A DNA stretch of 64,000 nucleotides from Sphingomonas spermidinifaciens (GTDB lineage Bacteria; Pseudomonadota; Alphaproteobacteria; Sphingomonadales; Sphingomonadaceae), in NCBI RefSeq assembly GCF_002351485.1, contig NZ_NWMW01000003.1, positions 1 through 64,000 of the forward strand. Reading direction: 5' to 3'. Made by a program: the position numbers and the translations under genes. Shown here piece by piece: positions 1 to 64,000 of the stretch. Below the pieces are notes generated by a model. It was not told the DNA's origin. It made no database searches and was given only the letters and a program-made list of their open reading frames with translations. Every line of letters starts with the position of its first letter. Position 1 is the first letter of the stretch.

Positions 1-1
1 G

Positions 2-274
2 TTCATCGGCGTCGCCATGACCGCGGTGGGCGAGAAGGCCGCGCCGCTCCTGCGCGGGGTCGAGGCGTTGGCGCAGGTCATCCTTCAGGTGACGAACTAC
101 GTCATGCGTTTCGCCCCCCTCGCCGTGTTCGCGGCGGTGGCCGGGACGCTTGCCGAGCGGGGCGCGGGGATCATCGGCAGCCTCGCCTACTTCATGGGCA
201 CCTTCTATCTCGGCATGGGGCTGCTCTGGCTGCTGCTGATCGGCGTCGGGTTCGACGACCAGTCGGAGCGATAG
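2..274 (+). CDS. Dicarboxylate/amino-acid:cation symporter fragment, truncated at both ends
   Basis: The frame is open from base 2 and continues upstream of the window. It reads FIGVAMTAVGEKAAPLL followed by hydrophobic segments (NYVMRFAPLAVFA, GSLAYFMGTFYLG), which is the middle of a DAACS-family (DctA/GltP-like) inner-membrane symporter taking up dicarboxylates or acidic amino acids with Na+ or H+. Family proteins continue for well over 150 residues with the substrate-binding hairpins and last helices. Here the family-like sequence stops at about LLLIGVGF (near base 252), and the last codons to the stop at 272-274 are simply the opposite strand of the neighbouring TonB receptor gene. The gene is therefore broken at 241-252 and is probably inactive. 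The family call is good. Whether the break is biological or an assembly join cannot be seen. Confidence 0.75.
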   Translation, partial: FIGVAMTAVGEKAAPLLRGVEALAQVILQVTNYVMRFAPLAVFAAVAGTLAERGAGIIGSLAYFMGTFYLGMGLLWLLLIGVGFDDQSER

Positions 275-2526
275 CTGCCGTCATAGCCGAAATAGAACTG
301 CCCGCTCTCGCCGAAGAGGTTGCCCTCGGCATTGGCCTCCGCGCCCCACGAGAAGGCCCACTTCGACACGCCCGGCAGGTCCTGGCCCGAGGCATCGACG
401 AAAGGCGGGCTGTTGCCGCCCGGCGTGCCCGGCGCGCTCGGCATGCCCGAGAAGCTGCACGGCCCCGTTGCCGGCAGCGTCATGCCGCCCGACAGCTCGG
501 GCGGCGGCGGCGCGTCGCAGAAGGTCACATATTCGGCATCGGTAAAGGCGCCGCTGGCATAGGCGTTGAACCGAGCGCTCGGCCGGACCGAGAAATCGGC
601 CTCGAACCCGCGGCTCCTCACCTTTTCGGCATTGGCGAGATAGCCACGCACCGTGCCGAACTGGCCGTTGCTGACGTTGGCCTGGAAATCCTTGATGTCG
701 GTCCAGAAGCCGGTGACGTTGAAGGTCACGCGTCGGTCCCAGAACTGCGTCTTGATGCCGCCCTCGAAGTGATCGACCTGCTCGGGCTCGATCGTTGCGG
801 CCGCGAGAATCGGCGCGCCATTGGCATTGGCCGGCACGCCGTTCAGGTTGATACCGCCCGTCTTGAACGCGCGCGAATAGGTCGCATAAAGGTTGATGTC
901 CTCGGCCAGCTCGTACCGAAGGTTGAGGTCGTAGCTGAGGTTCCACGCGCTGAAGCGCGGCTCGAAATACTGCGACGCCTGAATGCCGCGCTGCTGCGCG
1001 GTCCAGGAATCGTTGTAATAGGGCGAGCCGGGAACCGCCGAGACGATCTGGCGCGTGCCGTCCGACGCGGTGCCCGTCACGACCGAATCGTAGAGTCCGT
1101 CCTTCCTGTCGTAATTGACGCGGATGCCCGGCGACACGGTGAAGCGGTCGGTCACTTCCCAGTTGAGCTTGCCGAAGACCGCCAGGCTGGTGTTGTCGAG
1201 GCGGATGTCGTTGATCGCGACGACGTTGTTGAGCACCGCCGGATTGTTCGACAGCGCGCTCGTCGGGTTGAGCAGCCACCTGCTCGCCGCGGGGCCGGTT
1301 TCCTGGATGCCGCTAGTGCGGATCTTCTGGTGGAAGCCGAACAGGCCGAGCGTCAGGTCGAATCCGCTACCCTGATGGTTGAAACGGAACTCCTGCGTAT
1401 ACTGGTTCTGCTTCGTCGGATTGTTGACCTTCGTATAAATGGGCAGGCCGGTGTAGTCGCGGTCATTGGCGGGGGTCCAATCCCAGTATCGCCACGCGCT
1501 GATCGACGTGATGGTGTTCGCCTCGTCGAGCTCCCAGACCAGCCGCGCCGACAGGCCGCCATGTTCGTTGCGTGCGCGCAGCTCCGCATCGACGTCGGTC
1601 AGGCGGTCATAAGGGTTGGTGCTCGGCACCGCGTAGCCGGGGAAATAGCCGACCAGTGCCGGAAACTGCCGGTTCGCCGCGCGCTGCGTCGAGCCGTAGC
1701 TGCCATAGGAAAACGCGCAGCAGATCGGGTCCTGAAGGTTCCAGTCGCCCGAGACGGTGATGTCGAGGTCGGGCTTCACCTTCCAGAGGAGCGACCCGCG
1801 CACGCCGACGCTGTCCTGCGATTGGACATACTGGTCGGTGGTGGTGTTGTAGACCGTCCCGCGCCGGTCGGTCACGGTGGCACTCAGCCGCGCGGCAAGC
1901 GTTTCGGACAGCGGGCCGGAGACCGAGACCTTGCCCTGCTTGAAGTCGAGATTGCCGGCGGTCACCTCGGCCTTGCCCTCGAACTCGAAGCTCGGCGCCC
2001 GCGTCGTGATGTTGATCGCGCCGGCGGTCGTGTTCTTGCCGTAGAGCGTGCCCTGCGGCCCGCGCAGCGTCTCGACCCGCTCGACATCGACGAAGTCGAG
2101 CGTCGCCGACGCGATCCGGTTGTAATAGACATCGTCGATATAGATGCCGACGCCCTGCTCGAACCCGTCATTCGTCAGGCCGAACGGCGCACCGATGCCG
2201 CGGATGTTGATGAAGGTGTTGCGTGGGTTCTGCGAATAGAATTGCAGCGTAGGCGTGAGCTGCGTCAGGCGCGAGATGTTGTACGTCCCCTGCGCGTCGA
2301 GTGTCGCGCCGCTGACGACCGAGACGGCGATCGGCACCTGCTGCACATTCTCCTCGCGCCGGCGGGCGGTGACGGTGATGTCGCCGGCTTGCTGCGCGGC
2401 GAGTTCCTCGCCCTCTTCGAGCGCGGGGGCGACGACGGGCGCTGGCACGCGCGGCGGCTCGGCTACGGCGACAACCTGCGGACTGGCCGCGATCAGCAAT
2501 ACTCCCTTCAGCGCAACAACACTCAT
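205..2526 (-). CDS. TonB-dependent receptor, C-terminally truncated
   Basis: Outer-membrane beta-barrel receptor for TonB-ExbBD-energised uptake; the substrate is unknown. After a short hydrophobic N-terminus comes a TonB-box-like ITVTARRREENVQQ (about residues 50-63). The plug includes VETLRGPQGTLYGKNT (about 151-166) and is followed by a long barrel region. A purine-rich ribosome site (GGAGG) lies just upstream of the chosen ATG. Complete members end in a final strand closing with an aromatic residue. Here homology-like sequence ends at SYRSDWSSNPTP, and the last 11 residues (from about base 240 to the stop) are read from the antisense of the symporter fragment. The terminal strands are missing, so insertion into the outer membrane is doubtful. 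It resembles the sphingomonad receptors often annotated for complex carbon sources, but substrate cannot be assigned. Confidence 0.88.
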   Translation of the reverse strand: MSVVALKGVLLIAASPQVVAVAEPPRVPAPVVAPALEEGEELAAQQAGDITVTARRREENVQQVPIAVSVVSGATLDAQGTYNISRLTQLTPTLQFYSQNPRNTFINIRGIGAPFGLTNDGFEQGVGIYIDDVYYNRIASATLDFVDVERVETLRGPQGTLYGKNTTAGAINITTRAPSFEFEGKAEVTAGNLDFKQGKVSVSGPLSETLAARLSATVTDRRGTVYNTTTDQYVQSQDSVGVRGSLLWKVKPDLDITVSGDWNLQDPICCAFSYGSYGSTQRAANRQFPALVGYFPGYAVPSTNPYDRLTDVDAELRARNEHGGLSARLVWELDEANTITSISAWRYWDWTPANDRDYTGLPIYTKVNNPTKQNQYTQEFRFNHQGSGFDLTLGLFGFHQKIRTSGIQETGPAASRWLLNPTSALSNNPAVLNNVVAINDIRLDNTSLAVFGKLNWEVTDRFTVSPGIRVNYDRKDGLYDSVVTGTASDGTRQIVSAVPGSPYYNDSWTAQQRGIQASQYFEPRFSAWNLSYDLNLRYELAEDINLYATYSRAFKTGGINLNGVPANANGAPILAAATIEPEQVDHFEGGIKTQFWDRRVTFNVTGFWTDIKDFQANVSNGQFGTVRGYLANAEKVRSRGFEADFSVRPSARFNAYASGAFTDAEYVTFCDAPPPPELSGGMTLPATGPCSFSGMPSAPGTPGGNSPPFVDASGQDLPGVSKWAFSWGAEANAEGNLFGESGQFYFGYDGSYRSDWSSNPTPISSSQSSPMPR

Positions 2527-2630
2527 GACGATGATCCTCCCTGGAACATCGTCAAACCTACAATTCCTATCGGGATGGTCGATAAAGAAGCATTTGGGGA
2601 TTGTGAAGCGTCGCTGCTCCGGTCGTTGCT

Positions 2631-2658
2631 CTTGAAATCAGACCGATCCGGCCCATCT
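2631..2658 (+). promoter_or_regulatory. Sigma-32 (RpoH) type heat-shock promoter of hsp20
   Basis: CTTGAAA at 2631-2637 and CCCATCT at 2652-2658 are separated by 14 bases. This closely matches the classical RpoH consensus (CTTGAAA, 11-16 bases, CCCATnT). It points at the small heat-shock gene and predicts a leader of about 90 bases that carries the ROSE-like hairpin. Confidence 0.75.
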
Positions 2659-2665
2659 TCGTTCC

Positions 2666-2755
2666 TGTCGGCGACGCCAGCGAACGGGTCGTCGGCGGCG
2701 CCGCGCCGTTACCGGGCGGCGGCCAACGTCACATTGCTTCCTCGGAGGATATGAC
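2666..2755 (+). promoter_or_regulatory. ROSE-type RNA thermometer in the hsp20 leader
   Basis: The last leader hairpin, TTGCTTC-CTCG-GAGGATAT (2734-2752), places the Shine-Dalgarno GGAGG opposite a UUGCU strand. The U(U/C)GCU element facing the SD with an unpaired G is the hallmark of ROSE thermometers of alphaproteobacterial small heat-shock genes. Upstream leader bases (2666-2732) are very GC-rich and can form further stems. At low temperature the SD should be masked; warming opens it. The start codon follows at 2756. Confidence 0.75.
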
Positions 2756-3220
2756 ATGAGCCGTTTCGACTTCACTCCCTATCGCCGCTCGACGATCGGT
2801 TTCGATCGCCTGTTCGACCTGCTCGAGGCAAGCACGCGTCAGCAGCAGAGCGACAACTACCCGCCCTTCAATCTCGAGAAGACCAGCGAGGATCATTACA
2901 GGATCACGCTCGCGGTCGCCGGCTTCAAGTCCGACGAGATCGACATCACCGCGCAGCAGAACCTGCTCCTGGTGTCGGGCCGCAAAGGCGAGGACAATGA
3001 CAACCAGCGCGGCAGCTTCCTGCACCTTGGCATCGCCAACCGCAGCTTCGAGCGGCGGTTCGAGCTGGCCGATTTCGTGCGGGTCGAGGCCGCTAACCTC
3101 GCCGACGGGCTGCTGACGATCGACCTCGTCCGCGAAGTGCCCGAGGCGATGAAGCCCAAGAAGATCGCGGTGACCACCGGCACGCCCACCGGCCCGGCGA
3201 TCGAACACAAGGCGGCGTAA
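2756..3220 (+). CDS. Small heat-shock protein Hsp20 (IbpA-like)
   Basis: A 154-residue class A small heat-shock protein that binds unfolding cytoplasmic proteins as an ATP-independent holdase and hands them to DnaK/ClpB. The N-terminal arm (FDFTPYRRSTIGFDRLFD) is IbpA-like, the alpha-crystallin domain spans about residues 37-128, and the C-terminal I-x-V anchor motif appears as IAV at 137-139. The ATG at 2756 follows GGAGG. The gene stands alone between a TonB receptor on the other strand and a strong terminator, with an RpoH-type promoter and a ROSE-like leader, so control at both transcription and translation is expected. Confidence 0.95.
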   Translation: MSRFDFTPYRRSTIGFDRLFDLLEASTRQQQSDNYPPFNLEKTSEDHYRITLAVAGFKSDEIDITAQQNLLLVSGRKGEDNDNQRGSFLHLGIANRSFERRFELADFVRVEAANLADGLLTIDLVREVPEAMKPKKIAVTTGTPTGPAIEHKAA

Positions 3221-3273
3221 CGCGCCGCTTCCTCGCTAGCAGGCGCCTTGCTCCCTTGGGCGTCGCAGCGAAA

Positions 3274-3305
3274 GGCGTCCGGACCATGGGTCCGGGCGCC
3301 TTTTG
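3274..3305 (+). terminator. Rho-independent terminator after hsp20
   Basis: GGCGTCCGGACC and GGTCCGGGCGCC pair around an ATG loop, followed by TTTT. It ends the monocistronic hsp20 transcript about 50 bases after its stop. Confidence 0.85.
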
Positions 3306-3334
3306 ACTCTCCAGGAAATGTGCCGAACTTCCTT

Positions 3335-3363
3335 CGTCACCCCGGACTTGGTTCGGGATGACG
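3335..3363. repeat. Dispersed palindromic (REP-like) repeat
   Basis: An imperfect 29-base palindrome whose left arm reads CGTCACCCCGG and right arm CGGGATGACG. Related 'ccgggatgacg' or 'gggatgacg' arms recur near 19140, 23570 and 25260, always between genes. It lies 6 bases beyond the pyrG stop and could also end that transcript. Confidence 0.6.
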
Positions 3364-3369
3364 AGAGAC

Positions 3370-5004
3370 TCAAACCAGTCGCGACTGCGCCACCGCCGCC
3401 GCGATGAAGCTTGCGAACAGCGGGTGCGGGTCGAAGGGCTTGGACTTGAGTTCCGGGTGGAACTGGACGCCGACGAACCAGGGATGGTCGGGCCGCTCGA
3501 CGATCTCGGGCAGCATGTCGTCGGGCGACATGCCCGAGAAGACGAGCCCGCCCTTCTCCAATGCGTCGCGATAACCGGTATTGACCTCGTACCGGTGGCG
3601 ATGGCGCTCCGAAATCTCGGTCCCGCCATAGATCGAGGCGACGACGCTGTTACCCGCCAGCTTCGCCGGATAGGCGCCGAGCCGCATCGTGCCGCCCAGG
3701 TCGCCGCCTGCCTCGCGCGTCTCCAGCCCCTTTTCGCTCATCCATTCGGTGATGATGCCGACGACGGGCTCCTTGGTCGGGCCGAACTCGGTCGAGGACG
3801 CCTCGGCGATCCCGGCCAGGTTCCGCGCCCCCTCGATACAGGCCATCTGCATGCCGAAGCAGATGCCGAAATAGGGTACGCGCCGTTCGCGCGCGAAGCG
3901 CACGCTGGCGATCTTGCCCTCTGCCCCGCGCGACCCGAATGCGCCGGGGACGAGGATCGCGTGGCACGGCTCGAGCGCGGCGGCGACCTCCGCCTCGTCG
4001 CCCTCGAACAGCTCGGCGTCGATCCAGCGGATGTTGACGCGTACCTTGTTGGCGATGCCGCCGTGAACCAGCGCTTCGTTGAGCGACTTGTAGGCGTCCT
4101 GCAGGCCGACATATTTGCCGACGACGCCGACCGTCACTTCGCCCTCGGGATTGAACAGGCGGTCGGTGATCTCCGACCAGCGACCGAGGTTCGGCTTCTC
4201 ACCCGGCTCGATGCCGAAGGCGCGCAGCACTTCCTCGTCCAGCCCCTCCTCATGGTACTGGAGCGGCACGGCATAGATGCTCTTGGCGTCCAGCGCGGCG
4301 ATCACCGCCTCGGGCCGGACGTTGCAGAACTGCGCGATCTTGCGCTTGTCGCCCTCGGGCAGCGGCTTTTCGCAGCGGCAGACGAGCACGTCGGGCTGGA
4401 CGCCGAGCGCCGCCAGCTCGCGCACCGAATGCTGCGTCGGCTTGGTCTTCAGCTCGCCCGCGGCGGCGATGTACGGCACCAGCGTCACATGGACGCTAAT
4501 CGACTGGCCGCGGCCGAGGTCGTTGCGCAGCTGGCGGATCGCCTCGATGAACGGGAGCGACTCGATGTCGCCGACGGTGCCGCCGATCTCGCACAGGACG
4601 AAGTCGAGATCCTCGGTCTGGTCCTGCGAGAACGCCTTGATCGCGTCGGTGACGTGCGGGATCACCTGCACCGTCGCGCCCAGATAATCGCCGCGCCGCT
4701 CGCGCTGGATGATCGTCTGATAGATACGACCCGACGTCACATTGTCCGACTGGCGCGCCGATACGCCGGTGAAGCGCTCGTAATGGCCGAGGTCGAGGTC
4801 GGTCTCCGCCCCGTCGTCGGTCACATAGACCTCGCCATGCTGATAGGGGCTCATCGTCCCCGGATCGACGTTCAGATAGGGATCGAACTTGCGGATCCGC
4901 ACGCGATAGCCGCGCGCCTGGAGCAGCGCCGCGAGGCTCGCTGCCATAAGACCCTTGCCGAGCGACGAGACCACGCCGCCGGTGATGAAGATGTACCGCG
5001 CCAT
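3370..5004 (-). CDS. pyrG: CTP synthase
   Basis: Converts UTP, ATP and glutamine to CTP, the last step of pyrimidine nucleotide synthesis, in the cytoplasm. At 544 residues it has the standard length. The N-terminal synthetase domain carries the P-loop [10 protein letters not shown] (residues 9-18). The C-terminal class I glutamine amidotransferase domain has the nucleophile in YFGICFGMQ and the His/Glu pair in VQFHPEL (about H516 and E518). It lies 99 bases downstream of secG on the same strand, an arrangement common in alphaproteobacteria. Confidence 0.97.
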
Positions 5005-5103
5005 GGGAGGAAACGCCTAACGCCGAAAACAATGGGGACCAAGCGCGCGAATCCGCGACGCCCGAAAATAATGCGAAGCAAGGGGCCTCGCGCGCCGTGG
5101 GCG

Positions 5104-5499
5104 TTACTGGCCCGGCGCGCTCGAATTGCCGGCCGGTGCCGCCTGGTTCGCGACCACCGCACCGGCAGCCGCGTCGAGCGGATCGACAGCGGGCGCCGCA
5201 GGCGCGGGGCCGGTCGGCACCGCGGGGGCTGCCGAGGTCGGCCGCGCGAGGCTGGTGTCGATCGCGTCGGCGCGCCGCGTCGCCGCCAGCACCGCGAGCA
5301 GGATGCTCATCGCGATGAACAGGCCCGCCAGCACCGCGGTCGCGCGCGTGAGGAAATTGGCGGCGCCGCGCGCCGACATCAGCCCGGAGGGGCTGCCGCT
5401 CGAGGTCAGGCCGCCGCCCTCCGACTGCTGCATCAGGATGACGGTAACGAGCAGGGCTGCGATGACCGCATGCACAATGAGGAGGAAGGAGAACAGCAT
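5104..5499 (-). CDS. secG: Preprotein translocase subunit SecG
   Basis: Small inner-membrane subunit of the SecYEG channel. I start it at the ATG 5499 (MLFSFLLIVHAVIAALL), because an upstream in-frame extension does not resemble the family. That gives 131 residues. The first membrane helix covers about residues 1-22, the conserved loop QQSEGGGL follows, then a second helix (VLAGLFIAMSILLAVLAA). The Ala/Pro-rich tail of about 55 residues is longer than the E. coli protein but usual for alphaproteobacteria. It precedes pyrG and may be cotranscribed with it. Confidence 0.93.
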   Translation of the reverse strand: MLFSFLLIVHAVIAALLVTVILMQQSEGGGLTSSGSPSGLMSARGAANFLTRATAVLAGLFIAMSILLAVLAATRRADAIDTSLARPTSAAPAVPTGPAPAAPAVDPLDAAAGAVVANQAAPAGNSSAPGQ

Positions 5500-5701
5500 C
5501 GGGGGCAAGGAATCCAGTTCGCGGGCGCGACAGGCGACGCCCTGATTGCCGCGCACATAGGCCGGGCGCGCCGCCGGATCAACCGCGCCGGCACCGGCCT
5601 CGATCGGACGAATGTGACATTTGCGGAACGTCGCGAAACCGCAGGGCTTTCAGGGCGTTCAGGTGCGCAGAGAGCCTCCGTGCTTGCGGAGCTGTAACGA
5701 T

Positions 5702-6076
5702 ATGGATTCGCGCGTGAATGCGATCAGCCCTGCAGCATTGTCGTCATGGATGCACACGCTGGTGGATTATGTCCGCTCGGGCGAGCCCGATCTGACCAAT
5801 CGCCAGATGGCATTGTTGATGCTCGTCTACCTCGAACCCGGCCCGCATACGGTGCGCGGGCTTGCCCGAGCGCTCAACGTCTCAAAACCGGTCGTCACGC
5901 GCGCCTTGAACAGGCTGGGCGCGCTCGGCTATCTGCGCCGCCAGCGCGACGATAGCGACAAGCGCAACATTTTCGTGACGCGCACACCGGAAGGGGCGGA
6001 GTTTCTTGCAGAATTCGGGCATTTCCTCGAGGCCGACGACGCCTATCCCCGCCGTAACGGCGTCGGCACCGCGTGA
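5702..6076 (+). CDS. MarR-family winged-helix transcriptional regulator
   Basis: A 124-residue putative cytoplasmic DNA-binding protein. The recognition region TVRGLARALNVSKPVVTRAL (about 57-76) and the wing RRQRDDSDKRN are typical MarR elements. The protein is shorter than most MarR proteins because the C-terminal dimerisation helix is brief. I use the ATG at 5702 (MDSRVNAISP) with GGAG upstream rather than a longer in-frame extension. It overlaps or abuts the following P60-like gene and is divergent from secG. Its ligand and targets are unknown. Confidence 0.82.
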   Translation: MDSRVNAISPAALSSWMHTLVDYVRSGEPDLTNRQMALLMLVYLEPGPHTVRGLARALNVSKPVVTRALNRLGALGYLRRQRDDSDKRNIFVTRTPEGAEFLAEFGHFLEADDAYPRRNGVGTA

Positions 6077-6899
6077 ACGCCATGCGCTGACCGGCCGCTC
6101 GGTCCGCCTCGATCCCCGGATCGACGCGGTGCGCGCCGACCTTACCGACCTGCGCCTCGCCGACCGCGTGTTTGCCCCGCATTATGCGGAGGCGCAGGCG
6201 CAGACCGCGCTCGCCGCGACACCGCTGCTGGTGGCGCCCGGCGGCATCGCGGTGTCGGAGCTGTTGCCGGGCGACGCCTTCGACTTGCTCGAGCTCAGCG
6301 GCGGTTTCGCCTGGGGCCGGTCGCTCACCGACGGCGTCGTCGGCTATATCGATGCCGGCGCGCTGGGCGAGCCCGTGACCGCGACCCATATCGTCTCGGC
6401 GCGCGAAGCCGCATTGCACGAGGCGCCCGACCGCAATGCCGCACCGCTCGCGGCACTACCGATGGGCAGCCGCATCGCCGCCCTGGGCGAGCGTGACGCC
6501 TTCCTGCTCACCGATCACGGCTATGTCGCGGCCGAGGCGGTTCGGCCGATCGGCGAAGCCGACGCCGCAGAGGTCGCCGCCGCGGCGCTCCGCATGATCG
6601 GGGCGAGCGAGCGTGCCGGTGGCCGGTCAGGCGCGGGCGTGGATGCGGCGGGCCTCGTCTTCCTTGCCCACGACGTTGCCGGAGTCGCGGTGCCGCGCCT
6701 CCCCGACCTGATCGCGGCGGCGCTGACACCCGGCGGCGACGCGCCGGCGGCGGGCGATGTGGTCGTGTTCGCCGATCACCTCGCGATCATGGTCGATGCG
6801 GTCAGCGCCGTGCATGTCGAGGGGCGCGTCGCCCGCGAACGGCTGTCGACGCTGGCAGAGCGGCACGGTGCGCCGGTCGCATATGGAAGGATCGGCTGA
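6006..6899 (+). CDS. SH3/NlpC-P60-like protein, catalytic cysteine missing
   Basis: The N-terminal half (HALTGRSVRLDPRIDAVR, then two SH3-like blocks) matches the N-terminus of alphaproteobacterial NlpC/P60 cell-wall endopeptidases. The C-terminal P60 core is degenerate: the segment expected to read GIDCSGL is GVDAAGL, so the nucleophilic Cys is replaced by Ala, and the preceding Trp-Gly-Gly is also altered. The His region (DHLAIMVD) remains. The start is unclear, because no ATG or GTG lies in frame ahead of HALTG. The only upstream candidate is TTG 6006, which overlaps marR by about 70 bases; CTG 6087 is the alternative. Its stop overlaps the argC start by one base (TGATG). Probably a pseudoenzyme or a gene in decay. 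Confidence 0.65.
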   Translation: MQNSGISSRPTTPIPAVTASAPRERHALTGRSVRLDPRIDAVRADLTDLRLADRVFAPHYAEAQAQTALAATPLLVAPGGIAVSELLPGDAFDLLELSGGFAWGRSLTDGVVGYIDAGALGEPVTATHIVSAREAALHEAPDRNAAPLAALPMGSRIAALGERDAFLLTDHGYVAAEAVRPIGEADAAEVAAAALRMIGASERAGGRSGAGVDAAGLVFLAHDVAGVAVPRLPDLIAAALTPGGDAPAAGDVVVFADHLAIMVDAVSAVHVEGRVARERLSTLAERHGAPVAYGRIG

Positions 6900-7828
6900 T
6901 GCGCAGCGTCTTCATCGACGGCGGCGCGGGGACCACGGGCCTCGAAATCCGCGAACGGCTTGAGGGTCGACCCGAGTTTCACGTGACGACGCTGGAGGGC
7001 GACGCGCGCAAGGACGCCGCCGCGCGCGCCGAGGCGCTCGACGCCGCCGACTTCGTCATCCTCTGCCTCCCCGACGACGCCGCGCGCGAGGCGGTAGAGC
7101 TGATCCGCAACCCCGCCGTCCGCATCATCGACGCCTCGAGCGCGCACCGCGTCGCCGACGGCTGGACCTATGGCTTCCCCGAGCTTGAGCCGGTGCAGGC
7201 CGCGGCGATTGCCGAAGCGGCCCGCGTCAGCAATCCCGGCTGCTATCCCACCGGCTTCCTCGCGCTGGTGCGGCCGCTGGTTCGGACCGGCCTCGTCCCG
7301 CACGACTGGCCGCTCAGCGTCAATGCCGTGTCCGGCTATTCGGGCGGCGGCAAGGCGATGATTGCCGAGTTCGAGGCCGGCGCGACCGCCACGGCGCACC
7401 GCGCCTATGGCCTGTCGCTGTCGCACAAGCATTTGCCGGAGATGCAGCGCCACGCGCGTATCGCCCACCCGCCGATCTTCCAGCCTGCAGTCGCGCGGAC
7501 CTATCGCGGCATGCTGGTCGAAGTGCCGCTGCCGCTCCACGCGCTGCCGCGCAAGCCCTCGCTCGCTGCGATCGAGGCGGCGTGGCGCGAAGCCTACCGC
7601 GACCAGCCGCTGGTTCGTGTCGCAGCAAGCGAGGAAGCGACGAGCGTCGAGATCGAGGCCGATGCCGGCACCGACCGCATGACGCTGCGCGCCTTCGGCA
7701 ATGCCGAGACGGGGCAGGCGCGGCTGATCGCCACCCTCGACAACCTGGGCAAGGGCGCAGCGGGCGCGGCCGTGCAGAACCTTAACCTGATGGCCGGGCT
7801 GGATCAGGCGGCGGGGCTGCGGGTCTGA
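6899..7828 (+). CDS. argC: N-acetyl-gamma-glutamyl-phosphate reductase, type 2
   Basis: Reduces N-acetylglutamyl phosphate to the semialdehyde with NADPH in arginine synthesis. The 309-residue length and the early GGAGTTG nucleotide-binding loop (8-14) fit the short type 2 enzymes. The catalytic Cys is C115 in SNPGCYPTG. The C-terminus has the usual LGKGAAGAAVQNLNL. It is translationally coupled to the P60-like gene through a TGATG overlap and converges on the GGDEF-EAL gene 46 bases downstream. Confidence 0.95.
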   Translation: MRSVFIDGGAGTTGLEIRERLEGRPEFHVTTLEGDARKDAAARAEALDAADFVILCLPDDAAREAVELIRNPAVRIIDASSAHRVADGWTYGFPELEPVQAAAIAEAARVSNPGCYPTGFLALVRPLVRTGLVPHDWPLSVNAVSGYSGGGKAMIAEFEAGATATAHRAYGLSLSHKHLPEMQRHARIAHPPIFQPAVARTYRGMLVEVPLPLHALPRKPSLAAIEAAWREAYRDQPLVRVAASEEATSVEIEADAGTDRMTLRAFGNAETGQARLIATLDNLGKGAAGAAVQNLNLMAGLDQAAGLRV

Positions 7829-7874
7829 ACGGGCAAACCGTAACCCAGCGGATGCTGGGGTACGGCGCCGAATT

Positions 7875-9788
7875 CTACGCGGTGACCAGCGCCTCCAGCG
7901 CGTTGATCGTGAGCGGCTGGGCGCAGAGAAAACCCTGGTAATACTGACACCCCTCGGCCGCCAGCAGTTCGAGCTGCTGATCCGTCTCCACCCCCTCCGC
8001 GATCACGGCGAGGCCCAGTGAGCGGGCCATGTCGATGACGCCGCGCACGACGATGCGGTCGCGCGGATTGCCGGCAATGTCCTGCGCCAGCGCCTTGTCG
8101 ATCTTGAGATAATCGAGCGGCAGCGCCTTGAGATAGGCGAGGCTCGAATAACCCGTGCCGAAATCGTCGATCGCGACGCGCAGGCCCGCCCGGCGCAGTT
8201 CGGCGAGCAGGCGCGACGCCTCGCCCAGCTCCGCCATGAGGCCGCTCTCGGTGATCTCGACGGTCAGCCGCGCGCGCGGGAAGCCGCTCGCATCGACGCG
8301 GTCGAGCAGCCGGTCGGCGAACCCCGCGCGCGCAACGTCGCCGGCGGTGACGTTGATCGAGACGCGGAGCGCCGTCAGCGCTGCTGGCCACGCCGCCGCG
8401 CGCGCGAGCGCCAGCGACTGGACGTGATCCGACAGCGTCGATGACAGGCCCGCGCGGCCGGCGGCGGCGAACAGCGTTTCGGCCCCCAGCTCGCCCAGCT
8501 GGGGATGACGCCAGCGTGCCAGTGCCTCCACCCCGACAATCGCGCCGCTCGCAATCGCGACCTGCGGCTGCCAGAGGATCTCGATCTGCCCGCCCTCGAT
8601 CGCATCGCGCAACTGTACCGCGAGCGCGTCTATCGACACCGCCTGGTCCGAATCATCCTCGCCCAGCCGCCGCAGCAGCGCCGCCGCATCGTCGCCGGGT
8701 TGACTAACGACACCGCGGACAGATGCGCCGACGGGCATCAACTCGCCTTCGACGACAAAGGGCCGTGAGAGCGCCGCCTCGATAGCCGGTGCCGCCTCAT
8801 CGAGCGGGCGGCGCGCAGCGACCACGAACTCGGCGCCGTCAAGGCGCGCGACGATCGGCCGCGGAGCGCCCTGCGCCCCCAGCGCCTCCTCGATCCGCCG
8901 CGCCGCCGACTGGATCAGGCGGTCGCCCGCGCCCCGTCCGTAAGCGAGATTGACGATGTCGAGCCGCGCCAGGCCGATCGCGAGCAGATGCACCGGCCCC
9001 TCGATCAGCGCATGATCGATCCAGCGCCGCGCGCCCGCGGCGTCGCGCACGCGCGGCATCGCCTCGCGAAGCAGGGCGGCGACGTCGGGCGGCGTGCCCA
9101 GCGGCTCGACCAGCGCTAGCAGCCGGCCGGTGCGGGCGTCACGCTGGAGATGCTGGACGACGCGCCCGAGCGGCTCGATCGTCTGGACCACCGCCGTCGT
9201 CGCGGCGATGTCGCGCAGCGCGCCGCGAAGCTCGTCCCGTGCCCCGGCCGACAACAGGCGCATCGCGGCACGCGCCGTCAGCGAATCGGGCTGATCGACC
9301 AGCCGCGCAAGCAGCGGCGACAGCTGCACGCGCCGGCGCTCGGGATCCCAGCGCCAGCCGATCAGGTCGCGGCCCGGCGCGGCACTGCCACGCGGCGTCG
9401 CACCGCGCGCGGCGAATCGGAGCGCCTGAAGCAGTTCTTCCTCGCCAAAGGGGCTGGCGAGGAAATGCGTCGCCCCCGCCTCATACAGCGCGCCGAGCCG
9501 CGACAGGTCGGTCTTCGACACGCAAACCAGCATTGCTGCCGGCCGCTCCACCGCCTCGCCGAGCGCGCGCGCCGCGATCAGCCCGTCCTCGAACGCTCCG
9601 CGCGCATCGATCAGCGCCATCGCCGCACCCGAGGTGCGAAAGCGGCGCTCGACCGCTTCCCCGCGCCGAGCGGCTACCGCCTGCCACCCGCCGCGCGCCA
9701 CCAGCGCGGCGAGCTCGTCACGTTGTCGGAACGAAAGCACGAACAATGGCGGCTGGCCGCGCGGTGCAATCTCGGCGTCGCTGGTCAC
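7875..9788 (-). CDS. GGDEF/EAL-domain cyclic-di-GMP phosphodiesterase
   Basis: I start at the GTG at 9788, preceded by GGGGAAGGGGAG, giving 637 residues. Residues about 15-125 look like a degenerate response-regulator receiver. The GGDEF domain is degenerate, with DGAEF at 317-321 instead of GGDEF, so diguanylate cyclase activity is not expected. The EAL domain starts at 421 (EALARWRHP) and keeps the metal and catalytic residues: EITESGL, DDFGTGYSSL (541-550), LKIDK, AEGVET and the terminal QGF. It should hydrolyse c-di-GMP, lowering biofilm and raising motility signals. No membrane segments are seen, so it is cytoplasmic. It converges on argC and its start faces moaA. Confidence 0.9.
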   Translation of the reverse strand: MTSDAEIAPRGQPPLFVLSFRQRDELAALVARGGWQAVAARRGEAVERRFRTSGAAMALIDARGAFEDGLIAARALGEAVERPAAMLVCVSKTDLSRLGALYEAGATHFLASPFGEEELLQALRFAARGATPRGSAAPGRDLIGWRWDPERRRVQLSPLLARLVDQPDSLTARAAMRLLSAGARDELRGALRDIAATTAVVQTIEPLGRVVQHLQRDARTGRLLALVEPLGTPPDVAALLREAMPRVRDAAGARRWIDHALIEGPVHLLAIGLARLDIVNLAYGRGAGDRLIQSAARRIEEALGAQGAPRPIVARLDGAEFVVAARRPLDEAAPAIEAALSRPFVVEGELMPVGASVRGVVSQPGDDAAALLRRLGEDDSDQAVSIDALAVQLRDAIEGGQIEILWQPQVAIASGAIVGVEALARWRHPQLGELGAETLFAAAGRAGLSSTLSDHVQSLALARAAAWPAALTALRVSINVTAGDVARAGFADRLLDRVDASGFPRARLTVEITESGLMAELGEASRLLAELRRAGLRVAIDDFGTGYSSLAYLKALPLDYLKIDKALAQDIAGNPRDRIVVRGVIDMARSLGLAVIAEGVETDQQLELLAAEGCQYYQGFLCAQPLTINALEALVTA

Positions 9789-9889
9789 CCGCTCCCCTTC
9801 CCCTCTGACCTGAGGGTGTAGCGCGGCGGCACTTGCGCGCCAATCCGGGGTTGTTCGCAATTCACCGACGACCTAGGTTATTTGGCAGC

Positions 9890-10888
9890 ATGACGATCCC
9901 CACCCCCCTTATCGATCGTCACGGCCGCGCCATCCGCTATCTGCGCGTCTCGGTCACCGACCGCTGCGACCTTCGCTGTCGCTATTGCATGGCCGAGAAG
10001 ATGAGCTTCCTGCCGCGTTCGGCGCTGCTCACCCTCGAGGAGATGGCGCTGATCGCCGAGCGGTTCGTCGCACGCGGGGTGACCAAGATCCGGCTGACCG
10101 GGGGCGAACCGCTGGTCCGGCGCGACGCGATCGATCTCGTGCATCGATTGGGGCGGCACGTCGGCACCGGGCTCGACGAACTGACGATGACGACCAACGG
10201 CACGCGGCTCGCAGATCATGCGGGGGCGCTGTTCGCCGCGGGCGTGCGGCGGATCAACGTCAGCCTCGACAGCCTCGATCCCGCGACTTTCCGGCACATC
10301 ACCCGCCACGGCGACCTGGGCCAGGTGCTGGGCGGCATCGCTGCGGCCAAGGCGGCGGGGCTGGCGGTCAAGATCAACGCGGTCGCGCTTGCCGGGCTCA
10401 ACGATCATGCGCTCGGCGACATGCTCGACTGGTGCATCGCCGAGGGGCATGACCTGACGCTGATCGAGACGATGCCCGTCGGGGCAATCGACGAGGATCG
10501 CGCCGACCGCTTCGTCCCGCTGACGAAGGTGCTTGGACAATTGCAGGCTCGTTTCGAGCTTACCCCCGATGCCCGCTCGACCGGCGGGCCTGCGCGATAT
10601 TGGCGTGTCGGGGACAGCGACGTTCGCCTCGGTCTTATCTCTCCGCTCACGGGCAATTTCTGCGCGGGCTGCAACCGCGTCCGGCTGACGACCGAGGGGA
10701 TGCTCTATACCTGCCTCGGTCACGAGGATTCGGTCGATCTGAAGGCGGCGATCCGCTCGGGCGGGCTCGCTGGCGTAGACGCTGCAATCGACGCGGCGCT
10801 CGCCGCCAAGCCGCTCGCTCACGAGTTTCGCATCGCGCCGGGCGCGGCGCCGGCGCATGCACGGCACATGAGCGTCACCGGCGGATGA
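9890..10888 (+). CDS. moaA: GTP 3',8-cyclase, molybdenum cofactor synthesis
   Basis: Radical-SAM enzyme that starts molybdopterin synthesis from GTP. At 332 residues from the ATG 9890 it is full length. The N-terminal SAM cluster is C26-x3-C30-x2-C33 (CDLRCRYC). The second 4Fe-4S cluster uses C258, C261 and C275. The essential C-terminal Gly-Gly is present (SVTGG). The stop overlaps the nadK start by ATGA, so the two are translationally coupled. Confidence 0.96.
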   Translation: MTIPTPLIDRHGRAIRYLRVSVTDRCDLRCRYCMAEKMSFLPRSALLTLEEMALIAERFVARGVTKIRLTGGEPLVRRDAIDLVHRLGRHVGTGLDELTMTTNGTRLADHAGALFAAGVRRINVSLDSLDPATFRHITRHGDLGQVLGGIAAAKAAGLAVKINAVALAGLNDHALGDMLDWCIAEGHDLTLIETMPVGAIDEDRADRFVPLTKVLGQLQARFELTPDARSTGGPARYWRVGDSDVRLGLISPLTGNFCAGCNRVRLTTEGMLYTCLGHEDSVDLKAAIRSGGLAGVDAAIDAALAAKPLAHEFRIAPGAAPAHARHMSVTGG

Positions 10889-11661
10889 GCATCTTTTCGC
10901 GGGCCGCGCTGGTGGCCTCTCCCACGGGTCCGGCGCAGGCCGCGATCGGCGAGCTTCGCGAGCGCTATGAGTGGGTCGATCTGGACGCGGCCGAGATGCT
11001 CGTCGTCCTCGGCGGCGACGGCTTCATGCTCCAGACGTTGCACATGATGCTCGAGCGGCGGCGGATCGTGCCGGCGTTCGGCATGAACCTCGGCACCGTC
11101 GGCTTTCTGATGAACGAATGGCGGCTGACCGGGCTGGAGGAACGGATCGCCCGCGCGCGACCCTTCCGCGTATCGCCGCTCCTCATGACCGCCACGACGA
11201 TCGACGGCACGCGCCACGTCCTGCCCGCAATCAACGAGGTGTCGCTGCTGCGCGAGACGCGTCAGACCGCCAAGTTGCGCGTCGAGGTCAACGACCGCGA
11301 CGTGCTACCCGAATTGGTCTGCGACGGCATCCTCGTCGCGACGCCGGCGGGCTCCACCGCCTACAATCTGTCGGCGAACGGCCCGATCCTGCCCTTGGGG
11401 TCGAAGCTGGTCGCGCTCACTCCTATCAGCCCGTTCCGCCCCCGGCGCTGGCGCGGCGCGATCCTGCCCGAAAAGGCGCGCGTCGCGCTGACGGTGCTCG
11501 AGGCGGACAAGCGCCCGGTCAGCGCCGTCGCCGACCAGCGCGAGGTCCGCGACGTCGCCCGTGTCGAGATCGCGATCGACCATATCCGTGACCTCACCCT
11601 GCTGTTCGATCCCGAACACGCGCTCGACGACCGGATCACGATGGAACAGTTCATCGCCTGA
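10885..11661 (+). CDS. nadK: NAD kinase
   Basis: Phosphorylates NAD to NADP in the cytoplasm. The 258-residue protein begins at an ATG overlapping the moaA stop. It has the GGDG motif (43-46) with its catalytic Asp, the conserved NLGTVGFL segment and the TPAGSTAYNLSANGP signature of the NAD-kinase fold. It is short at the N-terminus, as in other alphaproteobacteria. Confidence 0.95.
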   Translation: MSIFSRAALVASPTGPAQAAIGELRERYEWVDLDAAEMLVVLGGDGFMLQTLHMMLERRRIVPAFGMNLGTVGFLMNEWRLTGLEERIARARPFRVSPLLMTATTIDGTRHVLPAINEVSLLRETRQTAKLRVEVNDRDVLPELVCDGILVATPAGSTAYNLSANGPILPLGSKLVALTPISPFRPRRWRGAILPEKARVALTVLEADKRPVSAVADQREVRDVARVEIAIDHIRDLTLLFDPEHALDDRITMEQFIA

Positions 11662-11749
11662 CCGCCCGGGCCGCCCGTCGCGGCGCCGACCATTTTTTCC
11701 AATCGCCGCCGGTCAGGTCGCGTTAGATGGTCGCGCGGGGGTGTAGTTC

Positions 11750-11929
11750 ATGACGATAAAAGTGATCCTGCTCGCCACTGCCGCGGCGGTTACGGCCGCA
11801 CTGCTGCTCTTGGCTCATCGCAAGTCGCAACGCAAACGACGCGCCGCACGCGCATCTCGGCGCGAACACAACCTGGAACTCGAGCGCAAGTGGCAAGCGT
11901 TCGTCGCGCGTCAGCAAGAAAGCGAATGA
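11750..11929 (+). CDS. Hypothetical 59-residue membrane protein
   Basis: An ATG at 11750 opens a 59-codon frame. Residues 3-22 (IKVILLATAAAVTAALLLLA) form a single hydrophobic helix, followed by a strongly charged tail rich in Arg/Lys and Glu (RKSQRKRRAARASRRE) ending QQESE. The tail would face the cytoplasm by the positive-inside rule. No clear Shine-Dalgarno is seen. I do not recognise a family. It sits between nadK and tRNA-Asn. Confidence 0.4.
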   Translation: MTIKVILLATAAAVTAALLLLAHRKSQRKRRAARASRREHNLELERKWQAFVARQQESE

Positions 11930-11977
11930 TTGCACGAGGAACTCGAGAGCGATCCGCCGCGACGGACAGGCTTCCGG

Positions 11978-12052
11978 TGGCTCCCTGAGTAGGATTCGAA
12001 CCTACGGCCGCTCGATTAACAGTCGAGAGCTCTACCGCTGAGCTATCAGGGA
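11978..12052 (-). tRNA. tRNA-Asn (GTT)
   Basis: Read on the minus strand it folds as a complete cloverleaf: acceptor TCCCTGA/TCAGGGA, D arm GCTC...GAGC, anticodon stem CTCGA/TCGAG around loop CTGTTAA (anticodon GTT), variable loop CGGCC and T arm GTAGG-TTCGAAT-CCTAC. Discriminator G and the 3' CCA are encoded. Confidence 0.97.
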
Positions 12053-12164
12053 TCACCAAGTGCCGGCGGGCGTCCCGCTCGCCGGAGGCGCGCCTATAGC
12101 AACGCCGTTTCGGATCGCGCAAGCGGGGAAGGCAGGTTTTTTTGCCCTCCCCGCCGTCGTCCGG

Positions 12165-12980
12165 TCACCCAACGAATGCGCGCTCGATCACGAAGTCGGC
12201 AGGCCGCGCATTCGAGCCTTCCTCGAAGCCGATCGCCTCGAAATGCTTGGCGAACTCGTTGATCATCGCGGTCGAGCCGCAGAGCATGATGCGATCCTCG
12301 GCGGGATCGAACTGCGCCGGGCCGGTGATAGGCTCGGCGAACATCTTGCCGCTTTCGATCAGCGCCTGGATGCGGCCCTGATTCTCGAACGGCTCGCGCG
12401 TGCAGGTCGGCAGATAGTGAAGCTGCGCCGCCGCCTGCTCGCCGACCAGCGGATCCTCGGCGAAGCTGGCCGACAATTCCTCACGGAAGGCGAGGTCGCT
12501 GACCCGGCGCACCGAATGGACGACGATCACCTGCTCGAACCGTTCATAGGTGTCGGGATCTCGGATCAGGCTGAGGAACGGAGCAAGGCCCGTGCCGGTC
12601 GACAGAAGGAACAGCCGCTTGCCCGGCCGCAGCGCGTCGGTGACAAGCGTACCGGTCGGCTTGCGGCCGAGATAGAGCTCGTCGCCCTCGCCCACCAGCT
12701 GAAGGCGCGAGGTCAACGGGCCGTCCTCGACCTTGATCGACAGGAACTCGACCTCCTCGGCCCAGGCGGCGCTGGCGATCGAATAGGCGCGCATCAAGGG
12801 CTTGCCCTCGACTTCCATGCCCAGCATCACGAACTCGCCCGAGCGGAATCGGAAGCTTTGCGGGCGTTCGACCGCCAGGCTGAACAGATGCTCGTTCCAG
12901 TGGCGGACCCAGAGCACCTTGACCGTGTCGAAGGCGGCGTGCGGGGGCTGGACGATCGGCAGGCGGGCGGGGGCGTTCAA
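12165..12980 (-). CDS. fpr: Ferredoxin-NADP+ reductase
   Basis: FAD flavoprotein exchanging electrons between NADPH and ferredoxin or flavodoxin. I choose the TTG at 12980, with GGAG upstream, giving a 271-residue protein that begins MNAPARLPIVQP. This is the usual bacterial length; the longer upstream frame is not family-like. The FAD-binding RAYSIAS motif and the NADP-binding GTGLAPFLS motif are both visible, and the C-terminus (FVIERAFVG) is family-typical. It is divergent from the efflux operon, with 262 bases between. Confidence 0.92.
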   Translation of the reverse strand: MNAPARLPIVQPPHAAFDTVKVLWVRHWNEHLFSLAVERPQSFRFRSGEFVMLGMEVEGKPLMRAYSIASAAWAEEVEFLSIKVEDGPLTSRLQLVGEGDELYLGRKPTGTLVTDALRPGKRLFLLSTGTGLAPFLSLIRDPDTYERFEQVIVVHSVRRVSDLAFREELSASFAEDPLVGEQAAAQLHYLPTCTREPFENQGRIQALIESGKMFAEPITGPAQFDPAEDRIMLCGSTAMINEFAKHFEAIGFEEGSNARPADFVIERAFVG

Positions 12981-13058
12981 GACAAGGGCTCCGTGGCGGG
13001 GCGCGCAGACGGGCGCGCGAGGAATGGCGGCGAAATGATCGCAGCCGCTTCCGGTTGC

Positions 13059-13075
13059 AAGACAGTTTGTCTTGG
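13059..13075. promoter_or_regulatory. 17-base palindrome between fpr and the efflux operon
   Basis: CAAGACA, GTT, TGTCTTG is a perfect inverted repeat of 7-base arms. It lies in the divergent control region, about 80 bases beyond the fpr start and 170 before the efflux start, and fits an operator for a dimeric repressor. No regulator gene is adjacent. Confidence 0.45.
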
Positions 13076-13242
13076 GCAGGCATGCCGAGCACCTTGGCCC
13101 GATTGAATGTTGCATCGCAAAACTTATGAACGGGCTCGTACAAAAATGTTGTGCGGGTACCTTGCAATCGGATGAACGGCTTCGCACTTAGCTGCTGCCC
13201 AAGCGCCGTGAGAGCGCGGCCTTGCAAAAGGGATTCATCCAG

Positions 13243-14469
13243 ATGCGAACCTTCCCCGCCCCTGCCCGCATCGCCGTGCGCAGCACTGCCGCGACTCCTT
13301 TGCTGGCGCTGCTGGCGCTGACCGCCTGCGGGGGCGGACAGCCGCCCCAGGCACCTCCGCCGCCGGTGGTGCAGGTCGCCAACCCGATCCAGCGCGAGAT
13401 CTACGACTGGGACGAATATGTCGGCCGGTTCGAGGCGATCCAGGATGCCGAGATTCGTCCGCGCGCGTCGGGCACGATCCAGGAAGTGCTGTTCAGCGAC
13501 GGCCAGCGCGTGTCGCAGGGTCAGGCGTTGTTCCAGATTGACCCCCGCCCCTACCGCGCCGCGCTCGCAAATGCGCGGGCGCAGGTGCTGCGTGCGCAGG
13601 CGACGCTCGCCAACGCCCGTTCGGTGGCGGCCCGCTCCGAATCGCTCCTGAAGGCGCAGGCGGTCAGCCGCGAGGAGTATGAGCAGAACACCGCGAACGT
13701 CCGCACCGCCGCCGCCGATCTCGAAGCGGCGCGCGCACAGGTGCAGACCGCCGAGCTCAATCTCGGCTTCACCACCGTCCGCTCGCCGATTGCCGGCCGC
13801 GTGTCGCGCCGGTCGGTCAGCCGGGGCAATTTCGTCCAGGAGGGAACGACGGTGCTGACGCGCGTCGTCTCGGTCGATCCCATCTGGTTCAGCTTCGACG
13901 GGGCCGAGGCATTCTACCTCAAATACAGCCGCCAGAATGCGCGGGGTGAGCGCGGCTCGTCACGCGACACCGGCAATCCGGTCGAGGTCCAGCTCGCCGA
14001 CGAGAGCGGCTATAACTGGCGTGGTCGGATGGACTTCGTCGACAACGCGATCGATCCCAATTCGGGCACGATCCGCGCGCATGCCCGGATCGCCAATCCC
14101 GACGGCTTCCTGACGCCGGGCATGTTCGGCCGCGCGCGACTGCTGGGATCGGGCACCTATCGGGCGATGCTGATCCCCGATACCGCGATCGTCACCGATC
14201 AGGCGCGCAAGATCGTCTATGTCGTGGGGCAGGACGGCAAGGTCGCGCCGCGCCCGGTCGTCACCGGGCCGCCGGCCGATGGCCTGCGCGTCATCCGTGA
14301 CGGCTTGGCGCCCACCGACCGCGTCGTGATCCAGGGGCTGACCACGCTCCAGCCCGGCATGGCCGTCCAGGCCAAGCTGACCCGCATCCAGGCCAAGCCC
14401 AAGGGCGACACGCCGGGTTCCCAGCCGGTGACGACGCCCCCCGCCGCCGACGCCAGCCAGGCGAACTGA
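13243..14469 (+). CDS. RND efflux periplasmic adaptor (membrane fusion protein)
   Basis: Periplasmic lipoprotein linking the RND pump to the outer-membrane channel. From ATG 13243 it has 408 residues, a signal sequence ending in the lipobox LTAC (Cys29), then barrel-sandwich and alpha-hairpin regions (RPRASGTIQEVLFSDGQRV, a long Ala/Arg/Gln-rich hairpin, and TVRSPIAGRVSRRSV). The AcrA/MexA/AdeA-type call is clear. The C-terminal tail is Pro/Ala/Gln-rich. The RND gene starts one base after its stop. Confidence 0.94.
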   Translation: MRTFPAPARIAVRSTAATPLLALLALTACGGGQPPQAPPPPVVQVANPIQREIYDWDEYVGRFEAIQDAEIRPRASGTIQEVLFSDGQRVSQGQALFQIDPRPYRAALANARAQVLRAQATLANARSVAARSESLLKAQAVSREEYEQNTANVRTAAADLEAARAQVQTAELNLGFTTVRSPIAGRVSRRSVSRGNFVQEGTTVLTRVVSVDPIWFSFDGAEAFYLKYSRQNARGERGSSRDTGNPVEVQLADESGYNWRGRMDFVDNAIDPNSGTIRAHARIANPDGFLTPGMFGRARLLGSGTYRAMLIPDTAIVTDQARKIVYVVGQDGKVAPRPVVTGPPADGLRVIRDGLAPTDRVVIQGLTTLQPGMAVQAKLTRIQAKPKGDTPGSQPVTTPPAADASQAN

Positions 14470-14470
14470 C

Positions 14471-17400
14471 ATGCGCTTCCCGCATTTCTTCATCGACCGC
14501 CCGATCTTCGCGGCGGTCCTCTCGGTTCTGATCCTCGTCTTCGGCATCGTCGCGCTGCCGACGCTGCCGGTGACGCAGTATCCGGAGATCGCGCCGCCGA
14601 CCGTCGTCGTCACCGCGCAGTTCCCCGGCGCGAGCGCCGAGACGCTGGCCGAGACCGTGGCCGCTCCGCTGGAGGAGGCGATCAACGGCGTCGAGAACAT
14701 GATCTACATGTCCTCGTCCTCGACCGGCGACGGCGCGCTCCAGATCACCGTGACCTTTGCGCAGGGCACCGACGCCGACCAGGCGCAGGTGCTCGTCCAG
14801 AACCGCGTCGCTTCTGCCGAGCCGCGGCTCCCTGAACAGACGCGACAGATCGGCGTCACGACGCTCAAGAACTCGCCCGACTTCCTGATGGTGGCGATGT
14901 TCTCGTCGCCCGACGGGTCGCTCAGCCAGGAATATGTCTCCAACTATGTGGGGACGCAGGTCATCGACCGGCTGGCGCGTGTGCAGGGCGTCGGCAATGC
15001 GCAGGCGTTCGGCAGCCGCGACTATAACATGCGCGTCTGGATCGATCCCGACCTCGCCGCCGCGCGCAACCTGACCGTCGATGAAATCACGACCGCGATC
15101 CGCGGTCAGAACGCACAGGTCGCCGCCGGTGCGGTTGGCCAGCCGCCGTTCGCAGGCTCGGGCTCGGCCTTCCAGCTCGGCGTCCAGACCGAGGGGCGGC
15201 TGACCACGCCCGAGCAGTTCGGCGAGATCATCATCAAGCGCGACGCCAATGGCGCGATGACGCGACTGCGCGACGTTGCGCGGATCGAGCTGGGCGCGGA
15301 GACCTATGCCGTCAACGCCTATCTGAACGGCGTGCCGGTGACCGCGGTCGCGATCAGCCAGCTGCCGGGTTCGAACGCGCTCGACGCCGCCGACGCCGTC
15401 ATCAAGGAGCTGGAGGAAGCGAAGAAGTCGTTCCCGCCGGGCATGACCTATTCGATCCCCTACAATCCGACCGAGTATATCTCTGCCTCGATCGAGGCGG
15501 TGGTCGACACGCTGGTCGAGGCGATCATCCTCGTCGCGCTGGTGGTGCTCGTCTTCCTCCAGAGCTGGCGCGCGGCGATCATCCCGATCATCGCGATCCC
15601 GGTTTCGCTGCTCGGCAGCCTCGCGATCCTCGCGGGCTTCGGCTATTCGCTCAACAACCTGTCGCTGTTCGGCATGGTGCTGGCGATCGGTATCGTGGTC
15701 GACGACGCGATCGTCGTCGTCGAGAATGTCGAACGCCTGATGGAAGAGCGCGGCATGTCGCCGCGCGAGGCCGCGCACGAGACCATGGATGAAGTGGCCG
15801 GCGCGCTGATCGCAATCGCACTGGTTCTGTGCGGCGTGTTCGTGCCGACGATGTTCATTCCCGGCATTTCGGGGCAGTTCTATCAGCAGTTCGCGCTGAC
15901 GATCGTGTCGGCGACCGCCATTTCGGCGATCGTGTCGCTCACGCTGTCGCCTGCGATGGCCGCGCTGATCCTGAAGCCCAAGGCGCATGACGCCGAGCCG
16001 AAGCGCGGCTGGCGCGGCCTGCCCGGCCGCTTCGCGCGCGGCTTCAACCGCGGGTTCGACTGGCTGGCGGAACGTTATGGCCGCTTCACCGCGCGCGCGG
16101 TGCGCATGCTGGGCGTCATCGCCATCGCCTATGTGCTGTTGATCGGGCTTGCCGGCTGGCGCTTCTATGCGACGCCGACCGGCTTCATCCCGGCGCAGGA
16201 CCAGGGCTATCTCATCACCGCGGCGCAGCTGCCGCCGGGCAGCTCGCTCCAGCGGACGACCGAGGTGATGCTTCGCGCCGAGAAGACCGCGCGCCAGATC
16301 CCGGGCATGAAGGACACGGTGATGTTCGTCGGCCTCGACGGCGCGAGCTTCTCGACCGCGCCCAATACCGCGGCGATGTTCGTCACCATGCAGCCGCATG
16401 CCGAGCGCGCCGACGCCGACACGCTCGCCAATCAGCTGCGCGGCGCGCTCGCCCAGTTCAACGAGGGGCTGCTGCTTGTCATCCCGCCGCCGCCTGTCCA
16501 GGGCATCGGCACCGGCGGCGGCTGGAAGATGATGATCGAGGACCGCGAGAATCGCGGCTACCAGGCGCTCGAGGCCGCGACCTTCGGCATGATGATGAAG
16601 GCTAACCAGACCCCCGGCATCGCCGGCGCCTTCACCCTCTTCAACACGCGCACCCCGCGCCTGTTTGCCGATGTCGATCGCGAGCGCGCCGAGCAGCTGG
16701 GCGTCCCCGTCAGCAACATCTTCTCGACGATGGGCACCTATCTCGGCTCCTCCTATGTCAACGACTTCAATCTGCTGGGCCGCACGTTCCGCGTAACGGC
16801 GCAGGCCGACGCGCCCTATCGCGACGAGACGTCGGACATCGGCCGGCTGCGCACGCGATCGGCGTCGGGGGCAATGGTGCCGCTCGATGCCGTCATGACG
16901 ATCCGCGACGACAGCGGGCCGTACCGCGTGGTGCGCTACAACCTCTATCCCTCGGCCGAATTCCAGGGGGATACGGTGCCCGGCTTCTCCTCGGGCCAGA
17001 CGCTCGCCGCGCTCGAAAAGATCGCCGCGGAGACGCTGCCCGAGGGCATGTCCTACGAATGGACGGAGCTTGCCTTCCAGCAGAAGCAGGCGGGCAATAC
17101 CGGCGTGATCGCCTTCGCCCTCGCGGTGCTGTTCGTCTTCCTGCTGCTCGCGGCGAATTACGAGAGCCTCGTGCTGCCGCTAGCGGTCATCCTGATCGTG
17201 CCGATGTGCCTGCTGGCGGCGATGCTGGGCGTCAACCTGATGGGGATGGACAACAACATCCTCACGCAGATCGGCCTCGTCGTGCTCATCGGCCTCGCGG
17301 CGAAGAACGCGATCCTGATCGTCGAGTTCGCCAAGCAGAACGAGGAGGAGGGCAAGGAACTGCTCGAGGCGGCGCGCCTTGCCGCCGCGCAGCGACTGCG

Positions 17401-17662
17401 CCCGATCCTGATGACCTCGATCGCGTTCATCCTCGGCGTGCTGCCGCTGGTGATCGGGACGGGGCCGGGTGCCGAGATGCGCCGTGCGCTGGGCGTGGCG
17501 GTCTTCTTCGGGATGATCGGCGTGACGCTCTTCGGCCTCGTCTTCACCCCCGCCTTCTACGTCATCAGCAGGAAGTTCGGCGATTGGGCCGGCCGTCGCC
17601 TCCGGCGGAAGCCCAAGGCAACGCCGCCCGCCCCTGTCGCCGAACCGGGAGCCCCGGCATGA
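14471..17662 (+). CDS. RND multidrug efflux transporter (HAE1 family, AcrB-like)
   Basis: Inner-membrane proton-driven drug pump of 1063 residues, normal for the HAE1 subfamily. It starts FPHFFIDRPIFAAVLSVLI as AcrB-like pumps do. The proton-relay Asp pair is in GIVVDDAIVVVENV in the fourth helix, and the relay Lys is in LAAKNAILIVEFA. Porter-domain and docking segments (QNRVASAEPRLP, LFNTRTPRLFADVDRERA) are present. It overlaps the outer-membrane factor gene by ATGA. Substrates cannot be read from the sequence. Confidence 0.96.
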   Translation: MRFPHFFIDRPIFAAVLSVLILVFGIVALPTLPVTQYPEIAPPTVVVTAQFPGASAETLAETVAAPLEEAINGVENMIYMSSSSTGDGALQITVTFAQGTDADQAQVLVQNRVASAEPRLPEQTRQIGVTTLKNSPDFLMVAMFSSPDGSLSQEYVSNYVGTQVIDRLARVQGVGNAQAFGSRDYNMRVWIDPDLAAARNLTVDEITTAIRGQNAQVAAGAVGQPPFAGSGSAFQLGVQTEGRLTTPEQFGEIIIKRDANGAMTRLRDVARIELGAETYAVNAYLNGVPVTAVAISQLPGSNALDAADAVIKELEEAKKSFPPGMTYSIPYNPTEYISASIEAVVDTLVEAIILVALVVLVFLQSWRAAIIPIIAIPVSLLGSLAILAGFGYSLNNLSLFGMVLAIGIVVDDAIVVVENVERLMEERGMSPREAAHETMDEVAGALIAIALVLCGVFVPTMFIPGISGQFYQQFALTIVSATAISAIVSLTLSPAMAALILKPKAHDAEPKRGWRGLPGRFARGFNRGFDWLAERYGRFTARAVRMLGVIAIAYVLLIGLAGWRFYATPTGFIPAQDQGYLITAAQLPPGSSLQRTTEVMLRAEKTARQIPGMKDTVMFVGLDGASFSTAPNTAAMFVTMQPHAERADADTLANQLRGALAQFNEGLLLVIPPPPVQGIGTGGGWKMMIEDRENRGYQALEAATFGMMMKANQTPGIAGAFTLFNTRTPRLFADVDRERAEQLGVPVSNIFSTMGTYLGSSYVNDFNLLGRTFRVTAQADAPYRDETSDIGRLRTRSASGAMVPLDAVMTIRDDSGPYRVVRYNLYPSAEFQGDTVPGFSSGQTLAALEKIAAETLPEGMSYEWTELAFQQKQAGNTGVIAFALAVLFVFLLLAANYESLVLPLAVILIVPMCLLAAMLGVNLMGMDNNILTQIGLVVLIGLAAKNAILIVEFAKQNEEEGKELLEAARLAAAQRLRPILMTSIAFILGVLPLVIGTGPGAEMRRALGVAVFFGMIGVTLFGLVFTPAFYVISRKFGDWAGRRLRRKPKATPPAPVAEPGAPA

Positions 17663-19113
17663 AGAAACTCGCCAGCCTGACGGCCGCGCTGCTGCTCGGC
17701 GCCTGCGCGGTCGGTCCCGACTATGAAAAGCCGGCGACGCCCGGCGGGATCAATGCCGAGGGGGCGTTCGTGGAGGGTGCCCGCCTGTCGGCGGTCAACG
17801 CCGCCGAACTGCCGCCCAAATGGTGGCAGCTCTACGACGATCCGAACATCGACCGGCTGGTCGGTGAGGCGCTGGCGCACAACACCGACATCCGCGTCGC
17901 CGCCGCCAACCTCCAGCGCGCACGGGCGGTGCTGAACGAGGCGCGCGGGCGGCGGCTGCCGACCACAGAGCTGTCGGCCCAGTACACGCGCCAGCGGACC
18001 GGATCGAACAGCTTCGGGGCGCAGTTCGGGGGCACGCAGCAGATCCCCTCGTTCGAGACCGACCTGTTCACCACGGGCTTCAACGCCAATTACGAGCTCG
18101 ACCTGTTCGGCGGCGTCGGCCGCGCGATCGAAGCGGCGCGCGGCGACGTGCAGGCGGCGGCGGCGCAGATCGACGCCGCTCGCGTCTCCGTCGCGGCGGA
18201 GACGACGCGCTCCTACGCGCTCGTCTGCAGCAACGCCCAGCAGATTGCCGTCGCGCAGGAGACGGTGCGGCTTCAGGAACAGACGCTCGCCCTCACCCGC
18301 CGGCTGTTCGATGCCGGCCGCGGGCAGCGCCGCGATGTCGAGCAGGCCGATACGCTCCTCGCCCAGACCCAGGCGCAGCTGCCGGGACTGGAGGCCGAAC
18401 GCCGCGCGGCGCTATACGCGCTGGCGACGCTGACCGGTCGCCCGCCCGCGGAGACTGACGCCGCCGCTGCGCAGTGCGCGCGGCTGCCGCAGCTGACGCA
18501 GCTCATCCCCGTGGGCGACGGCGCCTCGCTGCTCCGCCGCCGGCCCGACGTGCGCCAGGCCGAGCGCCAGCTCGCCGCCGACACCGCACGCGTCGGCGTG
18601 GCGACCGCGGCGCTCTATCCGTCGATCTCGCTGCTGGGTTCGATCAGCCTCACCTCGACCACGCTCGACACGCTGGTCGACAATGACAGCGTCGGCTTCT
18701 CGCTCGGGCCGCTCATTTCGTGGAGCTTCCCCAACCAGACTGCGGCACGTAGCCGCCTGCGGCAGGCCGAGGCGACGGCCGAAGGGAGCCTCGCCAGCTT
18801 CGACGGCACGGTACTGACGGCGCTGCGAGAGACCGAGCAGGCGCTGGCCCGCTATGCCGGCGAGCTCGATCGCAACCGGGTGCTCCGCCGCGGCGAGCGC
18901 TCGGCGGCCGAGGCGGCGCGGCTGTCGCGCCTCCGCTTCGACGCCGGCCGCGAGAGCTTCCTCCAGCTGATCCAGGCAGAACGCGATCGCGCCGATGCGC
19001 GCGCGGCGCGGGCGCAGTCCGACGCGGCGCTGGCGGAGGCGCAGATCGCCCTGTTCCGTGCGCTTGGCGGCGGATGGGAGGATGCGCCGGAGACGACACG
19101 GCGGGCCGGTTGA
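17659..19113 (+). CDS. Outer-membrane efflux lipoprotein (NodT/OprM family)
   Basis: TolC-like channel component of the tripartite pump. The 484-residue protein starts at the ATG overlapping the pump gene stop. The lipobox LGAC puts the lipidated Cys at residue 16, followed by the family start VGPDYEKP. Two repeated outer-membrane-efflux halves are visible, and the pattern SLLRRRPDVRQAERQL is typical of NodT-type factors. Gene order adaptor-pump-channel indicates one operon. Confidence 0.95.
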   Translation: MKKLASLTAALLLGACAVGPDYEKPATPGGINAEGAFVEGARLSAVNAAELPPKWWQLYDDPNIDRLVGEALAHNTDIRVAAANLQRARAVLNEARGRRLPTTELSAQYTRQRTGSNSFGAQFGGTQQIPSFETDLFTTGFNANYELDLFGGVGRAIEAARGDVQAAAAQIDAARVSVAAETTRSYALVCSNAQQIAVAQETVRLQEQTLALTRRLFDAGRGQRRDVEQADTLLAQTQAQLPGLEAERRAALYALATLTGRPPAETDAAAAQCARLPQLTQLIPVGDGASLLRRRPDVRQAERQLAADTARVGVATAALYPSISLLGSISLTSTTLDTLVDNDSVGFSLGPLISWSFPNQTAARSRLRQAEATAEGSLASFDGTVLTALRETEQALARYAGELDRNRVLRRGERSAAEAARLSRLRFDAGRESFLQLIQAERDRADARAARAQSDAALAEAQIALFRALGGGWEDAPETTRRAG

Positions 19114-19129
19114 GGAGAGAAGCGGGATT

Positions 19130-19215
19130 TCGAGCCAGGCCCGGGATGACGTGACTGGGTAGGCCCTTCCCCTCGCCCCCCGCGTCACCGCCGGACCCGA
19201 TCCGGGTCCCTCTTC
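19130..19215. repeat. Intergenic REP-like repeats before zwf
   Basis: The gap holds a 'cccgggatgacg' arm (about 19140) and a second palindrome, GGACCCGATCCGGGTCC (19192-19208). They separate the efflux operon from zwf. The rest of the gap (19216-19329) is AT-richer around 19245-19262 and probably holds the zwf promoter, though I cannot assign boxes firmly. Confidence 0.45.
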
Positions 19216-19329
19216 TGCTTCCTTCCTCCGACGACCACCAAAATCGCGCTAGAATAGCTATGCACGGGTTGCGCCCGCCGCCCCATCCGCTACCCCGCGG
19301 CCAGCGGCAATGAAGGGAGACGGCACGAA

Positions 19330-20787
19330 ATGCGCGATGCGGTGGGCAAGCTGCTGTTGTTCGGCGCCACCGGCGACCTGTCGCAGCGGATGCTGCTGCC
19401 GTCGCTCTACGGCCTCCATGCCGACGGCCTGCTGCCCGAAGGGCTGACGATCACCGGCACCGCACGTTCGCCCCAGAGCGATGACGAGTTCCGTGCCTTC
19501 ACCCGTAAGGCGCTCGACACCTTCCTCCCCGACGACCGCAAGGACGAGGCCGCGATCGAGGGCTTCCTCGCGCGGCTGCAGTACCAGGCGCTCGACGCCT
19601 CGACGATCGAGGGGTTCGACGATCTGGCGGCCAAGATCGGCGACGTATCGGGTGGACTGGCCATCTTCCTGTCGACCGCGCCGTGGCTGTTTGGCCCTAC
19701 GATCAAGGGGCTGCAATCGGCGGGCCTCGCCGGCGACAATGTCCGCATCGGGCTCGAAAAGCCGCTGGGCAAGGACCTCGCTTCCAGCCGCGAGATCAAC
19801 GATATCGTCGCCGCCGCCTTCCCGGAGGAGCGGACCTTCCGGATCGACCATTATCTCGGCAAGGAGACGGTCCAGAACATCCTGGCGCTCCGCTTCGGCA
19901 ATTCGATGTTCGAGCCGATCTGGAATGCGCGCGGCATCGACCATGTCCAGATCACCATCTCAGAGACGGTGGGGCTCGAGGGGCGCGCGGGCTATTATGA
20001 CGAGGTCGGCGCGCTGAGGGACATGGTCCAGAACCACATGCTCCAGCTGCTGGCGCTGATCGCGATGGAGCCGCCCGCGCGCTTCGACGGTACCGCCATT
20101 CGCGACGAGAAGGTGAAGGTCCTCCGATCGCTCCGCCCAATTCCGGCCGACGAGGTCCCGCACGTCACCGTGACCGGCCAATATGACGCCGGCGCGGTCA
20201 AGGGCGAGATCGTCAAGAGCTATGACGAGGAGCTCGGCAAGGATTCGCGGACCGAGACGTTCGTGGCGCTCAAGGCGCATGTCGACAACTGGCGCTGGCA
20301 GGGCGTGCCCTTCTATCTGCGCACCGGCAAGCGGATGCCGGAGCGGCGCAGCGAGATCGTCATCCAGTTCAAGCCCGTGCCGCACTCGATCTTCGCCGAG
20401 CGTGGCGGCATGCTACAGCCCAACGTCCTCGCCATCCGGCTGCAGCCTGAGGAATATGTCCGCCTGCTGGTGATGGCGAAGCAGCCCGGCCTCGACCGCG
20501 AGGGCGTGCGGCTGCGCGAGGTGCCCTTGAACCTCAGCCTCGATACCGAGTTCGCCGGCACCCGCCGCCGTATCGCCTATGAGCGCCTGCTTCTCGACCT
20601 GATCGAGGGCGACCCGACCCTCTTCGTCCGCCGCGACGAGGTAGAGGCGCAGTGGCAGTGGATCGACCAGATCCGCGCCGGCTGGAAAGCCAACGACGTC
20701 AAGCCCAAGGGCTATCAGTCGGGCAGCTGGGGGCCGTCCTCCAGCATTGCTCTGACCGAGCGCGACGGCGTGACCTGGAACGAGTGA
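19330..20787 (+). CDS. zwf: Glucose-6-phosphate 1-dehydrogenase
   Basis: Oxidises glucose-6-phosphate to 6-phosphogluconolactone, entering the Entner-Doudoroff pathway. The 485 residues start at ATG 19330 behind AAGGGAGA. The N-terminal nucleotide site is FGATGDLSQR (11-20), and the substrate site RIDHYLGKE (171-179) holds the conserved Asp, His and Lys. It is the first gene of the zwf-pgl-edd-glk-eda group. Confidence 0.97.
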   Translation: MRDAVGKLLLFGATGDLSQRMLLPSLYGLHADGLLPEGLTITGTARSPQSDDEFRAFTRKALDTFLPDDRKDEAAIEGFLARLQYQALDASTIEGFDDLAAKIGDVSGGLAIFLSTAPWLFGPTIKGLQSAGLAGDNVRIGLEKPLGKDLASSREINDIVAAAFPEERTFRIDHYLGKETVQNILALRFGNSMFEPIWNARGIDHVQITISETVGLEGRAGYYDEVGALRDMVQNHMLQLLALIAMEPPARFDGTAIRDEKVKVLRSLRPIPADEVPHVTVTGQYDAGAVKGEIVKSYDEELGKDSRTETFVALKAHVDNWRWQGVPFYLRTGKRMPERRSEIVIQFKPVPHSIFAERGGMLQPNVLAIRLQPEEYVRLLVMAKQPGLDREGVRLREVPLNLSLDTEFAGTRRRIAYERLLLDLIEGDPTLFVRRDEVEAQWQWIDQIRAGWKANDVKPKGYQSGSWGPSSSIALTERDGVTWNE

Positions 20788-20819
20788 TTTTTGCGGGGGA
20801 CCTCATCGCAACCTCCCCC

Positions 20820-20940
20820 GTTCGTGCAGAGTAGGCGCCGAGCTTGTCGAAGCGCCGGATCGACGCACCTGATCGAAAACTGTCCTTACGATACGCCGCT
20901 TCGGCTTCGCCCGGCGGCTACTCAGGACAAGCGGATTTGG
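20820..20940. repeat. Inter-operon repeat between zwf and pgl
   Basis: The 161-base gap contains a 'gagcttgtcgaagcgc' element (20838-20853) and stems around CGCCGCTTCGGC...GCCCGGCGGC and GTCCT...AGGACA. The same GTCGAAGC core occurs near 39290 and 39330. It is inserted between two genes of the same pathway. Confidence 0.5.
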
Positions 20941-20948
20941 ATGGGTAC

Positions 20949-21653
20949 ATGACCGAGATTGAATGGTGGGACTATGATGACGCGGACGAGCTGGCCGACG
21001 CCGTGGCCGGTGACGTCCAGTTCGTCATCGAAAGCGCGATCGACGCGCGCGGCAGCGCGGTCGTTGCGCTCGCGGGCGGCAAGACGCCCTTCCCAGCCTA
21101 CGAAAAGCTCGCCGCGGCGAAGCTCGACTGGAAGCGGGTGACGATCGTCCCCACCGACGACCGGCTGGTGCCGATGGGCGATCCGCTGTCGAACGTGACC
21201 GCGCTCGGCAAGCTGTTCGTGCCCAGGGGCGCGCGCGTCTTCCCGATCACCAGCGAGGCGGCCAAGGATTACAAGGCCGCTGGCCGCGCCGCCGATGCGC
21301 GGCTTCAGGACCTGCACTGGCCGCTCGACCTCTGCCTGCTGGGCGTCGGTGGCGACGGGCATACCGCCTCGATCTTCCCCGGCCCCGATTTCGACGAGGC
21401 GCTGAACGGGCCGAAGGATCGCCGCGCGCTCGGCGTCATGCCCGACCCGATGCCGCCCGAGGCGCCGGTCGCGCGCGTGTCGCTGACCCGCGCCTCGATC
21501 GTCTCGGCCAAGGCGGTGATGATCGCCGTCACCGGCCAGGCCAAGCGCGACGTGATCGAGGCGGCAATCAAGGAGGGGGCCGGCTCCCCTTATCCGATCG
21601 GCCGCGTGCTCGCCGACGCCGAACTGCCCGTCGACATCCACTGGGCCGCGTGA
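20949..21653 (+). CDS. pgl: 6-phosphogluconolactonase (DevB type)
   Basis: Hydrolyses 6-phosphogluconolactone to 6-phosphogluconate. Starting at ATG 20949 (MTEIEWWDYDD) it has 234 residues, as expected. Motifs are LAGGKTPFPAYEKL, TDDRLVP and GVGGDGHTASIFPG, the sugar-phosphate isomerase-like signatures of this family. A longer in-frame extension through the upstream repeat is not protein-like. It lies 22 bases before edd. Confidence 0.95.
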   Translation: MTEIEWWDYDDADELADAVAGDVQFVIESAIDARGSAVVALAGGKTPFPAYEKLAAAKLDWKRVTIVPTDDRLVPMGDPLSNVTALGKLFVPRGARVFPITSEAAKDYKAAGRAADARLQDLHWPLDLCLLGVGGDGHTASIFPGPDFDEALNGPKDRRALGVMPDPMPPEAPVARVSLTRASIVSAKAVMIAVTGQAKRDVIEAAIKEGAGSPYPIGRVLADAELPVDIHWAA

Positions 21654-21675
21654 TCCGCGACAAGAGGCCAGACGC

Positions 21676-23496
21676 ATGACGCTCCACCCCATCATCGCCG
21701 CCGTCACCGACCGCATCATCGAGCGGTCGCGACCGGGCCGCACCGCCTATCTCGACCTGATCGAGCGGGAGCGCGCGTCGGGCTTCGATCGGCCCAAGCT
21801 CGGCTGCGCGAACCTCGCCCATGCCTATGCAGGGACGGACGAGCAGCGTGACCGGATGAAGGACGGGCGGGCGATGAACATCGGCATCGTCACCGCCTAC
21901 AACGACATGCTGTCGGCGCATGCGACCTATTACCGCTATCCCGAACAGATGAAGGTATGGGCGCTTGAAGCGGGCGCGACGGCGCAGGTCGCGGGCGGCG
22001 TGCCGGCGATGTGCGACGGCGTGACGCAGGGCTATCAGGGGATGGAGCTGTCGCTGTTCAGCCGCGACACGATCGCGCTCGCGACTGCGATCGCGCTCAG
22101 CCACCGGACGTTCGAGGGCGCGGCACTGCTCGGCATCTGCGACAAGATCGTGCCGGGGTTGCTGATGGGGGCACTCCGCTTCGGCCACCTGCCGATGGTG
22201 ATGGTCCCCGGCGGCCCGATGCGCACCGGTATTCCCAACAAGGAAAAGGCCGCGGTCCGCGAACGTTATGCCGAGGGCAAGGCAACGCGCGAGGAACTGC
22301 TCGACAGCGAGATCGCCGCCTATCACGGCAAGGGCACCTGCACCTTCTACGGCACCGCGAACTCGAACCAGATGATGATGGAGGCGATGGGCCTCCACAT
22401 CCCCGGCGCCGCCTTCGCCAATCCGGGCACCAAGCTGCGCCAGGAACTCACGCGCGCGGCGGTGCAGCGGCTGCCCCAGATCGGCTGGGGCACCGACGAT
22501 TATCGCCCGATCGGCCACTGCGTCGACGAGCGCGCGATCGTCAATGCGGCGATTGCATTGCTGGCGACCGGCGGCTCGACCAACCACCTCATCCACCTGC
22601 CCGCCATCGCGCGGTCGGCAGGGATCGTCATCGACTGGGAGGATTTCGACCGCCTGTCGAAGGTCGTGCCGCTCCTCACCCGCGTCTATCCCAACGGCTC
22701 GGCCGATGTGAACGCGTTCGAGGATGCCGGCGGGCCTCCGTTTGTCCTGCGGGAGCTGTCGCGCGGCGGGCTGATCCATGACGACATCCTGACCATCGCC
22801 GAGGGCGGCTTCGCCCAGTACGGCCGCAAACCCGATATCGAGGGCGACGCGCTGGTGTGGCGCGACCTGCCCGCCGAGCCCGGCGACGACGGCATCGTCC
22901 GCACGGTCGAGAACCCCTTCTCGCCCGAAGGCGGCTTTCGCATCCTGCAGGGCAATCTCGGCCGCGCGTGCATCAAGACCTCGGCCGTCGATCCCGACCG
23001 CTGGGTGATCGAGGCGCCGGCCCGCGTGTTCTCGACGCAGCAGGACGTGCAGGACGCGTTCAAGGCGGGTGAACTCGACCGCGACGTGGTGGTCGTCGTC
23101 CGCTTTCAGGGGCCGCAGGCCAACGGCATGCCCGAACTGCACAAGCTCACGCCGCCGCTCGGCGTCCTTCAGAACCGCGGTTTCCGCGTCGCGCTCGTCA
23201 CCGATGGGCGTATGTCGGGCGCGAGCGGCAAGGTGCCCGCCGCCATCCACCTCTCGCCCGAGGGGTTCGCGGGGGGGGCGGTCGCGAAGCTGCGCGACGG
23301 CGACGTGGTGCGGCTCGATGCCGAGGCGGGCACGCTCGAGGCGCTGGTCGATGCCGCGGAATGGGAAGCGCGACCCTATGCCCAGACGCCGCCGATGGCC
23401 GACGGCACCGGCCGCGAGCTGTTCCGCATGATGAATCAGGCCGCGGATGAGGCCGAACGCGGTGCCAGCGCGATGCTGGCCGCAGCGGGGCTGTAA
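21676..23496 (+). CDS. edd: Phosphogluconate dehydratase
   Basis: Dehydrates 6-phosphogluconate to 2-keto-3-deoxy-6-phosphogluconate, the committed Entner-Doudoroff step. At 606 residues it is full length for the IlvD/Edd family. Likely iron-sulfur ligands are C155 (GICDKIVPG) and C222 ([15 protein letters not shown]). Further family signatures are [14 protein letters not shown] and [14 protein letters not shown]. It is preceded by pgl and followed by an inverted repeat before glk. Confidence 0.97.
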
Positions 23497-23499
23497 GAA

Positions 23500-23582
23500 C
23501 CGTCACCCCAGCGAAAGCCGGGGGCTCGTGCCACGAGCGTGCGCTTGCGGATGGCGGTCCCAGCTTTCGCTGGGATGACGGT
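23500..23582. repeat. Inverted repeat between edd and glk
   Basis: The arms CGTCACCCCAGCGAAAGC (from 23501) and GCTTTCGCTGGGATGACG (to 23580) are near-perfect reverse complements about 45 bases apart. This is a mirrored pair of the dispersed 'GTCATCCCAGCGAAAGC' element. Its hairpin could lower or stabilise downstream glk-eda expression. Confidence 0.65.
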
Positions 23583-23600
23583 GGGGAAAGGGAGTTTCAG

Positions 23601-24569
23601 ATGGAAGTCGTCGCAGTCGATATCGGGGGTACCCATGCCCGCTTCGCCATCGCCGAGGTCGAGGGCGGGCGCGTCGTACGCATCGACAATCCCGTCACGC
23701 AGAAGACCGCCGAGCATGGCAGCCTGCAACTCGCCTGGCAGGCCTTCGGTGAGGCGGCGGGCCGCCCCCTGCCCCGCGCCGCGGCGATCGCCGTCGCCTC
23801 GCCGATCAATCCCGACCTCATCAAGCTCACCAACAATCCCTGGATCATCCGCCCGCCGCTGATCCGCGAGCGGCTGGAGGTCGATGACTGGACGCTCATC
23901 AACGATTTCGGCGCGGTCGGTCATGCGGTGGCGCAGCTGCCCGACGAACATTTCGTCCACCTTTGCGGACCCGAGGGCGGGCTGCCCGACAGGGGGTCGA
24001 TCACCGTCTGCGGGCCGGGCACCGGCCTGGGCGTCGCACAGGTTTTCCGCACCGGCACCGGCTATCATGTGATCGAGACCGAGGGCGGGCACATGGACTT
24101 CGCCCCGCTCGATCATATCGAGGATGCGCTGCTCGCCCGGCTGCGCAAGGATTTCACCCGCGTCTCGACCGAGCGCGTCTGCTCCGGTCCCGGCATCAAG
24201 GCGATCTACGAGACGCTGGCGGGGATCGAGCATCGCCCGATCCACCAGCTCGACGACAAGGCGATCTGGACGATGGCGTTCGAGGGCACCGACAGCCTCG
24301 CCGCCGCGGCGATGGACCGATTCTGTTCGGCGCTGGGCTCGGTAGCGGGCGACCTCGCGCTCGCGCACGGGCCAAAGGGGGTGGTGATCGCCGGTGGCCT
24401 CGGCCTCCGGCTCAAGGACCATCTGCTCAACTCGGGCTTCGGTCAGCGCTTCGTCGCCAAGGGACGTTTCCAGGGCCTCATGGCCTCGATCCCCGTCAAG
24501 CTCATCACCTATCCGCAGCCGGGCCTCTACGGCGCCGCCGCCGCCTTCGCGCAGGAGCATACGCAATGA
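23601..24569 (+). CDS. glk: Glucokinase
   Basis: ATP-dependent phosphorylation of glucose to glucose-6-phosphate. The 322-residue protein starts at ATG 23601 behind a purine-rich site. Phosphate motif VDIGGTHARFAI is at about 5-16, and CGPGTGLGVAQV and ETEGGHMDFAP mark the proteobacterial (E. coli Glk-type) family. It overlaps eda by ATGA, so the two are coupled. Confidence 0.95.
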   Translation: MEVVAVDIGGTHARFAIAEVEGGRVVRIDNPVTQKTAEHGSLQLAWQAFGEAAGRPLPRAAAIAVASPINPDLIKLTNNPWIIRPPLIRERLEVDDWTLINDFGAVGHAVAQLPDEHFVHLCGPEGGLPDRGSITVCGPGTGLGVAQVFRTGTGYHVIETEGGHMDFAPLDHIEDALLARLRKDFTRVSTERVCSGPGIKAIYETLAGIEHRPIHQLDDKAIWTMAFEGTDSLAAAAMDRFCSALGSVAGDLALAHGPKGVVIAGGLGLRLKDHLLNSGFGQRFVAKGRFQGLMASIPVKLITYPQPGLYGAAAAFAQEHTQ

Positions 24570-25168
24570 CCATCGAAGACATCATGCGCACCAGCCCCGT
24601 GATCCCCGTACTGGTGATCGACGATGCCGCGACCGCCCGCCCGCTGGCCGAGGCACTGGTGAAGGGCGGCCTCAAGGTGCTGGAAGTGACCCTGCGCACC
24701 CCCGCCGCGCTCGACGCCATCGCCGAGATGAAGAAGGTCGAGGGCGCGATCGTCGGCGCGGGCACCGTCGTCTCGACCCAGCAGTTCGAGCAGGCGATCG
24801 CCGCGGGCAGCGAGTTCATCGTCTCGCCGGGCCTGACCGAAGCCCTTGCCGAGCCGATCGTCAATTCGAACGTCCCCTATCTGCCCGGCGTCGCGACCGC
24901 GGGCGATATCATGCGCGGCTACGCACTGGGGCTCCGCCACTTCAAGTTCTTCCCCGCGGAAACCTCGGGCGGACTGAAGGCGCTGAAGGCGCTGGCCGCG
25001 CCCTTCTTCGAGGCGCGGTTCTGCCCCACCGGCGGCATCTCCGAAGTGACCGCGCCCGACTGGCTGGCGTTCGACCCGGTGCTGTGCGTCGGCGGCAGCT
25101 GGGTAACGGGCGGCGCGCTCGCCGACGTGGAAGCGCGGGCGGGCGCGGCGGCGCGGCTGGGGCGTTGA
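24566..25168 (+). CDS. eda: KDPG aldolase (bifunctional KHG/KDPG aldolase)
   Basis: Cleaves KDPG to pyruvate and glyceraldehyde-3-phosphate. It has 200 residues. The Schiff-base lysine is K127 (HFKFFPAE), with E40 and R44 in LEVTLRT as the catalytic acid/base and phosphate contacts. The glycine-rich CPTGGIS phosphate loop is present. It ends the Entner-Doudoroff operon. Confidence 0.96.
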   Translation: MTIEDIMRTSPVIPVLVIDDAATARPLAEALVKGGLKVLEVTLRTPAALDAIAEMKKVEGAIVGAGTVVSTQQFEQAIAAGSEFIVSPGLTEALAEPIVNSNVPYLPGVATAGDIMRGYALGLRHFKFFPAETSGGLKALKALAAPFFEARFCPTGGISEVTAPDWLAFDPVLCVGGSWVTGGALADVEARAGAAARLGR

Positions 25169-25179
25169 TAGCCTGATTC

Positions 25180-25270
25180 CGGCATCCCGAACGTGGTCCG
25201 AGGTCCCGCTTCGTCCGAGCCGATTGAAGACGAAGCCAGCGGGATCTCGGATCAAGTCCGGGATGACGTA
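25180..25270. repeat. Inverted repeat after eda
   Basis: GCTTCGTC (25208-25215) pairs with GACGAAGC (25229-25236), flanked by 'tccggcatcccgaacgtgg' and 'agtccgggatgacg' arms. It belongs to the same dispersed family as the elements near 3335 and 23500, and may end the eda transcript. Confidence 0.55.
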
Positions 25271-25327
25271 AAGATAATGGCTTTCAGGGTGTATTAGCGG
25301 CTGACAGCACCGCCCCCACCGGCTTAA

Positions 25328-27112
25328 GTGGCGGACATGGCGCTCGACATCCGGAACAGCGGGCTTTCCGATGCCCTCGTCATCCTCGGCTCCGCCGGGC
25401 TGGTGATCCCTGCCTTCGCGCGTTTCAAGATCAGCCCGGTGATCGGCTTCATCCTCGTCGGCATTCTCGTGGGGCCGAACGCGCTCGGCTCGATGGTCGA
25501 CCGATATCCGTGGCTCTATTTCGTCACCATCTCGAACGCCGAGGCGATCGAGCCGTTCGCCGAGTTCGGCATCATCCTGCTCCTGTTCTCGATCGGGCTC
25601 GAGCTGTCGTTCCGGCGGCTCTGGGCGATGCGCGTGCAGGTGTTTGGGCTGGGTGCGGCGGAGCTCGTGATCTCGGGTCTGCTGATCGGCACTGCACTCT
25701 ACCTGATGGGACAGGCATGGGGCGGCGCCATCGGCCTGGGCCTGGCGCTCGCGCTTTCCTCGACCGCGCTCGTTCTCCCGCTCGCGGGCACTACCAGCGC
25801 GATCGGGCGCGGCGCGTTCGCGATGCTGCTGTTCGAGGATCTGGCGCTCGTCCCGATCATCTTCATGCTCGGCGCGCTCGCGCCGACCGCCACGGACGAG
25901 GGCTGGAACGGGCTGGCGGAGGTTGCGATCGCCGGCGGCATCACCATCGTCGCGCTCTATGTCGCCGGGCGCCTTGTCCTTCCGCGCATGTTCGGACAAG
26001 CGGCGCGGACGAAAAGCCCCGAGCTGTTCCTTGCCGCCAGCCTGCTTGTCGTCATCGTCGCCAGCCTCGCCACCGCGGCGGCCGGCCTGTCGCCGATCGT
26101 CGGCGCGCTGCTCGCCGGTCTTCTGATCGCCGAGACCGAATATCATGAGGAGGTCGACGCGATCACCGCGCCGTTCAAGGGACTGGCGCTCGGCGTGTTC
26201 CTGATCTCGGTCGGCATGGCGCTCGATCTCAGACTCGTCGCGCGGTACTGGCCCGAACTGCTCGCGGCGATCGCAGGGGTGATGGCGGTCAAGACGCTCG
26301 TCACCATGGTTGCGCTTCGCCTGTCGGGCACGCGGCCGGGCGTCGCCGCCGAAACCGGCGTGCTGATGGCCAGCCCCTCGGAAACCACGCTGATCGTGCT
26401 CGCGGCGGCGGGCGCGGCGGGGCTGATCCAGCCGTCGACCGCGGCGTTCTGGACCACCGTTACCGCGATCGGCCTGACGATCACCCCGCTCCTCGCCAAG
26501 GGCGGCCGCCTGATCGCCCGACGGATCGAGGCTAAAGCAGGCGGGCCGACCGAACCTGCGGACCTCGGCAGTGTCGTGTCGAACGGCACCGTCGTGGTCG
26601 GCTTCGGCCGCGTCGGCCGCACCATCGCCGACATGCTGCGCGCGCATGACAAGCCCTATCTCGCGATCGAGGCCGATATCGACGTCGTCAACATGGCGCG
26701 CGCCGAGGGCTATCACGTCCAGTTCGGCGACGTGGCGCGATCGGACATGGTCGATCGCCTGAACCTCGGCCATGCCAAGGCGCTGGTCATCACGATGGAC
26801 GATCCGGTGTTGAGCGTCCGGCTGACGCGGCGGGTGCGCGGCTGGGTGCCCAATCTGCCGATCATCGTCCGCGCGCGTGACGCCGCGCACGCCGCCGCGC
26901 TCTATCGCGCGGGGGCGACCGACGCGGTGCCCGAAACGCTCGAAAGCTCGCTGCAATTGTCGGAGGCACTGCTCGTCGATCTGGGCGTCGCGGTCGGGCC
27001 GGTGATCGCCTCGATCCACGAGAAGCGCGACGAGATGCGCAAGACGATCAAGGACGCGGCCGGGCTCGAGCGCGAGCCGCGCATCCGCCGCGTCCGCCAG
27101 GCTGAAGCTTGA
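25328..27112 (+). CDS. Monovalent cation:proton antiporter-2 (KefB-like)
   Basis: A 594-residue inner-membrane CPA2 transporter, exchanging K+ or Na+ for H+. About 12 hydrophobic segments fill residues 15-400 (FARFKISPVIGFILVGILVG near the N-terminus, ALSSTALVLP and VGMALDLRL within). A cytoplasmic TrkA-N nucleotide-binding domain follows from VVVGFGRVGRTIADML. GTG 25328 is used; ATG 25337 is an equally possible start. The permease gene's TTG start overlaps its stop. Confidence 0.93.
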   Translation: MADMALDIRNSGLSDALVILGSAGLVIPAFARFKISPVIGFILVGILVGPNALGSMVDRYPWLYFVTISNAEAIEPFAEFGIILLLFSIGLELSFRRLWAMRVQVFGLGAAELVISGLLIGTALYLMGQAWGGAIGLGLALALSSTALVLPLAGTTSAIGRGAFAMLLFEDLALVPIIFMLGALAPTATDEGWNGLAEVAIAGGITIVALYVAGRLVLPRMFGQAARTKSPELFLAASLLVVIVASLATAAAGLSPIVGALLAGLLIAETEYHEEVDAITAPFKGLALGVFLISVGMALDLRLVARYWPELLAAIAGVMAVKTLVTMVALRLSGTRPGVAAETGVLMASPSETTLIVLAAAGAAGLIQPSTAAFWTTVTAIGLTITPLLAKGGRLIARRIEAKAGGPTEPADLGSVVSNGTVVVGFGRVGRTIADMLRAHDKPYLAIEADIDVVNMARAEGYHVQFGDVARSDMVDRLNLGHAKALVITMDDPVLSVRLTRRVRGWVPNLPIIVRARDAAHAAALYRAGATDAVPETLESSLQLSEALLVDLGVAVGPVIASIHEKRDEMRKTIKDAAGLEREPRIRRVRQAEA

Positions 27113-28443
27113 GCACGCCCGCACAGGCCGGCCTTGGCCGGCCGCGGCCGACGCTGGGGCCGATCGACCTGCTCGCGCTGATCGTCGGCATCGTCATCGG
27201 TGCGGGCATCTTTCGCACCCCTGCCCTTGTCGCGGGAATGGCGGGGAGCGAGGGCGCGCTCGTCGCGGTCTGGGTCGCCGGCGGACTGCTCTCGATCGTC
27301 GGCGCCCTCTGCTATGCCGAGCTTGCCGCCACCTATCCGCATGTCGGCGGCGACTATCACTTTCTCGGCCTCGCCTACGGCCCACGCATCGCCTTCCTCT
27401 ATGGCTGGGCGCGGCTGGCCGTCATCCAGACGGGCTCGCTGGCACTCCTCGCCTATGTCTGCGGCGACTATCTTCAGGCGCTGCTGCCGCTCGGCCCCGT
27501 CGGCTCGAGTCTGTGGGCGGGTACAGCCGTCATCGTCATCACCGCGATCAACTGGCTGGGCGTGCGCGAGGGGGCGGCGGTGCAGCGCTGGCTGACGCTG
27601 GCCGAGGTCGGAGGACTCGTGCTGCTGATCGTCGCCGGCTATGCCGCCGATCGCGCGCCCCCCGCACCGGTGACGGCCGGGGGCGGATCGGTCGGGCTGA
27701 TGCTCGTCTACGTCCTCCTCACCTATGGCGGGTGGAGCGAGGCGGCGTATCTGTCGGCGGAGGTGCGTGGCAGCAAGCGGCGCATCGCCTCGGTCCTCGT
27801 CGCGGGGCTCGCGCTCGTCACCGCGCTCTACGTCCTCGCCAACCTCGCCTTCGTTAACGCGCTCGGCCTTGACGGGGTGGCAAAGAGCGAGGCGGTCGCG
27901 GCAGAGGTCGCACGCGCCGCGTTCGGCCCCACCGGTGCCGCGCTGATCGCCGGCGCCGTCGCGATCGCGGCGCTGACCTCGGCCAACGCGACCGCGATCA
28001 CCGGCGCGCGGACGACCTGCGCGATCGGCCGCGAGTATCCGGCGCTCCGCTGGCTGGGCCGCTGGAACGAGGCGCGGGATACGCCCGCCAATGCGCTGCT
28101 TACGCAAGCGGCGATCGCCCTGCTGCTGGTCGGCGCCGGGGCGGCCGCACGTGACGGGTTTGCGCTGGTGGTCGACTACACCGCGCCGGTCTTCTGGCTG
28201 TTTCTGCTGCTTACCGGCCTGTCGCTGTTCATCCTCCGCCGGCGCGACGCCGCGATCGAGCGGCCCTTCCGTGTGCCGCTCTATCCGGTGACGCCGGCAC
28301 TTTTTTGCGCGACGACCGCTTATCTCCTGTGGTCGAGCCTCACCTATACCGGCTGGGGCGCGCTTGCGGGGTGCGCGGTGCTGGCGGCGGGCGCGGCGCT
28401 CCTCCTGTTCCTGAAACCGGCCGCGACGGAGATGGCGTCATGA
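27109..28443 (+). CDS. APC-family amino-acid permease
   Basis: A 444-residue inner-membrane carrier with about 12 helices. The N-terminal LLALIVGIVIGAGIF and the Glu/Tyr-containing ALCYAELAATYPHVGGDYHF are standard APC amino-acid/polyamine signatures. Translation appears to start at a TTG overlapping the antiporter stop (TTGA). Its own stop overlaps the next start by ATGA. Substrate is unknown. Confidence 0.9.
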   Translation: MSTPAQAGLGRPRPTLGPIDLLALIVGIVIGAGIFRTPALVAGMAGSEGALVAVWVAGGLLSIVGALCYAELAATYPHVGGDYHFLGLAYGPRIAFLYGWARLAVIQTGSLALLAYVCGDYLQALLPLGPVGSSLWAGTAVIVITAINWLGVREGAAVQRWLTLAEVGGLVLLIVAGYAADRAPPAPVTAGGGSVGLMLVYVLLTYGGWSEAAYLSAEVRGSKRRIASVLVAGLALVTALYVLANLAFVNALGLDGVAKSEAVAAEVARAAFGPTGAALIAGAVAIAALTSANATAITGARTTCAIGREYPALRWLGRWNEARDTPANALLTQAAIALLLVGAGAAARDGFALVVDYTAPVFWLFLLLTGLSLFILRRRDAAIERPFRVPLYPVTPALFCATTAYLLWSSLTYTGWGALAGCAVLAAGAALLLFLKPAATEMAS

Positions 28444-28976
28444 AATCGCTGATGCTCTGCCTTGCCCTGATCGCTGCGCCCGCCATTGGCCAGACCCCGC
28501 CACAGAACCCGCCCGAGCGACTGCCCGACGTCATCTATGTTCCCACCCCGCCCGAGGTGGTGGCGGCAATGCTCGACCTTGCCGAACTTAAGGACGGGGA
28601 TGTGCTCTACGACTTGGGCTCGGGCGACGGACGCATCCCGATCGCCGCGGTCAAGCGCAACCGCGTGAAGGCGACGGGCATCGACATCGACCCCACCCGC
28701 ATCGGCGAGGCCCGCGAGAATGCGCGCGCGCAAGGCGTCGAGGGCAAGGTGACGTTTAAACAGGACGACATCTTCACCACCGACTTTTCGGACGCGAGCG
28801 TGGTCACGCTCTATTTGCTCGATTCGCTCAATGAAAAGCTGCGCCCGCGGCTGATGCAGCTGAAGCCGGGCACCCGGATCGTCAGCCACGCCTTCCGAAT
28901 GGGCGACTGGCAGCCCGAGGCCGAGCGCGATATCGGCGGCCGCCGCATCTTCCTGTGGCGCGTGCCCAAACGATGA
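28440..28976 (+). CDS. Exported class I methyltransferase-like protein
   Basis: A 178-residue protein with an N-terminal signal sequence (MKSLMLCLALIAAPAIGQ, predicted cleavage near 18) followed by a Rossmann methyltransferase core. The SAM-binding motif I is YDLGSGDGRIPIA (about 60-72) and the acidic strand-2 motif is GIDIDPTRI. The leader VIYVPTPPEVVAAMLDLA is a recurrent feature of this exported family. SAM is normally cytoplasmic, so the location is puzzling. The start overlaps the permease stop by ATGA. It could be a cofactor-free binding protein. Confidence 0.8.
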   Translation: MKSLMLCLALIAAPAIGQTPPQNPPERLPDVIYVPTPPEVVAAMLDLAELKDGDVLYDLGSGDGRIPIAAVKRNRVKATGIDIDPTRIGEARENARAQGVEGKVTFKQDDIFTTDFSDASVVTLYLLDSLNEKLRPRLMQLKPGTRIVSHAFRMGDWQPEAERDIGGRRIFLWRVPKR

Positions 28977-28982
28977 GCCGCG

Positions 28983-29630
28983 TCACCGCTTCTTGAAGAG
29001 AAGCCACATTCTGGGGCGGCCGGTCGGCTTCCTGACACCGTCGATCCGCTCGACGCGCAGGATCGGGATGGGCCTCAGGATCATCTGGCCCTTCATCGCA
29101 TCGAACCCGCCACCGGTCGGCACCGCCAGGATCCGCTTGGCGACTGCCATTCCGGCGATAACCCGCCCGAACGCGGCATAGCCCAAATAACCTTCGCGCC
29201 CGTCGAGCTGTGGCGCCGGGCCGACGCAGATCACCCAATTGCCGCCCGCCGACTTGGGATTGGCCCCCCGCGCCATCGAGATCGCGCCATCGACATGGCG
29301 CAGCCCCGTTTTGGTCGTCGGCTCGAACGCAAAGGGCGGCAGGATGCGGCGCGCGTCGGTCTGGATCCCGCCCTGGATGAAACCGGTGCCGGGGATCTTC
29401 TTCGATCGCGCCGCGCGATAGAAGCGCGTGCCGTCGAACCGCTCGTCATCGACATAGGCGAGGAAGTTGGCGGTCGTCGCCGGTGCCCGCCGCGCATCCA
29501 GCGCGACGATGATCGCACCCACCGGCGTCACGATCCGAACCCGCACGACGGCCGGCTCGCGCGCGGCGGCCGCGCGCGGGGCGGCCAGCAGCGCCGCACC
29601 GCCCGCGATCAGCCCTCGCCGCGTCAGCAA
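28983..29630 (-). CDS. Exported cyclophilin-type peptidyl-prolyl isomerase
   Basis: Predicted periplasmic proline isomerase of 215 residues. The N-terminus MLTRRGLIAGGAALLAAP has a twin-arginine and hydrophobic stretch resembling a Tat signal. The cyclophilin core has ATTANFLAYVDDERFDGTRFYR, GFIQGGIQTD and YAAFGRVIAGM. It ends 2 bases before the maeB stop region, so the two are likely cotranscribed on the minus strand. It converges on the methyltransferase-like gene 6 bases away. Confidence 0.88.
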   Translation of the reverse strand: MLTRRGLIAGGAALLAAPRAAAAREPAVVRVRIVTPVGAIIVALDARRAPATTANFLAYVDDERFDGTRFYRAARSKKIPGTGFIQGGIQTDARRILPPFAFEPTTKTGLRHVDGAISMARGANPKSAGGNWVICVGPAPQLDGREGYLGYAAFGRVIAGMAVAKRILAVPTGGGFDAMKGQMILRPIPILRVERIDGVRKPTGRPRMWLLFKKR

Positions 29631-29632
29631 GG

Positions 29633-31891
29633 TCAGCGCGCCATGCCCCCCGCCGCCAGCACCGCGAGCGTCACGAGGTCGCTCGCCGTCGCGGTCATCG
29701 GCGCGATCTGGACGTTCTTCTCCATCCCGATCAGCATCGGCCCGATCATCTGGTCGCCGCCAAGCTCGCGCAGCAGCTTGGCCGAGATGTTGGCCGACTG
29801 AAGGCCCGGCATGATGAGCACGTTGGCTGGCTCGGACAGGCGGGCGAAGGGATAGTTGGCGAGCTGCTTGGCGTTGAGCGCGACGTCGGGCGCCATTTCG
29901 CCCTCATACTCGAAGCCCGGCTGGCGCTTGTCGAGCGCGCTCACCGCCTCGCGGATGTTGTCGAGCCACTTGCCCTCGGGATTGCCGAAGGTCGAGTAGC
30001 TGAGGAACGCAACGCGCGGCTCGTGGCCCATGCGCCGCGCGACCTGCGCCGTCGCCTCGGCGATGTCCGCCAGTTCCTCGCCGGTCGGCCGCTCGTTGAC
30101 GGTCGTGTCCGCGATGAAGACGGTATGCGTCTGGCCCACCAGCACATGGATGCCGAACGGCGTGCGGCCGGGCGCCGGGTCGATCACGCGCTTGATCTCG
30201 CGCATCGACTGGGCATAGGCGCGGGTGACGCCGGTAATCATCGCATCCCCCTCGCCGAGCTGGAGGAGCAGCGCGCCGAAGATGTTGCGGTCCTGGTTAA
30301 CCATCCGCTCGCATTCGCGGCGCAAGAAGCCGCGCCGCTGAAGGCGGGCGTAGAGGAAGTCGACCATCGCCGGGACGAGCGGCGAGATGCGGCTGTTATG
30401 CACCTCGAAGCTCTCGGGATCGGCGACGCCGAGCGCCTTGAGCCGATCGTGCACGTCGTCGCGGCCGACCAGCACCGGCGTGCCGTAGCCGCCGTCGCGA
30501 AAGGCGATCGCTGCGCGCAGCACGACCTCTTCCTCGCCCTCGGCGAAGATGACGCGCTTCGGCCGGGCGCGCGCGCCCTCATAGGCAAGGCTGAGTACCG
30601 CAGTGGTCGGGTTCAGCCGCGCGCGCAGGCTGGTGCGGTAAGCCGCCATGTCGAGGATCGGCCGCGTCGCGACACCCGAGTCCATCGCTGCCTTGGCAAC
30701 GGCAGCCGACACGACCTCCATCAGTCGCGGGTCGAAGGGCGCGGGAATGATGTATTCGGGGCCGAAGCTGTGCTGCACGCCATAGGCCGCCGCCACTTCG
30801 TCAGGCACCCGGTCGCGCGCCAGCTCGGCGATGGCGTTGGCGGCAGCGATCTTCATCGCGTCGTTGATCCCCGTCGCCCGCACGTCGAGCGCGCCGCGGA
30901 AGATGAAGGGGAAGCCGATGACGTTGTTGACCTGATTGGGATAGTCCGACCGGCCCGTTGCGATAATCGCGTCGGGTCGCGCCGCCTTGGCGAGTTCGGG
31001 CCGGATCTCGGGCTCGGGATTGGCCATCGCGAAGATGATCGGCGCGGGCGCCATGTCCTTGACCATCTCGGGCTTGAGCGCGCCCGCCGCCGACAGACCC
31101 AGAAACACGTCGGCGCCGTGTAGCGCCTCGGTCAGGGTGCGCGCCTCGGTGGCGGCGGCGTGCGCCGACTGCCACTGGTTCACGTCGTCGCGCCCCTGAT
31201 AGATGACGCCCGTGCGATCGCACATGATAACGTTGTCGTGGCGAACCCCCATCGCCTTGACGAGCTCGGTGCAGGCGATCGCCGCCGCGCCCGCGCCGTT
31301 CACGACGACCTTGATATCGCTGAGCCGCCGCCCCGTCAGCAGGCAGGCGTTGATGAGGCCCGCGGCGGTGATGATCGCGGTGCCGTGCTGGTCGTCATGG
31401 AATACGGGAATGTTCATCCGCTCGCGCAGCGTCTGCTCGATGATGAAGCATTCGGGTGCCTTGATATCCTCAAGGTTGATGCCGCCGAAACTCGGCTCCA
31501 TCAGCTCGACTGCGTCAATGATGCGATCGACGTCCTCGGTCTTCAGCTCGATATCGATCGAATCAACGTCGGCGAAGCGCTTGAAGAGCACCGCCTTGCC
31601 CTCCATCACCGGCTTCGAGGCGAGCGCGCCGAGATTGCCGAGGCCCAAGATAGCGGTACCGTTCGAGATCACGGCAACGAGATTGCCCTTGGCGGTATAG
31701 TCGTAGGCGGTCGACGGATCCTCGGCGATCGCCTTCACCGGCCAGGCGACGCCCGGTGAATAGGCGAGCGCCAGGTCGCGCTGCGTCGTCAGCGGCTTCG
31801 ATGCGACGATCTCGATCTTGCCCGGCCGGCCCTCCGCATGGAAACGCAGCGCCTCGCGCTCGGTGAACTGGTCGGCGGGTACATCGGTCAT
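29633..31891 (-). CDS. maeB: NADP-dependent malic enzyme with phosphotransacetylase-like domain
   Basis: Oxidative decarboxylation of malate to pyruvate plus NADPH. I start at ATG 31891 (MTDVPADQFTER), giving 752 residues. The malic domain covers about 1-420 and shows YSPGVAWPVKAI, FHDDQHGTAIIT and the Rossmann NGAGAAAIAC. The C-terminal phosphate-acetyltransferase-like domain (about 430-752) is the regulatory extension of MaeB enzymes. It is divergent from mutS, with 136 bases between. Confidence 0.94.
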   Translation of the reverse strand: MTDVPADQFTEREALRFHAEGRPGKIEIVASKPLTTQRDLALAYSPGVAWPVKAIAEDPSTAYDYTAKGNLVAVISNGTAILGLGNLGALASKPVMEGKAVLFKRFADVDSIDIELKTEDVDRIIDAVELMEPSFGGINLEDIKAPECFIIEQTLRERMNIPVFHDDQHGTAIITAAGLINACLLTGRRLSDIKVVVNGAGAAAIACTELVKAMGVRHDNVIMCDRTGVIYQGRDDVNQWQSAHAAATEARTLTEALHGADVFLGLSAAGALKPEMVKDMAPAPIIFAMANPEPEIRPELAKAARPDAIIATGRSDYPNQVNNVIGFPFIFRGALDVRATGINDAMKIAAANAIAELARDRVPDEVAAAYGVQHSFGPEYIIPAPFDPRLMEVVSAAVAKAAMDSGVATRPILDMAAYRTSLRARLNPTTAVLSLAYEGARARPKRVIFAEGEEEVVLRAAIAFRDGGYGTPVLVGRDDVHDRLKALGVADPESFEVHNSRISPLVPAMVDFLYARLQRRGFLRRECERMVNQDRNIFGALLLQLGEGDAMITGVTRAYAQSMREIKRVIDPAPGRTPFGIHVLVGQTHTVFIADTTVNERPTGEELADIAEATAQVARRMGHEPRVAFLSYSTFGNPEGKWLDNIREAVSALDKRQPGFEYEGEMAPDVALNAKQLANYPFARLSEPANVLIMPGLQSANISAKLLRELGGDQMIGPMLIGMEKNVQIAPMTATASDLVTLAVLAAGGMAR

Positions 31892-32027
31892 GCTGCGCAG
31901 CGCTCCGGGGACGGGAATGACGCTACGGCTCTTGGCCGCTCGGGCCGCGAAGGGCAACCCCGCTAGGCAAGTGGTTAGCTGCCGCCTAAAGGCCGGGGAT
32001 GATCGCGGACGCCCCCTTCCACCGCCC

Positions 32028-34631
<2,604 letters not shown>

Positions 34632-34632
34632 A

Positions 34633-34746
34633 TGAACGAGCGGCCCACGCCCCGTTCAGGCGAATCGGCCTAGTGCAGCTTCACCGGGAACGCCGGATCG
34701 GCTGAACGTTTCGTTCATGAAACTCTCTGCCGAAACCGACGTTCAG
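34633..34746. promoter_or_regulatory. Cluster of TGAACG/CGTTCA sites upstream of a glycine-zipper gene
   Basis: Five copies of TGAACG or its complement lie in 115 bases, at 34633, 34653, 34703, 34712 and 34740. Two form a perfect palindrome, TGAACG-TTT-CGTTCA (34703-34717). The spacing suggests several bound dimers of one regulator controlling the gene at 34780. Confidence 0.5.
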
Positions 34747-34779
34747 AGGGGCGAGATTGAGAATTAGGGAGTTTGAACC

Positions 34780-35094
34780 ATGCGTAATCTGATGATGGCG
34801 GTTGCCGCCGCCGGCCTGATCGTTCCCGCCGCCGCGGTGGTCCCGACCACCAAGGCCGAGGCTTCGGCGCAGAAGCGCTACAAGTACCGCGAGTGGCGCG
34901 GTCGTGACGGTCGCCGTTACTGCCGCAAGCCCGATGGCACGACCGGTCTGCTGGTCGGCGGTGTCGCGGGTGCGCTGGTCGGCCGCACGATCGACACGCG
35001 CGGCGACCGTACGCTCGGCACGCTGCTCGGGGCCGGTGCGGGTGCGCTGGCAGGCCGCGAGATCGAGCGCAGCGGCCAGCGTCGCTGCCGCTGA
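34780..35094 (+). CDS. Glycine-zipper 2TM-domain envelope protein
   Basis: A 104-residue exported protein with a signal sequence (MRNLMMAVAAAGLIVPAAAV), a basic Arg/Tyr-rich middle (KRYKYREWRGRDGRRYCR) and a glycine-zipper hairpin (GLLVGGVAGALVGRTID...GTLLGAGAGALAGREIE). It belongs with the small 17-kDa-antigen-like/glycine-zipper proteins of sphingomonads; the precise role is unknown. It is monocistronic, ending in a strong terminator, and its upstream region carries repeated TGAACG sites. Confidence 0.85.
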   Translation: MRNLMMAVAAAGLIVPAAAVVPTTKAEASAQKRYKYREWRGRDGRRYCRKPDGTTGLLVGGVAGALVGRTIDTRGDRTLGTLLGAGAGALAGREIERSGQRRCR

Positions 35095-35121
35095 CGCGAT
35101 CATCCGAAAAGATGTAACGAA

Positions 35122-35148
35122 GGGCGGGCATCCATTGCCCGCCCTTTT
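35122..35148 (+). terminator. Rho-independent terminator
   Basis: GGGCGGGCA and TGCCCGCCC pair around TCCAT, followed by TTTT. It closes the glycine-zipper transcript. Confidence 0.9.
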
Positions 35149-35184
35149 CGTTTGGGCGACGCACCCACAAAGGAGAAGCCTGAG

Positions 35185-35613
35185 ATGACGACCCGCAGCG
35201 CCAGCGCGAAATATGAAGGCCTCGGCAAGGAGGGCAAGGGCCACGTCTCGCTCCAGTCGGGCGTGCTCAAGGACCAGTTCTATGGCTTCAACACCCGCTT
35301 CGCCGACGAGCCCGGCACCAATCCCGAGGAGCTGGTCGCCGCCGCCCACGCCTCCTGCTTCACCATGGCGCTCAGCTTCGCGCTCGCGGGCGCCGGCTAC
35401 ACGGACGGAACGCTCGAGACCACCGCGAAGGTGACGCTCGACAAGGACGGCGACGGCTTCAAGATCACCCGCTCTGCCCTGACCCTTGCGGCGCAAGTCG
35501 GCGGGATCGAGCCCGCCGAGTTCGAGCGGATCGCGGGCGAGGCCAAGGCCGGCTGTCCGATCTCGAAGCTGCTCAATGCCGAGATCACGCTCGAGCATAC
35601 GCTCAACGCGTGA
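35185..35613 (+). CDS. OsmC/Ohr-family organic-peroxide reductase
   Basis: A 142-residue peroxide-detoxifying protein starting at ATG 35185 behind AAGGAG. The peroxidatic Cys is C58 (HASCFTMAL) and the resolving Cys is C124 (AGCPISKLL). Sequence and length are closest to the OsmC (YhfA/OsmC) branch. It acts in the cytoplasm. It lies downstream of the glycine-zipper terminator, so it probably has its own promoter. Confidence 0.93.
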   Translation: MTTRSASAKYEGLGKEGKGHVSLQSGVLKDQFYGFNTRFADEPGTNPEELVAAAHASCFTMALSFALAGAGYTDGTLETTAKVTLDKDGDGFKITRSALTLAAQVGGIEPAEFERIAGEAKAGCPISKLLNAEITLEHTLNA

Positions 35614-35668
35614 TGCACGGCGCGGGAAGGTGGCGGATCGCTTAACCTTCCCGCGCTAGACGGGCGCG

Positions 35669-36853
35669 ATGCTGCGCGCCCTTACGCTATCCACGCTGTT
35701 CCCCGACGCGAAGCGGCCGAACTTCGGCGTGTTTGTCGAGCGACAGACGCTCGGGTTGGCGGCGCTGCCAGAGACCGAGGTGCGGGTGGTCGCGCCGGTC
35801 GGCCTGCCGCCATTCCCGCTGTCGCGGTACCCGAGCTATCGCGGGCTGGCGGGTTTGCCGCGAGCCGAAATGTGGAAGGGGCTTGCGGTCGAGCGGCCGC
35901 GCTTCCTCAACCTGCCCGCCACGAGCGGCCGCTTCCACGCGGCAATGCTTTCCCGAGCGCTGACGCCAGCGCTCGAGCGCATCCGCCGCAACTTTGCGTT
36001 CGACGTGATCGACGCCTCCTTCTTCTTTCCCGACGGTCCGGCCGCGGTGGCGCTCGGCCGGCGCTTCGGGGTGCCGGTATCGATCAAGGCGCGCGGGGCC
36101 GACATCCACCACTGGGGCCGATCGCCTGCCACTGCCGCTGCAGTGCACGCGGCGGGCGAGGCGGCCGACGGCCTGCTCGCGGTCAGCGCGGCGATGCGCG
36201 AGGACATGATCGCGCTGGGCATGCCCGCGGACCGCATCGCCGTGCACCACACTGGCGTCGACCAGACGCGCTTTCGTCCCGATCCGACGGCGCGGAAGGC
36301 GCTCGGGGTCGAGGGGCCGCTCGTCGCTTCGATCGGCGCGCTGATCCCGCGCAAGGGGCACGATATCGTCATCGATGCTGTCGCGCGGCTGCCCGGCGTG
36401 TCGCTGCGCATTGCCGGCGACGGCCCCGAGCGCGCGGCGCTTCAGGCGCAGATCGATCGGCTTGGCGTCGGCAACCGGGTGCGGCTGCTGGGGCCGATCG
36501 CGCATGATGCCCTGCCCCCGCTCCTCGCCGCCGCAGACGTGATGGCCCTCGCATCGTCGTCGGAGGGGCTCGCCAATGCCTGGGTCGAGGCGCTGGCGAG
36601 CGGCACGCCGGTCGCCATCCCTGACGCCGGCGGCGCGCGCGAGGTGGTCGACCGGCTTGAGGCCGGGCGGATCGTCGATCGGACGCCAGAGGCGTTCGCG
36701 GCGGCGATCAATGAGCTACTGGACGCGCCGCCGGACCGCGAACTGGTCCGTGCCGCCGCGGCGCGCTTCTCCTGGGAGCGCAATGCCGAGACGTTGCGCG
36801 CTCACCTTCAAACATTGGTCCGCAGCCGACTTGGCGGACAGAAACGGGCTTAA
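35669..36853 (+). CDS. GT4-family glycosyltransferase
   Basis: A 394-residue cytoplasmic or membrane-associated glycosyltransferase of the GT-B fold. The N-terminal half begins LTLSTLFPDAKRPNFGVFVE, and the C-terminal half shows GALIPRKGHDIVIDA, AGDGPERAALQ and the sugar-nucleotide binding ASSSEGLANAWVEALASGTP. Donor and acceptor are unknown; an exopolysaccharide or lipid role is only inferred. It converges on recG and overlaps its end by 4 bases. Confidence 0.88.
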   Translation: MLRALTLSTLFPDAKRPNFGVFVERQTLGLAALPETEVRVVAPVGLPPFPLSRYPSYRGLAGLPRAEMWKGLAVERPRFLNLPATSGRFHAAMLSRALTPALERIRRNFAFDVIDASFFFPDGPAAVALGRRFGVPVSIKARGADIHHWGRSPATAAAVHAAGEAADGLLAVSAAMREDMIALGMPADRIAVHHTGVDQTRFRPDPTARKALGVEGPLVASIGALIPRKGHDIVIDAVARLPGVSLRIAGDGPERAALQAQIDRLGVGNRVRLLGPIAHDALPPLLAAADVMALASSSEGLANAWVEALASGTPVAIPDAGGAREVVDRLEAGRIVDRTPEAFAAAINELLDAPPDRELVRAAAARFSWERNAETLRAHLQTLVRSRLGGQKRA

Positions 36854-38910
36854 CCCGACCGCAGCAGCGCGACGCCGGCATCACGCTCGAACAGATAGAG
36901 CGCCAGCCGCGCCGCCTCCCCCCGCGGCCCGCTGAGCCCCCCATCGCGATCGACGAGGAGCCGCGCGTCGGCATTGGCGACGGGCAGCAGCTCGCCCAGC
37001 ATCTCGGGGGCGGCCAGCCGGAACGCCGCTTCCCCCGACTGGCGCGTGCCGAGCAGTTCGCCCGCGCCGCGCAGTTCGAGATCGCGCTCGGCGATGACGA
37101 AGCCGTCATTGGTCTCGCGCATCAGCGCCAGTCGCGCCCGCGATGTTTCGGACAACCCGCCGCCGCGCAGCAGCAGGCAGATCGACTTGCCGCCACCCCG
37201 CCCCACCCGCCCGCGCAACTGGTGCAGCTGGGCGAGGCCGAAGCGGTCGGCATGCTCGATGACGATCAGCGTGGCGTTGGGCACGTCGACCCCGACCTCG
37301 ATCACCGTCGTCGCGACAAGCACGCCCGCGCGCGCCGAAGAGAAGCGCGCCATCTCCGCATCCTTCTCGGGCGGCTTGATGCGACCATGGACCAGCGCCA
37401 CCGCGTCCTCACCGAAGCGTTTGCGCAGCACTTCCGCGCGCATCTGGGCGGCGGCCATGTCGGACTTCTCGCTCTCCTCGACGAGCGGGCAGACCCAATA
37501 GGCCTGGCCCCCGCCGGCGAGGTGCCGGCCCAGCCCCTCGATCACCTCGGCCAGCCGGTCTTCCGAGACCACCCGCGTCTCGATCGGCTCGCGCCCCGGC
37601 GGCATCTCGTCGAGCCGGCTCACGTCCATCTCGCCATATTGGGCGAGCGTCAGCGTGCGCGGGATCGGCGTCGCGGTCATGACGAGGAGGTGCGGCGGCC
37701 GCTCGGCCTTGGCCTGGAGGAGCATCCGCTGCGCAACGCCGAAGCGGTGCTGTTCGTCCACGACGACGAGGCCGAGGTCACGGTACGTCACCGCCTCCTG
37801 AAAGATCGCGTGCGTGCCGATCAGGATGTCGATCTCCCCCGCCGCAAGCCCCATCAGCGTCGCCTCGCGCACCCGCCCCTTGTCGCGGCCGGTCAGGATC
37901 GCGACGCGGGCGATGCCCGACAGGGTGCGCGACAGGTTCTCGTAATGCTGCCGCGCGAGAATCTCGGTCGGCGCGAGCAATGCGCCCTGCGCCCCGCCCT
38001 CGACCGCGATCAGCAGCGCCATCGTCGCGACCAGCGTCTTGCCCGACCCGACATCGCCCTGCAGCAGCCGGAGCATTGGCCGCGCCTGCGCCATGTCGCC
38101 CTCGATCTCGGCCACCGTCCGCGACTGTGCGCCGGTGGGCGTGTAGGGCAGGTTCAGCCTCGCACGCAGCCGCCCGTCCCCGGCGAGCGCCCGCCCTCGC
38201 TTCGCCCGCGCCTCGCCGCGCACCAGCAGCAGCGCCAACTGGTTGGCGAACAGCTCGTCATAGGCGAGCCGCGCCCGCGCCGGCCCGTCGCTGGGGTCGG
38301 CATGGATGCGCGCCAGCGCCTCCCGCCAGCCGGGCCATTGCCGCTGTGCCAACACGCTCGGCTCGATCCATTCGGGCAGGTCAGGGGCGCGCTCGATCGC
38401 CTGCGCGGCGAACCCGGCAAGGCGCTTCGAGTTGATGCCCTCCGACTGCGGATAGATCGCCTCCCGCCCACCGACCGTCTCGGCTTCTTCGGGCGCAACC
38501 ACGATGTCGGGGTGAACAATCTGGAGCATCTCACCATAGGTTTCGAGCTTGCCCGACACGAAGCGCGGTTCGTTCAGCGGAAACAGCTTCTTCACCCAGC
38601 CTGAATGGCCGCCGAAATAGGTGAGCGCGACGGCATTGCCCGCGCCGTCGGTGGCGATCGCCCGGGTCGGCCCACGACCGCTGGACGTTCGATAGTCGAT
38701 CGCGGTCAGCACGATCGCGATCACCAGCCCAGCGTCGGCTGGATCAAGCCGGTCGCGCCGCACCCGATCGACATAGCCGGTGGGCAGGTGGAACGCCATG
38801 TCGACGACGCGCGCGATCTTCAGCCGTTCGAGCGGCTTGGCGAGCGCCGGTCCCACGCCCTTGAGCGCGGTGATCTCTGCAAACAGCGGATTGAGCAATT
38901 GGGGTCGCAT
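36850..38910 (-). CDS. recG: ATP-dependent DNA helicase RecG
   Basis: Superfamily 2 helicase that remodels stalled forks and branched DNA. I start at ATG 38910 (MRPQLLNPLFAEI), giving 686 residues. After the wedge domain come Walker A GDVGSGKT, the DEQH box VVDEQHRFGVAQRM, TATPIPRT and the C-terminal motif QLHQLRGRVGRGG. It is divergent from sdhE and shares its 3' end with the glycosyltransferase. Confidence 0.96.
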   Translation of the reverse strand: MRPQLLNPLFAEITALKGVGPALAKPLERLKIARVVDMAFHLPTGYVDRVRRDRLDPADAGLVIAIVLTAIDYRTSSGRGPTRAIATDGAGNAVALTYFGGHSGWVKKLFPLNEPRFVSGKLETYGEMLQIVHPDIVVAPEEAETVGGREAIYPQSEGINSKRLAGFAAQAIERAPDLPEWIEPSVLAQRQWPGWREALARIHADPSDGPARARLAYDELFANQLALLLVRGEARAKRGRALAGDGRLRARLNLPYTPTGAQSRTVAEIEGDMAQARPMLRLLQGDVGSGKTLVATMALLIAVEGGAQGALLAPTEILARQHYENLSRTLSGIARVAILTGRDKGRVREATLMGLAAGEIDILIGTHAIFQEAVTYRDLGLVVVDEQHRFGVAQRMLLQAKAERPPHLLVMTATPIPRTLTLAQYGEMDVSRLDEMPPGREPIETRVVSEDRLAEVIEGLGRHLAGGGQAYWVCPLVEESEKSDMAAAQMRAEVLRKRFGEDAVALVHGRIKPPEKDAEMARFSSARAGVLVATTVIEVGVDVPNATLIVIEHADRFGLAQLHQLRGRVGRGGGKSICLLLRGGGLSETSRARLALMRETNDGFVIAERDLELRGAGELLGTRQSGEAAFRLAAPEMLGELLPVANADARLLVDRDGGLSGPRGEAARLALYLFERDAGVALLRSG

Positions 38911-38984
38911 GCCTATTTCGCCCCATACACCAGCCGACGGCCGCCGCCAGCGCCCGCCGGCCATTCGGCATTGGAGGATCGCCC

Positions 38985-39251
38985 ATGGATCGCGAACATC
39001 GCCTCAAGCGCCTGCGCTTTCGTGCCTGGCACCGCGGGACCAAGGAAGCGGACCTGCTGATCGGCGGCTTTTTCGACCGGCATCATGGCGGCTGGGGCGA
39101 TGCGGAGATCGACCTGTTCGAGCGGCTGGTGGAGGAACAGGATGTCGACATCATGGGCTGGGCGACGGGCTCGCAGCCGGTGCCGCCCGAATATCGTGGG
39201 CCGATGATGCAGGCGCTGGAGGCGCTGAACTACGTGCCGATCGCGGAATAG
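38985..39251 (+). CDS. sdhE: FAD assembly factor SdhE (succinate dehydrogenase assembly factor 2)
   Basis: An 88-residue protein that attaches FAD covalently to the succinate dehydrogenase flavoprotein. The conserved KRLRFRAWHRGTKEADLL segment has the RGxxE motif (R17-G18-T19-K20-E21). It is a short monocistronic-looking gene divergent from recG, followed by a repeat and mfd. Confidence 0.93.
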   Translation: MDREHRLKRLRFRAWHRGTKEADLLIGGFFDRHHGGWGDAEIDLFERLVEEQDVDIMGWATGSQPVPPEYRGPMMQALEALNYVPIAE

Positions 39252-39282
39252 GCAGCGAGTGACCTCAAAAATCCGTTCGCGC

Positions 39283-39350
39283 TGAGCCTGTCGAAGCGTT
39301 GTCCTGCCTTCCGGCCATTGCCAAGAAGGACAGTGCTTCGACAAGCCCAA
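39283..39350. repeat. Inverted repeat between sdhE and mfd
   Basis: GCCTGTCGAAGC (near 39290) with GTTGTCCT, and AGGACAGTGCTTCGACAAGC (near 39330), form reverse-complement arms about 30 bases apart. The GTCGAAGC core matches the element near 20840, marking a dispersed family typical of sphingomonads. Confidence 0.7.
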
Positions 39351-39387
39351 TACGCACGGCTCTTAACGTGACCAATCAAGGCGTTTG

Positions 39388-42300
39388 ATGCCCGACCTCT
39401 CGAAGATCCTCACCGCAAAGCATCCCCTCACGCTCGCGGGCGTGCCGAGCGGCTTCCTTCCCTCGCTGCTCGCCGACCTCACCCGTGCGGCGTCCGGCGG
39501 CGCGGTGTTCGTCGCGACCGACGACAATGAAATGCGCGCGATCGCCGCGACCGCGCCCTATTTCGCGCCCGAGATCGAGGTCGTGCAGTTCCCCGCCTGG
39601 GACTGCCTCCCCTACGACCGCGCCAGCCCGTCGCTCCGCGTCATGTCGGAGCGGCTGGCGGCGCTCCACACGCTTCAGCAGAAGCCGACGCGCCCGCGCC
39701 TGTTCCTGACGACGGTCAACGCCGCGACGCAGCGCGTCCTGACCCGCTTCCGCGTCCGCCAGCTCGTCGCCCGCCTCGCGCCCGGCGAGCGCATCTCGCT
39801 CGACAAGCTGACCGCCTTGCTCGCCGGCAACGGCTATGTCCGCACCGATACCGTGCATGACGCGGGCGAGTTCGCGATCCGGGGCGGGTTGGTCGACCTG
39901 TTTCCCTCGGGCGCCGAACAGGCGCTGCGCCTCGACTTCTTCGGCGACGAGATCGAGAGCGTGCGCACCTTCGACCCCGCCGATCAGCGAACGACCGGCC
40001 GGATCGACGGCTTCACCCTTCTTCCAGCGTCCGAAGCGTTGCTCGACGAGGACACGATCAAGCGCTTCCGCACCCGATACCGCGAGCGGTTCGGCGCGAC
40101 CGCGACGGGCGATCCGCTCTATCAGGCGATCAGCGACGGCCGCCGCCTCGCCGGCATGGAGCATTGGCTGCCGCTGTTCGAAGAGCGGCTGGAGACGCTG
40201 TTCGACCATCTGCCCGCCGATGCCGTCATCGTCCGCGACGCCAATGCCGTGTCGGCGGCGGACTCGCGGTTCGAGGGGATCGCCGACTATCAGGCCAACC
40301 GCGTCCGCGCCCAGTCGAGCGATCCGGGCAGCTATCGCCCGCTCGGCCAGGACCAGCTCTACCTCCTCGCCGAGGAATGGGCGAAGCGCGTGGAGGAGGC
40401 CCCCGCGCACCTCGTCACCACCTTCCACGAGCCCGAAAGCGCCCGTGTCCTCGACTTCGGCGTCGACGGCCCGCGCGACTTCACGCCCGAGCGGACCGCG
40501 CAGGCCAACGTCTATGAGGCGGTGGCCGAGCATGTCGAGAAACTGCGGAAAGAAGGCCGCAAGCCGATCCTCGCCAGCTATTCGGGCGGTGCGCGCGAGA
40601 GGCTGATGGGCCTGCTCGTCGATCACGGGCTGAAGGGCGCAGTGCTGGCCGACACGTGGCAGGAGGCACTGGGCAAGGCCGACACCTCGAAAAGCTTCGG
40701 CGTCAGCCTGATCGTCCTGCCCCTCGACCACGGTTTCACTGCCCCGGGCGTCGCGGTGCTGACCGAGCAGGACATGCTCGGCGACCGGCTGATCCGGCGA
40801 AAGAAGCGCAAGAAGTCGACCGACGCCTTCCTCGCCGAACTCGCCACGCTGTCGCCCGGCGACCTCGTCGTCCATGTCGATCATGGCATCGGCCGGTACG
40901 AGGGGCTGACGCAGATCCCGGTGCAAAAGGCACCGCACGACTGCGTCGCACTGACCTATGCCGGCGGCGATAAGCTCTACGTTCCGGTCGAGAACCTCGA
41001 GGTGCTGAGCCGCTACGGATCGAGCGAAGAGGGCGCGAGCCTTGACCGGCTCGGCGGCGAGGGCTGGCAGCGGCGCAAGGCGGCGATGAAGGAGCGCATC
41101 CGCGAGATCGCGGGCGAGCTCATCAAGACCGCCGCCAAGCGCGCGCTCCGCCCCGGCCAGGTCGCCGAGCCCGATGCCGGCGGCTACCCCGCCTTCCTCG
41201 ATCGTTTCCCATATGAGGAGACCGAGGATCAGGATCGCGCCATCGACGATGTGCTCGGCGATCTGGGATCGGGCAAGCCGATGGATCGTCTGGTCGTCGG
41301 CGACGTCGGCTTCGGCAAGACCGAGGTGGCGCTGCGCGCCGCCTTCGTCGCGGCGATGGCCGGGATGCAGGTCGCGGTCATCTGTCCGACCACGCTGCTC
41401 GCGCGCCAGCACTACACCAATTTCTCCGCGCGGTTCGAAGGGTTCCCGATCAACATCGGCCGCATCAGCCGCCTGGTCCCCGCGCCCGAGATCAAGAAGG
41501 TGAAGGAGGGGCTCGCCGCCGGTACGATCGACGTCGTCATCGGCACGCATGCGCTGCTCGCCAAGGGTCTCGACTTCAAGCGCCTCGGCCTCGTCATCGT
41601 GGACGAGGAGCAGCGCTTCGGCGTCACTCACAAGGAACGGCTGAAGGCGCTGAAGGCCGACGTGCATGTCCTTACCCTCACCGCCACGCCGATCCCGCGC
41701 ACGCTCCAGATGGCGATGTCCGGCCTGCGCGACTTGTCGGTGATCCAGACGCCGCCGGTCGATCGCCTTGCGGTGCGCACCTATGTCATGCCGTGGGACC
41801 CCGTCGTCCTGCGCGAGGCACTGCTGCGCGAGCATTATCGAGGCGGGCAGAGCTATTTCGTCACCCCGCGCATCGCCGACCTGCCCGAGATCGAGGAGTT
41901 CCTCCGCAACGAAGTGCCCGAGGTCCGCTACGTCGTCGCTCACGGCCAGATGGCGGCGAGCGAGGTCGAGGAGCGCATGTCCGCCTTCTACGACAAGAAG
42001 TTCGAGGTGCTGATCTCGACCACCATCGTCGAAAGCGGCCTCGACATCCCGAGCGCCAACACGATGATCGTAAACCGCGCCGACAAGTTCGGCTTGGCGC
42101 AACTCTACCAGCTGCGCGGCCGTGTCGGGCGAGCGAAGACACGCGCCTATGCCTATCTCACGACGCCGCCCGAACGGCTGATGACCGAGGCGGCGGACAA
42201 AAGACTGAAGGTACTCTCCGACCTCGATTCGCTGGGCGCCGGGTTCCAGCTCGCCAGCCACGACCTCGACATTCGCGGCGCGGGCAATCTGCTTGGCGAC

Positions 42301-42867
42301 GAGCAGTCGGGGCACATCAAGGAAGTCGGCTACGAACTCTACCAGGCGATGCTGGAGGAGGCGATTCTGGAGGCCAAGTCGGGCCGCACCGCCGACGACG
42401 GCGACCTCAAGCCCACCGACTTCTCGCCGCAGATCACCGTCGACGCGCCGATCATGCTGCCGGAGGACTTCATCCCCGACCTAGACCTGCGCATGGGCCT
42501 CTACCGACGCCTCAACGACGTCGAGGACCGCCGCGGGATCGAGGCGTTCGCCGCCGAGCTCATCGATCGCTTCGGCAAGCTGCCCGAGGCGACCGAGAAC
42601 CTCCTCATATTGATGGAGGCGAAGCTCAACGCGAAGAAGGCGTGCATCGCCAAGCTCGACGTGGGGCCGAAGGGCGCGCTCATCAGCTTCGCCAAGGATT
42701 ACTTTCCCAACGTCGACGGGCTGATGGCCTATGTCGGGCGCCTCGAGGGAACGGCGAAGCTGCGCCCGGACATGAGGCTGGTGGTCAATCGCCCGTTCGC
42801 GACGCCCAAGGCGCGCCTGAACGCGGCGCTCCAGATCAGTCGTGGATTGGCGAAGGCGGCGGGCTGA
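39388..42867 (+). CDS. mfd: Transcription-repair coupling factor
   Basis: Displaces RNA polymerase stalled at DNA damage and recruits UvrA. Starting at ATG 39388 it has 1159 residues. The UvrB-like N-terminal region (FPAWDCLPYDRASPS) is followed by the RNA-polymerase interaction domain, then the translocase with Walker A GDVGFGKT, DEEQRFGVTHKE and TATPIPRTLQMA. The C-terminal TRCF domain follows. It ends at a strong hairpin shared with ahcY. Confidence 0.96.
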   Translation: MPDLSKILTAKHPLTLAGVPSGFLPSLLADLTRAASGGAVFVATDDNEMRAIAATAPYFAPEIEVVQFPAWDCLPYDRASPSLRVMSERLAALHTLQQKPTRPRLFLTTVNAATQRVLTRFRVRQLVARLAPGERISLDKLTALLAGNGYVRTDTVHDAGEFAIRGGLVDLFPSGAEQALRLDFFGDEIESVRTFDPADQRTTGRIDGFTLLPASEALLDEDTIKRFRTRYRERFGATATGDPLYQAISDGRRLAGMEHWLPLFEERLETLFDHLPADAVIVRDANAVSAADSRFEGIADYQANRVRAQSSDPGSYRPLGQDQLYLLAEEWAKRVEEAPAHLVTTFHEPESARVLDFGVDGPRDFTPERTAQANVYEAVAEHVEKLRKEGRKPILASYSGGARERLMGLLVDHGLKGAVLADTWQEALGKADTSKSFGVSLIVLPLDHGFTAPGVAVLTEQDMLGDRLIRRKKRKKSTDAFLAELATLSPGDLVVHVDHGIGRYEGLTQIPVQKAPHDCVALTYAGGDKLYVPVENLEVLSRYGSSEEGASLDRLGGEGWQRRKAAMKERIREIAGELIKTAAKRALRPGQVAEPDAGGYPAFLDRFPYEETEDQDRAIDDVLGDLGSGKPMDRLVVGDVGFGKTEVALRAAFVAAMAGMQVAVICPTTLLARQHYTNFSARFEGFPINIGRISRLVPAPEIKKVKEGLAAGTIDVVIGTHALLAKGLDFKRLGLVIVDEEQRFGVTHKERLKALKADVHVLTLTATPIPRTLQMAMSGLRDLSVIQTPPVDRLAVRTYVMPWDPVVLREALLREHYRGGQSYFVTPRIADLPEIEEFLRNEVPEVRYVVAHGQMAASEVEERMSAFYDKKFEVLISTTIVESGLDIPSANTMIVNRADKFGLAQLYQLRGRVGRAKTRAYAYLTTPPERLMTEAADKRLKVLSDLDSLGAGFQLASHDLDIRGAGNLLGDEQSGHIKEVGYELYQAMLEEAILEAKSGRTADDGDLKPTDFSPQITVDAPIMLPEDFIPDLDLRMGLYRRLNDVEDRRGIEAFAAELIDRFGKLPEATENLLILMEAKLNAKKACIAKLDVGPKGALISFAKDYFPNVDGLMAYVGRLEGTAKLRPDMRLVVNRPFATPKARLNAALQISRGLAKAAG

Positions 42868-42889
42868 CCGTCCCGCCAAGCTGACAAAC

Positions 42890-42924
42890 AAAACGGGCGC
42901 GGCCTCCGATCGGAAGCCGCGCCC
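42890..42924 (-). terminator. Rho-independent terminator for ahcY
   Basis: GGGCGCGGC and GCCGCGCCC pair across TCCGATCGGA (42895-42924). On the minus strand the hairpin is followed by GTTTTGTTTG, placing it 42 bases beyond the ahcY stop. On the plus strand it may also end mfd. Confidence 0.85.
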
Positions 42925-42965
42925 ATCTTGCTTGAACCGGAGCGGGTCACCCCGCTCCGACCAAA

Positions 42966-44393
<1,428 letters not shown>

Positions 44394-44454
44394 TCTCCTG
44401 AATCGCGATAGCGTGGCCGTCCCCTAGCGAACTCCCAGGCGGAACGCAAACTCG

Positions 44455-44474
44455 ATATAAAGATATCTTTATAT
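44455..44474. promoter_or_regulatory. 20-base palindromic operator upstream of ahcY
   Basis: ATATAAAGATATCTTTATAT is a perfect palindrome 62-82 bases upstream of the ahcY start. Its AT-rich form matches operators reported for ArsR-family SahR/SamR regulators of the SAM-methionine cycle in proteobacteria. The exact consensus should be checked. It overlaps the stop of the desaturase-like remnant. Confidence 0.7.
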
Positions 44475-44684
44475 GTGGCTGGCCACCGACTTCGAGTCGA
44501 CCTTGTCGGTATTGCGAAAGCGGAAGGGCAGCGACAGCCAGTCGCCGACGGTGCGCGGCTGGTCGAGCTCGGCGATGCCGGTGTCGGGCCATTCACCCTC
44601 GCGCGGCATCCAGGCGGTGCCGAACAGCCGGTCCCACAACGGCGTGAACGCTCCCTGCGCTATCAAGGGGCCGTTTCCGCGCGG
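44469..44684 (-). pseudogene. C-terminal remnant resembling a sterol desaturase/fatty-acid hydroxylase
   Basis: A short frame with no proper start (preceded in frame by a TAA) reads GAFTPLWDRLFGTAWMP, then EWPDTGIAELDQPRTVGDW, resembling the C-terminal tail of fatty-acid-hydroxylase superfamily proteins after the last His box. None of the metal-binding His motifs remain. It directly follows yqgE on the same strand and runs into the ahcY operator. Likely the 3' scar of a deleted gene; family assignment is moderate. Confidence 0.5.
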
Positions 44685-44700
44685 TTAATGTGCCGCCGCC

Positions 44701-45273
44701 TCAGGCACTTCCCGCCGAGGGCGTTAGCATCCGCGGGTCGATGCCCGCGGCCGAGAAGGCGCGGTGCCAGCGATCGTCGGCATCCGTGTCGTACAGAAGC
44801 GCCTCGTCCCCCTCGACGTTGAACCAGCCGTGGCGCGTCATCTCGCCGTCGAGCTGCCCCTCGCCCCAGCCGGCATAGCCGAGCGCGACGATCCAGCGCG
44901 CCGGCCCCCGGTCCTCGGCAATCGCGCGCAGCACGTCGACGGTACCCGACAAGGCCCAGCGGCCCGCGACATCGACAGTGTCCTGTCCGCTCCAGTCGGT
45001 TGAATGAACCACAAAGCCGCGGCGCGGCTCGACCGGGCCGCCAAAATGCACGGGCGCGGCGGGGACGCCGTCGGTCGCGATCTCGAACTGGGCAAGCACG
45101 TCGTGGAGCGTCAGCCCGTCGACCACCGCGCCGATGCCGATGCCGAGCGCTCCGGCCGCGTCGTGCGCGCACATCGCGATCACCGCCCGCTCGAAGCGCG
45201 GATCGCCGATGCCAGGCATCGCGAGCAGGAACTGACCGGTCAGGAACGGGCTGGGAGTGGGAGACACATTCAT
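44701..45273 (-). CDS. YqgE/AlgH family protein
   Basis: A 190-residue cytoplasmic protein of the UPF0301 (DUF179) family, whose function is not established. Family signatures visible are LTGQFLLAMPGIGDPRFERAV near the start, the VHFGGPVEPRRGFVVHS core and the YAGWGEGQLDGEM motif. It is divergent from the peroxiredoxin gene, with 96 bases between. Confidence 0.93.
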   Translation of the reverse strand: MNVSPTPSPFLTGQFLLAMPGIGDPRFERAVIAMCAHDAAGALGIGIGAVVDGLTLHDVLAQFEIATDGVPAAPVHFGGPVEPRRGFVVHSTDWSGQDTVDVAGRWALSGTVDVLRAIAEDRGPARWIVALGYAGWGEGQLDGEMTRHGWFNVEGDEALLYDTDADDRWHRAFSAAGIDPRMLTPSAGSA

Positions 45274-45369
45274 GACGCCAAAACCCTAAGGCGGCCGGTT
45301 ATGATCCGCCAATGCTTGAAAAAGGCCCGGAACGAACCAAGCTGGCGTGCGACCGAAGAGGAGCAAGGC

Positions 45370-45849
45370 ATGACGATCAAGGCAGGCGACCGCATTCCCG
45401 ATACGACCTTCATCAAGGCGGGGGACGCCGGTCCCGAGCCGGTCGCCGCCGCCGACTTCTTCAAGGGTCGCCGCGTCGCGCTGTTCGCGGTGCCGGGCGC
45501 CTTTACCCCCACCTGTTCGGCCCGCCACCTGCCGGGCTTCGTCGAGCGCGCCGAGGAGCTCAAGGCCAAGGGCATCGACGAGATCGCCTGCACCTCGGTC
45601 AACGACGCCTTCGTGCTCGGCGCCTGGCGCCGGGCAAATGATGCGGAGGCGGTGACGATGCTCGCCGACGGCAATGGCGAGTTCGCGCGGGCGGCGGGGC
45701 TCGAGATGGACGGCAGCGCCTATGGCATGGGCACGCGCAGCCAGCGCTATGCGATGATCGTCGATGACGGCGTGGTCGAGCAGATCCATGTCGATCAGCC
45801 GGGCGAGTTCAGCGTCAGCTCCGCCGATCACCTCCTCGAACGGCTTTGA
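45370..45849 (+). CDS. Peroxiredoxin (Prx5/AhpE-like)
   Basis: A 159-residue thiol peroxidase reducing H2O2 and organic peroxides. From ATG 45370 (MTIKAGDRIPDTTF), the peroxidatic Cys is C49 in PGAFTPTCSARHLPGF, with a second Cys in EIACTSVNDAF near residue 74. The form matches the glutaredoxin/glutathione-dependent Prx5 group. It is followed by the stress-type protein gene. Confidence 0.93.
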   Translation: MTIKAGDRIPDTTFIKAGDAGPEPVAAADFFKGRRVALFAVPGAFTPTCSARHLPGFVERAEELKAKGIDEIACTSVNDAFVLGAWRRANDAEAVTMLADGNGEFARAAGLEMDGSAYGMGTRSQRYAMIVDDGVVEQIHVDQPGEFSVSSADHLLERL

Positions 45850-45852
45850 CGC

Positions 45853-45877
45853 GGAACCCTGCTGCTCCGAAAATGTT
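45853..45877 (+). promoter_or_regulatory. Possible EcfG-type general stress promoter
   Basis: GGAAC at 45853-45857 and TGTT at 45874-45877 are 16 bases apart, close to the alphaproteobacterial EcfG consensus (GGAAC, 16-17 bases, CGTT) apart from one -10 base. It lies about 25 bases before the start of the 119-residue gene. Confidence 0.45.
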
Positions 45878-45901
45878 GCTCCTGCGAAAGGAGATATCGC
45901 G

Positions 45902-46261
45902 ATGACCACCGAAGCCGCGACCACCACCGCAGAGGACGCCGCCGAGGCGACCAAGAACAAGGCCGCTAAGGCGACAGCCGCCGTCAAGCAAGCGGCGAGC
46001 GATGCCGCCGACAAAAGCCGCACCGTCGCCAAGAAGGCGGCCAAGCGCATCGACGAGGCGACCGAGACGACGGTCGATTCGGCCAAGCGCCACCCGGTCG
46101 CCGCCGCCGCGATCGCGGTCGGCACCGCTGCCGCCGTTGCCGGCGCGGCGTTCGGCGTCAGCAAGCTGGTCGAAAAGCGCAAGGACACCAAGCCTGCGGC
46201 CAAGCGCAAGCCCGCGGCGAAGAAGCCGGCCGCCAAGCCGAACGGCGCGGCCACCGACTGA
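45902..46261 (+). CDS. Ala/Lys-rich membrane-anchored stress-type protein (DUF883/ElaB-like)
   Basis: A 119-residue protein from ATG 45902 behind AAAGGAG. The N-terminal two-thirds is a charged, probably coiled helix (AAEATKNKAAKATAAVKQAA). Then HPVAAAAIAVGTAAAVAGAAFG gives one membrane segment, as in the ElaB/YqjD/DUF883 ribosome-associated proteins. The C-terminus (KPAAKRKPAAKKPAAKP) is histone H1-like and could bind nucleic acid. An EcfG-like promoter precedes it. The family assignment is by layout, not by strong motifs. Confidence 0.7.
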   Translation: MTTEAATTTAEDAAEATKNKAAKATAAVKQAASDAADKSRTVAKKAAKRIDEATETTVDSAKRHPVAAAAIAVGTAAAVAGAAFGVSKLVEKRKDTKPAAKRKPAAKKPAAKPNGAATD

Positions 46262-46265
46262 CGAT

Positions 46266-46302
46266 CGATCGCGGCGGCGCTTGGCCCGCGCCGCCGCGAG
46301 AT
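46266..46302. terminator. GC hairpin between the stress protein and amn
   Basis: GCGGCGGCGC (46271-46280) pairs with GCGCCGCCGC (46288-46297), within outer CGATC/GATCG bases. No T-tract follows, so it may be a stability or pause hairpin rather than a true terminator. Confidence 0.4.
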
Positions 46303-46352
46303 CGTCACGGACACGTCTTGCCAGCGTCATCGCGGCGAATTAGCCGTCAAAG

Positions 46353-47786
46353 ATGACACAGGCAGAATCCATCGTCGCCGACCTTGATCGGCTCTACACC
46401 GCCTCCGTCTCGCGCTTGAAGACCGCGCTTGAGATTTATCTCGCCACCGGCGAGGCGCCCGCGCCCGAGACGCGCAAGGACGGCAGCTTCGCCTATCCCG
46501 AAATCCGCGTCCGCTACACCGGTGGGCCCGACCGCCCCACGCCGACGCGCTCGTTCGGCCGTCTCGTCACCGCGGGCGACTATCGCATCAGCGTGACCAA
46601 GCCGGCGATGTACGGCGACTATTTGACCGAGCAGCTGACGCTCCTGATCGAGGATTACGACGTCGAAGTCGAGGCGGTGCCGGGGCGCCAGGAAATCCCC
46701 TTCCCCTACGTCCTCGACCCCGGCCATGCGCTCCAGCTCGACGAGGTGTCGGCTTCCGAACTCGCGCGCTTCTTCCCCGCAACCGAGCTCGCGCATATCG
46801 GCGACGAGATCGCCGACGGGCTGTGGGTCAGCCTCGACGGCACCCGGCCGCTCGCGCTGTTCGATGCGCTGCGCACCGATTTCAGCCTCGCGCGGCTGCG
46901 CCACTACACCGGCACGCCGACCGAGCATGTGCAGAAATATGTGCTGTTCACCAACTATCACCGCTATGTCGACGAGTTCGTGCGCTGGGGCACCGAGCAG
47001 CTCGGCAAGGGCCAGTACACGGCGCTGTCGGGTGCGGGCGGCCTCTATCTGGAGGCGGACGCCGACCCGGCCGATCACGTCGCCGACAGCGCGTGGCGCC
47101 GGCACCAGATGCCCGCCTATCACCTGATCGCGCCCGACCGCAGCGGCATCACCCTCGTCAACATCGGCGTTGGTCCCTCGAACGCCAAGACGATCACCGA
47201 CCACCTGGCGGTCATGCGGCCCGAGGCGTGGCTGATGATCGGCCATTGCGGCGGCCTGCGCCCCAGCCAGCGGATCGGCGACTATGTGCTCGCCCATGCC
47301 TATCTTCGTGACGATCACGTGCTCGACGAGGTGCTGCCTCCCGCCATCCCCGTCCCCGCGATCGCCGAGGTGCAGCAGGCCCTGGCTCGCGCGGCGCAGA
47401 CAATCTCGGGCCAGTCGGGCGACGAATTGAAGCGTCGGCTGCGCACCGGCACGATCGTCACCACCGACGACCGCAACTGGGAGCTGCGCTTCTCGGCCTC
47501 GGCGCTGCGCTTCTCTCTGAGCCGCGCGGTCGGCATCGACATGGAATCGGCGACGATCGCCGCGCAGGGCTATCGCTTCCGCGTGCCCTACGGCACGCTC
47601 CTTTGCGTCTCGGACAAGCCGCTGCACGGCGAACTCAAGCTGCCGGGCCAGGCCAACCGCTTCTACGAGCGGGCGATCAGCGAGCATATGCGGATCGGCA
47701 TCGAGACGGTCGAGGAACTGCGGCGCGAGGGCGCGAAGCTTCACAGCCGCAAGCTGCGCGCATTCAACGAGCCGCCGTTCCGGTGA
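46353..47786 (+). CDS. amn: AMP nucleosidase
   Basis: Hydrolyses AMP to adenine and ribose-5-phosphate in the cytoplasm, for purine balance. The 477-residue protein has an N-terminal regulatory domain of about 170 residues and a phosphorylase-type catalytic domain with NIGVGPSNAKTITDHLAV and VGIDMESATIAAQGY. Length and layout match Amn. Confidence 0.95.
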   Translation: MTQAESIVADLDRLYTASVSRLKTALEIYLATGEAPAPETRKDGSFAYPEIRVRYTGGPDRPTPTRSFGRLVTAGDYRISVTKPAMYGDYLTEQLTLLIEDYDVEVEAVPGRQEIPFPYVLDPGHALQLDEVSASELARFFPATELAHIGDEIADGLWVSLDGTRPLALFDALRTDFSLARLRHYTGTPTEHVQKYVLFTNYHRYVDEFVRWGTEQLGKGQYTALSGAGGLYLEADADPADHVADSAWRRHQMPAYHLIAPDRSGITLVNIGVGPSNAKTITDHLAVMRPEAWLMIGHCGGLRPSQRIGDYVLAHAYLRDDHVLDEVLPPAIPVPAIAEVQQALARAAQTISGQSGDELKRRLRTGTIVTTDDRNWELRFSASALRFSLSRAVGIDMESATIAAQGYRFRVPYGTLLCVSDKPLHGELKLPGQANRFYERAISEHMRIGIETVEELRREGAKLHSRKLRAFNEPPFR

Positions 47787-47844
47787 CGGATAGGATCACC
47801 GCCTAAGGCGTTGAGCGTTCGACCTTCCTCCAGGAGAACGCATC

Positions 47845-48975
47845 ATGTCGATCAGCCTGAAGCCGCTTGCCGAACAGACGATCGTCATCACCGGTGCCTC
47901 CTCGGGCATCGGACTCGCCACGGCACGCCGCGCGGCGCGCGCCGGCGCGCGCGTCGTCATGGTCGCGCGCAACGAGATGGCGCTGCGCGAGGCGGCCGAG
48001 GCGATCGGCCGGGCGGGCGGCAAGGCGGCCTGGATCGCGCTCGACGTGGCGGACGAGGATGCGCCGCAGCGGATCGCGGCACTCGCCGACCAACGCTTCG
48101 GCGGGTTCGACACCTGGGTCAACGACGCTGCGGTCGCGCTCTACGCCCCGCTCGCTGAGACCGGCCTCGAGGAGCATCGACGGGTGTTCGAGGTCGGCTA
48201 TTTCGCGCTCGTCCGCGCCTCGCTCTTCGCAGTCGAGCGGCTGCGCGACCGCGGCGGCGCGCTCATCAATCTGGGCTCGGTGCTGTCGGAGCGAGCAATC
48301 TCGCTTCAGGGCAGCTATTCGGCGATGAAACATGCGGTGCTCGGCTTTACCGAGGCGCTGCGCACCGAGTTGGAGGGTGATGGCGTGCCAATCTCGGTCA
48401 CGCTGATCAAGCCGACCGGGATCGACACGCCCTATCCCGAACATGCGCGCAACAAGCTCGACAAGCCCGCGCGCATCCCGCCGGTCGTCTACGACCCAGA
48501 GCTCGTCGCCAAGGCGATCTGCTTTGCGGCGGCGCACCGGAAGCGCGAGCTGACCGTCGGCGGCGGCGGGTTCATGATCTCGGGCCTCGGCAACGCAATG
48601 CCGCGCATGACCGACTTGATGGTCGAAACGGTGTTCGGCAAACCGGCCCAGACGATCGACACGCCCCCCGAACCCGGCACCGAGGACAATCTGCTCGAGC
48701 CGCGCAAGGACGGGCGTGAACGCTCGAACCAGGACATCTATGTCCGCCGCACCAGCCTGTCGCTCGAGGCACAGATGCGCCCGGCTGCGACCGCGGCGTT
48801 GGTCGGTGGCGCCGCGGCGGCGTTATGGCTGCTGCTCCGCCCCACGCGACTTGGCGACGGGACGCTCATGGGACGCGCGCATCAGGCGGACGGAACGGAT
48901 TCGACCGCCTCATGGCAGGCCGGAATCGCGGACGAAGGCACAATTCCGGAGCGCGAGCCGGTCGCGGCGAGCTAA
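47845..48975 (+). CDS. Short-chain dehydrogenase with C-terminal extension
   Basis: Putative NAD(P)-dependent oxidoreductase of 376 residues, about 120 longer than a classic SDR. The cofactor loop is TGASSGIG (16-23), the catalytic pair is in YSAMKHA and the Ser is in LINLGSVLSE. The C-terminal extension ends with a hydrophobic segment (ALVGGAAAALWLLLRP) and a polar tail, suggesting membrane anchoring. Substrate is unknown. Confidence 0.87.
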   Translation: MSISLKPLAEQTIVITGASSGIGLATARRAARAGARVVMVARNEMALREAAEAIGRAGGKAAWIALDVADEDAPQRIAALADQRFGGFDTWVNDAAVALYAPLAETGLEEHRRVFEVGYFALVRASLFAVERLRDRGGALINLGSVLSERAISLQGSYSAMKHAVLGFTEALRTELEGDGVPISVTLIKPTGIDTPYPEHARNKLDKPARIPPVVYDPELVAKAICFAAAHRKRELTVGGGGFMISGLGNAMPRMTDLMVETVFGKPAQTIDTPPEPGTEDNLLEPRKDGRERSNQDIYVRRTSLSLEAQMRPAATAALVGGAAAALWLLLRPTRLGDGTLMGRAHQADGTDSTASWQAGIADEGTIPEREPVAAS

Positions 48976-48987
48976 CGCATTTTCCTG

Positions 48988-49066
48988 GCCCCGGGCCTGC
49001 CCCCGGGGTCACACTTTTGCTTCTATCAAAAAGTTGGCGGGACTTCGGAACAAGTCCGGGGCCCCG
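48988..49066. repeat. Palindromic repeats after the SDR gene
   Basis: CCCCGGGCCTGCCCCCGGGG (49000-49019 approximately) is an imperfect hairpin, and 'cttcggaacaagtccggggccc' follows 25 bases later. These resemble the dispersed 'GGACTTGTTCCGGG' elements. They sit between the convergent SDR and hydrolase genes. Confidence 0.5.
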
Positions 49067-49074
49067 ACATGGCA

Positions 49075-49842
49075 TCAATTAGCGCCGAGCCACGCCGCCA
49101 GGGCATCGCCCAGTTCGGGCTTCGTCACCGCGCTCATATGTCCGCCCGGGACCTCCACCAGCGTCGCGCCGGGAATTGCCGCCGCCAGCTCGCGGTGCGA
49201 GCCGTTGTCGTCGTCTTCCTCACCCGCCAGCACCAGCGTCGGCTGATTGATCGCGCGCACCCGCTCGATCGGCGTATCGACGAAGGTGTCGAGGACGTGA
49301 CGCAGCGCGACCGGATCGCCCTTGGTCGTCTTCAGGAACGCCTCGACCACCCACTTCGGCGACCCGCGCTCGAACGTGCCCAGATTGTCGAGGATGCCCC
49401 GGAAATGCCCGCTGCGGCGGTTGGTGTCGGTAAGCCCCTCCAGCCCCATGCCGACAAAGATGACCTTCGTCGGCGTCGGCACCCGCGCCCGGTCGAGCAC
49501 CCGCATCGCCGTCCGCGCGCCCAGCGAGTAGCCGCCGAGGTCATAATCGGTCAGGCCGAGCCGCGCGATCAGCGCCTCGGCATCCTCGGCCAGCACATCG
49601 GGGCGATAGGCGGCGGCGTCGTGCGGCCGGTCACTGCCCCCGTGCGCGCGCAGGTCGGGCATGATGACGCGGTAACCTTGCGCCGCGACCTTGCCCGCAT
49701 GCCCCCAGCGCATCCAGTTGGTGAAGGCGTCGGACATGTAACCGTGGATCAGGACCACCGGCCGCCCCTCCCCCAGTTCGTGCCAGCTCAGTCGCGTGCC
49801 GTCGGTCGCGGTCAGGTGGTGGATGGTGGATTGATCGGTCAT
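49075..49842 (-). CDS. Alpha/beta-fold hydrolase
   Basis: A 255-residue cytoplasmic hydrolase or esterase. The oxyanion motif is HGYM (33-36), the nucleophile is S106 in GGYSLGAR and the catalytic His is H235 in GGHMSAV. The acid is probably in the GEEDDD stretch near 205. Its ATG overlaps the stop of the VapC-like remnant (ATGA), so it was or is translationally coupled to that locus. Substrate is unknown. Confidence 0.85.
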   Translation of the reverse strand: MTDQSTIHHLTATDGTRLSWHELGEGRPVVLIHGYMSDAFTNWMRWGHAGKVAAQGYRVIMPDLRAHGGSDRPHDAAAYRPDVLAEDAEALIARLGLTDYDLGGYSLGARTAMRVLDRARVPTPTKVIFVGMGLEGLTDTNRRSGHFRGILDNLGTFERGSPKWVVEAFLKTTKGDPVALRHVLDTFVDTPIERVRAINQPTLVLAGEEDDDNGSHRELAAAIPGATLVEVPGGHMSAVTKPELGDALAAWLGAN

Positions 49843-50016
49843 GATAGCTTCAACGCCTCTACGGGGAACGCGCGCCCGCTGATGGCGGCGAGGAACTTTC
49901 GGTCGGCGGTCACGCGCGTCGCGCCGGTTTCAATCGCGAGCATAAGATACAAACAATCGTCGAGCGCGTGATTGAGATCGACCGCCATCCGCATTGCCCG
50001 CATCGATAACGAGCAT
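49839..50016 (-). pseudogene. Truncated VapC-like PIN-domain toxin
   Basis: The start MLVIDAGNA (ATG 50016) matches the first strand of a PIN ribonuclease with its catalytic Asp. The end is in another frame and reads LNHALDDCLYLMLAIETGA and TADRKFLAA, the C-terminal part with its acidic residues. The roughly 65-70 residues between are missing and the frame is shifted, so this is a decayed toxin. The stop overlaps the hydrolase start. Confidence 0.65.
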
Positions 50017-50268
50017 CACTCCGTCCAACCGGCCGGCCTTGCTAACACGGTCATGGTGGATCGTGAGTGCTGTCGGCAACTCGCAACCTCCGGCCACACG
50101 CGACCGGAAAGCGCCATCAGCGTCGCAGGGGTTCTTTTTGGCGAAAGGCGCAGTCGCCTCGATCACGCAGCGCAGTTCGGTCTTCCGCGAACTGACGCAT
50201 CCGGATGCCAGCGCGCGATAGGCGGCCAGCATGCCCGGCTTCAGCTTGCGGATCAGCGCCTGTTCCAT
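50017..50268 (-). pseudogene. VapB/FitA-like antitoxin remnant
   Basis: From ATG 50268 the frame reads MEQALIRKLKPGMLAAYRALA, resembling the ribbon-helix-helix N-terminus of FitA/VapB antitoxins, then ELRCVIEATAP. After about residue 40 the similarity fades. No stop comes before the VapC start, so the frame runs into the toxin remnant. Together they form a decayed type II toxin-antitoxin locus. Confidence 0.6.
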
Positions 50269-50308
50269 CGTGCGTTGATAGCAGGTTGCTATCAACGCTC
50301 CAGCGGCT

Positions 50309-51334
50309 TCACCCCTTCTTCAGATGCCGGCGCCCGAGCAGTTCGGCGATCTGCACGGCGTTCAGCGCCGCGCCCTTGCGGAGATTGTCGCTGACGCACC
50401 AGAAGGCGAGGCCGTTCTCGACCGTCGAGTCCTCGCGCACCCGGCTGACGAAGGTCGCATAGTCGCCGACGCATTCGATCGGCGTCACGTATCCGCCGTC
50501 CTCGCGCTTGTCGACGAGCATGATGCCTGGCGCCTCGCGCAGCAGGTTCTGCGCCTCCTCGGCCGAAATCTCGCGCTCGAACTCGACGTTCACCGCCTCC
50601 GAATGGCCGACGAACACGGGCACGCGAACGCAGGTCGCGATGACCTTGACCTTGGGGTCGAGGATCTTCTTGGTCTCGACCACCATCTTCCACTCTTCCT
50701 TCGTCGATCCGTCGTCGAGGAAGCTGTCGATGTGCGGGATGACGTTGAAGGCGATCTGCTTGGTGAACTTCTTGGGCTCGGCCTGGTCGCCGACGAAGAT
50801 GTTGCGGCTCTGCTCGAACAGCTCGTCCATCCCCGCCTTGCCCGCGCCCGACACCGACTGATAGGTCGCGACCACCACGCGCTTGATGCCCGCCGCATCG
50901 TGCAGCGGCTTAAGGGCGACGACCATCTGCGCGGTCGAGCAGTTGGGATTGGCGATGATGTTCTTGGCCTTGTAGCCGTCGATCGCCTCCGGGTTCACCT
51001 CCGGCACGATCAGCGGCACATCGGGGTCCATGCGGTAGAGCGAGCTATTGTCGATCACGACGCAGCCCGCCGCCGCGAACTTGGGCGCGTACACCTTGGT
51101 CGCGTCGCTGCCGATCGCGAACAGCGCCATGTCCCAGCCGGTCGGATCGAAATGCTCGATGTTCTGGATCTTCAGCCGGCGGCCCGTCTCGCCATATTCG
51201 GCTTCCTCGCCGACAGAGCGGCTGCTGGCGAGCACCGCAATCTCGTCGGCCGGAAACTCGCGCTCGGCGAGGATGTTGAGCATCTCGCGCCCGACATTGC
51301 CCGTGGCACCCGCGACGACGATCCGATAACCCAT
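50309..51334 (-). CDS. asd: Aspartate-semialdehyde dehydrogenase
   Basis: Reduces aspartyl phosphate to aspartate semialdehyde for lysine, threonine, methionine and diaminopimelate. Starting at ATG 51334 (MGYRIVVAG) it has 341 residues. The nucleotide loop is AGATGNVG, the catalytic Cys is in IIANPNCSTAQ, and the active-site VSGAGKAGM follows. It lies upstream of the VapBC-like remnant on the same strand. Confidence 0.96.
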   Translation of the reverse strand: MGYRIVVAGATGNVGREMLNILAEREFPADEIAVLASSRSVGEEAEYGETGRRLKIQNIEHFDPTGWDMALFAIGSDATKVYAPKFAAAGCVVIDNSSLYRMDPDVPLIVPEVNPEAIDGYKAKNIIANPNCSTAQMVVALKPLHDAAGIKRVVVATYQSVSGAGKAGMDELFEQSRNIFVGDQAEPKKFTKQIAFNVIPHIDSFLDDGSTKEEWKMVVETKKILDPKVKVIATCVRVPVFVGHSEAVNVEFEREISAEEAQNLLREAPGIMLVDKREDGGYVTPIECVGDYATFVSRVREDSTVENGLAFWCVSDNLRKGAALNAVQIAELLGRRHLKKG

Positions 51335-51452
51335 GGTCCGCAACTTCCTGTCGTGAATTGCCCTTGTCGGGGCACGAAAACGACGGTGGCTTTAGAAGGT
51401 CCCGCTGCGAATGGAAGGGCCTTTCCCTTGCGCACAGCCAAGCCCCGCTTGG

Positions 51453-52247
51453 TCAGGCGGCGACGCGGCCGTATCGCTGGACGGTGAACGGATGGCTTGA
51501 AGAGAGCCCGCCATCGACGACGATCGCCTGCCCGTTGACATAGCTCGCCGCATCGCTGGCGAGGAACAGGACCGCGGCGGCGACCTCCTCGGGCAACCCC
51601 GCGCGCTTCAGCGGGTTGAGCGCGCCGATCCTCCCCTCCACGCCCTTCTCTCGCGCCCGGTCGAAGATCATCTGCGTCATGCCCGTCTCGATCAGGCCGG
51701 GGCAAACGGCATTCACGCGGACGCCCGATCCGGTGAGCTGCTGCGCGGCAGTCTGGGCAAGGTTGACGACCCCCGCCTTCGACGCCGAATAGGCAGCCCC
51801 GCCCGCGCCGGACCGCAAGCCCGCAACGCTGGCGGTCAGCACGATCGACCCGCCGCCGCGCTCGGCGATCCGGGGGGCGGCGTGCTTCACTGCGAGAAAG
51901 GGGCCGATCAGGTTGATCCGCAGGATCTCTGCCCAGTCGGCCGCGCTCTGCTCGAACAGTCCGGCGAGCCCGCCCGACACGCCGGCATTGGCGTGGAAGA
52001 TATCGAGCCCGCCATGCGCCGCCACCGCCGCCTCGACGAGGTCGGCAACCGCCGGCTCTTCTCCCGCATCCGCGGTCACGCCGATCGCGCGTCCGCCCGC
52101 CTCCCGGATCGCCGCCGCCGTCTCGTCCGCGCCCGACAGGTCGGCGCAGACCACCGCCGCGCCTTCGGCCGCCAGCCCGATCGCAGTGACTCGGCCGATC
52201 CCCGATCCGGCGCCCGTCACGATTGCCGACTTCCCCGCAAATCGCAT
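51453..52247 (-). CDS. SDR-family oxidoreductase
   Basis: A 264-residue classical short-chain dehydrogenase. TGAGSGIG (11-18), the NAG motif (HANAGVSGG), the Ser in VLTASVAGL and the YSASKAG Tyr/Lys pair are all present. Its start overlaps the TetR stop (TGATG), so it is cotranscribed with the double-TetR regulator. It probably acts in the same catabolic locus. Confidence 0.9.
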
Positions 52248-53494
52248 CAGCGCGCCCCCTCGATTGCCCGGTCGTCGAACATCCCGAACATCAACGTCGA
52301 GGCATAAAGCGCGACCGCCCGTTCACGCGGCATCGTGCGTGCCCAGTTGCGCATGTCGAAGGCGGCGTTCTGGAGCGCCATCAGCGCCTGTGCCGCGACC
52401 AGCGGATCGACGGCGCGGCACGACCCCTCGGCGATGCCGTCGCTGATCGTGCCGGCGAAGCGGCGGGCGATCCGGTTCGAGCGGTCGATCATCACCTGTC
52501 GCACGCCCGTCGGCAGCCCCGACAGGGCGGTGGTGCGCAGGAGTGGCCCCGCTTCCGAAAACTGGATGTCGAGCAATGTCGCGATCATGCTCGACAGCCG
52601 CTGCCAGTGGCTGCCGCCCGCCGCATCGCCTTCGCGCTGCGCGCCCGTGATGGTCTCGAAGCTGCGCGCATAGCATTGCGCGACGAGATCGTCCTTGGCG
52701 TCGAGATGGTGGTAGAAACTGCCCTTGGTGACGTTGAGCTCGCTCGCGATCCGCTGCACCGAGGCACCGCGATAGCCGAGCTCGTTGATGAGGCGTGTGG
52801 CGGCGAGCAGGAAATTCTCGCGGCTCGTGCGCGGCGCACCGTGCGTGAGATCGAGCAGCGCCGGGGTCCAGCGCGCTCCCGGTCCGGCGACGCCGCTCGC
52901 GAACAGGTCCATCAGCCGCGCCTCGATGCGCGGAAACTGATCGAGGTCGTAGCGGTCGAGCCAGACCGTCAGCCAAAAGCTGTTCTCGAGCAGCACATGC
53001 GCGCGTGCACCGTTGAGGTCGGTTTGCGCGCGCGTCGACATCGGTCCGAACAGCTGGCGCGTCCGCCGGAACACCTCGCGCCAGCGGGCGAGCAGCGCAC
53101 CCTTGGCCGGTTCGTCCATCGCACGCAGGTCCGACAGCACCGCGACCGCCGACTCGCTCCCCTCGCGCACCCGCGCCAGCCGCGCGAAGGTGAGCGCGAC
53201 GAACCGCGCCACGCGGTCCTGCGGCGTCGCCTGTTCGAGCGCATCGTCGAGCGTGGCGAGCAGCACGTCGATCGTCTGCTCGAACGTCGCGGCGGCCAGG
53301 TCCTCCTTTCGCTTGAAATAATAGGTGACGCTCGTCGTATTGAGCCCGACGCGACGCGCCACGTCGGCGAAGGTCATGCCCTTGGCCGATTGCTCGTTGA
53401 TCGCCGCCGCCGCCGCCGCGAGGATCGCGTCGCGCTTGGCCTGAAAACGTTTGGTCCCCTCGGCCGCACGTGCGGCCCCCTCTGTCGCGCTCAT
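52247..53494 (-). CDS. Tandem double-TetR transcriptional regulator
   Basis: A 415-residue regulator with two TetR DNA-binding domains in one chain. The first HTH (about 40-66) reads [20 protein letters not shown]. The second (near 245) reads [19 protein letters not shown]. Each is followed by a C-terminal helical region. Most TetR proteins are about 200 residues with one HTH. It is divergent from the acyl-CoA dehydrogenase gene, which it probably controls with the coupled SDR. Confidence 0.88.
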
Positions 53495-53650
53495 GGCATC
53501 GAGATTAGCGAATGCTTTTCGAAGATACAGTGTTTTTTGGGTTCGCCCGACGATCGCTGTTAACGCGGCGGCAACGCGCATCGGGTGCCGCTTGTCCGAA
53601 GATCGGGTATGGTCTACCCCGGTTGCCACACGGATTGCCGGAGGGGATCG

Positions 53651-54889
53651 ATGGACTTCACGCTGACCGCGCGCCAGACACATTTCCGCGACCGCGTGCG
53701 CGACTTCATCGCGCGAGAGATCGCCCCGCGCGACCACGACTATCATGTCGAGATCGAGCGCGGCGACCGCTGGGCGCCCTCTACGGTTATCGAGGCGCTT
53801 AAGCCAAAGGCCCGCGCTGCCGGCCTCTGGAACCTCTTCATGCCCCCTGCCCCCGCGATCGATCCCGTCGACGATCGCTTCCGGTTCGAGGGCGAGCAGC
53901 TTACCAACCTCGAATATGCACTCTGCGCCGAGGAGATGGGGCGGTTTCATTGGGCGAGCGAGGTGTTCAACTGCTCGGCCCCCGACACGGGCAACATGGA
54001 AGTGCTCGAACGCTACGGCACGTTCGAACAGAAGGAACGCTGGCTGCGCCCGCTGATGCACGGCGAGATCCGCTCGGCCTTCCTGATGACCGAGCCGGCG
54101 GTCGCCTCCTCCGACGCGACGAACATCGAGACCTCGATCCGCCGCGACGGCGACAGCTACGTCATCAACGGCCGCAAATGGTGGTCGTCCGGCACCGGCG
54201 ACCCGCGCTGCAAGATCGCGATCGTGATGGGCAAGACCGATACCGAGGCGAAGCGGCACCAGCAGCAGTCGATGATCCTCGTCCCCCTCGACACGCCCGG
54301 CGTGCGGATCGAGCGGATGCTAGGCGTCTATGGCTATGACCACGCCCCCCACGGGCATGGCGAGGTGGTGCTTGAGAATGTCCGCGTTCCCGCCGACAAC
54401 TTGCTGCTCGGCGAGGGGCGCGGCTTCGAGATCGCGCAAGGAAGGCTGGGGCCGGGGCGCATCCACCATTGCATGCGCACGATCGGGACCGCCGAGATGG
54501 CGATCGAGCTGATGGCGAAGCGGCTGATGTCGCGCACGGCCTTCGGCAAGCGCATCGCCGACCATTCGATCTGGGAACAGCGGATCGCTCGGGCGCGCAT
54601 CGACATCGAGATGACGCGCCTCCTCTGCCTCAAGGCCGCCGACATGATGGACCGTGCGGGCAACAAGGCGGCCCAGCTCGAGATCGCGATGATCAAGGTG
54701 CAGGCGCCGACGATGGCGCTGCAGCTGCTCGACGACGCGATCCAGGCGCATGGCGGGATGGGCGTGTCGCAGGACACGCCGCTCGCCGCCGCCTGGGCAG
54801 GGCTGCGCACGCTCCGCTTCGCCGACGGGCCTGACGAGGTTCACAATCGCGCGATCGCCCGCGCCGAGTTCGGACGGCACGGCGCGTGA
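53651..54889 (+). CDS. Acyl-CoA dehydrogenase
   Basis: FAD-dependent alpha,beta-dehydrogenation of an acyl-CoA. From ATG 53651 (MDFTLTARQ, behind GGAGG) it has 412 residues. FAD/substrate motifs are [18 protein letters not shown] and [10 protein letters not shown]; the C-terminal catalytic region is [18 protein letters not shown], as in ACAD11/FadE2-like enzymes. The ADH gene overlaps its stop by GTGA. Substrate is unknown. Confidence 0.92.
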
Positions 54890-55971
54890 GGGTAGACGCC
54901 GCGGTCCTGCGCGAGGCGGGCCGGCCGCTGTCGATCGAACCGATCGAGGTCGATGCGCCCGGCCCGCGCGAGGTGCTGATCCGAACCGCGGCGTGCGGCG
55001 TCTGCCGGTCGGACCTGCACTTCGTCGATGGCGCCTTCCCGCACCCGATGCCGACCGTGCCGGGGCACGAGGCGGCCGGCGTCGTCATCGCGGTGGGCGA
55101 CGGCGTGGCGAGCGTGAAGCCCGGAGATCACGTCGTCACCTTCTTCACCGTTTTCTGCGGCGCGTGCGAGTTCTGCGCGAGCGGACGACCCTCGCTCTGC
55201 GTCAGCCCGGCGACGCGCCGGCCGAAGGGTGCGCCGCCGCGCCTCCGCCTTGACGACGGCACGCCGCTCGCCCCGTTCCTCAACCTGTCGGCGTTCGCCG
55301 GGGCGATGCTTGTCCACGAGAATGGCTGCGTCGCGATCGACCCTGCCATGCCGCTCGACCGCGCCGCGCTGCTCGGCTGCGCGGTCATCACCGGCGCGGG
55401 TGCGATCTTCAACGACAGCCGGGTGCGGCCGGGCGAGAGCGTTGCAGTGATCGGCGCGGGCGGCATCGGCCTGGCTGCGATCAACGCCGCGCGGATCGCA
55501 GGCGCGGGACTGATCGCGGCGATCGACCCGGTCGCTGACAAGCGCGACCTTGCGCTGAAGATGGGCGCAACCCACGCCTTTGCGCCCGAGGACGCCGCGC
55601 GCGAGCTGACCGCGCTGCCCGGCGGCGGCGTCGATTACGCGATCGAGGCAGTGGGGCGCCCCGCGACCGCCGAGCTTGCCTGGACGATCCTCAAGCGTGG
55701 CGGCACCGCGACGATCCTCGGCATGATCGCGCCGGGTCAGGCGGTGTCAATTCCCGGCCCGTCCTTCCTCACAGGCAAGAAGCTGCAGGGTTCGCTCCTG
55801 GGCTCGACCCGCTTCCCGATCGACCTGCCGCGGCTGGTGCGCATGTACCTCGATGGCCTGCTCGACCTCGACACCATGGTCGCGGAGCGGATCGCGCTCA
55901 CCGACGTCAACGCCGCGCTCGACCGGCTGCGCGCGGGCGACAGCGTGCGGTCGGTGATCGTCTTCAAATAG
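54886..55971 (+). CDS. Zinc-dependent alcohol dehydrogenase
   Basis: A 361-residue medium-chain dehydrogenase. Catalytic zinc ligands are in CGVCRSD (C40) and GHE (H61, E62). Structural zinc is held by C91, C94, C97 and C105. The NAD(P) loop is [11 protein letters not shown]. It starts at a GTG overlapping the acyl-CoA dehydrogenase stop, so the two are coupled. It probably handles an alcohol or aldehyde from the same pathway. Confidence 0.92.
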
Positions 55972-55975
55972 AAAA

Positions 55976-56003
55976 CGGGCGGGGGCCCGAGAGCCCCCGC
56001 CCG
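55976..56003 (-). terminator. Rho-independent terminator
   Basis: CGGGCGGGGGC and GCCCCCGCCCG pair across CCGAGA, and on the minus strand the hairpin is followed by TTTTC. It lies just past the TonB receptor stop, and may also end the ADH transcript from the other strand. Confidence 0.8.
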
Positions 56004-56019
56004 CTCCCCTCCCCCCGGA

Positions 56020-58806
56020 TCAGAAGCGGGTGCGCAGCGTCACGCCATAGGTGCGCGGCTCGGCCAGATATTGCGAGAAGATCTGGCGCCCGCCCGGGAA
56101 TTGCGGATCGACGAAGGGCGCACTGGTCGCCCCCGCCTGGAACGGCGAGTTGAACGCGACCTGGGCGTATTGCGTGTTGGTCAGGTTCTGCGCCCAGACC
56201 TCCAGCGCCCACAGCTCGTCGCGCCCGCGGATGCCGACGCGCGCGTTGACCAGGACGAAGCTGTCCTGCGCCTTTTGCGGGAACAGGTCGGACCCGGTGT
56301 TGAAGTCGTCCGTCACGCGCGTGTCGACATAGAACAGCCCCTGCAGCCCCGAGCTGCCGAGTTCGGGCGTCCACGACGCGCTCGCCGTCGCCACGATCTC
56401 GGGCGCGTTCGACAGCTGGCTGCCGGGCAGCACGCGCAGCGCCGGGTCGAGCGGCACGCCGCTTGCGCTGCCGACGAGATTCTCGCGGTAATGCGTGTCG
56501 GCATAGGTCACGCCGAGATTGAGGTTGACGTCGCGGGTCGGCCGCAGGCTGCCCTCGAGCTCGAGGCCCTGCGATACGACGCCGTACGTCACGTCGTCGG
56601 GCGCGCAGGCCCCCGTCGTCGCGCTCAGATCGCGGTCGGCGCCATTGAGGTCGCTCTTGCAGGCGTTGACCGTGGCGACGAGGAAGACCGCGCCGTTGAA
56701 GGTGTTGAGCTGGAAGTTCTTGAACTCCTGCCGGAACGCCGCCGCTGTGAGGGTGAAATTGCGCACCGACAGCTTGGCGCCGATTTCGTAGGCGTTGACG
56801 ATCTCGGGGTCGAACTGGAGGTTGCGCGTCAGTGCCTGCGGCCCGCCGAGCGAGGCGAAGCTCTGAAGCGGGTTCTTGAGAGCCGAGCGGTCGAGGTTGA
56901 AGCCGCCCGCCTTGTACCCGCGCGAGTAGCTGCCATAGACGAGCAGGTCGTCGGTCGGCTTCCACGACAGGACGGCAGTGCCGGTGAACTCGTCCTCATT
57001 GCGCTCATCGGCGATCTGCGTGCCGTTGATCTCGCTGGTCGAATTGCCCTGGCACGACAGGCCGATGATGCCCCCCGCCACCGCCGCCAGCGCCGGATTG
57101 GTCAGGAAGCTGCCCAGTGCCTGCTGGTTCTGGACGCAGGCAGTATTGTCGTTGGTGAAGGCAGCGTTCAGCCGCTTGCGCTCGTTGGTGTAGCGAAGGC
57201 CGAGCGTCAGATCGAGCGTGTCGGCCAGATGGATGATATTATGCGTGAAGAACGCATAGTTGCGGCTGTTCTGCTCATAGACGTCGACGATCGATCCGCG
57301 ATTGTTGATCCCGTCGAGAACGTCGAGCGCGCGGACGACCCCCGGCCCCGCCGGCCCCAGCGGCGACGGCACGGTCGGCACCTGGCCGTTGAGCACTGCG
57401 CGGCCGGTCGGACTGATGCACCCGGCACTCGTCGGCGAGTAGAGGCTTGCGAGCGCCCCGCCCGAGATGATGCGGCACGTCGCGAACCGCCCATATTGGT
57501 TGCCGAAGCGCAGGTTGTCGGTGACGGTCAGATCCTCGTTGGCATAGTAACCGCCCACCAGCCAGTCGAGCGTGCCGCCGAACGCCTCGCCCTGCAGCCG
57601 CAGCTCTTGGCTGAACGTCTCGAACCGGCGGCTCGAATTGCCGTCGGCGGCGCGATAGAGGATGTCGATCGTCGAATAGTCGGTGTCTGACCCCTGATCC
57701 GAGCGATAGTCGCGATAGCCGGTAATCGAGGTGAGCTTCGCCCCGCCGAAGTCCCAGTCGATCTGCGCCGAGATGCCCTTGTCCTCGGTCTCGCCGGCGA
57801 AGCTGCGGCCCGGCGTCGAGTAGATCGTCCGGTCGTAGCCCGGCGTGAACGACGCCAGCGGCTGGCCCAGGTCGCGCAGCACGTTGATGATGTTGTTGCC
57901 GCCCGGCAGTCCCGTCGTCAGCGGCGTCGCCGGGTTGTTGAGGTTGCCAACCGACGGCTCGACGGAGCGATCGACATAGGTCGCGCCGCAGCACCGCTCG
58001 TCGCGCTTGGTGTAGTCGCCGATGATACGGACGGTGAAGTCGCTGGTCGGTTCGAACAGGATCTGACCGCGCACGAACCAGCGGTCGCGGTTGTTGACGT
58101 CGACATTGTTGGCGACGTCGTTGTAGAAGCCGTCGCGCTTGACATAGACGCCGTCGACCCGTGCCGCGAGCGTCTGGCCAAGCGGCACGTTGAGCGCGCC
58201 CTGCAACCGCCAGAAATCATAATTGCCGTAGGTCGCCTCGGCCATGCCGTGGATGCCGCTGAAGCTCGGCTGCTTCGAGACGATGTTGATGATGCCGGCC
58301 GACGCGTTGCGGCCGAACAGCGTGCCCTGCGGCCCGCGCAACACCTCGATCCGGTCGATCTCGCCCAGTTCGTTGAGGCCGATGCCCGAACGCGAGCGAT
58401 AGACGCCGTCGATGAACACCGCGACCGAGCTTTCGAGGCCCGGATTGTCGCCGACCGTGCCGATGCCGCGGATGCGCGCCGATCCGTTCGCCTCGGTCCC
58501 CGTCGAGCTGACGAGCAGCGAGGGGGCCAGCTGGTTGAGTGCGCGGATGTCGGTTGCGCCCGACAGCTGCAGCGCCTCTGCGGAAACCGCCGACACCGCC
58601 ACGGGCACGTCGGTCAGGATCTGTGCGCGGCCTTGCGCCGTCACGATGATGTCGGCGGCCTCCTGTTCGGTCGTCGATGCCTGCTCGGTCGGGCTTGCCG
58701 GCTGGGCGGCCGGATCGGTCGCGGCCGTCTGCGCGGCGGCGGGCGATGCCCCGGCGAGCGCCAGCGCGGCAAGCCCGCACGCGGTCATCAACTGCGGCTT
58801 GGTCAT
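56020..58806 (-). CDS. TonB-dependent receptor
   Basis: A complete 928-residue outer-membrane receptor. From ATG 58806 behind GGAGGAGAGGA the signal sequence runs to about residue 26 (ASPAAAQ). TonB-box-like ADIIVTAQGR is at 51-60. The plug has EVLRGPQGTLFGRNASAG, and the barrel ends in TLRTRF with a terminal Phe. Substrate is unknown. The FadL-like catabolic genes next to it suggest an organic substrate, but that is inference. It is followed by a terminator. Confidence 0.95.
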   Translation of the reverse strand: MTKPQLMTACGLAALALAGASPAAAQTAATDPAAQPASPTEQASTTEQEAADIIVTAQGRAQILTDVPVAVSAVSAEALQLSGATDIRALNQLAPSLLVSSTGTEANGSARIRGIGTVGDNPGLESSVAVFIDGVYRSRSGIGLNELGEIDRIEVLRGPQGTLFGRNASAGIINIVSKQPSFSGIHGMAEATYGNYDFWRLQGALNVPLGQTLAARVDGVYVKRDGFYNDVANNVDVNNRDRWFVRGQILFEPTSDFTVRIIGDYTKRDERCCGATYVDRSVEPSVGNLNNPATPLTTGLPGGNNIINVLRDLGQPLASFTPGYDRTIYSTPGRSFAGETEDKGISAQIDWDFGGAKLTSITGYRDYRSDQGSDTDYSTIDILYRAADGNSSRRFETFSQELRLQGEAFGGTLDWLVGGYYANEDLTVTDNLRFGNQYGRFATCRIISGGALASLYSPTSAGCISPTGRAVLNGQVPTVPSPLGPAGPGVVRALDVLDGINNRGSIVDVYEQNSRNYAFFTHNIIHLADTLDLTLGLRYTNERKRLNAAFTNDNTACVQNQQALGSFLTNPALAAVAGGIIGLSCQGNSTSEINGTQIADERNEDEFTGTAVLSWKPTDDLLVYGSYSRGYKAGGFNLDRSALKNPLQSFASLGGPQALTRNLQFDPEIVNAYEIGAKLSVRNFTLTAAAFRQEFKNFQLNTFNGAVFLVATVNACKSDLNGADRDLSATTGACAPDDVTYGVVSQGLELEGSLRPTRDVNLNLGVTYADTHYRENLVGSASGVPLDPALRVLPGSQLSNAPEIVATASASWTPELGSSGLQGLFYVDTRVTDDFNTGSDLFPQKAQDSFVLVNARVGIRGRDELWALEVWAQNLTNTQYAQVAFNSPFQAGATSAPFVDPQFPGGRQIFSQYLAEPRTYGVTLRTRF

Positions 58807-59111
58807 ATCCTCTCCTCCCGGGCCACGCATTTATCGATGCGCGTACCCATTGCTCGAATAAGCGACGCTTGCGCCCGGACGTCAAGCGGTATCTGCACGT
58901 CTACGTCTGGCTTTTCCGGGACGTGTTGCCCGCATGTCATCATCCTAATTGAGCATACCCGGCTTCCGAAAAGTTGCACTTTGCAACTCGCGCCTGCGAC
59001 ATTTCGCGACAAACACGTCGGTCGGGCGACATATCGGTGCGACAGCGTGCGGCGATAACATGGCCACGACGCCGGGAATGGCCCCCGTCGCTTATGCTGG
59101 AGCTACCCCCA
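58807..59111. promoter_or_regulatory. Divergent control region with a 17-base palindrome
   Basis: This 305-base gap between the TonB receptor and the EF-hand gene holds no convincing gene. AGTTGCA-CTT-TGCAACT (58972-58988) is a perfect inverted repeat in its middle. It fits an operator for a dimeric regulator. GACATTTCGCGAC and GACATATCGG elements near 58998-59040 are less clear. Promoter boxes cannot be assigned with confidence. Confidence 0.5.
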
Positions 59112-59702
59112 ATGACCCGAACCACCCTGTACCGATGGATTGCCGCGCCCCTGCTTGGCGGTGCCGCACTTGCCGGCGTCGCCTACGCCGCACAGGATCC
59201 CGCGTCCCGCCCAGCCCCGCCGGCCACCCAGGCCGAGGCGATGGCGCGCGCCGACCAGCGCTTCGCCGCGCTCGACGCCAATCGCGACGGCCAGCTTACC
59301 GCCGACGAGTTCAAGGGTCGCCGTGCCGCTCGGATGATCGGCCGCGTCGATACCGACAAGAATGGCGCAGTCAGCCAGGCCGAATTCCGCGCCGCCGCGG
59401 CGCAGCGCTTCGCCCGCGTCGACGCCGATCGCGACGGCACGATCGAGCCCGGCGAGCGCCAGGCGATGCGCGGTAAAGGCGGCAAGCGCGGCGGCGGCAT
59501 GGGCATGCTCGCGCGGCTCGACACCGACCGCGACGGCGCGATCAGCCAGGCCGAGTTCGCGGCGGGTGCGCAGCAGCGGTTCCAGCGGATCGACACCAAT
59601 GGCGACGGCCGCATCGACGCTGCCGAGATGCAGGCCCGCGCCGATCGCCGTCAGGGCCCACGCCGCGGTCCCGGCACGCCGCCGCCGCCCTCCGGCGCCT
59701 GA
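59112..59702 (+). CDS. Exported EF-hand calcium-binding protein
   Basis: A 196-residue exported protein. The signal sequence (MTRTTLYRWIAAPLLGGAALAGVAYA) ends near residue 26. Five EF-hand loops follow: DANRDGQLTADE, DTDKNGAVSQAE, DADRDGTIEPGE, DTDRDGAISQAE and DTNGDGRIDAAE. A Gly/Lys/Arg-rich linker separates the third and fourth. It probably buffers or senses Ca2+ in the periplasm. It lies upstream of the two-component genes, which may regulate or accompany it. Confidence 0.93.
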   Translation: MTRTTLYRWIAAPLLGGAALAGVAYAAQDPASRPAPPATQAEAMARADQRFAALDANRDGQLTADEFKGRRAARMIGRVDTDKNGAVSQAEFRAAAAQRFARVDADRDGTIEPGERQAMRGKGGKRGGGMGMLARLDTDRDGAISQAEFAAGAQQRFQRIDTNGDGRIDAAEMQARADRRQGPRRGPGTPPPPSGA

Positions 59703-59798
59703 CGCCGGCGCGCCGGGCGGGCGAGCCTCCTCCCCGACGCCCGCCCGGCGCAACCTTCCGACTAGCCAAGCCGACCCCTCGCCTGCCAAGGTCCCAAC

Positions 59799-60518
59799 AT
59801 GGCCGAAATCCCGCATCTGCTCCTCGTCGACGATGAACGCTCGATCCGCGAGCCGCTCGCGCAGTACCTGACCAGGCAGGGCTTCCGCGTGACGCAGGCG
59901 GGCGATGCGGAGGGCGCACGCGCGCGCCTCGCCGCCTATGCTATAGACCTCGCCATTCTCGACATCATGATGCCGGGCGAGGACGGCCTCAGCCTCTGCC
60001 GCCATATCCGTGAGACGAGCGAGACGCCCGTCATCCTGCTGACCGCGCGCAGCGAGGAGACCGACCGCATTGTCGGGCTGGAGATGGGCGCCGACGATTA
60101 TGTCGTGAAGCCCTTCTCCCCGCGCGAGCTGCTCGCGCGGATCAAGGTGATCCTGCGCCGGGTCGCCTCCGGCGCCGTGCGGCAACATGCGCCGGAGGCA
60201 GGCGCCTACGCCTTTGCCGGCTGGGTGCTCAAGACCGGCGAGCGAACCCTGGTTGATCGCGAGGGCGTCGAGGTGCCGCTCTCAACCGGTGAGTACAACC
60301 TCCTCCTCGCGCTCGTCACGCGGCCGCGGCAGGTGCTGACGCGCGACCAGCTGCTCGACCTGACACAGGGGCGAGAGGCGGCGGCGTTCGACCGCGCGAT
60401 CGACAACCAGGTCAGCCGGCTTCGCAAGAAGATCGAGGGCGATCCCAAAAATCCCGCGATCATCAAGACCGTGTGGGGCGGCGGCTATACCCTCGCCGCC
60501 GAAGTCACCCGCCTGTGA
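59799..60518 (+). CDS. OmpR-family response regulator
   Basis: A 239-residue cytoplasmic regulator. The receiver has DDE acidic residues (D11, D12), the phosphoacceptor D55 (LDIMMPGEDG) and K104 (VVKPF). The C-terminal winged helix ends VWGGGYTLAAEV. Its stop overlaps the kinase GTG start, so the pair is translationally coupled. Signal is unknown. Confidence 0.94.
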   Translation: MAEIPHLLLVDDERSIREPLAQYLTRQGFRVTQAGDAEGARARLAAYAIDLAILDIMMPGEDGLSLCRHIRETSETPVILLTARSEETDRIVGLEMGADDYVVKPFSPRELLARIKVILRRVASGAVRQHAPEAGAYAFAGWVLKTGERTLVDREGVEVPLSTGEYNLLLALVTRPRQVLTRDQLLDLTQGREAAAFDRAIDNQVSRLRKKIEGDPKNPAIIKTVWGGGYTLAAEVTRL

Positions 60519-61867
60519 AGCTGCGGCTGGAGCCGCCGCGCAGCCTGTCGGGCCAGATCGCGCTGCTCGTCGCGGTCGCGCTCTTCGTCGCACAGGCGAT
60601 AAATTTCGGCCTCCTCTATCGCGAGCGGCGCGAACTGCGCTTCACCCAGATCGTCGTTCCGACGGTGACGCGCGTCGTCGACGCGGCCGAGCGCTATCAG
60701 GCGGGCCGCATCGCCCCGTTCGAGCGGCCGCGCTCGCGGCTCAAGATCGTTCCGAGCAATCCGGTGCCGCCGGGCCTGCCCCATGCCGAGGAGATCGAGG
60801 CGGGCATCCGCGCGGGCCTCGCCGACAGCAATGTCGAACATGGCCGCGTGGTCAGCGGCATCCGGCGCTTCAGCTCGAACGATCCGCGGCTTGCCGACAT
60901 GCGACCCGACCGTGCCCGCCGCCTCGCCAGCCTGGGCGCCGAGGTGATCGTCGGCGTCGAACTGCCCAATGGCCGCTGGCTGAGCCTCAACGGCCCTTGG
61001 CCGCGTACCGAGCAGGGACTGGTCTGGCAGCTGATCGCGCAGACGCTGATCCTTTATGCCGTCGTCCTGCTGCCCGTCCTGTGGATCGGCCGCCGCGTCG
61101 CACGTCCGCTGTCCGAGCTCACCGCCCGCGCCCGCGCCTTCGCCCCCGGCAGCGATCCCGAACCGATGGTCGAGCGCGGGCCGGGCGACCTGCGCGCGCT
61201 GATCGTTGCGTACAATGAACTCTCCGCCCGCGTGTCGGCGATGCTCGACGAGAAGGATCGCATGCTCGGTGCGATCGGCCACGACCTGCGCACCCCGCTC
61301 GCGGCGCTGCGCGTCCGGATCGAATCGGTCGATGACGATACCGACCGGCAGCGCATGGCCGACATCGTCGACGAGATGACGCGGACGCTTGAGGACATCC
61401 TCTCGCTTGCGCGGCTCGGGCGCCCGTCGGAGCCGCTTGCCGACGTCGATCTCGCCGCGCTGGTCGACGCGGTGGTCGAGGATTTCCGCGACCTCGACCA
61501 CGACGTCGCCTTTGACGAGGCCGAGCGCATCCGCATGCGCCTGCGCCCCAGCCTGATGCGGCGCGCCGTCCGCAACCTGATCGAGAACGCGATCAAATAT
61601 GCAGGCGCGGCGGAGGTGCAGATCAGCGTCGCGGCCAACCGCATCGTCATCGCCGTCTGCGACCGCGGCCCCGGTTTGCCGCCTGACAAGCTCGACGCGG
61701 TGTTCGACGCGTTCGTCCGCCTTGAAAGCTCGCGCAATCGCGACACGGGGGGCATCGGCCTCGGCCTCGCGCTCACCCGTGCGATCGTGCGCGATGCAGG
61801 CGGGCGGGTGACGCTCCAGAACCGCGATGGCGGCGGGCTGATCGCGCGGATCGAGCTCGACCGGTGA
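60515..61867 (+). CDS. Sensor histidine kinase
   Basis: A 450-residue inner-membrane kinase from GTG 60515, overlapping the regulator stop. Membrane helices are about 12-33 and 172-192, enclosing a periplasmic sensor of about 135 residues. A HAMP linker follows, then the H-box with H256 (IGHDLRTPLAALR), N-box NLIENAIKYA and G-boxes DRGPGLPP and GIGLGLALTRAIV. It phosphorylates the adjacent response regulator. The sensed signal is unknown. Confidence 0.94.
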   Translation: MKLRLEPPRSLSGQIALLVAVALFVAQAINFGLLYRERRELRFTQIVVPTVTRVVDAAERYQAGRIAPFERPRSRLKIVPSNPVPPGLPHAEEIEAGIRAGLADSNVEHGRVVSGIRRFSSNDPRLADMRPDRARRLASLGAEVIVGVELPNGRWLSLNGPWPRTEQGLVWQLIAQTLILYAVVLLPVLWIGRRVARPLSELTARARAFAPGSDPEPMVERGPGDLRALIVAYNELSARVSAMLDEKDRMLGAIGHDLRTPLAALRVRIESVDDDTDRQRMADIVDEMTRTLEDILSLARLGRPSEPLADVDLAALVDAVVEDFRDLDHDVAFDEAERIRMRLRPSLMRRAVRNLIENAIKYAGAAEVQISVAANRIVIAVCDRGPGLPPDKLDAVFDAFVRLESSRNRDTGGIGLGLALTRAIVRDAGGRVTLQNRDGGGLIARIELDR

Positions 61868-61910
61868 GCGTGGGGGAACCGGCCAGCGTGCGGGGGCTTT
61901 CAAAGACCCG

Positions 61911-62600
61911 ATGCTGAAGGTCGCGAGCTACAACATGCGCAAGGCGATCGGCACCGACCGTCGCCGCCGTCCCGAGCGCATCCTCGACGTGCTGGCCGAG
62001 ATCGACGCCGATATCGTCGCCCTGCAGGAAGCCGACCGCCGCTTCGGCACGCGCGCGGCGGTGCTCACCCCCCACCTCCTCGCCGAACACAGCGACTATC
62101 AGGCGGTACCCGTCGCCGTCCGCGCCGCCAGCATGGGGTGGCACGGCAACGTCCTTCTCGTGCGCAAGTCGGCGACGATTCTCGATGCCGAGCCGATCCA
62201 TCTACCGGCGCTCGAGCCCCGCGGTGCCGTCCGCGCCGACGTTCGCGTCGACGGGCGCGAGGTGCGCGTCGTCGGCATGCATCTCGACCTGTCGGGCCTG
62301 TGGCGGCGACGCCAGGGCAAGGCGGTACTGGACCACCTCGATGCTGCGCAGCATAAACTGCCCGCGGTGATGATGGGCGACCTCAACGAATGGCGGACGG
62401 CCGCCGGCTGCCTTCAGGATTTCGCGCGCGGGCACCGGATCGCGGAGACGGGGCCGAGCTTCCATGCGCGCCGCCCCGTCGGCCGGCTCGACCGGATCAT
62501 GGTCACCCCGGACCTGACCATCGCCGATTGCGGCGTGCACATGAGCGCGGCGGCGCGCGTCGCGTCCGATCACCTCCCGATCTGGGCACTGCTTCGCTGA
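61911..62600 (+). CDS. Endonuclease/exonuclease/phosphatase-family hydrolase
   Basis: A 229-residue EEP-fold protein. Metal-binding and catalytic motifs are SYNMRKAIG near the start, QEADRRFG, GDLNEW and SDHLPIW at the end. This family includes nucleases, phosphodiesterases and sphingomyelinase-like lipases; this member lacks an obvious signal peptide. Its stop overlaps the patatin start (TGATG), which hints at a shared lipid- or phosphodiester-processing role. Confidence 0.9.
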   Translation: MLKVASYNMRKAIGTDRRRRPERILDVLAEIDADIVALQEADRRFGTRAAVLTPHLLAEHSDYQAVPVAVRAASMGWHGNVLLVRKSATILDAEPIHLPALEPRGAVRADVRVDGREVRVVGMHLDLSGLWRRRQGKAVLDHLDAAQHKLPAVMMGDLNEWRTAAGCLQDFARGHRIAETGPSFHARRPVGRLDRIMVTPDLTIADCGVHMSAAARVASDHLPIWALLR

Positions 62601-64000
62601 TGCGCGACAAGGAACTGCGGCTTGCGCTGGTCTGCTACGGGGGCATCAGCCTCGCCGTCTACATGCACGGCATCACCAAGGAGCTTTGGCGGCTGCTGAG
62701 CGCCAGCCGCGCCTTTTGCGCCGGCGATCCGGCGGCGGGCGGCAGCCAGGGCATCTACCGCGCGCTGTTCGAGGAAGTGGCGGCGGCTTCGGGCGTGCGC
62801 TTGAGGGTGCTGACCGACATCCTCGCCGGCGCGAGCGCGGGCGGGATCAACAGCGTGTTCCTGGCCCGCGCGATCGATACCGGCGAGAGCCTCGACCCGC
62901 TGACCGAGCTGTGGCTGCGCGATGCCGATGTCGAGCGGCTGATCGACCCCGCACAGGCGCCCGGCCACGCGATGACAAAGTTCTGGGCACGTCCGCTCGC
63001 TTGGCTGGCGGCGGGAAGCGGCAAGCTGATCGACGAGACGGTCGAGGCGGGCGCCCGCGAGGAGGTTCACGCCAAGCTCGACCATTTCGTCCGCTCGCGA
63101 TGGTTCGAGCCGCCGTTCGGGGGCGAGCGGCTGTGCCACCTGATCCTCGACGCCTTCGACGCGATGGCGGCGGCGCCGGCCGGCCCGCGCCTGCTGCCCC
63201 CGGGCCAGCCGCTCGATTTGTTCGTCACCGTCACCGATTTCACCGGCCATCCCGAGCGGCTGCGGCTTCACTCGCCCGCCGAAGTGGTCGAGACCGAGCA
63301 TCGCCTCGTCCTGTCGTTCGCCTCGCAAGGTCGGCCGGGCGAGCGACTGGCCGCGGCACCGGACCTCACCTTCGCCGCGCGCGCGACGTCGAGCTTCCCG
63401 GGCGCCTTTCCGCCCTTCACCGTCGCCGAACTCGACCGCGTGATCGCCGCGCGCGGGGCGGCGTGGCCGTCGCGCGACGCCTTCCTCGCCCGCGCGATGC
63501 CGCGCCATGTCAGCGCACTCGGTGCCGAGCGGGCGGTGCTGATCGACGGATCGGTGCTCGCCAATGCCCCGTTCCGCCCCGCCATCGCGGCGCTGCGCGA
63601 ACGGCCGGCGCGGCGCCAGGTCGACCGGCGATTCGTCGTCATCGACCCGGCGCCCGGCTTTCGCTTCGCACTCAGCGGCGAGATCGACGGGGTACCCGGC
63701 TTTTTTCAGACGCTGATCGGCGCGCTGTCAGAGATCCCTCGCCAGCAGCCGATCCGCGACAGCCTCGAGACGCTGTCGGCCCGCTCGGCGCGGATCGAGC
63801 GGATGAACGCCATCCTCGAACAACTCCGCCCGGAAGTGGAGGGACAGGTCGAACGGCTGTTCGGCTACACCTTCCTCCTAGACTACCCAACGCCCAAGCG
63901 ACTGGCCGCATGGCGGCGCCGAGCGCAGGCGGCGGCGGCGACGCGCGCGGGTTATGGCCAGGCGGCCTACGGGCTCCTCAAGCTCGAGGGGGTGATCGAT
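62600..64000 (+). CDS. Patatin-like phospholipase (DUF3376 type), cut by the window end
   Basis: From ATG 62600 the frame stays open for 467 codons to the last base, so the C-terminus is missing. The N-terminal RLALVCYGGISLAVYMHGIT is the signature of patatin-related proteins with a DUF3376 tail. The Ser nucleophile is S79 in GASAG, and the catalytic Asp is D316 in IDGS. It probably hydrolyses lipid acyl esters. It is translationally coupled to the EEP-family gene. Confidence 0.9.
   Translation, partial: MRDKELRLALVCYGGISLAVYMHGITKELWRLLSASRAFCAGDPAAGGSQGIYRALFEEVAAASGVRLRVLTDILAGASAGGINSVFLARAIDTGESLDPLTELWLRDADVERLIDPAQAPGHAMTKFWARPLAWLAAGSGKLIDETVEAGAREEVHAKLDHFVRSRWFEPPFGGERLCHLILDAFDAMAAAPAGPRLLPPGQPLDLFVTVTDFTGHPERLRLHSPAEVVETEHRLVLSFASQGRPGERLAAAPDLTFAARATSSFPGAFPPFTVAELDRVIAARGAAWPSRDAFLARAMPRHVSALGAERAVLIDGSVLANAPFRPAIAALRERPARRQVDRRFVVIDPAPGFRFALSGEIDGVPGFFQTLIGALSEIPRQQPIRDSLETLSARSARIERMNAILEQLRPEVEGQVERLFGYTFLLDYPTPKRLAAWRRRAQAAAATRAGYGQAAYGLLKLEGVID

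Follow-up and report, generated by a model that had tools for sequence, protein, structure and literature searches.

A signal-bearing aKMT/FAM173-like methyltransferase paired with an L-type-like permease suggests methylation outside the cytoplasm in some bacteria

S-adenosylmethionine (SAM) is generally regarded as a cytoplasmic cofactor, and the locus described here raises the question of what a SAM-dependent enzyme with an export signal would do outside the cytoplasm, and why its gene is coupled to that of a permease. Both genes are on the forward strand of a 64,000 nt stretch of Sphingomonas spermidinifaciens DNA (NZ_NWMW01000003.1, positions 1 to 64,000; hereafter, the window). The first (27109-28443, with a listed TTG start at 27109) codes for a 444 aa permease of the APC superfamily, similar to L-type amino acid transporters, and was assigned from PF13520, solved structures and the gene pairing described below. 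The second (28440-28976) codes for a 178 aa class I (seven-beta-strand) methyltransferase (MT) of the aKMT/FAM173 kind, as judged from sequence, profiles and structure comparison. The two are coupled as the original prediction had it, by an ATGA overlap (28440-28443) that holds the permease stop and the ATG start of the MT, and a GGAG motif is found upstream of the latter at 28428-28431. A further gene (25328-27112, + strand), presumably for a KefB-type antiporter, overlaps the listed permease start, while directly downstream of the MT is a convergent gene (28983-29630, - strand) for a cyclophilin-type peptidyl-prolyl isomerase with a twin-arginine-like N-terminus (MLTRRGLIAGGAALLAAPRAAAA). 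No match to the antiporter-like gene or to the cyclophilin was found in six orthologous Sphingomonas loci (about 10 kb each).

The first 17 residues of the MT (28440-28490) are predicted to form a Sec-type signal peptide, a call made by eye and with a hydrophobicity rule, using no trained predictor. The N-terminal sequence is MKSLMLCLALIAAPAIG, followed across the likely cleavage site by QTPPQ; it has one lysine, a hydrophobic core and an A-x-G motif ahead of that site, and so displays the positive N-region, hydrophobic core and small residues associated with Sec export. The N-termini of orthologues are of the same kind. A later start codon that would remove the signal, the weak point named in the original prediction, is absent: a scan of the frame found no ATG, GTG or TTG between M5, within the signal, and V40, which is already past the conserved DVxYVPTP segment (residues 30-37; its YVPTP part, at 28536-28550, opens the catalytic domain), so no downstream start yields a complete MT without the signal. 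Behind it, the SAM-binding motifs are intact, again as predicted, and comprise motif I (DLGSGDGRI, residues 58-66; 28611-28637) and post-I (GIDIDP, residues 80-85; 28677-28694). An alignment of 44 family members shows that D58, L59, G60, G62, D63, G64 and R65 of motif I are invariant, as is P85 of post-I, with G80 and D82 nearly so. Outside these motifs, N131, H150 and W157 are also invariant or nearly so.

Profile searches placed the MT among general methyltransferase domains in Pfam (PF13847, E 1.1e-11), and the best NCBIfam match was NF041081, an equivalog for archaeal protein-lysine N-methyltransferases (131.3 bits, under the cut-off of 200). Sequence matches among solved structures were 5BXY (E 3.9e-44) and the Sulfolobus aKMT entries 5FA8 and 5JWJ. 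An AF2 model built on the 44-row alignment (pLDDT 93.2) was compared with solved structures by VIA-align, and the top match was 5bxy_A (Z 28.0, rmsd 0.8, 149 aligned residues, 51% identity), followed by 5fad, an aKMT-SAH complex (Z 27.6, rmsd 1.3, 152 aligned, 43% identity), with 5fa8 at Z 25.5 and the best fold outside the 5BXY/aKMT group at Z 18.8. By their titles, 5BXY and 5FAD contain SAH, and 5FA8 contains SAM. The 5BXY chain is identical (148/148 residues) to the mature part of an MT from a Bacteroidota sample (L209, G1178) that starts, at full length, with a signal peptide (MSRLRFLSVVLLALGLLLGHGPRSGYAQ) and has a permease adjoining on the same strand. A member of the gene pair has therefore already been crystallised, without its signal region and under the title of RNA methyltransferase. 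Judged by this close relative, the SAM site of the window MT is intact. The suggestion that an exported enzyme might bind a different nucleoside is not favoured, because the nearest structure holds SAH and corresponds to the mature part of a family member that carries a signal and is linked to a permease.

Export was then considered across the family, using one scan of named genomes from which the best 80 of at least 537 confirmed relatives were taken, a sample biased to near kin. The loci come from Acidobacteriota, Cyanobacteriota, Bacteroidota, Pseudomonadota, Myxococcota, Planctomycetota, Verrucomicrobiota and other phyla. By a simple rule, 69 of these best 80 have an export-type N-terminus, classed loosely as Sec-like or transmembrane (32), lipoprotein-like (25) or Tat-like (12, the loosest class). 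The same rule applied to 22 other class I methyltransferases gave 3 positives and 16 negatives, with no start found in 3. One weak match among these controls (L019) has a signal-like N-terminus (MKHLMILLWPAVWLVLGTDAPVLADD) and is possibly another exported methyltransferase type. Elsewhere in the family sample, a hydrophobic segment comes with another possible start in the same frame at four loci (L068, L084, L110 and L123), one (L064) had no start that could be found, and six (L119, L121 and L124-L127) look unsignalled, L119 and L121 having only a short, doubtful alternative. L124, L126 and L127 have an acidic N-terminus. No match to the permease at E 1e-40 was found in the five genomes whose MTs look unsignalled (G869, G870, G872, G873 and G874).

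Within Sphingomonas, paralogues of the MT show, by eye, lipoprotein, Tat-like, Sec-like or anchor-type N-termini, and the copies in two genomes (G039 and G321) have no signal. The window genome itself carries a second exported MT, lipoprotein-looking (L038), and one permease at the threshold used. Predicted export is thus a well-supported trait of the family, and the range of signals, from Sec-like, lipoprotein-like and Tat-like forms to membrane anchors, makes the proposed action before export less likely. Two variant architectures were also seen. A set of Sphingomonas paralogues (L037, 4642-5406, and L040, L042, L045, L046 and L047) has, beyond the catalytic domain, a C-terminal extension of very roughly 70 residues that is similar among them, and at eight loci in four genomes (L145-L148 and L151-L154; G526, G639, G728 and G798) one open frame encodes two MT domains, preceded by one membrane segment at the N-terminus.

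The coupling to a permease recurs well beyond the window. The nearest relatives of the MT are from Sphingomonas, and in all seven genomes of this genus holding the orthologue (7/7, window included) a permease gene is directly upstream. Among the 80 named loci (the best 80 of at least 537), a permease homologue is present in the examined flanks of 42; it is a strong match (at least 273 bits) on the same strand as the MT at 38, lying upstream at 35 and downstream at three (L053, L086 and L109), and a weaker, divergent permease at three Aminicenantes loci (L107, L108 and L113). A 62-bit match at L110 was counted as spurious. No third conserved neighbour was seen in the 80 loci, the best unrelated cluster after the permease reaching 7/80, and clusters larger than this overlap the MT gene and were taken as its other reading frames. 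None of the six clearly unsignalled named MTs is paired with a permease, compared with 38 of the 74 others (Fisher p 0.027, a value that overstates independence given the common ancestry of the genomes).

The pairing also holds in the other direction. A permease profile was searched against genomes of Cyanobacteria (146), Pseudomonadota (398) and Bacteroidota (198), and every permease scoring at least 577 bits has an MT within 1.5 kb (14/14, 5/5 and 7/7, respectively; 26/26 overall), a line that was set after the gap to the weaker matches had been seen, with a profile built from paired permeases that include at least four of the 26 cases (G000, G010, G879 and G880). Weaker permease relatives have no MT within that distance (0/33), neither in Pseudomonadota (0/10, 284-528 bits) nor in Bacteroidota (0/23, from 41 such permeases). 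In each of the 26 pairs both genes are on the same strand, the permease gene preceding the MT gene in 21 and following it in five, and all 26 MTs begin with a hydrophobic stretch of the export type. Across the 398 Pseudomonadota genomes, the MT is present in nine, a permease of at least 517 bits in seven, and both in five (Fisher p 3e-8, likewise overstated by shared ancestry); of the four genomes with the MT only, two copies look unsignalled (G321 and G380) and two exported (G357 and G229). No fusion of the two genes was found among 99 MT and 52 permease ORFs. Distances between MTs and between permeases co-vary (Mantel r 0.74, 38 pairs, with 0/2000 permutations as high), a correlation that is largely due to common ancestry and is not taken as proof. 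On the MT tree the pairing label needs 14 changes, but with only 20 starred branches among the 93 inner ones, gain and loss of pairing are indistinguishable there. A check on whether the pairing is conserved had been proposed with the original prediction, and the answer is positive: it recurs across phyla and in both directions, which supports the common function that had been suggested for the two genes. As far as sequence comparison can take it, the MT-permease pairing is well supported, and the link is old.

Exceptions were surveyed in 48 genomes, many of them draft MAGs, behind 50 loci (38 without a permease, the three with divergent permeases, L110 and eight paired controls). Leaving the controls aside, ten genomes encode a permease of high score (at least about 456 bits) at another place; five of these permeases have another MT beside them or in a cluster (L190 and L193-L196), two stop at a contig end and are not judgeable (L188 and L189), and three (L198, L197 and L192, with scores of about 456, 511 and 668 bits) lack an MT out to a distance of about 3 kb. 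Exported MTs are also present in genomes that gave no permease of this type. In Acidobacteriota, the best LAT-like match is at most 307 bits in all 15 sampled genomes, and there was no permease match at E 1e-40 in either Caulobacter genome or in G847, G855 and G878, where the MTs are exported or probably so. An exported MT evidently needs no such permease, unless the draft genomes hide one.

The window permease matches PF13520 at 160.4 bits (cut-off 27, E 8.9e-47) and, among solved structures, BasC (E 3.8e-46) and the amino-acid transporters of the b0,+AT and LAT1 group, while its match to TIGR00911 (169.1 bits) is far under the cut-off of 701.8. According to PMC6472337, a substrate of BasC needs alpha-amino and alpha-carboxyl groups, which are held by TM1, TM6 and Tyr236, and the TM5 lysine (K154) is called fully conserved in LATs. 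In 64 paired permeases, a set with near-duplicate rows, the columns of BasC G19, G21 and Y236 are G in 61, G in 60 and Y in 62, three rows being gapped in TM1. The TM6 gate (F199 in BasC) is leucine in 61 of the 64 and phenylalanine in eight of 10 unpaired permeases (L166-L168, which gave no usable frame, are left out of the count); leucine in the other two (L164 and L169) means that it marks a wider group than the paired permeases. At the position of BasC Ala200, 63 of the 64 have threonine or serine, and at that of K154 there are 26 with glutamate, as in the window permease, 26 with lysine and 12 with other residues. A kept head-group site together with a changed gate would fit an amino acid substrate other than those of BasC, and perhaps a bulkier one. 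SAM and SAH are plausible candidates on this sequence evidence, because both have a free alpha-amino-acid head group and the permease site for it is kept. The proposal draws on genomic context and head-group chemistry, and the kept site would equally suit methionine, some other amino acid or a product of methylation.

Two loci carry several MTs beside one permease. In a betaproteobacterial MAG (G851; L200, C2:12000-30961), seven MT genes, all with signal-like N-termini by eye, and one permease gene are found on one strand, six of the MT genes within about 7 kb around the permease, and in a second betaproteobacterial MAG (G848; L201, C148) five MT genes with signal-like N-termini, also by eye, share about 6 kb with one permease. 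The MT proteins of both loci are mostly longer than that of the window, with an extra C-terminal part. Where several divergent MTs accompany one permease, the simplest reading is that the permease carries what all of them need, and the seven and five MT genes favour a shared co-substrate.

The best explanation for these observations, to which we give a probability of roughly 0.4, is that a periplasmic or outward-facing MT of the aKMT/FAM173 kind, probably acting on lysines of proteins in the envelope or secreted from the cell, is served by a SAM/SAH exchanger. In S. spermidinifaciens, the Sec system would export the MT, whose signal is seen in the sequence, and the enzyme would fold outside the cytoplasm, where it would be periplasmic or attached to the membrane and facing outward. 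The L-type-like exchanger, recognising alpha-amino acids, would then most likely carry SAM out and SAH in, and lysines on these target proteins would receive the methyl group, as kinship with aKMT suggests.

The strongest competitor, although an unlikely one, keeps the exported SAM-dependent MT but gives the permease another cargo, namely the methyl acceptor or the product. This could be an amino acid, with or without an added methyl group, or fragments released from a methylated polymer, and SAM would leak into the periplasm or arrive there through a different carrier. Such cargo suits a permease that resembles amino-acid exchangers, but relatives of the aKMT type act on protein lysines (PMC9006661), which speaks against it. 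The occurrence of exported MTs without the permease fits this proposal, but five to seven divergent MTs per permease in two genomes are more easily explained by a common co-substrate. Alternatively, the MT could act in the cytoplasm, through slow export or a retained pool, with the signal serving only for turnover or membrane proximity. SAM is synthesised in the cytoplasm, and nothing precedes the catalytic domain in the aKMT chains of the PDB, both of which speak for this possibility; we nevertheless consider it improbable, given the Sec-like, lipoprotein-like and Tat-like N-termini in the family, the anchors of several Sphingomonas paralogues, and the six clearly unsignalled MTs of the 80 named, which are never paired with the permease. 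If anything less probable is an exported protein without catalysis, which would bind SAM or SAH and capture or sense it for uptake by the permease. A transporter as partner, lipoprotein forms that resemble binding proteins and the SAH in 5BXY could all be accommodated, but the whole aKMT fold is kept, N131, H150 and W157 are invariant or nearly so, and LAT-type exchangers are not known to require a binding protein. Finally, it is very unlikely that the MT modifies the permease itself, as FAM173A (ANT-KMT) modifies the mitochondrial ADP/ATP carrier (PMC9006661), since this precedent and the two-way gene pairing are opposed by the five to seven MTs per permease in two genomes and by exported MTs without one, and 26 aligned paired permeases have no lysine that is invariant or conserved at 90% or more.

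Returning to the exported MT supplied by a SAM/SAH exchanger, a broader version can be put forward still more tentatively, in which many bacteria of several phyla would possess a dedicated extracytoplasmic methylation system consisting of a LAT-derived SAM/SAH exchanger and one or more exported aKMT/FAM173-type MTs. If true, SAM would be a periplasmic co-substrate, envelope proteins would be methylated after export, and the permease would stand as a specific candidate for the bacterial SAM exporter serving this methylation. The pairing also gives the solved structure 5BXY a biological context. In the open-licence literature (titles and abstract openings), no report of a pair of exported methyltransferase and permease was found, and a search for 'periplasmic methyltransferase' with S-adenosylmethionine found nothing; PMC9751292 and PMC4636158 do not concern this MT family. 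Our results suggest that, in some bacteria, methylation takes place outside the cytoplasm with a transporter supplying the methyl donor.

Mitochondria have a SAM carrier, and its pairing there with FAM173 enzymes may have a bacterial counterpart in the proposed extracytoplasmic system. Among known transporters, the window permease is nearest to BasC and the mammalian LATs (LAT1, b0,+AT and y+LAT), with the GAG of TM1 and the TM7 tyrosine kept, but it differs in having leucine for the gate residue F199, glutamate for Lys154, and a score below the TIGR00911 cut-off. For the MT, the closest solved protein is 5BXY of Salinibacter ruber, which is of the same family and fold, although its chain starts just ahead of the catalytic domain and lacks the signal region; its title of RNA methyltransferase looks misleading, and no support for an RNA substrate was found in this analysis. 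The aKMT of Sulfolobus islandicus (5FA8, 5FAD and 5JWJ), a broad-specificity protein-lysine MT, shares the fold, 41-44% identity, the motifs, and the YVPTP and SHxF segments, but the solved archaeal chains consist of the catalytic domain from their first residues on and lack a signal peptide, and the window MT scores below the NCBIfam equivalog cut-off for this type (131.3 vs 200 bits). According to PMC9006661 and PMC5828452, aKMT is related to mitochondrial FAM173A/B and has homologues in alpha-proteobacteria, and FAM173A (ANT-KMT) and FAM173B (ATPSc-KMT) resemble aKMT and carry a membrane segment at the N-terminus, a kinship taken here by report; unlike the putative bacterial system, these two enzymes act in mitochondria. 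Lysine methylation of envelope proteins is described elsewhere, for AtaA by KmtA and for OmpB by rickettsial enzymes (PMC11784438 and PMC10450907). KmtA and the rickettsial PKMT1 and PKMT2 resemble the MT as proposed here in methylating lysines of surface or outer-membrane proteins, but differ, by the description in PMC11784438, in having a dimerisation domain beside the SAM domain.
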